IMG/VR virus record: IMGVR_UViG_3300014820_000010
Coordinates: 1 to 26,831 of that record
Origin: a virus
Direction: 5' to 3' (one strand)
DNA: 26,831 nucleotides
Part shown: one piece after another, positions 1 to 26,831 of the stretch
How positions within the stretch are numbered: the stretch's first letter is position 1
How the letters are laid out: every line of letters starts with the position of its first letter
Position numbers and translations under genes: made by a program
Notes under the pieces: model-generated
Databases searched by the model: none
What the model was told of the DNA's origin: nothing
Seen by the model: only the letters and a program-made list of their open reading frames with translations

Positions 1-31
1 GGTTAATATGTATATATTAGTTGTGTGCATA

Positions 32-146
32 TAAATCCCTCTAAGAGAGATTGGCGTAGAAATGAATCCCAATTAGAGGGATTGGTGAATAAATGAATCC
101 CAATTTAAAGGATTGTTGTAGAAACAATTCCCTCGTTTAGGGAACT
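32..146. repeat. Tandem array of four 31-bp hairpin units
   Basis: Four units begin with AATCCC or AATTCCC at about 34, 65, 96 and 127, an exact 31-base period. Each contains a small inverted repeat: AATC-C-CTCT/AGAG-A-GATT at 34-52, AATCCC/GGGATT at 65-83, AATCC/GGATT at 96-114 and TTCCCT/AGGGAA at 128-144. The stems differ while the pairing is kept. There are no unique spacers, so it is not a CRISPR array. Its position about 300 bases upstream of the iterons suggests a partition (centromere) site or accessory origin element. The array may continue beyond the left edge of the window. Confidence 0.6.
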
Positions 147-186
147 ATTACCTAGCATGTACTTTCAATGGTTTAAAGGGTGTTGA

Positions 187-198
187 AATAATATAAAT
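187..198 (+). repeat. AATAATATAAAT box (leftmost copy)
   Basis: First copy of the AATAATATAAA core that recurs after stop codons across the window. It suggests that a + strand gene ends, or a transcription unit starts, just left of here. The remaining 200-450 stretch shows only AT-rich sequence and a direct repeat GTTGATAC at 389-396 and 411-418 (22 bases apart, the same period as the iterons). Confidence 0.4.
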
Positions 199-451
199 AG
201 ATTATAGACATTTAAGTTTAATTACCTACTTTTATTCTAACTTAGTTCTATTTTATCAGTAGATTACATAGAATTTAATAAATAATATTATTAAAATATC
301 TATTAATAAAAATAGAGGGGATTTACCCTTGGTCTCTCTATCTAAGATACTATAAACTTTAAAGATAACTAATACCATGAATCTAATGTTGATACTGGTT
401 TTCTATAACCGTTGATACATATAGGCTACATGGTTTTTATTAACCCTAAAA

Positions 452-558
452 TACATTGTGATTAACTTTAGTTTACATTGTGACTACCACTAGATTACAT
501 TGTGTGGTATAATTTTTAGTAATAGAATACATTGTGTATAGCAGTAGATTACATTGTG
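452..558 (+). repeat. Rep-binding iterons (five direct copies)
   Basis: The core TACATTGTG occurs at 452-460, 474-482, 496-504, 528-536 and 550-558. Spacings are 22, 22, 32 and 22 bases, two helical turns except for the 32-base step that accommodates a TATAAT box at 508-513. Iterons upstream of a rep gene are the classical binding sites of theta-replicating plasmid initiators, and overlap with a promoter usually gives autoregulation. The last two copies overlap the upstream extension of the rep reading frame, which argues that translation starts further down. Confidence 0.85.
508..513 (+). promoter_or_regulatory. Putative -10 box of rep promoter within iterons
   Basis: A perfect TATAAT lies between iterons 3 and 4. 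No good -35 hexamer is seen 16-18 bases upstream, so the promoter may be weak or activator-dependent. Its location inside the iteron array suggests repression by the Rep protein. Confidence 0.45.
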
Positions 559-567
559 TTTTTCAAA

Positions 568-1833
568 ATGTGGACAAAGGTTGTGAATAATGTGGATAAC
601 AAAAGTAAGATAGCTGAATCAGAAGCCTCAGCAAGTTTAGATACTGTTGATAACTCACAAATACCAGAAGAAGTAGAAATAATGAAACTTAAATCTAACC
701 AAAGTATTAATGAAAGTAATTTAATGACACTACCATTTATATCTTTAAACAAATCTAAAGTCAAGACGTTAGAAAGATATTGGGAAGTAAATGGAGTAAT
801 GAGAGGGCTAACAGTTAAAGGAACTGACAACGGGTGTCCCACAATCGCAGAATTAGATGTCCTATTAGCGTTATTTAAAATACTAACTAAAAATATTGAT
901 TATAAATATGAATACAATAGGGCTACAAAGACTGCTAATTTCCCAAGGACTATACATTTTACATATCAAGAATTAAGTAATGAACTAGGCTACAAGTATT
1001 ACGGTGGCAGTATTAAGAAAAAATTAGAGAAATCTATAAAGACTCTTATTGAAACAACTATTTATAGTGATTTTGCTTTATATGACATTAGCAATAAGGA
1101 TTATGTTGACGAATTTAAAGGGGAGCAAAGTTTTAGAATTCTAACTAATTACCGTGCTTATTCATATACAAGAAAAAAGAAAAAAGGTGAGAAGTTAGAT
1201 AATGCTAAAGTAATTAAGGAACGTCAAAGTGTTGATATAGATGATTTCTTCTTTAACAGTATTTCTAATAACTACTTTAAGATATATGACTACAGTAAGT
1301 ATATTAGACTCACGAGAGGATTCTCAAAGAAGATATATCTCATGCTAACTCAATGGTCAAGAGGATTTGAGAAGATTATAAAGTATCCTACTATATATGA
1401 TTACCTAGCCTTAGACGTTGGAGAGGGCGAGAATAATCATATGGAAGACGATAAAATTACACAGAAAAAATACTACTACAACAAATTAATAAAAGAATCT
1501 TTGGATGAATTATTAAAAGTGGGATTTATACAAGGCTATGAAATCAATAAGTCTGTAGGAATAAATGTATTATTTGATAAAAAGAAAAAATCATTAGCGT
1601 ATGGAAAGAAAAATTATATGGATGCAGAGGAAATTATCATTCGATTACAAGAAATAGGATTTAATTTGGAAGAGTGGACTAAATATTATAGATTAGATAA
1701 TGAAGATTATATAAGAGCTTTGCTGAGACATGTTGATTATAGGCTATCCAAGGGTGATAAAATAACTAATGTTTATGCCTACACAAAGAAAGCTTTAGTA
1801 AAAGAAGACTTTGATTTATCACAGTTTTATTAG
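568..1833 (+). CDS. Replication initiator protein (RPA/RepA-like)
   Basis: Predicted plasmid replication initiator that would bind the flanking iterons and open the origin. The N-terminal half (from LPFISLNKSK through GCPTIAELDVLLALFKIL and the YQELSNELGY helix-turn-helix-like segment) has the layout of the replication initiator protein A family. A second winged-helix-like region covers the middle (RLTRGFSKKIYLMLTQWSRG). The frame opens with a TTG at 532, but that start lies inside an iteron and has no ribosome-binding site. ATG 568 is listed here, also without a clear one; ATG 682, just before the conserved domain, is equally possible. About 420 aa. The initiator role is inferred from family resemblance plus iterons; the exact family name is less certain. 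Confidence 0.8.
   Translation: MWTKVVNNVDNKSKIAESEASASLDTVDNSQIPEEVEIMKLKSNQSINESNLMTLPFISLNKSKVKTLERYWEVNGVMRGLTVKGTDNGCPTIAELDVLLALFKILTKNIDYKYEYNRATKTANFPRTIHFTYQELSNELGYKYYGGSIKKKLEKSIKTLIETTIYSDFALYDISNKDYVDEFKGEQSFRILTNYRAYSYTRKKKKGEKLDNAKVIKERQSVDIDDFFFNSISNNYFKIYDYSKYIRLTRGFSKKIYLMLTQWSRGFEKIIKYPTIYDYLALDVGEGENNHMEDDKITQKKYYYNKLIKESLDELLKVGFIQGYEINKSVGINVLFDKKKKSLAYGKKNYMDAEEIIIRLQEIGFNLEEWTKYYRLDNEDYIRALLRHVDYRLSKGDKITNVYAYTKKALVKEDFDLSQFY
569..599 (-). promoter_or_regulatory. Cluster of three DnaA-box-like sites
   Basis: Read on the minus strand, 591-599 is a perfect TTATCCACA DnaA box; 582-590 (TTATTCACA) and 569-577 (TTGTCCACA) each differ by one base. Three in 31 bases immediately after the iterons is the arrangement expected of an iteron/DnaA origin. 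They lie at the extreme 5' end of the rep ORF and may be untranslated if rep starts at a later ATG. Confidence 0.6.
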
Positions 1834-1839
1834 AAAATT

Positions 1840-2017
1840 AACTTTAGAATACATTGTGATGGAGTGGAGTATTGATTATATCTGATAATTTTAATGTTTT
1901 AGCATTGGTTTACAAGATAATAGATTATTCTATGTAATTCAATGCTAATTTCAATTGTACATAAGTCATATTCGTGTAAATGAGTGCTAATTAGCAATCA
2001 CAATGTAATCTAAAGTT
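1840..2017. repeat. Inverted iteron pair framing hairpins downstream of rep
   Basis: A 21-base arm at 1840-1860 (containing TACATTGTG 1850-1858) is repeated inverted at 1997-2017 with one mismatch. Between them lies a hairpin TTAGCATTG 1909-1917/CAATGCTAA 1940-1948 with a further TTAC/GTAA pairing inside. A perfect 12-base palindrome TGCTAATTAGCA sits at 1985-1996. Further Rep sites beyond the gene, in opposed orientation, could serve Rep handcuffing, termination or a second strand-initiation site. The rest of 2018-2290 shows nothing recognisable. Confidence 0.6.
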
Positions 2018-2293
2018 AAATTAAATATATTCACCACATATAATTCTAAAAAAGTATCATATCTAATAATCTGCCAACATATAATAATATTACCAAGTTA
2101 ATTTATGCCCAATATAATAAATCATTCCATTAGACACATCACTAATGATAAATCAAACATTATAATTTCAATCAGGATGACTAGAAACTAATTTTAGGTA
2201 TAATAGTATTCACAGAAATAAGGTGTCTTACATCAAGCCTAAGAGTAAAATAAAAACTTTTCAAATAATAACAATAAAATGATATAAAGCCTA

Positions 2294-2322
2294 TTGACAA
2301 ATGAAAGAATAAGGAATATAAT
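2294..2322 (+). promoter_or_regulatory. Sigma-A promoter
   Basis: TTGACA at 2294-2299 and TATAAT at 2317-2322 are perfect consensus hexamers separated by 17 bases. The expected start is near 2329, just ahead of the AGGAG (2336-2340) of the next gene. This should be a strong constitutive host-polymerase promoter. Confidence 0.85.
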
Positions 2323-2348
2323 AGTAAATATAGAAAGGAGTTGAAGAA

Positions 2349-2510
2349 ATGAATCTAATAAAAAGATTATTTTGTAAACATGAATATGAAACAGTAACTA
2401 ATTTATACGGAGATGTAATTAATCATTTTGGAGGAGTTAGAAGTATTAGAGAATGTAAGTTATGTGGGAAAAGAAAATTTAGTGGATTAGACAAGAAATT
2501 TAAATTGTAA
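2349..2510 (+). CDS. Small zinc-binding phage-type protein (53 aa)
   Basis: Encodes 53 aa beginning MNLIKRLFCKHEYE and ending FSGLDKKFKL. Cys9 and His11 pair with a C-terminal CKLCG knuckle, which suggests one bound zinc. The plan (LFCxH near the start, RxCxxCG later) resembles small phage proteins of the DUF1660 kind. AGGAG at 2336-2340 is eight bases before the ATG and a consensus sigma-A promoter drives it. Function unknown. It lies between the origin and the IscB insertion. Confidence 0.7.
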   Translation: MNLIKRLFCKHEYETVTNLYGDVINHFGGVRSIRECKLCGKRKFSGLDKKFKL

Positions 2511-2549
2511 ATGGAATTAATAAAGATTAATAATATAAAGGAGAGATAA

Positions 2550-2597
2550 ATGTTTGAGAAAATTAAGAAAGCTGTCAACAACCTATCACTGAAGTGA
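2550..2597 (+). pseudogene. Start of a short ORF interrupted by the IscB element
   Basis: An AATAATATAAA box (2529-2539), a GGAGAG ribosome-binding site and ATG 2550 start a frame reading MFEKIKKAV before running into the left end of the IscB element, where it stops at 2595. Joining position 2577 to 4186 removes the insertion and gives an 18-codon frame ending in ITEKEILK and a TAA at 4212-4214 that overlaps the next AATAATATAAAAT box. The same stop/box overlap is seen after the gene ending at 16299. The reconstruction is inference; the original gene may have been longer if the insertion came with a deletion. Confidence 0.5.
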
Positions 2598-2812
2598 CGG
2601 ACTTATAGTAGAAATATTCTAAGTTTGATATTGACTAGATTGAGTCTTAACTGACTACGTTATATATCTCACGAGAATTTTGTATAATACCCTAGTACAT
2701 TTTATTCTCAAGGCTCTGTAAACAATCCTGTTAGGTAGGGATAGTCAACCTTATACAATTGAAGGATATATAACATTATCGAAGGGTTACAAACTCCAAG
2801 GAGGTACGGAAC
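2577..2812 (+). ncRNA. Candidate omega-RNA of IscB
   Basis: IscB nucleases use a structured RNA encoded directly upstream of their gene, with the guide taken from DNA just outside the left end. This interval is untranslated and contains several short hairpins. One is CTCC/GGAG around 2796-2805, which would sequester the AAGGAGG ribosome-binding site of iscB. By analogy the guide would be the roughly 16 bases ending near 2577, inside the interrupted ORF. No covariance check was possible. Confidence 0.6.
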
Positions 2813-4159
2813 ATGCGTGTATTCGTAAAAAATTTAAGAAATCAATCATTAATGCCTTGTACACAAAGAAAGGCAAGATTATTACTAAAAGAAAGTAAAG
2901 CTAAAATAATTAATTATTCACCTTTTATTATTCAATTATTAATTGCTACTGGTGAAACTGTTCAAGATGTTAAAATGGGAGTAGATTCTGGGGCTAAATT
3001 TATAGGTATCGCTATTGTTAGTAATAACAAAGTTTTAATAAAAGGAACTATAGAGTTAAGAAGCGATATTAAAGAATTATTGGAAAATAGAAAGATTTTA
3101 AGACGTTCAAGACGTAATAGAAAAACTAGATATAGAAGATGTAAGTTTAAATCTAAAACAAATAGAAAATGGAATGAAAAGAAACAAAAATACGTAAAAT
3201 ATAAAATAAGTTTTACTTCATCAAGGGACAAAGGGTGGCTTCCACCTTCTGTTCAATCGAGAATTGATAATGAAATAAATTGGATTAATAAATTTAAATC
3301 ATTATTGCCTAATCCAAAAGTTATAATTGAAGTAGGAAAGTTCGATGCTCATAAAATGATTAATCCTGAAATTGAAGGAGTTGAATATCAAAAGGGTGAT
3401 TTATATGACTATGAAAATATAAAAGCATATTTAATAGCTAGAGAAAATAATAGATGTCAAATATGCAAGAAAGAATATGATGGCAATGGGTGGCATACTC
3501 ATCATATAAAACAAAGAAAAGATGGCGGAAGTAATAGAGCTGAGAATTTGGCATTAGTTCATAGTAATTGTCATGAAAACTATCATTTGGGCAAGTTACC
3601 TAATTTTAAATTTAAGAAATCAAAAGGATATAAAGAAACTACTTTTATGAATATATTAAGACAACAAATATTTCAAAAACTTGACTGCAAAATAACTTAT
3701 GGAAATATTACTAAAGTTGATAGACAAAATTTAAAATTAGAGAAAACACATTATAATGATGCAATAGCTGTAAGTGAAACTAATAAAATAAAGGAAAATG
3801 ATAATACTTTGTTTTATATAAAACAATTCAGAAAAAAGAAAAGAAGCCTACATGAATCAATAGCTAGGAAAGGAAAGTCAATAAAAGGTATAAAAAATCC
3901 TAATATAACAGCTAAAAGAAATAATAAAAATACCAAATATAGTAATGGATTTTATCTAAATGATAAGGTTAATATATTTGGAGAAAAAGGATGGATAAGT
4001 GGGTTCTGTAGTGGTGCGTGTTATGTAAAAGATATAGACAATAAGTATATAACAATACCTAATAAATCGTATAAACAGGTAGGATTTAAACATTTAGAAC
4101 TTATACATCATAATAACAATTGGCAATATAGTAATATAGGCGATTCATCTCACGACTGA
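2813..4159 (+). CDS. IscB RNA-guided RuvC/HNH endonuclease
   Basis: Ancestor-type relative of Cas9. The N-terminal PLMP-like domain reads SLMPCTQRKARLLLKESKAK (12-31). RuvC-I is MGVDSGAKFIGIAIV with Asp58, and the arginine-rich bridge helix spans about 92-112. RuvC-II is VIIEVGKFD with Glu173. The HNH domain spans about 215-258 with zinc knuckle CQIC (215-218), the HHI motif (His230/231) and closing CHENYH. RuvC-III has HYNDAIAV with Asp316. The C-terminus (about 385-440, GFYLNDKVNIF onward) matches the TAM-interacting region. All catalytic residues are present, so the protein looks active. The gene ends SSHD followed by a TGA inside the right-end hairpin. 448 aa is normal for the family. Confidence 0.93.
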   Translation: MRVFVKNLRNQSLMPCTQRKARLLLKESKAKIINYSPFIIQLLIATGETVQDVKMGVDSGAKFIGIAIVSNNKVLIKGTIELRSDIKELLENRKILRRSRRNRKTRYRRCKFKSKTNRKWNEKKQKYVKYKISFTSSRDKGWLPPSVQSRIDNEINWINKFKSLLPNPKVIIEVGKFDAHKMINPEIEGVEYQKGDLYDYENIKAYLIARENNRCQICKKEYDGNGWHTHHIKQRKDGGSNRAENLALVHSNCHENYHLGKLPNFKFKKSKGYKETTFMNILRQQIFQKLDCKITYGNITKVDRQNLKLEKTHYNDAIAVSETNKIKENDNTLFYIKQFRKKKRSLHESIARKGKSIKGIKNPNITAKRNNKNTKYSNGFYLNDKVNIFGEKGWISGFCSGACYVKDIDNKYITIPNKSYKQVGFKHLELIHHNNNWQYSNIGDSSHD

Positions 4160-4227
4160 AGTCACGAGAGTTCTCGCCTTCTCTTAAATAACTGAAAAAG
4201 AAATATTAAAATAATATAAAATAAACA

Positions 4228-4256
4228 TTGACAAATCATGTAAAGTGTGGTAAAAT
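4228..4256 (+). promoter_or_regulatory. Sigma-A promoter of the polymerase-containing block
   Basis: TTGACA 4228-4233, 17-base spacer, TAAAAT 4251-4256. It lies just after the IscB element and an AATAATATAAAAT box (4210-4222), and is the only strong host-type promoter seen before the genes at 4352-11532, so it may drive the RNA polymerase gene early. Confidence 0.8.
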
Positions 4257-4263
4257 AGTATTA

Positions 4264-4293
4264 TAAGGTAATCAAGAACAAATTATTACCTTA
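4264..4293 (+). promoter_or_regulatory. Perfect 9-bp hairpin at the transcript 5' end
   Basis: TAAGGTAAT (4264-4272) and ATTACCTTA (4285-4293) pair perfectly around a 12-base loop. The hairpin starts about eight bases after the -10 box, so it would form the very 5' end of the message, where it could stabilise the RNA. As DNA it could equally be an operator. Confidence 0.5.
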
Positions 4294-4351
4294 CAAGAGA
4301 AGATTAAGACTATAATAATACAAAATTAAATAAAAGAGGAGAATGATTAAA

Positions 4352-4603
4352 ATGACAAATGTAGAATTTATGGAATTTCAAGAAATAAACGGAGGAAATG
4401 CTGACAAATACATAGAAAACAAAGAGTTGAATGAGAAAATACATAAGACAATTGAAAATAAAAAGGTAAAATGGTTATATACTGAAAAAGACATGGCTAG
4501 AAAATCTGAGAAGTGGATAAATAATCACTGTTGGGATATTGGAAAAGGTAAATTTGTAAGTTTAGGAAGTTTAAGCAGAGAATTAAATAAGATGGGTAAA
4601 TAA
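4352..4603 (+). CDS. Hypothetical protein (83 aa)
   Basis: Unrecognised small, charged protein (MTNVEFMEFQEINGG...). ATG 4352 is preferred because GAGGAG (4336-4341) lies ten bases upstream; the in-frame ATG at 4343 is only one base from it. First gene after the sigma-A promoter and its leader hairpin, hence probably expressed early. No domain recognised. Confidence 0.7.
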   Translation: MTNVEFMEFQEINGGNADKYIENKELNEKIHKTIENKKVKWLYTEKDMARKSEKWINNHCWDIGKGKFVSLGSLSRELNKMGK

Positions 4604-4698
4604 TTATTGAAAATTCATTATACATAAAATAATATAAAACATAAAATATAAATTAGTTATTAAGGTTAGGTAAATTAATTATAAGGGGAGAGATTAAA

Positions 4699-5154
4699 AT
4701 GGAAGCAAGAAAGTTGTTTAGCCAAATGACAGAGAGCGAGAAGACATTATTAAATAGTTTTATAGGTAAAGGCAAAAGTGGATATAGAATGGGGAGTCAT
4801 GCAATAAAAAGAGAGAAAGAAAAGATAATAACTCACAGTGCTGTTAGAAGAGCTTTAGAGGATGGAAATATCATAGAGTATCATTTTAAGGACGCAAACA
4901 GAATTTTGGTTAGAGGCAACGTGGATGAAGGTAATTTCAACGTATGTGTAGTATTAGAGGTTGATAATAATTCTTCAGAAATTATCACAGTTTACGATAA
5001 CGAAATTTCCGATAAACACTTTACATTGAATAGAAGTATATATAGAAAGAATTTTGATATCGCTAGTATGTTTAAAAAGAAGAAAAGTCGTGGAAACAAT
5101 GGATGCCTTGGTAATACATATAATAAGAATAATATAAAATCATGTTTAGTATAG
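4699..5154 (+). CDS. Hypothetical protein, DUF4258-like core (151 aa)
   Basis: The central part (HAIKREKEKIITHSAVRRAL, GNIIEYHFKD, RILVRGN, VCVVLEVD, IITVYDNEISDKHFTL) has the helix-then-beta-hairpin plan of DUF4258-like proteins, small folds often found in phages and near toxin genes. The C-terminal tail is basic and low complexity. GGGGAG stands about 10 bases before ATG 4699. Its last codons contain an AATAATATAAAAT box (5128-5140), and a degenerate one follows the stop. The DUF4258 resemblance is from memory and weak. Confidence 0.65.
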   Translation: MEARKLFSQMTESEKTLLNSFIGKGKSGYRMGSHAIKREKEKIITHSAVRRALEDGNIIEYHFKDANRILVRGNVDEGNFNVCVVLEVDNNSSEIITVYDNEISDKHFTLNRSIYRKNFDIASMFKKKKSRGNNGCLGNTYNKNNIKSCLV

Positions 5155-5192
5155 AATAATTTAATATAAATAATACATAAGGGGAGAGAAAA

Positions 5193-5564
5193 ATGGATTT
5201 GAAAATGATACGGAGTAAATTAGTAACTATGAAAGATATGATAGATATTCAAGAGCTTGAAAGTTTCGCATTACCTGAGCGTGTATATGAGATTTATAAA
5301 AGAAATACCAGAGCGAACGATTTCATAAAAATTGAGAATTGTAAAAAGAAATTGATTAGGAATATTATATTGGCTTATGAAGCACCTGAGAAAGTAGGAT
5401 TAAAATATAAAAGAGTATTTTACTACGGATGTCTTCTTATACAATTGAATATTGAAGAGAGAACAATATGCTACATAAATAATAACTTGGATATTGATTG
5501 CAAATTTAAATTAGATATAGAAAAGAGAAAAGTGTTGAATTACATAATGGGAATAGAGGATTAA
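5193..5564 (+). CDS. Hypothetical protein (123 aa)
   Basis: Unrecognised. Mostly helical and basic in the first 75 residues, then beta-rich (VFYYGCLLIQLNIEERTICYINNN). Good GGGGAGAG ribosome-binding site before ATG 5193, and an AATAATATAAAAT box at 5575-5587 after the stop. It sits between the DUF4258-like gene and the CoiA-like nuclease in the same direction, probably one transcription unit. Confidence 0.7.
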   Translation: MDLKMIRSKLVTMKDMIDIQELESFALPERVYEIYKRNTRANDFIKIENCKKKLIRNIILAYEAPEKVGLKYKRVFYYGCLLIQLNIEERTICYINNNLDIDCKFKLDIEKRKVLNYIMGIED

Positions 5565-5612
5565 CGGTATATAGAATAATATAAAATAAATCAAACAAGG
5601 AGAGAGATAAAA

Positions 5613-7787
5613 ATGAGTATTGATAATGTAAATTTGTTTTTTGCAAAAGATGAAAATGATAAAATAGTAATAATTAATGATGTACATAAGGAAGAGCATG
5701 AGAAATATAGTTGCCCCATTTGTGGTAGCGAAGTTCGGAGTAGAATGGGTGAAATAAACAGTTGGCATTTTTACCATGTAGATAAAAGTAAATGTAGTGG
5801 AGAAAGTAGAATACATTGGTGGATAAAGAATAAATTAATAGAAGAGGGTACAGAATTTACTATTAAGACGGATAAAGAGACTATATACATATGTAAAGAT
5901 ATATTAGTAGAAAAATCATATGAAATAAATGATAAAGTATATCAACCTGATTTAACGGTCATTACAGAATGTGGTAAAACAATATATTTTGAAATGGAGT
6001 ATAGCAATAAGAAACGACCTGAAGATTATATGAGCATGTGGATAGACTTAAATAATATTGTAGTTGAGGTGAATACTAAAGATTTAATAAGATTAGCAGG
6101 AAATGAATTACCTGTATTTAAAGCATTGTTTTATGATAGTAAATGTAGAGAAGTTAAAAAATCTAATACATATCATAATACGATTGGAAGATATAAAGAA
6201 CAATTAAGGGAAAATGAAGAATATGAAAAGAGAAAAGAAGGATTAAGGAAATTAGATTGGTTATGGAGGGATATAGTTAAATACAATCAAGGAAAAGTAG
6301 ATATTGCACAAATTTTTGAAATAATAAATACAATATCAGATGAAAATTATAGGGAAATTATTGTGTCTATATTAAAGAATAAGAGATGCAATAATATTAT
6401 CAATGATATAGAAAATTTAAGAATAAAAGAAGCGGAAAAATGGATTAAAATTAATAAAGAACACGCAATTAATATATTAGAAGAGGGCATAGTAAATGAG
6501 ATAACTTTTAACTTTGATAGAGACCATATTGAAATATATGATAAAATTTTCAAAGCATATAATATTAATATATTTTATATTGATAACCTTATTGCAACGT
6601 TGAATATCACTCAGAATTTAAATAATATAAATATTTGTAATTTAATAAGTGAAAAACTTGCATTGGTCAAGTTTGAAAATGAAGTTATTGCAAAAAGAAT
6701 AAAAAATGAACTAAAATTAGACGAAGAAATAAATCTAATTTTAGAAAAATATAACTTCTTAAAGGACAATATAATTGTAAAAAGAAATCAGATAAAATTA
6801 ATTGGATTTTATAAGACAAGAGATATTATATTTACAATCAATTATGAACATATACGATATACAAGACAATATTATGTTGAAGATAGGAACGGAAGAAGCA
6901 AATTAGTTGAAGATTGTATAGAAACATATCCATTTGATGAGTATGATTATAAAAAAGCATTACAATACATAGATGGGAAAATAATATATGAGTTAAATAA
7001 AACAAAGAATATAGATTTACAAGAATTTTTAAATAATAATTTAAAAATAAATTATGAACACAAACGAAATATTAATGATAATATATTATTTAAAATATCT
7101 GAGATATTAAAGAAAAACAAAGTTAAAAATATTATTTATTACTATTATGACGAGAAAAATAAATATAAAAAATATATCTATTTTACAGACTATAGAGAAA
7201 AGAAATTTTTAATATGTAATAAGGATTATTTAGACAAAAAAGATATAGAAAATATTAAAGAGGATAAATATAAAATAATAAACATAAAAAATTTAAGTAG
7301 TACTATGCCAATATATTTATTAGAAACTAAACTTACTTACAAAATAACAGATGACTTAATATTAGAATATATCCATGATGAACATGTAAACACAACAACT
7401 AAAATATTATTATCATTTAATAAAAAAGATGCTGAGTATATAAGTTTAGATAGATATGACTTTGTTAAAGCCACAAAATCATTAGAATTAATTCAAGAAG
7501 ATATTAAGCAATTAAAATTAGATACCATGCTAGATTGCGAGAGTTACAAAATATTAAATTCAAAATTTATTTATTCTAAAGAGATAGAATGTAAAGTATC
7601 AAAAATATTATACCCATTAATATATGCTAGTAAAAAAAATAATAAAAATGTTTTAAAGATTAAATTGAATATTCATTTTACTAAAAGTGATGTTAATGAT
7701 AGATTAGAACCATGGATAATTAAAGATTTTATTAATAATTTAGAAGTAATATTAGATGAAAATATAGAAATAGAAAATATAAAATAG
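5613..7787 (+). CDS. CoiA-like zinc-ribbon/PD-(D/E)XK nuclease with long C-terminal region
   Basis: The first 160 residues resemble competence protein CoiA and related phage nucleases: zinc site CPIC (34-37) with HFYH (52-55) and Cys61, then a restriction-like core with Asp113 (YQPDLTV) and FEMEYS (Glu127, Glu129). Residues 165-724 are a long charged region without recognised domains. It includes a segment VVEDRN...ETYPFDEYD near 420-450 and basic stretches rich in lysine and tyrosine. The reaction is probably DNA cleavage or processing. It ends only 14 bases before the RNA polymerase gene, so the two are very likely co-expressed and may act together. Family assignment of the N-terminus is fairly good; the role of the rest is unknown. 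Confidence 0.7.
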   Translation: MSIDNVNLFFAKDENDKIVIINDVHKEEHEKYSCPICGSEVRSRMGEINSWHFYHVDKSKCSGESRIHWWIKNKLIEEGTEFTIKTDKETIYICKDILVEKSYEINDKVYQPDLTVITECGKTIYFEMEYSNKKRPEDYMSMWIDLNNIVVEVNTKDLIRLAGNELPVFKALFYDSKCREVKKSNTYHNTIGRYKEQLRENEEYEKRKEGLRKLDWLWRDIVKYNQGKVDIAQIFEIINTISDENYREIIVSILKNKRCNNIINDIENLRIKEAEKWIKINKEHAINILEEGIVNEITFNFDRDHIEIYDKIFKAYNINIFYIDNLIATLNITQNLNNINICNLISEKLALVKFENEVIAKRIKNELKLDEEINLILEKYNFLKDNIIVKRNQIKLIGFYKTRDIIFTINYEHIRYTRQYYVEDRNGRSKLVEDCIETYPFDEYDYKKALQYIDGKIIYELNKTKNIDLQEFLNNNLKINYEHKRNINDNILFKISEILKKNKVKNIIYYYYDEKNKYKKYIYFTDYREKKFLICNKDYLDKKDIENIKEDKYKIINIKNLSSTMPIYLLETKLTYKITDDLILEYIHDEHVNTTTKILLSFNKKDAEYISLDRYDFVKATKSLELIQEDIKQLKLDTMLDCESYKILNSKFIYSKEIECKVSKILYPLIYASKKNNKNVLKIKLNIHFTKSDVNDRLEPWIIKDFINNLEVILDENIEIENIK

Positions 7788-7801
7788 GGGGGAATAACAT
7801 A

Positions 7802-10651
7802 ATGGTAAATCGTCAATTATTTACAATGAAATTTAAGTCCACGAGACTAAAAAAATATAAATACGATATAACTATTGATTATCAAGAAGCTTTAGATAAT
7901 AATGAAATAATAGCTTTAGCAGATTCTCAAATACTTAGAACTATAAGAGATGTTATTGCAGATAAAGTAGGTGACTCCAGTAGAGTATTAGATAGAGAAC
8001 TATTAGAAGAGTTTTACCATGAAATTAATGTGATAAGGAGAAAGAAAAGAGATAATTCCGAAGACACTTTAAATAATGTTATGAAAATGAAAGAAATAAA
8101 AGAGAAAATAACTAATATGTGCTTTGTGCCTGAATACATAACTATAGTAATAGAGGATATAAGTCATTATGATTATTTACATGATAATGGATTAATATTA
8201 AATGGAGTGCCTTACTATAGGCTCTCAGTATCAGCAGGACAAGGAAGAGTTTCTACTGTAGTATTCTGTTCAAGTGATATATTAGAAGCTGTGAACAATA
8301 TATTAGATAACGGAAGAGATAAGACCAAAGTATTTTCACCTTCTAAATTCAATGCATATAAAGGTACATATAGTTCAGCAACTAAGCCAGTAACAACACC
8401 TAGATTTTGTGTAGTACCTGATTTTGAATCACCTACTACATTTGATGTTAATTGGGTTACAGAGACAGAAGGAGAGCAGGATGACAAGATTGAAAGGAGA
8501 ACAATAACAAAGAATTTCAACAGATGGGACGGTATGGGAATAATATCACCAAAATTTGCAAAGCAATGGGCAGATGATTTAGATTTAGATTATGTTCCTG
8601 CTGAATTTTGTACACGTCAAAGTTTTCTAAAAGGAATGTTTTGTGTATTTGATTTTCATGAATTTTGTGAGGTTAAGAATAATGGAAATTATAAAACTAA
8701 ATCTGTATTTAAAGATAAAGAAGGCAATGATATAGAAATTGATTTAAGAGATTATGATATGATTGTTACAGAAGGACAGTTTAAACTTTGGAATTCATTT
8801 AATAGTCTAGAGCAATATAAAACCAATTGTGAAACTAATAAGTTAAAATGGGGAGTAGCACTTTGTACAGATAAAGAATTAAAAAACAATCTAAAATACA
8901 ATTATCAATTTTTGCAATCACTAAATATAAAATCAAGCGATGTACCTGAGTTATGTGAAGAATTTATTAATTGGATACAAGGAGTAAATACAGATGACGT
9001 ATGGTATTCATTATTATTCTTAATGGGAGTAAATGTAACAGAAACCTCATTAAAAAATTATTTAAGGGATAGTAAGAACTATTGGGTTAAAAGTTTGATT
9101 ATAAATCATGATTTAATAAATGATAAATACATAAAACAAAAGATATATAATCTAATAAAAGTTAAAATAGATAAAGGGTGTATGGGGAGTATTACACTTA
9201 CGGGTAACAATCAAACACTAGTGTCAGACCCTTATGCAATGATGGAGTATGTGTGTGGCATGGAGGTAAAGGGATTATTAGCACCTAATAAATACTACGC
9301 TAACTATTGGAATAAAAGAGGAGTCAAGGAGATACTAGGAACAAGACCACCATTAACTTATAGGTCAGAATGCTTAAAAATGGAATTAGATAATACTGAA
9401 GAACAAAGATATTGGTATAAACATATGTATGGTGGAATAATAGTAAATATTCATGGTCATGAAACTGATAATTGGGCTGGGAGCGATTTTGATTATGACT
9501 TTTTGTCATCAACTTCCAATAGTGTTATTGTAAATTCAACTTATGAAAATGAATTGCCTATAGTATATGAAGCACCTAAACCAAAGAAAATAATATTTAC
9601 GGAAAATGATTTATTCAATGCAGATAAATTTACATTTGGTTCTATAATAGGGGCTATAACTAATAAGAGTACAACAGGACATGCAATGTTAACTAACCTT
9701 GAGAATATATATGGAATAGAAAGCAGAGAGTATTCGACTGTATTAGACCGTATAAAGATGTGTACTAAATTGCAATCAGCACAAATTGATAAGGCTAAGA
9801 TAGGTAAGGAAGTAAAAGGAATACCTAAAACATGGACAGATAGAAGATATATAGAGAGTTTAGAAATGACTAAAGAAGAAAAAGACTTCTTAAAATCAAT
9901 TATGATGGATAGACATCCATATTTCTTTATACACTTATATCCTGATACAAAAAGAAAATATAAAAAACACATTGAAGGATACAATATATCATGTGAACAT
10001 AAATTTGGAATGAATATTGAGGAATTAATATTAGAAATTAAAGATATTGGAGATAGTGCTGAAACTAAGGAAGAAAAAGAACAATTAAAATATATGAAGG
10101 ATTATCTAGAAGCGTATTACGAGTATATGCCTGTGGTTTATACAGAAAGCGTTATGAATTCTATATGTAGGTACATTGAGAGTGTTGATTTTAAAATTAG
10201 AGAAAAAGTAAGTACTAAATCGATAGATACACATTCAGTACTTATGAGAAATGAAAATATAAAGGATGAAGAATTATATCAAGAGGTGTTAACAGAATTT
10301 AAAGTATTAAAAAGGGAACTAAAGAATAGCAACAACGTAAAGAGTTCAAGTAGAAAACAAAAATACGATGAGACATTATCACAAGAAATTAGTGGAATCT
10401 ATAAGAAATTTCAAGAAGCAATGGATGAAAAGTGTCCTAATACATATGAGCTAGTAGATTATTTAATCAAAATATTTTATATTGAATTCCCAAGTTCAAA
10501 TAAAGATTTATTGTGGAATACATATGGTAAGTTTATATTTAAGAATTTGAAAGATAAGAATCAAAATGCAGTATTATTCCCTTTCCCAAATAAAGAGGGA
10601 GACATAGATTATCTTAATCAAAAATTCTTACTCAAGGAGGTAGAGATTTAA
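7802..10651 (+). CDS. Single-subunit RNA polymerase of the QDE-1/YonO superfamily
   Basis: A 949-aa protein with the signature blocks, in order, of the two-barrel polymerases (eukaryotic RdRP/QDE-1, SPbeta YonO, crAss-like phage gp66). These are LSVSAGQGR (141-149, the S-S-Q-R block), DGMGIISPKFA (243-253, the DGxGxxS block), FCTRQSFLKGMFCVFDF (269-285, the Q/R...KG block of the first barrel) and TRPPL (514-518). Last is the catalytic loop AGSDFDYDF (559-567), whose Asp562, Asp564 and Asp566 would hold the catalytic magnesium. Residues 1-120 and 620-949 are extensions without recognised domains. In phages such enzymes act as DNA-dependent RNA polymerases; RNA-templated synthesis cannot be excluded from sequence. 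GGGGGG stands before ATG 7802. The stop overlaps the next gene's ATG (TAATG), indicating translational coupling. Confidence 0.83.
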   Translation: MVNRQLFTMKFKSTRLKKYKYDITIDYQEALDNNEIIALADSQILRTIRDVIADKVGDSSRVLDRELLEEFYHEINVIRRKKRDNSEDTLNNVMKMKEIKEKITNMCFVPEYITIVIEDISHYDYLHDNGLILNGVPYYRLSVSAGQGRVSTVVFCSSDILEAVNNILDNGRDKTKVFSPSKFNAYKGTYSSATKPVTTPRFCVVPDFESPTTFDVNWVTETEGEQDDKIERRTITKNFNRWDGMGIISPKFAKQWADDLDLDYVPAEFCTRQSFLKGMFCVFDFHEFCEVKNNGNYKTKSVFKDKEGNDIEIDLRDYDMIVTEGQFKLWNSFNSLEQYKTNCETNKLKWGVALCTDKELKNNLKYNYQFLQSLNIKSSDVPELCEEFINWIQGVNTDDVWYSLLFLMGVNVTETSLKNYLRDSKNYWVKSLIINHDLINDKYIKQKIYNLIKVKIDKGCMGSITLTGNNQTLVSDPYAMMEYVCGMEVKGLLAPNKYYANYWNKRGVKEILGTRPPLTYRSECLKMELDNTEEQRYWYKHMYGGIIVNIHGHETDNWAGSDFDYDFLSSTSNSVIVNSTYENELPIVYEAPKPKKIIFTENDLFNADKFTFGSIIGAITNKSTTGHAMLTNLENIYGIESREYSTVLDRIKMCTKLQSAQIDKAKIGKEVKGIPKTWTDRRYIESLEMTKEEKDFLKSIMMDRHPYFFIHLYPDTKRKYKKHIEGYNISCEHKFGMNIEELILEIKDIGDSAETKEEKEQLKYMKDYLEAYYEYMPVVYTESVMNSICRYIESVDFKIREKVSTKSIDTHSVLMRNENIKDEELYQEVLTEFKVLKRELKNSNNVKSSSRKQKYDETLSQEISGIYKKFQEAMDEKCPNTYELVDYLIKIFYIEFPSSNKDLLWNTYGKFIFKNLKDKNQNAVLFPFPNKEGDIDYLNQKFLLKEVEI

Positions 10652-11532
10652 TGAATTTTAAATATAATGAAAAACTATATGGTGAAACAATATGTAATAA
10701 TGGATTTCAAACAGAATACATAAACTCTGAATTGACTATATTGGTTAAATACTTAAAGGAGGTTAAGTCATTTAAGAGAAAGGAGACAGAGACTTTTTTA
10801 TATGAGTTTTGTGAAAAGTATATTGAAGGATTTAATAAGGTAAAATTCTTCAAAGTTATTGATAGAGCAATAGTAAATGGTAGAAAACGAAGTAACAAAT
10901 TAATAGTAATAGATAAAATACCAATATATAAAGAGGAAATAGAAGCAATAGACAATTTAAAAATTGAACATGAATATAAAAAGTTGTTATTAGCTTTCTT
11001 AATTAATAAAAAAATAAGTCTAACTATAAGAAAAATACATGATGAAAGCATAAATACAATGTCAGCTTATTTTGAGGGTAATAAAAAAAGATACACCGAT
11101 ATATTTAAAACTACTAATATAGTTGGAAAATATAAAGTAGAAGATATGATACATAAGTTAGTTGATAATAATATAATAGAATCAGTAATCAATGGAGGAA
11201 TAGTACTAGAATTTCTTTATCCTATATATGATTTAGAAATAGAGTCTTATCAATCTAAAAATTATAAAACTGGTAAAATGGAAGATAAAAAAAAGAAAAT
11301 TATAAATTATAACGTAGATGATTATGAATTGTATGAAGAAATTAGTGATTTTGATAACATAGGATATGTATTTGATTATTATAAAGGCGAAAATGGAATT
11401 AAGAAATGTGAATGTTGTGGGAAATATATTAAACAAAAGAGCAAAAAACCTCCAAAATATTGTGAAATATGTGCTAAGGAAATAAATAGAATCAAGACAT
11501 TAGAGAACAAAAAGAGAAAAAGTTTGATTTAA
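10651..11532 (+). CDS. Zinc-ribbon protein coupled to the RNA polymerase (293 aa)
   Basis: The helical N-terminal 240 residues are unrecognised. The C-terminus carries a four-cysteine ribbon, CECCGKYIKQ and YCEIC, in roughly residues 252-277, followed by a basic tail. The ATG overlaps the polymerase stop by one base, and AAGGAGG is ten bases upstream inside the polymerase gene. Tight coupling suggests a fixed stoichiometry, so an accessory factor (promoter recognition, elongation or template binding) for the polymerase is the simplest guess. This is inference from context only. It is the last gene of the block; a 12-bp hairpin follows at 11650. Confidence 0.75.
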   Translation: MNFKYNEKLYGETICNNGFQTEYINSELTILVKYLKEVKSFKRKETETFLYEFCEKYIEGFNKVKFFKVIDRAIVNGRKRSNKLIVIDKIPIYKEEIEAIDNLKIEHEYKKLLLAFLINKKISLTIRKIHDESINTMSAYFEGNKKRYTDIFKTTNIVGKYKVEDMIHKLVDNNIIESVINGGIVLEFLYPIYDLEIESYQSKNYKTGKMEDKKKKIINYNVDDYELYEEISDFDNIGYVFDYYKGENGIKKCECCGKYIKQKSKKPPKYCEICAKEINRIKTLENKKRKSLI

Positions 11533-11649
11533 TAATTAAATAGAAACACCCCTTAAACACAGTCACACCAACGGTTACAGAGGTTTTATGATGTTACTGT
11601 AAAATTTTCGGTATAAGGTAGGAAATAGTAATATAAAATTACCATTTTT

Positions 11650-11679
11650 AAATGTGCTATAGTAAAGTATAGCACATTT
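11650..11679. terminator. Perfect 12-bp hairpin closing the polymerase block
   Basis: AAATGTGCTATA (11650-11661) and TATAGCACATTT (11668-11679) pair without mismatch around a 6-base loop. The T-tract after it is poor, so termination may be inefficient or the hairpin may be a processing or stability element. Between the stop at 11532 and here, TTACAG/CTGTAA (11575-11602) forms one more weak hairpin. Confidence 0.6.
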
Positions 11680-11689
11680 ATCATAAGGA

Positions 11690-12530
11690 ACAAAATAAAA
11701 AATTAATATTACATAACTATCACATAAAATAGTACGTCATCTATTATTACCATAACTCACGGTGCTTTATGGTAAGCTGAGCATAAGGGAAAAGCTTTCA
11801 AACCCGATGATAAAAATCCTAGAAATTAGCAAGTTTAGGACTAATATAATAATATAAAATATATAGAAAACTATTAGATGAGCAAATTTAAAAAAGGTTT
11901 AATTACCAACTTGAATTATCAAATAAATAATTATAATTCGTTATTTTTATTTATATTGGCTTTTCAAATGAGAAGCTTGGCTGATGAAACTTATAGGAGG
12001 GATAGAATTATAAGTTGAGGTCTTTAATTGGTTTAGTGCAATCCAATGATATCTTACTTGTATGTAGTGTAAACAAGGAAATATAAAAACACCCTATAAT
12101 ATTTAATTACCCAAAGATTCACGAGGATTAAGTATTATAGAATTTAATGTGTTTGAGGAATAGACACCTCGTAAAATGAGTGAATAGGGTATGAAATCCC
12201 AACAAAGAAGAATTATTAAGCCGAAGGGCATAGGAAATTAAAACTATTAATAGTTAGCAAGTAGTAAATCTTAAATGGTTATCGACTTTGAGAGTTAATC
12301 TTGAAGTCTATGTAAAAAGGACGCTTCTCCATTTAAGTAATTATAATTTATAACAAATATGCAATTCACGAGTGGGATTGTGGTAATTTAAAATCTAGAT
12401 ATTTAAAATCGGTGACTCTCAGCCATGTAAATGAGAAACATTAAAGTGTGGTTTCACAATGTACCACAAATAAAACATTGTTGATTCAAATATGGTTTCC
12501 TACTTACCAACAAAATAAATAGTAGGATTA
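11690..12530 (+). ncRNA. Candidate giant structured RNA upstream of tRNA (GOLLD/ROOL-like in size and setting)
   Basis: About 840 bases without a credible ORF but dense in helices. Local hairpins: 11749-11773, 11959-11976 (7 bp, AAAT loop), 11988-12016 (8 bp perfect), 12027-12047, 12057-12077 and 12498-12527 (7 bp perfect). Longer-range helices: 12094-12107/12127-12140 (14 bp, one G-U) and CTTAAATGG 12270-12278/CCATTTAAG 12329-12337. Pseudoknots are possible at TCCTA 11817-11821/TAGGA 11836-11840 with ATTAG 11825-11829/CTAAT 11841-11845. Others involve ACGAGG 12121-12126/CCTCGT 12167-12172, and ACATT 12438-12442/AATGT 12458-12462 interlocked with TGTGGT 12447-12452/ACCACA 12463-12468. GOLLD and ROOL RNAs are of similar length, lie next to tRNAs in phages and are rich in such pairings. 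Identity with either was not shown; 5' and 3' ends are estimates. Confidence 0.6.
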
Positions 12531-12534
12531 ATAT

Positions 12535-12611
12535 GCTCCCTTGGCGTAAATGGATAACGCATCCGACTTGTAATCGGAAGATTTTCAGATCATACCTGAA
12601 AGGGAGCTCCA
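12535..12611 (+). tRNA. tRNA-Thr (anticodon UGU), CCA encoded
   Basis: Full cloverleaf: acceptor GCTCCCT/AGGGAGC, D-arm GCGT/ACGC with GG in the loop, anticodon arm TCCGA/TCGGA with loop CTTGTAA (anticodon TGT), 5-base variable region, T-arm TTCAG/CTGAA, discriminator T and genome-encoded CCA. Total 77 nt. The T-loop reads ATCATAC instead of the usual TTCRANY, so it lacks the normal positions 54 and 58. ACA is a frequent Thr codon in this element, so the tRNA could support its own translation. Confidence 0.9.
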
Positions 12612-12658
12612 ACAGACTCGCCTAACCGAAAAAGGCAATTCATTTTTACTCTCCTTTA

Positions 12659-12681
12659 GGGATAAGCTTCTCACTTATCCC
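12659..12681 (+). terminator. 8-bp hairpin after the tRNA
   Basis: GGGATAAG (12659-12666) and CTTATCCC (12674-12681) pair perfectly around CTTCTCA and are followed by AT-rich sequence without a clean T-run. It probably ends or trims the giant RNA/tRNA transcript. A smaller GCC/GGC hairpin at 12620-12636 lies between tRNA and this stem. Confidence 0.55.
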
Positions 12682-12720
12682 ATTTAAATTTATTATAAGT
12701 AGGAGAAAAATTTATTTGAG

Positions 12721-12808
12721 AATAATATAAAATTAAATAAGTATTTTAGTCGTAAGACTTTAAATAAATAAAAAGGGTAGCGAATCCAAACGCTGAAGGA
12801 GTATTATT
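12721..12808 (+). promoter_or_regulatory. Two-hairpin leader, copy 1
   Basis: A box AATAATATAAAAT (12721-12733) is followed by hairpin TATTT-T-AGTC-gtaa-GACT-TT-AAATA (12742-12766). A second hairpin AGCG/CGCT (12779-12794) ends one base before AAGGAG. The same plan recurs before the next two genes. The ribosome-binding site lies right against the second stem, so translation control or RNA protection is likely. Confidence 0.65.
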
Positions 12809-13231
12809 ATGAATGAAAACACTGAAATTTTAGAAAGAAATATGAAGAATTTAATTGGGAAGGTTGTAGAATTAAGAGAATTTAAAACGGATTATAGTAA
12901 GAAGGTAGAGGATGTTATATCAGATATTGATTTTAGACCTTATAGACGTTTGTTATATACATATCTTAATTTAGCCGATGCATTCTTTAATGTAACATTT
13001 AATAAAAAAGATACTAATCGTGAGAAAGTATTAGGAGAAGTTATTGTTAATATAAACACTGAAATTAGTAGGTTAGATATATTATCTATTGTGCTAATTG
13101 ACCATTTAAGTGATGGAGAAGTTGTTAATGGTGAAACTTTGCATTCTAGTGTATATAGATGTTTTCAAGATATATTAGTTAAATTAATAAATTATGGTGA
13201 AAAATTAAATAGAATTAAAGAACTACAATAA
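12809..13231 (+). CDS. Hypothetical helical protein (140 aa)
   Basis: Unrecognised, almost entirely helical by composition and without cysteines except one near the C-terminus. AAGGAG is seven bases before ATG 12809. First of three consecutive genes (12809, 13310, 14367) that share a two-hairpin leader and so are presumably controlled together with the HU gene. The stop TAA at 13229-13231 overlaps the next AATAATATAAAT box (13227-13238). Confidence 0.75.
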   Translation: MNENTEILERNMKNLIGKVVELREFKTDYSKKVEDVISDIDFRPYRRLLYTYLNLADAFFNVTFNKKDTNREKVLGEVIVNINTEISRLDILSIVLIDHLSDGEVVNGETLHSSVYRCFQDILVKLINYGEKLNRIKELQ

Positions 13232-13309
13232 TATAAATTAGTATTTTAGTCTAAATAAAGACTTTAAATAAATAAGGGTGATGACCAAACATCAAAAGGA
13301 GTAAATATT
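13227..13309 (+). promoter_or_regulatory. Two-hairpin leader, copy 2
   Basis: Box 13227-13238, then TATTT-T-AGTC/GACT-TT-AAATA (13242-13270) with an 8-base loop instead of 4, then GATG/CATC (13280-13293) just before AAAAGGAG. The first stem is identical to copy 1 while the loop and the second stem differ, with pairing preserved. Confidence 0.65.
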
Positions 13310-14248
13310 ATGAACTACATAGAATCGCAAGCTAAAAGAAGTAAAGCAATATTAGGTTTAATCAAGAAATTAGCAAAAAATGAAATTGAAGATAATATAA
13401 ATTCAACAAAATCAAGACAAGATATTTTGGAAGAGGATATTAATGATTTAATGGGTAGGATTAAAAAAGAGAAAGCATTAAAAGAAAATATGTTGACATT
13501 AATTGGTAGTAGTGCATTTGTTGCTATGGGAAGAGCCGTAAATGAAAAAAAAGAAGATAAAAATTATTCTAACTACAGAAAATTAATTGATTTATTATCT
13601 AAATTATATAATACATATAATCAATTAAGCAAAGAAGATAATTTACAATTTCTGAATTCATTAGTTAATGGATTGCAAGAAGAAACTAAGAGTGTTCATG
13701 ATTTAATGAGAGATTCATTGAAATCAGAAAGAGATAACCAATACAGATGTTTAAGTGATGCTTATATAAAATTAATTAATTTAATTGATAATATTAAAAA
13801 GAATAGACCCACATTGAGGACTGTAAAAGAAGTAGTTGAAGAATCTCATGAGGAAACAATTGCTTATCAATTAGATGATTCATTATGTAGTCAAATAGTT
13901 TTAAATGAAGAAGATATTAATAATTCTTTACATGACTATATAGAGAGAAGAATGATTCAAAAATATAATAGATTTTATGATTATCGTGTTAAGAATGATA
14001 AGCCTGATATGGATAAATACACTGAGTTCAAAACAAATGCAAGTGTAACAATCCCATATAAAATTTTAGCTAAAAATAAGTTAAATAGTGTTGATTTTTA
14101 TCTAGAAGAATTATATGAAAATATGCAGGATGATTATGCATTCTTAACAAACGTAAATAAAGTTTATATTAATTTCAATCCATCATATGAATGTATTGAG
14201 GTTATTGTAACATATAAAACATTAGTTAAGAATAGTCAATTAAATTAG
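13310..14248 (+). CDS. Hypothetical protein (312 aa), coiled-coil-rich
   Basis: Unrecognised. Residues 1-60 and 95-160 look like long amphipathic helices rich in lysine and glutamate, typical of coiled coils (for example SRQDILEEDINDLMGRIKKE). The last 100 residues are more globular (KTNASVTIPYKILAKNK, VYINFNPSYECIEVIVTYKT). A structural or scaffold role is possible but unproved. AAAGGAG precedes ATG 13310. Middle gene of the trio with common leaders. Confidence 0.75.
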   Translation: MNYIESQAKRSKAILGLIKKLAKNEIEDNINSTKSRQDILEEDINDLMGRIKKEKALKENMLTLIGSSAFVAMGRAVNEKKEDKNYSNYRKLIDLLSKLYNTYNQLSKEDNLQFLNSLVNGLQEETKSVHDLMRDSLKSERDNQYRCLSDAYIKLINLIDNIKKNRPTLRTVKEVVEESHEETIAYQLDDSLCSQIVLNEEDINNSLHDYIERRMIQKYNRFYDYRVKNDKPDMDKYTEFKTNASVTIPYKILAKNKLNSVDFYLEELYENMQDDYAFLTNVNKVYINFNPSYECIEVIVTYKTLVKNSQLN

Positions 14249-14259
14249 CGTTAAATAAG

Positions 14260-14366
14260 GATTTTAGCTTTGAGAAGAGCTTTAAATAGAATAAAATAAT
14301 GTGTTCACTACAAAAGTGTGAAAATATTAGGCAATATGCCAATATATCAAAAGGAGAAATATTATT
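14260..14366 (+). promoter_or_regulatory. Two-hairpin leader, copy 3 (HU gene)
   Basis: Hairpin ATTT-T-AGCT/AGCT-TT-AAAT (14261-14287) keeps the flanking words ATTTTAG and CTTTAAATA of copies 1 and 2, but the inner stem has changed from AGTC/GACT to AGCT/AGCT, a compensatory change. It is followed by CACT/AGTG (14306-14318) and by ATATT-GGC/GCC-AATAT (14324-14345), five bases before AAAAGGAG. No perfect AATAATATAAA box here, only a related AATAAAATAAT. Confidence 0.6.
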
Positions 14367-14642
14367 ATGAATAAGCAAGAATTGGTAACAACAATCGCAG
14401 AAAAAAGTGGATTAACTAAAAAGGATAGTCAATTAGCATTAGAGGCTTTCGTTGAAACTATAGAACAAACAGTAGCTACAGAATCAGTAGTTATAACTGG
14501 ATTTGGTAAATTTGAAACAATAGATGTTGCTGAGAAATCTGGAGTATGTAAATTACAAGGAACTGAAAAACCATGGACAACTGAAGCATATAAGAAACCC
14601 GTATTTAGAGCAGGAAAAAATCTTAAAGAAATTTGCAAATAA
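14367..14642 (+). CDS. HU-family DNA-binding protein
   Basis: The 91-aa protein begins MNKQELVTTIAEKSGLTKKD, a typical HU start, has the GFGKFE turn at about 50-55 and ends FRAGKNLKEI as expected. The DNA-embracing arm (about 58-76) is diverged, with KSGVCKLQGTEKPWTTEAYKK in place of the usual GRNPxTG...IPA pattern, so DNA bending may differ from host HU. Bends and compacts DNA; phage copies can aid replication or late transcription. Controlled by a two-hairpin leader shared with the two preceding genes. Confidence 0.9.
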   Translation: MNKQELVTTIAEKSGLTKKDSQLALEAFVETIEQTVATESVVITGFGKFETIDVAEKSGVCKLQGTEKPWTTEAYKKPVFRAGKNLKEICK

Positions 14643-14672
14643 AATAATATAAATATAGGAGTGCGTTTATAT

Positions 14673-14846
14673 ATGGAAGATATAGAATTATTCCCTTGTT
14701 ACAGTGTTCCACTAATGAAATTCTTAACACTTAAAAAGAATATAAGATATAAATTAGTGGGATTACATCCTGAGACTAAGAATACTTTTTGGGTATTTAT
14801 TAGAACAGAAAAATTAAATAATGCTTTATCAGAATGGGGTAAATAA
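14673..14846 (+). CDS. Small protein, DUF5659-like (57 aa)
   Basis: The sequence MEDIELFPCYSVPLMKFL... with VGLHPETKNTFWVFIRTEKL resembles the small DUF5659 fold (strand-turn-strand plus helix) common in phages. A similar small protein lies at 24019. ATG 14673 is chosen because AGGAG (14657-14661) is 11 bases upstream. An AATAATATAAAT box (14643-14654) separates it from HU. Its stop codon lies inside the loop of an intrinsic terminator. Function unknown. Confidence 0.65.
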   Translation: MEDIELFPCYSVPLMKFLTLKKNIRYKLVGLHPETKNTFWVFIRTEKLNNALSEWGK

Positions 14847-14861
14847 TCTCCATTCTTTTTT
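14831..14861 (+). terminator. Intrinsic terminator overlapping a stop codon
   Basis: AGAATGGGG (14831-14839) pairs with CTCCATTCT (14848-14856), nine pairs with one G-U, followed by a T-run. It ends the unit containing HU and the DUF5659-like gene, just before the zinc-finger/Vsr-like nuclease gene. Confidence 0.8.
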
Positions 14862-14898
14862 ATTTTAAAAATATATAATTTTAAGGAGTGTGTTATAA

Positions 14899-16299
14899 AT
14901 GTTAATAACAGAAACGGTAACGACAAAAATAAACAATACAAATTTAGATTGGTATGTATCTAAAGGATATCCATTTTCTAAAGAAACATATGGTTGCAAA
15001 GTTGACATTAAAGTACAAGATTTACCTCATAAGAGTGGTGTTAATGTTGATGTTGAATGTGATAATTGTGAAAAAGAACTTAAAAATATACCTTGGAAAA
15101 ATTATAATAAGTATTTACATGAAGATGGAAAATATTATTGTAGATTATGTAGTATGAAATTATTCGCAACTAAAAAAATGAAGAAAACACAATTTGATAA
15201 AAGTGAAAATTTTCATCAATGGTGCGTTTATAATTTATCCAAAGAAAAATCAAATGAAATATTATCTCGTTGGGATTATAAATTAAATTATCCTTATACT
15301 CCAAAGACAGTTACGCGTGGTTCTAATGGATTTGATTATAAAGGGTATTGGTTTAAATGTTTGGAACATCCTGAACATGATAGTGAATTAAAGAATATAA
15401 AAAGTTTTACGAATGGTCACAAAGAGAGTTTTAATTGTAAACAATGTAATTCTATAGGTCAATATTTAATTGATTTATATGGTGAAAATGCTTTGGAAAT
15501 GTACTGGGATTATCAAAAGAATACATTAAATCCGTGGACAACTGATAAGTGTGGTACTAAACGTATTTTTATAATATGTCAAAATAAAGATTATCATAAT
15601 AGCTATTCAGTAACGTGTGCATCATTTAGTAGTATGAATTCACGATGTCCATTATGTTGTAATTTTAATGGTAAAGTACATCCAATAGATTCATTGGGAC
15701 AATATATCACAGACACTTTTGGGAAACAATTTTTAAATTCTATTTGGAGTGATAAAAACAATAAATCACCATTTAAATATACTCCTTTTTCTAAAAGTAA
15801 AATATGGTGGAATTGTACTAATAATAAACACGAAGATTACAAGAGAAGTATATGTGATTCAAATACTTCTGATTTTAGATGCCCAAGTTGTGTGAGGGAA
15901 CGAAATGAATCCTTTCTGCAAGAAAAAGTTAGATTATATTTAGAATCATTAGGTTATGAAATATTACACGAACATAATTGCACAATAGTGCCTATAAATC
16001 CTAAAACTAATCATCCACTGCCTTTTGATAATGAAATTGTAGAATTGAGACTTTTGTGTGAAGTACATGGCGGACAACATTATTATATTAGTACGTGGCA
16101 TCAGAAACTAGCTAAGAAAAATAATACAACACCTGAATACGAATTACATATGCAGAAAGTACGTGACAGATATAAGAAATTTATATCACATACAAAAGGT
16201 TATTATTATTTAGAAATACCATATACTTCAGACAATAAAAAAGAAAAATATAAAACTCTAATTGATAATAAAATTAGAGAACTTTTAATATTAAAATAA
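14899..16299 (+). CDS. Zinc-finger/Vsr-like nuclease (probable free-standing homing endonuclease)
   Basis: 466 aa. Several CxxC knuckles form a chain of treble-clef-like units: CDNC (54-57) with CRLC (81-84), FKCLEHPEH (152-160) with CKQC (180-183), and further pairs near 227-253 and 306-331. The last 130 residues form a Vsr-like PD-(D/E)XK domain starting at NESFLQEKVRLYLESLGY, with LPFDNEIVE (374-382) and EVHGGQHYY (388-396) as the active-site region and later Asp423/Arg424. Such proteins are typical mobile endonucleases of large phages. AAGGAG lies ten bases before ATG 14899. It stands alone after a terminator and is followed by two AATAATATAAA boxes. Nuclease call good; homing role inferred. 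Confidence 0.75.
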   Translation: MLITETVTTKINNTNLDWYVSKGYPFSKETYGCKVDIKVQDLPHKSGVNVDVECDNCEKELKNIPWKNYNKYLHEDGKYYCRLCSMKLFATKKMKKTQFDKSENFHQWCVYNLSKEKSNEILSRWDYKLNYPYTPKTVTRGSNGFDYKGYWFKCLEHPEHDSELKNIKSFTNGHKESFNCKQCNSIGQYLIDLYGENALEMYWDYQKNTLNPWTTDKCGTKRIFIICQNKDYHNSYSVTCASFSSMNSRCPLCCNFNGKVHPIDSLGQYITDTFGKQFLNSIWSDKNNKSPFKYTPFSKSKIWWNCTNNKHEDYKRSICDSNTSDFRCPSCVRERNESFLQEKVRLYLESLGYEILHEHNCTIVPINPKTNHPLPFDNEIVELRLLCEVHGGQHYYISTWHQKLAKKNNTTPEYELHMQKVRDRYKKFISHTKGYYYLEIPYTSDNKKEKYKTLIDNKIRELLILK

Positions 16300-16320
16300 T
16301 ATAAAACTAATAATATAAAT
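16295..16320 (+). repeat. Double AATAATATAAA box
   Basis: Two copies (16295-16306 and 16309-16320) in tandem after the Vsr-like gene, the first overlapping its stop codon. A degenerate third, TTAATATAAAT, follows near 16346. This 200-base gap otherwise holds one tiny ORF (16378) and a weak hairpin TACGTT/AACGTA (16420-16444). Confidence 0.6.
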
Positions 16321-16377
16321 TTAAAATAAGAATTATACATAAGTATTAATATAAATTTATAAAGTTAGAGGTAATAT

Positions 16378-16437
16378 ATGAATAATATTATATTTCTAGC
16401 TTTATTTTTATGCGTTTTATACGTTACGAAATTATAA
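16378..16437 (+). CDS. Possible 19-aa hydrophobic peptide
   Basis: ATG 16378 is preceded by AGAGG (16367-16371) and encodes MNNIIFLALFLCVLYVTKL, a single short membrane-spanning stretch. Plausible as a tiny membrane peptide, but at this length the ORF could be chance. It lies in an otherwise empty gap between the Vsr-like nuclease and the cysteine-rich gene. Confidence 0.3.
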   Translation: MNNIIFLALFLCVLYVTKL

Positions 16438-16507
16438 AAACGTAAATAATTGTAGGAATTTCTATTTAATATAGGGAGACTGAGGGAAATTGGTGGGATT
16501 ATTATTA

Positions 16508-16927
16508 ATGAAAAAAGGAACAAAGATTAACAACAGAATTCATAAAGTAAGAGAAGACACATTATATAATTTGTATTATAAATTACCACATTTATGTGCT
16601 ACCTGTTGCTATAACAGTAATTGCCCTCATATGGAGAATGTGAGTGATATACCAAATTGTGATAATTTCAAAGAATCAATTAATTTAAATGACATTATTT
16701 CAATGATGAAAGAACAAAACATAAATATTGATTCGTTCTGTGAAAAGTACAATGTTAAAAAAGAATATTTTAAAGAAATGATAAAAGGTAAAATGCTAAT
16801 GTCATATAAATATTATATTGCTATTTTAACTAGATTGCATGTTGAAGAAATGGACGAGTTTCACATTTACAAATCAAGATTTTTAAATAACGAAAATAAT
16901 ACCTTAGAATGCGAGGTACAAATATAA
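16508..16927 (+). CDS. Cysteine-rich hypothetical protein (139 aa)
   Basis: The N-terminal third has a cysteine cluster (CATCCYNSNCPHM...PNCDNF) likely to bind zinc. The C-terminal part (IDSFCEKYNVKKEYFKEMIKGK...YYIAILTRL) looks like a helix-turn-helix. A DNA-binding regulator is possible. Start uncertain: ATG 16508 with GTGGGA upstream, or TTG 16490 with AGGGAG upstream. Its TAA overlaps the ATG of the beta-CASP nuclease (TAATG at 16925-16929), so the two are translationally coupled, as with the polymerase pair. Confidence 0.65.
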   Translation: MKKGTKINNRIHKVREDTLYNLYYKLPHLCATCCYNSNCPHMENVSDIPNCDNFKESINLNDIISMMKEQNINIDSFCEKYNVKKEYFKEMIKGKMLMSYKYYIAILTRLHVEEMDEFHIYKSRFLNNENNTLECEVQI

Positions 16928-18415
16928 TGCAAATTTACTATAGAAATTTAAACGCTAATTGTGATGGAGACGGTGTTACAGGTTCATGTGCTGAATTAAC
17001 TGTGATAAGAGAAAATTATCCCAATTACAGATGTTTAGTTGATTTTGGTATGGTTCAAAATTCAAAAATGAAATCAGAACAATTACATAAAATAAATGGT
17101 AGAGAATTACCTTTGGGAGGTGATTTTGGGAATGGAATATCTATATCAGACGTATGGATTAGCCATTCCCACTGAGTATGCCGACCACGTAGGTTTGCTT
17201 GCCCGAATCCCCCTTATACCAGAATTAGACAAAGCTCATATTAGAATGACAGAATTGAGTGCAAAAATAGCAACTATTATTTTACAAGATACTTGCCATC
17301 TATTAACTAAAGATTTATTAAAGTCTGTTAAAAATAACAAAAACCCTAAAAATCAAATAGTACCGTATTTAACACAGAAAAGTACAGATGAAGTTATTGA
17401 AAGAATACAATCTTATTCATTTGACCAAGAAATTAAACCTTGTGATGGAATTGTGTGCAAATTCATTTCAAATGGACACTTGAGTGGTTCTGCAAGTATA
17501 TTATTTGAAATTAAAGATAATGAATATGAAAAACAGACTGTTCTGTTTAGTGGAGATACATCAGGTACTAAACCTATAATTTTTACGAAGCCTTTGGAAA
17601 TTAAGGGTATGAAGATAAATCACATAATTTCAGAAGCTACTTATAATGACAAATTAATAGAAAAAGATAATTTTGAATTAGAATTTACAAAATATATTCA
17701 AGAAACTTGTATTGAAAAAAGAGGTTCAATTATTGTGCCATTATTTTCGGTGGGAAGGTCTACTAATTCTCTTATTAAATTAAGACATGTATTTAAGCAA
17801 CACCCTGAGTTTAATAATATAAAAATATACTTAGCTAGTCCTATGGCAGTCAAAAGTCACAGATTATTATGTAGTGAAACAAATTTAGAATTTTATTCTG
17901 AGGAATGGCACAAAGAAATAGATATATTTGATTGGACTCAAGTAGAATATGTAGAAAGTTTTAAAGGTGTTCTTAAAATGCTAAAAAATCCTGAACCAAA
18001 AATTATCACAGCAAGTGCAGGTATGGTTAAGGCTTACAGTGAGTACATTATAGGACAATTAATATCCTCTCGTAAAAATAGAGTAGTGTTTGTAGGCTAC
18101 CAAGGAGAGGGGACTCAAGGCAGACTTATACTAGAGGGAATACAAAAATCAATGACTGTAGAGGACGAAGAAGGACATAGAAAGAGAGTTGGAATTAACG
18201 CTAAGATTTCTAATACGGGAGGACAATCAGGACATGAAGATTATAGAGGACTAATTAAGTTATGGTCAAGTGTTGAAAAGAAGAAACTCAAAACTATATT
18301 ATTAAATCATGGAAATCCTGATGGAATGTTTTTCTTTAAAAAGGAACTAGAAAAAGCTCTGCCCCATGTTGATGTAAAAATAACTAAATATAATGAGATT
18401 GTAAGACTTTATTAA
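16927..18415 (+). pseudogene. Beta-CASP metallo-beta-lactamase RNase, frame broken in the metal motif
   Basis: Two frames together encode one protein of the CPSF-73/RNase J-like family, which cleaves or trims RNA. Frame 1 (16927-17175) covers the start (TGSCAEL, CLVDFGMVQ) up to VWISHSH and then meets TGA at 17173. Frame +1 resumes with ADHVGLL and runs to 18415, with FSGDTSG, PLFSVGRS, SPMAVK, TASAGM, GYQGEGTQGR and the C-terminal LNHGNPDG. The metal motif HxHxDH is thus split. Removing seven bases (17173-17179) restores HSHADHVG exactly; a simple +1 shift would give HSHEYADH with two extra residues. All other motifs are intact, which argues for a recent lesion, a sequencing error or translational bypass. 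Bases 17161-17220 are 33/60 G+C, far above the surroundings. Confidence 0.75.
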
Positions 18416-18454
18416 AATTAAAATAATATAAAATAAGAAGGAGTTTTTAATAAT

Positions 18455-18670
18455 ATGAAAAAAGTAATTAATTCAATCGAATTTAACACAAAGGGTGAAT
18501 TAGTGGGACTAGAAGAAAATGTAATCACAACTCAGGTAACTAAAAAGGATGAAGTTATTGAGGATACTATTGATTTAAACGAATTGTTAGAAGAAATACA
18601 AAAGTTTTGTAATGATAACGCTGGTAAAAATGTAGAAGGCAAATTCTTAATGAGAGTTACTGAAGAATAG
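18455..18670 (+). CDS. Hypothetical acidic protein (71 aa)
   Basis: Unrecognised; MKKVINSIEFNTKGELVGLEENV start, then charged helix (IDLNELLEEIQKFCND). GAAGGAG precedes ATG 18455, with an AATAATATAAAAT box (18422-18434) between it and the beta-CASP gene. Expression is plausible; function unknown. Confidence 0.65.
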   Translation: MKKVINSIEFNTKGELVGLEENVITTQVTKKDEVIEDTIDLNELLEEIQKFCNDNAGKNVEGKFLMRVTEE

Positions 18671-18763
18671 GATTGCATAATCAATCTAGTCTACAGTTTA
18701 AAAATTATGTTAACCACTATAAATGTCAAACCAATAAGAAATAAAGAATCATACATATGTAAT

Positions 18764-18848
18764 AATAATATAAAAGAGTATACATCCTTAAAGGAGTATT
18801 ACTCATACAGAAGAAGACGTAGTAATCTGAAAAGAATTATTACGTCTT
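18764..18848 (+). promoter_or_regulatory. Leader with box and 13-bp hairpin
   Basis: The 218-base gap after 18670 holds an AATAATATAAAA box (18764-18775) and a hairpin AAGACGTAGTAAT (18814-18826)/ATTATTACGTCTT (18836-18848), 13 pairs with one G-U and a 9-base loop. The box-hairpin-SD order matches the leaders of 12809 and 13310. An AAAGGAG at 18790 has no start codon behind it. Confidence 0.5.
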
Positions 18849-18888
18849 ATATCATTTTAATAATAAAAATCGAAATGGAGATAAAATT

Positions 18889-19074
18889 GTGCTAAAAGAA
18901 AATGGTCGTTCAAGAAAATCAAAAGCTTCAAAGGGTAGAAGTAAGACAAGAAGAATCAAATGCCCTGAGTGCCATGAGATGGTTATTTACTCAGAGGAAA
19001 ATATAACAAAAATTGGTAATAAAATTGCTTATGTTACCTGTAGTTTTTGCGAAAAAGAGATAAAATTAAAATAA
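18889..19074 (+). CDS. Small basic zinc-ribbon protein (61 aa), GTG start
   Basis: Begins with GTG at 18889, supported by GGAG (18877-18880) eight bases upstream. A lysine/arginine-rich N-terminus (SRKSKASKGRSKTRRIK) precedes a four-cysteine ribbon CPEC...CSFC (about 25-54). Probably nucleic-acid binding. Followed directly by a variant box (AATAATATATAAAT) and the metallophosphoesterase gene. Confidence 0.7.
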   Translation: MLKENGRSRKSKASKGRSKTRRIKCPECHEMVIYSEENITKIGNKIAYVTCSFCEKEIKLK

Positions 19075-19096
19075 TATATAAATAGGAGAGAGAAAA

Positions 19097-20320
19097 ATGA
19101 GTGATATGTTAAATAGAAAAGAGAATGAGACTTTAATTAGTTACTTTAAAAGAATAACATTGAATAAAAAAGAGATGGATTTGGATTATTGTGAATGGGG
19201 AGAACTTATTTTAGGAGAAAAAGTGTATAGCTCAGAGAATTTAAGAAAAAGTTTTTATACATTAGAGAAAATGTTTAAAAGACTAGATGATGAACAATTA
19301 AATGAATTAGAAAATAATAAAAGTGAAAGTAATTTATTCGATGAGCTTAAAGAAGCTATCGGAGATTTAGATATAAAAAAAATGGAAGTACGTTCAAAGA
19401 CAAATAGACTTAATAAGATTAAAAGGGATTTTGTAAAATCAATAGAAATAAGTAATGATTTAAAAGAAACAATACATAATGAAATTGGGAATTTTCCACA
19501 ATTTGATTTTAAACCTATAATTTCTGAATCAGAAAACAAATTGATAGTTACTGTTTCAGATTTTCACATAGGATATGTTATAAAAGATTATAAAGGAAAT
19601 TCATATAATTTTGAAATAGCCAAGAAGAGATTAAGTGTATATATTTGTGAAATTAAAAAAGTATGTGAATTATATAATGTAACAGATATTGTCGTAGTAA
19701 ATCTTGGTGATTCAGTGGAGAATACGGGCATGAGAGTCAACCAAGCTTTCGAGGTAGAGTATGATTTGTCACATCAAATAGTAAAAGCTACTCAATTATT
19801 ATATAGTTTCATTACAGACATATCTGTATTTGCTAATGTTGAATTCTATTCTGTTGGAGGCAATCATAATCGCATGGCTGGAATGAAAGATGCTAATTTA
19901 GAGGGAGATAATTCGAACGTTATTATTGTAGAAATGATTAAAGACTTTGTAGAAATATCCAAGAATAACAGAATAACAATAGGTTACACGGATTACAAAG
20001 ATGATTCATGTGTATTTGATGTTAATGGATTTAAATGTAAAGCAATTCACGGAGACAACAGGGTAAGTGGTGCTAAGAAATTATTTGATGGAGAATCAAC
20101 TATGGATAAAGAAGATTATAATTTGATTTTAAGAGGTCATTTTCATAACTTTAATGTGCAATCACAGAACGATGGATATGTAATTACGAGTGGATGTTTA
20201 TTTGGTTATAACCCTTACAGTGTCAAGAAGATGTCTTGTTCAACTAATGCAAGTCAGGCTATGGTCTTAATTAGTGATAAGGTTGAATTTATTAAAGATG
20301 TTAACTTACAAATAATATAA
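19097..20320 (+). CDS. Calcineurin-like metallophosphoesterase
   Basis: 407 aa. Residues 1-140 are a helical, charged extension. The phosphoesterase domain follows with all metal motifs: SDFHIG (154-159, Asp155/His157), LGDSVEN (203-209), GGNHNR (254-259), AIHGD (316-320) and RGHFHN (346-351). Similar phage proteins are annotated as putative DNA exonuclease/SbcD-like phosphatases; the substrate here is not evident. GGAGAG precedes ATG 19097. A box (20311-20323) overlaps the end of the gene. Confidence 0.85.
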   Translation: MSDMLNRKENETLISYFKRITLNKKEMDLDYCEWGELILGEKVYSSENLRKSFYTLEKMFKRLDDEQLNELENNKSESNLFDELKEAIGDLDIKKMEVRSKTNRLNKIKRDFVKSIEISNDLKETIHNEIGNFPQFDFKPIISESENKLIVTVSDFHIGYVIKDYKGNSYNFEIAKKRLSVYICEIKKVCELYNVTDIVVVNLGDSVENTGMRVNQAFEVEYDLSHQIVKATQLLYSFITDISVFANVEFYSVGGNHNRMAGMKDANLEGDNSNVIIVEMIKDFVEISKNNRITIGYTDYKDDSCVFDVNGFKCKAIHGDNRVSGAKKLFDGESTMDKEDYNLILRGHFHNFNVQSQNDGYVITSGCLFGYNPYSVKKMSCSTNASQAMVLISDKVEFIKDVNLQII

Positions 20321-20336
20321 AATAGGAGTATTAAAT

Positions 20337-20453
20337 ATGAGCAAACATATAATTATTAAACCTAAGAGTTGGATAAATATTCTAGCAGAATTAATTCCTT
20401 TAATGTTTATAATAATAAGCATTTTTGGAGTTTTATTTGTATCAATGAATTAA
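20337..20453 (+). CDS. Small single-pass membrane protein (38 aa)
   Basis: ATG 20337 with AGGAG (20324-20328) encodes MSKHIIIKPKSWINILAELI followed by a hydrophobic segment PLMFIIISIFGVLFVSMN. One membrane span with a basic N-terminus. AATAATATAAAAT boxes lie immediately before its ribosome-binding site (20311-20323) and after its stop (20458-20470), which supports it as a real gene. Function unknown. Confidence 0.6.
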   Translation: MSKHIIIKPKSWINILAELIPLMFIIISIFGVLFVSMN

Positions 20454-20457
20454 ATAT

Positions 20458-20522
20458 AATAATATAAAATTGTAACATAATTTATAAATTTGAATAATAT
20501 GATATAAAGAATAATATAAAAT
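20458..20522 (+). repeat. Two AATAATATAAAAT boxes in one gap
   Basis: Copies at 20458-20470 and 20510-20522, with a degenerate GAATAATATGATATAAA between. The second directly abuts the AGGAG of the next gene, leaving no room for a promoter and start site between box and Shine-Dalgarno. Confidence 0.6.
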
Positions 20523-20536
20523 TAGGAGTGTTAAAA

Positions 20537-20707
20537 ATGGATTGTAAGATAATAATCTCGCCTTCAATATCAAGGAAATTATTGCATATGAAGAATCCAA
20601 TATATGATATAAAGCCTAATAAAAAAGAAGGACATGAGAATGAAACAGTATTTGTATTTGAGAATACTGAAAAATTCAAAATAGATTTAACTTCTATTAG
20701 TAAGTAA
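20537..20707 (+). CDS. Hypothetical protein (56 aa)
   Basis: ATG 20537 with AGGAG (20524-20528) encodes MDCKIIISPSISRKLLHMKN... ending FKIDLTSISK. Resembles small phage proteins with a strand-helix-strand pattern but no family is recognised. Its stop lies at the loop/right-arm junction of an intrinsic terminator. Confidence 0.65.
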   Translation: MDCKIIISPSISRKLLHMKNPIYDIKPNKKEGHENETVFVFENTEKFKIDLTSISK

Positions 20708-20722
20708 TAGAAGTTTTTATTT
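20689..20722 (+). terminator. Intrinsic terminator before the GIY-YIG gene
   Basis: AACTTCTATT (20689-20698) and AATAGAAGTT (20706-20715) form ten perfect pairs with a 7-base loop, followed by TTTATTTAT. As at 14831, it overlaps a stop codon and precedes a homing-endonuclease-type gene. Confidence 0.85.
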
Positions 20723-20754
20723 ATAAAAAATTCGTAACAGAGGAGTGATAAATT

Positions 20755-21771
20755 ATGGCAAAAAGAGAAGTAATATGTGGAATTTATAAGATTGAAAATT
20801 TAGTCAACGGGAAGGTATATATTGGTCAAAGCATAAATATTTATAAAAGATGGAGTGAACATAAAAGGAATTTGAATAATGTTAATACCAAACATTCAAA
20901 TGATTACCTCCAAAAATCTTGGGATAAGTATGGTCGTGATAATTTTACTTTTGAAATAATTGAAAAATGTAGTGTAGCGAATATAGACGAGAAAGAAATT
21001 CTATATATACAACAATACAAATCTCATATCAGAACGTTTGGATACAATATTGAATTAGGAGGATGTTATACTAAAATAATGTCGGAAGAGACTAAAAGAA
21101 AAATATCAATTGCTAATAAAAATCCATCAAAAGAAACTAGATTGAAAATTAGTATTGGTAATACTGGGAAAAGACATGGAGAAACAAGAGGAACATACTC
21201 AATAGATGATATTAAATTAATATGTAGATTATTACAAAGTAGATTGTCGCCAAGTACAATAAATAAAGAGTATGGATATAGTAGAATAACAGTAAGTGAT
21301 ATAAAAAACAAGAAGACTTGGAAATATATATCTTATGATTATAATTTTGAAAATATAGATAGTTATAGTAGTATTGAACGAGAAGTTGTTCAATATGATT
21401 TATCATTCAACAAAATTTCAGAATACAGAAGTATAAAAGAGGCAAGTAATAAAACAAATACATGTGCGTGTTCTATAGATAAGAGTTGTAATAATAAACA
21501 AAAAATGGCTAATGAATTTATATGGTTTTATAAATGTGAAGATACAGAGGAAAATATATTAGTTAAAAAAGCTTTTGTAGAGAAAGATAATCATACTACA
21601 GAACATTTTAACAAGGCAATTATACAAATTGATAAAGATGGTAGTGAAATAAGGGAATGGGTTAGTGCGGCTGTTGCAGGCAGAGAATTAAATATTGACA
21701 ATAGTTCAATAGCTAAGAATTGCAAAGGAAAGCTTAAACAAGTAAAAGGATTTTATTTTAAATATGCTTAA
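20755..21771 (+). CDS. GIY-YIG homing endonuclease with NUMOD repeats
   Basis: 338 aa. N-terminal GIY-YIG domain: GIYKIENLVNGKVYIGQS (9-26) with catalytic Arg32 region, ending FGYNIELGG near residue 100. Then NUMOD3-type motifs (SEETKRKISIAN, SKETRLKISIGN), a helix-turn-helix (SPSTINKEYGYSRITVSDIK) and two NUMOD1-like units (VVQYDLSFNKISEYRSIKEAS and AIIQIDKDGSEIREWVSAA). This is the layout of I-TevI-like free-standing homing enzymes. GAGGAG precedes ATG 20755. It stands alone between a terminator and an AATAATATAAAT box (21772-21783). Confidence 0.9.
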   Translation: MAKREVICGIYKIENLVNGKVYIGQSINIYKRWSEHKRNLNNVNTKHSNDYLQKSWDKYGRDNFTFEIIEKCSVANIDEKEILYIQQYKSHIRTFGYNIELGGCYTKIMSEETKRKISIANKNPSKETRLKISIGNTGKRHGETRGTYSIDDIKLICRLLQSRLSPSTINKEYGYSRITVSDIKNKKTWKYISYDYNFENIDSYSSIEREVVQYDLSFNKISEYRSIKEASNKTNTCACSIDKSCNNKQKMANEFIWFYKCEDTEENILVKKAFVEKDNHTTEHFNKAIIQIDKDGSEIREWVSAAVAGRELNIDNSSIAKNCKGKLKQVKGFYFKYA

Positions 21772-21814
21772 AATAATATAAATTAATAATGTGAAAGGTT
21801 AAAGGTAATTTATT

Positions 21815-22399
21815 ATGGGCAACGGACAGTCATATATAAATCCAGTCATTCAGGAAATGAGAATTAAGAGTGCTAACCAAAGAAGAATTTACTTAAATGG
21901 ATATGTAGACGAAGATATGGCAATAGAAGTTTCATATTATTCAAACAAGATAATAGAAATGGATAAGAAATTAGAGAATCCTAAGAAAGAAGTTACATTT
22001 CTATTGAATTCATTTGGTGGTTCAGTTGTATGGGGAAACTCTATATTAACAAGTATCCAGAATCTTAAAAATAATGGATATAAGACTATTGGTATAGTTG
22101 AATCCTGTGCATTCAGTATGGCATTTGACATCCTATGTAATCTTGATTATAGAATTGGAGGAAAGCATAGCCAATATTTGCTACATCAAACAGCAATGGG
22201 ACAAGATGGTGAATTAAAAGAATTTGAGAGAGAATTAGTATTTCAAAAGAAAGTATGGGAACAAGCAGTTGAATACTATGTAAAAAATACTAACTTAACA
22301 AGAGAAAGAGTTAATGATATATATGATAGAAAAGAGAATTATTTCTTTACAGCTGAGGAAGCACTTGAGAATGGCAGTATTCAGAAAATACTTATTTAA
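21815..22399 (+). CDS. ClpP-like serine protease (194 aa)
   Basis: ClpP fold motifs: RIYLNGYVDEDMA, LLNSFGGSVVWG (oxyanion glycines), nucleophile region VESCAFSMAF and catalytic His in LLHQTAMG. Aligning YFFTAEEALENG with the usual RFLSAPEAVEYG puts Asn where the triad Asp normally stands (RKENYFFTA versus TERDRFLSA). Activity may therefore be reduced or another acid used. Phage ClpP-like proteins often process capsid proteins or act with Clp ATPases. AAAGG precedes ATG 21815. Confidence 0.85.
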   Translation: MGNGQSYINPVIQEMRIKSANQRRIYLNGYVDEDMAIEVSYYSNKIIEMDKKLENPKKEVTFLLNSFGGSVVWGNSILTSIQNLKNNGYKTIGIVESCAFSMAFDILCNLDYRIGGKHSQYLLHQTAMGQDGELKEFERELVFQKKVWEQAVEYYVKNTNLTRERVNDIYDRKENYFFTAEEALENGSIQKILI

Positions 22400-22430
22400 T
22401 ATAATAATAATATAAAGTGAGGATATAGAT

Positions 22431-22820
22431 ATGTGTGATAATTGTGAAAAGAATGTTGAATTAGAAGAAGAATTACAAGAGGAACGTGAATCATCAGTAG
22501 AATTATCTTCAGACGAAAGATTCATAGAACTAAGTATTGAACAAGAAATGATAAGGATGGACAAAGAAATAGAAATAGATACTTCTAAAATAAGTAAAAA
22601 TAGTGAATTTAACAAGGGAGTAAAAGAGGGACTAATATTAGCAGGTTTTTATAATGCATTAGTTTCATGTGGAATATCTAACAAAATGGCAGAAGATATG
22701 GCTATCAATAAGCAGACCTGTGACCATAATAGACTTCTTCAAGAAAGTATTAATGCAAATCAACTACAGATATCAAAGAATCAAATAAATCAAGCAGAAA
22801 ATAATCCTAACGCAATATAA
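22431..22820 (+). CDS. Hypothetical acidic protein (129 aa)
   Basis: Begins MCDNCEKN (a CxxC pair) followed by a very glutamate-rich helical stretch (ELEEELQEERESSVELSSDE), then a small globular part (GVKEGLILAGFYNALVSCGISNKMAEDMA) and a polar tail rich in Asn and Gln. Unrecognised. GTGAGG precedes ATG 22431; an AATAATATAAA box (22406-22416) lies between it and clpP-like. Confidence 0.65.
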   Translation: MCDNCEKNVELEEELQEERESSVELSSDERFIELSIEQEMIRMDKEIEIDTSKISKNSEFNKGVKEGLILAGFYNALVSCGISNKMAEDMAINKQTCDHNRLLQESINANQLQISKNQINQAENNPNAI

Positions 22821-22876
22821 ACTTTAATACATAAATAATATAAAATTAACCTAAATTAAAAGGAGAATATAAAATA

Positions 22877-23890
22877 ATGATAAAATTTGAATTAGAATCA
22901 GAAAAAGTGATGGTAGAATTTATACAAGACCGTTTCAACATAGAGGAAAACATTAGCTTAGTAGTTTCCAAATTAATTATGAGAGAACTCCTAGACTCAA
23001 GAACATTTGAATGTAAATCACTTATAAAAGAAATTAATGACGAAGATTATATATATCTTATTTCAAAAGATACTACATCTGAAGGAATATTCTTGTGCAT
23101 CGAGCCAATAACTTTCGATTCAGGTGAGGGCTATATGGACATGGATGTCGAAGCGTCTTTTATTATTATTCAAGAAGGATTATTAGATGATGATGATATA
23201 GATTGTTGTGTGAGCTTCACAGAGGAATGTATAATTGTTGATTATAAAGATGATTGTGAAGAGGAATTAGAATCTGATGAAGAATCTTGTTTACATGATT
23301 GCAGATTTTGTAATGAATGTGACGATGACGAGGAAGAATCTGACGAAGATACAAATCTAGAATTAGTTCAAGCCGTGTTTAATAAATTTGGAACATCATT
23401 TAACGTAGTTGGTACTGCTTTATCGTCTTTAAAAATGAGATTAGATAATAAACAGGCTAGTGAAGAGTTAGATGCTCTCCTTGAAAAGTTAGTGATTAGA
23501 GAAACTGGTGGAGTTGAAATAGAATCAGAAGACTTTGAAGATGTTATTACTGCCAAATTAGAATTTATAGAAGATATTTTAGAAAATTATGGTGAAATTA
23601 GTTTAATTACTGATTTTGAAACTGCAAAAGCAATAGTAGCAGAATATTCTATATTTGATTTTGAGGATGATTTTTCTATAACTCTACATAGTGATTTAGA
23701 AGGATACTTGGTAGAAATAACTGAAGCAGAAATATTTGTAATTGAGCCTATCATAAGAGAAGGTGGATATTTTACTATTGAAACTGAATGTCTTTATATT
23801 GACGATGACATAGACGAATATTTAGATATAGAATTCTTTGAACACTTAAATGTAGAAGAAATTAGAGGAGTACTAACTGAAGAAGAATAA
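22877..23890 (+). CDS. Hypothetical acidic protein with Cys cluster (337 aa)
   Basis: Strongly acidic throughout; residues 101-160 contain runs of Asp/Glu around a cysteine cluster (Cys138, 142, 145, 148) that could bind a metal. The flanking halves (EKVMVEFIQDRFNIEENISL; TAKLEFIEDILENYGEISLI) look like repeated alpha/beta units, with ..CIEPITFDSGEGYMDMDVE and ..VIEPIIREGGYFTIETECL resembling each other, so an internal duplication is likely. Such acidity can mean DNA mimicry or protein-protein binding; unknown. Confidence 0.65.
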   Translation: MIKFELESEKVMVEFIQDRFNIEENISLVVSKLIMRELLDSRTFECKSLIKEINDEDYIYLISKDTTSEGIFLCIEPITFDSGEGYMDMDVEASFIIIQEGLLDDDDIDCCVSFTEECIIVDYKDDCEEELESDEESCLHDCRFCNECDDDEEESDEDTNLELVQAVFNKFGTSFNVVGTALSSLKMRLDNKQASEELDALLEKLVIRETGGVEIESEDFEDVITAKLEFIEDILENYGEISLITDFETAKAIVAEYSIFDFEDDFSITLHSDLEGYLVEITEAEIFVIEPIIREGGYFTIETECLYIDDDIDEYLDIEFFEHLNVEEIRGVLTEEE

Positions 23891-23900
23891 GATAAAATAA

Positions 23901-23953
23901 TTATATTTTGATAAAGGATATTAAGATTTTAGTATCCTTTAATGAAAATATAA
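23901..23953 (+). repeat. Long conserved-arm hairpin, copy A
   Basis: Outer arms TTATATTTT (23901-23909) and AAAATATAA (23945-23953) pair perfectly; inside, AAAGGATA (23913-23920)/TATCCTTT (23933-23940) form a second stem with a 12-base loop. Left internal loop GAT, right AATG. Copies B and C keep the outer arms and GAT but have unrelated inner stems. Confidence 0.65.
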
Positions 23954-24018
23954 GTAACAAAATAATTCAACTAACATATAATAATATAAAATCAATCTAA
24001 ATCAAAGGAGTGTTAACA

Positions 24019-24192
24019 ATGGTAACAAAGAAGATATTTAAAAAAGATATAGCAATTGAATTAATAACTAAAGGTAACACAATGTTATATACCGAACCGA
24101 ATTTGAAGAAAAGTTGGCTTTTAGTATTTAACTTCTTAGAAACCGAGAAGTTATTAACGGACTTTACTGAGATTAATAATAGAAATAAATAA
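24019..24192 (+). CDS. Small protein, DUF5659-like (57 aa)
   Basis: MVTKKIFKKDIAIELITKGN followed by YTEPNLKKSWLLVFNFLET fits the small DUF5659-type pattern, like the gene at 14673. ATG 24019 is chosen over the in-frame GTG at 24010 because AAAGGAG (24004-24010) lies eight bases upstream. A box (23980-23992) precedes it and another (24188-24200) overlaps its stop. Confidence 0.65.
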   Translation: MVTKKIFKKDIAIELITKGNTMLYTEPNLKKSWLLVFNFLETEKLLTDFTEINNRNK

Positions 24193-24247
24193 TATAAAAT
24201 AACTTTTAAATCAAATAAATCAAAGTCATATCAAAGGAGTGTGTTTT

Positions 24248-25741
24248 ATGAGTAAGAAAATTAAATATGAAAAAATTAAAAATTATATAGAGGGTACTGA
24301 AGGTAATGGATGTAAAATAGTTACTACGAATAAAGAATTTGAGGAAGAAATAATATCTCAAAATAAAAATAATACAACTGTAAAAATTAAGATTATATGT
24401 GGGATATGTAAAAAAGAATATGAAACAAATTATGAGAATTTTAAAAGGAAAAATAAAAGACAATGCAATGAATGTGGTAAGAAGATATCCATAGAAAATA
24501 AAAAGATTAGTTATGAACATGTACAAGAATTTATTAAAAATAATAATTGTGAGTTATTAACAGAAAAAGAAGATTATATAGATACAAGACATAATATCAA
24601 TATAAAATGTTCTTGTGGGGAAAGTTTTATAGCTACATTTGACAATTTTCATTATAAAAACAAAAGGCAATGCAACAAATGCGGTAGGAAATTAATAATT
24701 AAAAAAAGAGAAATGAGAGAAGATTACAGTAAGAAAACTAAAACTACTGAAATCTTTAAACAAGAAGTTTTAGATAAAGTAGGTAATGAATATACTGTTT
24801 TAGGTAAATATATAAATAATCATACTAAAATATTGATAAAGCATAACTGTAACGACTGTAATAACTACGAATTTTCAAAATCCCCTTCTAACTTTTTACG
24901 AGGAGAAATATGTCCAATATGTTCTGAAAAGAAACGTGCTACTGATAGGACGAAAACAAATGAAGAATTTATAAAAGAAGTTTATAAATTAGTTGGGGAT
25001 GAGTATACAGTATTAGGTGAATACACTAAATCTGATATAAAGATAAAATTTAGACATAATAATATAAAATGCAATAACAATGAATTTGAGATGAAACCTG
25101 CTAATTTTTTGCAAGGCAACAGGTGTCCTGAGTGTAATAGATTGCAACAAATAATACGGTTGGAAATTTTAAGACCATTATGTTTAGCAAAATCATGGGA
25201 AAGTACTAGATTATCTCAAAGCTTTGTTTTTAATAAATTTAAAGAGGCAGGATACTATGTTTTAGAATGTCAAACATATAAAAATTCTTCAACAAAAATA
25301 AAATATATTTGTCCAAAACACAAAGATATAATACAGGAAATGAGTTATGATAATTTTAGAAATGGGTGCAGATGTAGATATTGCAATCAAAGCAAAGGTG
25401 AAAGAAATATAAGAGAATATTTAACACATAAAGAAATATGTTTTGAAAATCAATATTCATATGAAAATTTGAGAGGAGTTAATAACGGACTACTAAGATT
25501 TGATTTCGTTATATTTAAAAATAAAGAAAAATCAGAAATAGAATTTCTTTTGGAATATGATGGCTCACAACACTTTTATGCATCTGATTTCTTTGGTGGA
25601 GAAGAAAATCTGAACATTACCCAATTTCATGATGAATTGAAAAATAAATATTGTTTTGAAAATAATATATTATTGCACAGAATACATTATAAAAATTTTA
25701 AGAATTTAGAAAATATTTTAGATGATATGTTTATAAGTTAG
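24248..25741 (+). CDS. Repeat zinc-finger/Vsr-like nuclease (second homing-type enzyme)
   Basis: 497 aa from ATG 24248 (AAGGAG eight bases upstream). At least four zinc modules of about 60-75 residues; two are obvious repeats, VGNEYTVLGKY...FLRGEICPIC and VGDEYTVLGEY...FLQGNRCPEC. Two shorter ones near the start both end KRQCN(E/K)CG. The C-terminal nuclease domain begins GERNIREYL (about 384), with LRFDFVIF (416-423), LEYDGSQHFY (435-444) and LKNKYCFENNILLHRIHY, the pattern of Vsr-like phage endonucleases. Distant from the 14899 protein, so an independent arrival is likely. Confidence 0.75.
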   Translation: MSKKIKYEKIKNYIEGTEGNGCKIVTTNKEFEEEIISQNKNNTTVKIKIICGICKKEYETNYENFKRKNKRQCNECGKKISIENKKISYEHVQEFIKNNNCELLTEKEDYIDTRHNINIKCSCGESFIATFDNFHYKNKRQCNKCGRKLIIKKREMREDYSKKTKTTEIFKQEVLDKVGNEYTVLGKYINNHTKILIKHNCNDCNNYEFSKSPSNFLRGEICPICSEKKRATDRTKTNEEFIKEVYKLVGDEYTVLGEYTKSDIKIKFRHNNIKCNNNEFEMKPANFLQGNRCPECNRLQQIIRLEILRPLCLAKSWESTRLSQSFVFNKFKEAGYYVLECQTYKNSSTKIKYICPKHKDIIQEMSYDNFRNGCRCRYCNQSKGERNIREYLTHKEICFENQYSYENLRGVNNGLLRFDFVIFKNKEKSEIEFLLEYDGSQHFYASDFFGGEENLNITQFHDELKNKYCFENNILLHRIHYKNFKNLENILDDMFIS

Positions 25742-25751
25742 AATAATATAA

Positions 25752-25802
25752 TTATATTTTGATAATGCTTATCTGAAAGGGTAAGCACTCGTGAGAATAT
25801 AA
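25752..25802 (+). repeat. Long conserved-arm hairpin, copy B
   Basis: Outer arms TTATATTTT (25752-25760)/AGAATATAA (25794-25802, one G-U); inner stem TGCTTATC (25766-25773)/GGTAAGCA (25780-25787) with loop TGAAAG. TGAGAA in the right arm can alternatively pair with TTCTCA at 25820-25825, so two exclusive folds are possible. A short GCG/CGC hairpin (25837-25848) then precedes GGAG, as in the 12809 leader. Confidence 0.65.
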
Positions 25803-25863
25803 ATTAAACAAGGTTAACTTTCTCAAATTATAAGTGGCGACTGTACGCAGAGGAGTATATAAT

Positions 25864-26373
25864 ATGGAAGATAAATTAAATTTTAATGAGGGTGTTGTAG
25901 AAACATTAAAGAATGAGGAAAAATTATTAAAAGAGAAAATGAAAATAGAATTGAATAAAGGAAATTATCAAATGTATAAACAACTTATTAATGCTTATAG
26001 CGAGATAGTTACACTTATTAAAAAATATGATTTTCAATTAATGGATAGTAAATATGGTAAAAAATTAGATAATGGAACTTTTATTGATTGTGTATGTATA
26101 TGGGAACAAAATGATGACATAGTATGTAAAAATATTAAGGAATTTGGAAGAATTGATTTAGAGAATATTATATTTAATAAAGGCGATAAGATATTATTTG
26201 ATGGTATAAAATATATGTCAATTTGTATAGATAATGAATCTGCTGTATTTGCAGAGATAACAAGTGAAGGAATTAACTATCGTAAAGAAGGATTAGATTA
26301 TAATAAAATAATAGTATTTCCCAATAAATTAAATGACCATTTTGATGGGATAATGTATGAAAAAATAAATTAA
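25864..26373 (+). CDS. Hypothetical protein (169 aa)
   Basis: Unrecognised. A helical N-terminal half (VVETLKNEEKLLKEKMKIEL) looks like a coiled coil; the C-terminal half is beta-rich (IIFNKGDKILFDGIKYMSICID). ATG 25864 is chosen because GGAG (25852-25855) is eight bases before it; the open frame extends upstream to a GTG at 25834 that lacks a site. It has a 120-base structured leader (copy B). Confidence 0.7.
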   Translation: MEDKLNFNEGVVETLKNEEKLLKEKMKIELNKGNYQMYKQLINAYSEIVTLIKKYDFQLMDSKYGKKLDNGTFIDCVCIWEQNDDIVCKNIKEFGRIDLENIIFNKGDKILFDGIKYMSICIDNESAVFAEITSEGINYRKEGLDYNKIIVFPNKLNDHFDGIMYEKIN

Positions 26374-26388
26374 TAAAATAATACATAA

Positions 26389-26444
26389 TTATATTTTGAT
26401 AAAAGACATTATTTTTATAATAGTGTCTTTATTTGAGAATATAA
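26389..26444 (+). repeat. Long conserved-arm hairpin, copy C
   Basis: Outer arms TTATATTTT (26389-26397)/AGAATATAA (26436-26444, one G-U); inner stem AAAGACA (26402-26408)/TGTCTTT (26424-26430). Inside that is a further possible ATTAT/ATAAT pair. Flanks GAT and TTTG(AG) match copy B. It precedes the small GIY-YIG gene. Confidence 0.65.
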
Positions 26445-26474
26445 ATTGTTATAAAATAAAATTAGAGGTGAAGT

Positions 26475-26771
26475 ATGTCGAATTCAGAGGGATATGTTTA
26501 TTTTATAACTACTTCAGCTCATAAAGCAATTAAAATAGGCTTTAGTAAAAATGTTGAAAGAAGAATGAAACAATTACAGACATCTTCAAGTGAAGAATTA
26601 GAAATTTTATATGTTGTAGAGGGCAATATGGATTTAGAACATAATTATCATTATTATTTTAAAGACTATAATATAAAGAATGAGTGGTTTCAGTATTCGT
26701 TTGTGATGAGTTTTATAAAACATGATAAATTAGAGAAACACATTCAAAGAGAAATGGGATACATAAAGTAA
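26475..26771 (+). CDS. Small GIY-YIG protein (T5orf172/MUG113-like)
   Basis: 98 aa: EGYVYFITTSAHKAIKIGFS (5-24) carries the two hallmark strands, followed by NVERRMKQLQTSS with the catalytic Arg region and LEHNYHYYFKDYNIKNEWFQYS at the end, as in the T5orf172-type GIY-YIG family. A minimal nuclease domain with no DNA-binding extension. AGAGGTG precedes ATG 26475. A GTAATATAAAT box variant overlaps its stop. Confidence 0.8.
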   Translation: MSNSEGYVYFITTSAHKAIKIGFSKNVERRMKQLQTSSSEELEILYVVEGNMDLEHNYHYYFKDYNIKNEWFQYSFVMSFIKHDKLEKHIQREMGYIK

Positions 26772-26799
26772 TATAAATAACAAAGGAGGCATTATTAAT

Positions 26800-26831
26800 A
26801 TGATTAGTAAAGTGAACCTTAGAACTGCTGG
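26800..26831 (+). CDS. Start of next gene (cut by window edge)
   Basis: AAGGAGG (26783-26789) ten bases before ATG 26800, encoding MISKVNLRTAG and running off the window. Too short to identify. Confidence 0.6.
   Translation, partial: MISKVNLRTA

Follow-up and report, generated by a model that had tools for sequence, protein, structure and literature searches.

Does the long gap in front of a phage tRNA gene encode a single giant RNA, and if so, of what kind? The window analysed here, a 26.8-kb IMG/VR virus fragment from a low-GC phage, raises this question because a sequence-only reading of it proposed a large ornate RNA at this place, either a divergent GOLLD or ROOL RNA or a new class. To our knowledge, only a small number of large ornate RNAs exist, and what they do is unexplained mainly because few of them have tractable hosts. 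The analysis below ties a large ornate RNA to a specific polymerase lineage, and it points to a strongly covarying, unstudied 1.3-kb RNA with which, from its mapped start onwards, the late transcript of SPbeta begins in the tractable B. subtilis 168.

The phage and its non-coding interval

The window carries on its + strand a gene for a 949-aa single-chain DNA-dependent RNA polymerase of the YonO type (7802–10651), which was recognized by Pfam (RdRP PF05183, 1.6e-6), PHROGs (phrog_8308, 3e-151) and tblastn. Since the tblastn matches lie in Bacillus phage BUCT082, a Spbetavirus (47.5%), and in SPbeta yonO (~24.5%), the fragment is, as judged from this gene, a member of the SPbeta-like, YonO-polymerase phages. 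The following gene, P3 (10651–11532, + strand, 293 aa, function unassigned), is also next after the polymerase in most relatives according to tblastn. A tRNA-Thr(UGU) gene is found further downstream at 12535–12611 (+ strand; ARAGORN, and 56 bits in Rfam), followed by two genes without known function and by the gene of an HU-like protein, the YonN counterpart (14367–14642, + strand; Pfam). The far end of the interval is marked by a YonJ-like exonuclease (19097–20320, + strand; phrog_284, 4.6e-71) together with a YonK-like ORF at 18455–18670, which has no Pfam or PHROGs match and was assigned by eye alone. Inside the polymerase–YonJ interval, the window also encodes a beta-CASP metallo-hydrolase of the RNase J/CPSF-like RNase family (17096–18415), and this enzyme could be a processor of the RNA discussed here.

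The non-coding stretch between P3 and tRNA-Thr spans 11533–12534, or about 1,000 nt. The RNA had originally been placed at 11690–12530; its end at the tRNA was correct, but the interval is longer than that and its structure begins near 11550. The claim that it is non-coding held up when small ORFs were considered: no plausible gene was found in 11533–12534, where the longest internal ORF on the gene strand encodes 46 aa and has no ribosome-binding site. The opposite strand has a 52-aa TTG ORF, which overlaps tRNA-Thr. The description of a large, ornate, phage-borne RNA region adjacent to a tRNA likewise fits a YonO-type polymerase phage with tRNA-Thr at 12535.

The abundance of helices, on which the proposal had leaned, is a weaker argument. 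The 845 nt that begin at 11690 and reach the tRNA do fold better than 20 of 20 dinucleotide shuffles, but only moderately so (z = -2.25). In a folding scan of the whole window, the positions 11601 (z = -4.2) and 12201 (z = -2.5) are the only prominent ones inside the interval, and several intergenic spots elsewhere in the window have scores equal to these peaks. With a moderate z and such competitors, the presence of helices would not by itself be proof of a giant RNA in DNA as AT-rich as this. Further short stretches with z ≤ -3.7, at 14701, 18701, 20601, 23901 and 26301, are probably terminators or more small RNAs.

The 5' module

A comparison was made possible by L002, a 141-kb contig that was returned by the polymerase search and whose polymerase is 90% identical to that of the window. 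The window bases 11550–11852 (+ strand) are conserved in this contig at 12886–13182. The RNAalifold structure of the pair has an energy of -42.7 kcal/mol and contains 68 pairs, of which 7 are doubly compensated and none is broken. Column shuffling (400 replicates) gave a mean energy of -25.5 ± 4.1 kcal/mol and on average 1.26 ± 1.1 double compensations, and no replicate reached the observed values. It is this covariation with L002, rather than folding energy, that shows 11550–11852 to be a selected, conserved and structured RNA. L002 provides the one homologue of the module, and a covariance model built from a part of it (R1) matches the window and L002 alone among 51 loci. Of the proposed single RNA of ~840 nt, which was to be checked by covariation among homologues, the 5' third with its 7 doubly compensated pairs is hence supported, but not the 3' two thirds, which are missing from L002 and have no full homologue.

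All elements of the module lie on the + strand. A perfect 13-bp hairpin at 11649–11680 covaries with L002, and the segment 11602–11690 folds with a z of -4.1. A sub-domain at 11736–11811 is closed by the pairing of GUCAUC (11736–11741) with GAUGAU (11806–11811). It contains a hairpin (11747–11775) with two compensatory pairs and the invariant loop CUCACGGUGC, and an H-type pseudoknot (11779–11805), both stems of which covary when the alignment is read directly. Stem S1 (11779–11782/11794–11797) is GAGC/GCUU in the window and GAGG/CCUC in L002, and stem S2 (11787–11789/11803–11805) is GGG/CCC in the window and AGG/CCU in L002. At least three pseudoknots had been suggested for the region; this one was upheld, but the support extends to it alone. 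As a means of finding homologues, a pattern scan with the loop CUCACGGUGC was abandoned: only the match in L002's contig was real out of 8. The module is completed by a 3' hairpin at 11817–11840, which is followed by ACUAAUAU. What had been described as a box at 11848–11860 turned out to be AT-rich sequence spanning the point where the conservation with L002 stops.

The 3' module and the RNA islands of related phages

In L002, the 5' module is directly followed by another tRNA-Thr(UGU), different from that of the window. This makes 11853–12534 (+ strand) separable, and on this alignment the interval consists of two modules with the junction at 11852/11853. Short chance pieces aside, nothing of the 3' module occurs anywhere on the L002 contig. 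No full homologue was found in IMG/VR, phage or plasmid collections, and when phages and plasmids were searched with the RNA by distant BLAST, no match was significant. The folding energy of most of the module is unremarkable, with 12080–12350 reaching a z of -2.1. A tandem duplication of the 5' module within the 3' module, considered on the basis of collinear short repeats, was rejected as 69 of 200 shuffles were as good.

Two elements of the 3' module point to SPbeta-like phages. The best local alignments to the RNAs of SPbeta and four related loci (L064, L055, L080 and L054) all fall on one 45-nt core at 12167–12207, CCUCGUAAAAUGAGUGAAUAGGGUAUGAAAUCCCAACAAA, and 0 to 7 of 100 shuffles were as good. 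Overlapping with it is a CGAGG...CCUCG helix plus UAAAAUGAGUGAAUAGG (12122–12188, + strand), a core probably in common with the leader RNAs of the Bacillus SPbeta type. This site was the top match in the window, both strands included, of a covariance model (R2) built solely from Bacillus SPbeta-type RNAs, with an E of 0.0027 compared to 0.93 for the next match. The match covers ~34 nt of the 48-position model, and the motif was first spotted by eye. Over 757 kb of relatives the site still ranks first, but its E rises to 0.076, which is not significant, and for this reason we consider the homology of the 3' core to the ornate RNAs of SPbeta-like phages probable, not proven.

The hairpin GGGUAUGAAAUCCC-AACA (12187–12204, + strand) is also present in L080, L054, L137/L140 and L144. 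Pattern scans were of limited use. A scan with CCTCGTAAAATRAGTGA returned SPbeta-type phages plus chance coding matches, and looser scans gave mostly chance matches; GGGNNTGAAATCCCAACAA gave plausible matches in L080, L137/L140 and L144, 4 matches by chance and none in 398 Bacillota genomes; the sole plausible match of TTAAGCYGAAGGGCAYA was in L054. In L144, an SPbeta-like phage, an ornate non-coding stretch at 3800–4260 lies between integrase and endolysin and has the GGGUAUGAAAUCCCAACAAA hairpin, as does the window. The 3' module ends with a predicted terminal hairpin, CCUACU/AGUAGG plus AUUAAUAU (12499–12534, + strand; sequence and fold), whose last base is the base before the tRNA.

The strongest structural rival of an RNA that comprises both modules is that the 5' module alone (~300 nt) is functional, and that the 3' 680 nt, flanked by the similar ends AGGACTAATAT...AGGATTAATAT, serve as an AT-rich spacer or are the decayed remains of accessory DNA. 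The position of the L002 5' module directly before its tRNA, the unremarkable folding of most of 11853–12534 and the lack of a found homologue speak for it, whereas the 45-nt core common to relatives, the z-score of 12080–12350 and the terminal hairpin abutting the tRNA speak against it. On balance, we think that this explanation is unlikely, but it deserves to be taken seriously.

The setting of the interval bears on the same question. In our set of relatives (62 viral loci and 5 from genomes, each with a YonO-type polymerase), the order polymerase–P3–(HU)–...–YonK–YonJ recurs, and the polymerase–YonK interval contains long non-coding structured stretches, often with tRNAs (Thr, Trp, Tyr, Ser and others). 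The HU–YonK gap of the Bacillus members is 1.2–3.4 kb long and mosaic. In SPbeta it measures 1,684 nt and is 100% identical at 2225613–2227296 of the B. subtilis genome G433. When 18 non-redundant phages are aligned, the SPbeta-family core (bases 386–800) yields 96 consensus pairs, of which 19 are doubly compensated, with 98% of the cells paired; its energy is -78 kcal/mol compared to -29 ± 4 kcal/mol for shuffled alignments, which contain 2.6 ± 1.7 compensated pairs. The YonO late transcript of SPbeta has a mapped start and an "unannotated non-coding RNA" (Forrest et al. 2017, PMC5467207). Provided that G433 is identical to strain 168 or at least collinear, the published late start is base 386, exactly where the opening helix of the core, AAUAGUCAUUUA/UAAAUGGCUAUU, begins. 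The late transcript thus opens with a largely unannotated RNA of ~1.3 kb (L021 5154–6452, minus strand; NC_001884 complement 59153–60451).

The SPbeta leader resembles the window RNA in that it is a large non-coding RNA of the same kind of phage, located in the polymerase–YonK/YonJ interval. It covaries extensively, and its CGAGG/CCUCG + UAAAAURAGUGAA core is probably common with the window. However, the SPbeta RNA sits after HU and the window RNA before it, and the remainder of the 1.7-kb leader, which includes an Rfam DUF3800-VIII and a sub-threshold skipping-rope module, does not align with the window. Skipping-rope (RF02924) is found in the same island of L054 (66.5 bits) and L055 (45.3 bits) and weakly in SPbeta and plaBV1; it has no match in the window or L002. 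As skipping-rope and DUF3800-VIII, both annotated in phage Goe14, are embedded in the islands, the polymerase–YonK islands look like collections of exchangeable RNA modules.

Two further observations were made at these loci. In L002, a group I intron with a 257-aa ORF (RF00028, 43 bits, slightly under gathering) splits the polymerase gene at 9710–10838; yonO of Goe14 is also interrupted, around a 300-aa ORF, and L095–L099, L105 and L110 have lengthened polymerase matches. The YonO-type polymerase gene is therefore a recurrent insertion target. In L092, whose polymerase is 68% identical, a structured-looking non-coding stretch of ~430 nt is followed by at least 4 tRNA genes (13775–14990), past the YonJ-like gene.

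Explanations of the interval

The explanation towards which we lean, with restrained confidence, is that the interval is an RNA island of modular build that evolves fast and is linked to polymerases of the YonO type, and that both modules belong to one RNA, which would be transcribed with the tRNA and trimmed there. Transcription would start just past the polymerase/P3 operon, at ~11620, and run through both modules and the tRNA, driven by the phage YonO-type polymerase or the host RNAP. RNase P matures the 5' ends of tRNAs, and its cut at 12534/12535 would free a discrete RNA of ~0.9 kb. The analogy with SPbeta suggests that this RNA may build up during the middle or late phase of infection, and the resemblance to the SPbeta leader and to GOLLD/ROOL suggests that it may be structural or scaffolding, not a message. 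Phages would exchange modules and tRNAs, and because of this exchange just short cores would stay recognizable. The covariation of the 5' module, the clean L002 boundary, the R2 core match, the 45 nt on which the best alignments to several relatives coincide, the synteny and the covarying RNA of SPbeta favour this explanation; the single 5' homologue, the missing full 3' homologue, the HU order and the weakness of R2 and of the promoter motif weaken it.

The promoter motif in question is the AT-rich promoter-like element AATTTTCGGTATAAGGTAGGAAATAG (11602–11627, + strand) just 3' of P3. It is weak but positionally shared across relatives, and its information of 8.9, compared to 7.2 ± 0.5 for shuffled sequences, is only suggestive of a promoter. 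A de novo motif search for a polymerase promoter mainly returned the hairpin AACCCTTGATA..AAGGGTTT plus a weak TATATGRWAGA motif, which we did not take as proof of a promoter. In most loci (L021 and others), this hairpin and a TATATGRWAGA-like element directly follow P3, and they are possibly a terminator plus a phage-polymerase promoter.

The strongest functional rival is a cis-acting leader, that is, an attenuator, antiterminator or processing signal that controls the tRNA or the early/middle genes further on, as opposed to a free RNA. The interval sits right after the promoter-like element and ahead of a same-strand tRNA and genes, the SPbeta late transcript has its RNA as the 5' part, and hairpins go on past the tRNA: the one at 12659–12681 (+ strand), GGGAUAAG/CUUAUCCC, is GAGGUAAG/CUUACCUC in the L002 alignment, with two compensated pairs. 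A leader of 1 kb would nevertheless be large, the tRNA between the RNA and the next gene implies cleavage, and L002 and the window retain the RNA but have different genes downstream of it. We regard a leader as rather improbable.

It is very improbable that the 3' module is a mobile element, e.g. a group I intron beside the tRNA. Its presence and absence in close relatives and the intron in the L002 polymerase gene, a sign that such elements are active here, fit this idea, but the module is without an ORF and its end lies outside the tRNA, not in coding or anticodon sequence. The group I version is largely refuted, as no such intron was found in the window interval by a permissive search (E up to 10) that does detect the one in L002, at 43 bits and E 2e-9.

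GOLLD forms a 14-mer RNA cage and ROOL an ordered nanocage. Like the window RNA, GOLLD (RF02032) is giant, phage-borne, near tRNAs and modular with a variable 5' part, and ROOL (RF03087) is large, phage-borne and near tRNA islands; the GOLLD-type context of phage location and tRNA adjacency is present in the window. Unlike either family, the window RNA matches neither covariance model. Rfam scans of the window at gathering and permissive thresholds returned no GOLLD, ROOL or OLE. A direct search with RF02032, a model of the conserved 3' region (gathering 150 bits), had no match in the window, and control genomes also gave no true GOLLD above the cut-off; RF03087 (gathering 99.1 bits) had no match either, and its positive control gave none. 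The sequence-only reading was thus right that neither consensus is recognizable, and membership in GOLLD, ROOL or OLE, for which a cmsearch was to be the check, found no model match. Least probable of all is therefore a divergent GOLLD or ROOL RNA, which size, phage context, tRNA adjacency and the variable 5' halves of GOLLD (PMC12286853) would suit but which the permissive scans and direct searches do not support. A weak similarity to Fusobacteriales-1 (RF02920) at 12406–12526 (29.6 bits, E 0.12; gathering 52.1) is matched by similar sub-threshold hits in control genomes, and an exact-pattern scan of IMG/VR with this segment gave 0 matches.

The window RNA would be kin to the large ornate phage RNAs near tRNAs; judged by model search, it is not a GOLLD, ROOL or OLE RNA or a group I intron. 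A new class, the other suggestion made at the outset, may be right, but an RNA island of YonO-type-polymerase phages is the better-supported frame. More speculatively, and with considerable doubt on our part, the YonO-type-polymerase phages could harbour giant, modular RNAs that are linked to tRNAs and make up a superclass of their own, new to science, with modules shuffled among phages whose Bacillota hosts are distant from one another. The RNA of the window would belong to it, and so would the first 1.3 kb of the late transcript of SPbeta; both would be made abundantly by the phage polymerase and form RNA-only structures like GOLLD/ROOL.

The window also contains 3 homing/HNH-type endonuclease genes in 27 kb (14899–16299, 20755–21771 and 24239–25741). 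At 2574–4159, a HEARO/omegaRNA (RF02033, 85.8 bits) is located immediately 5' of an IscB-like RRXRR + HNH protein (2813–4159).
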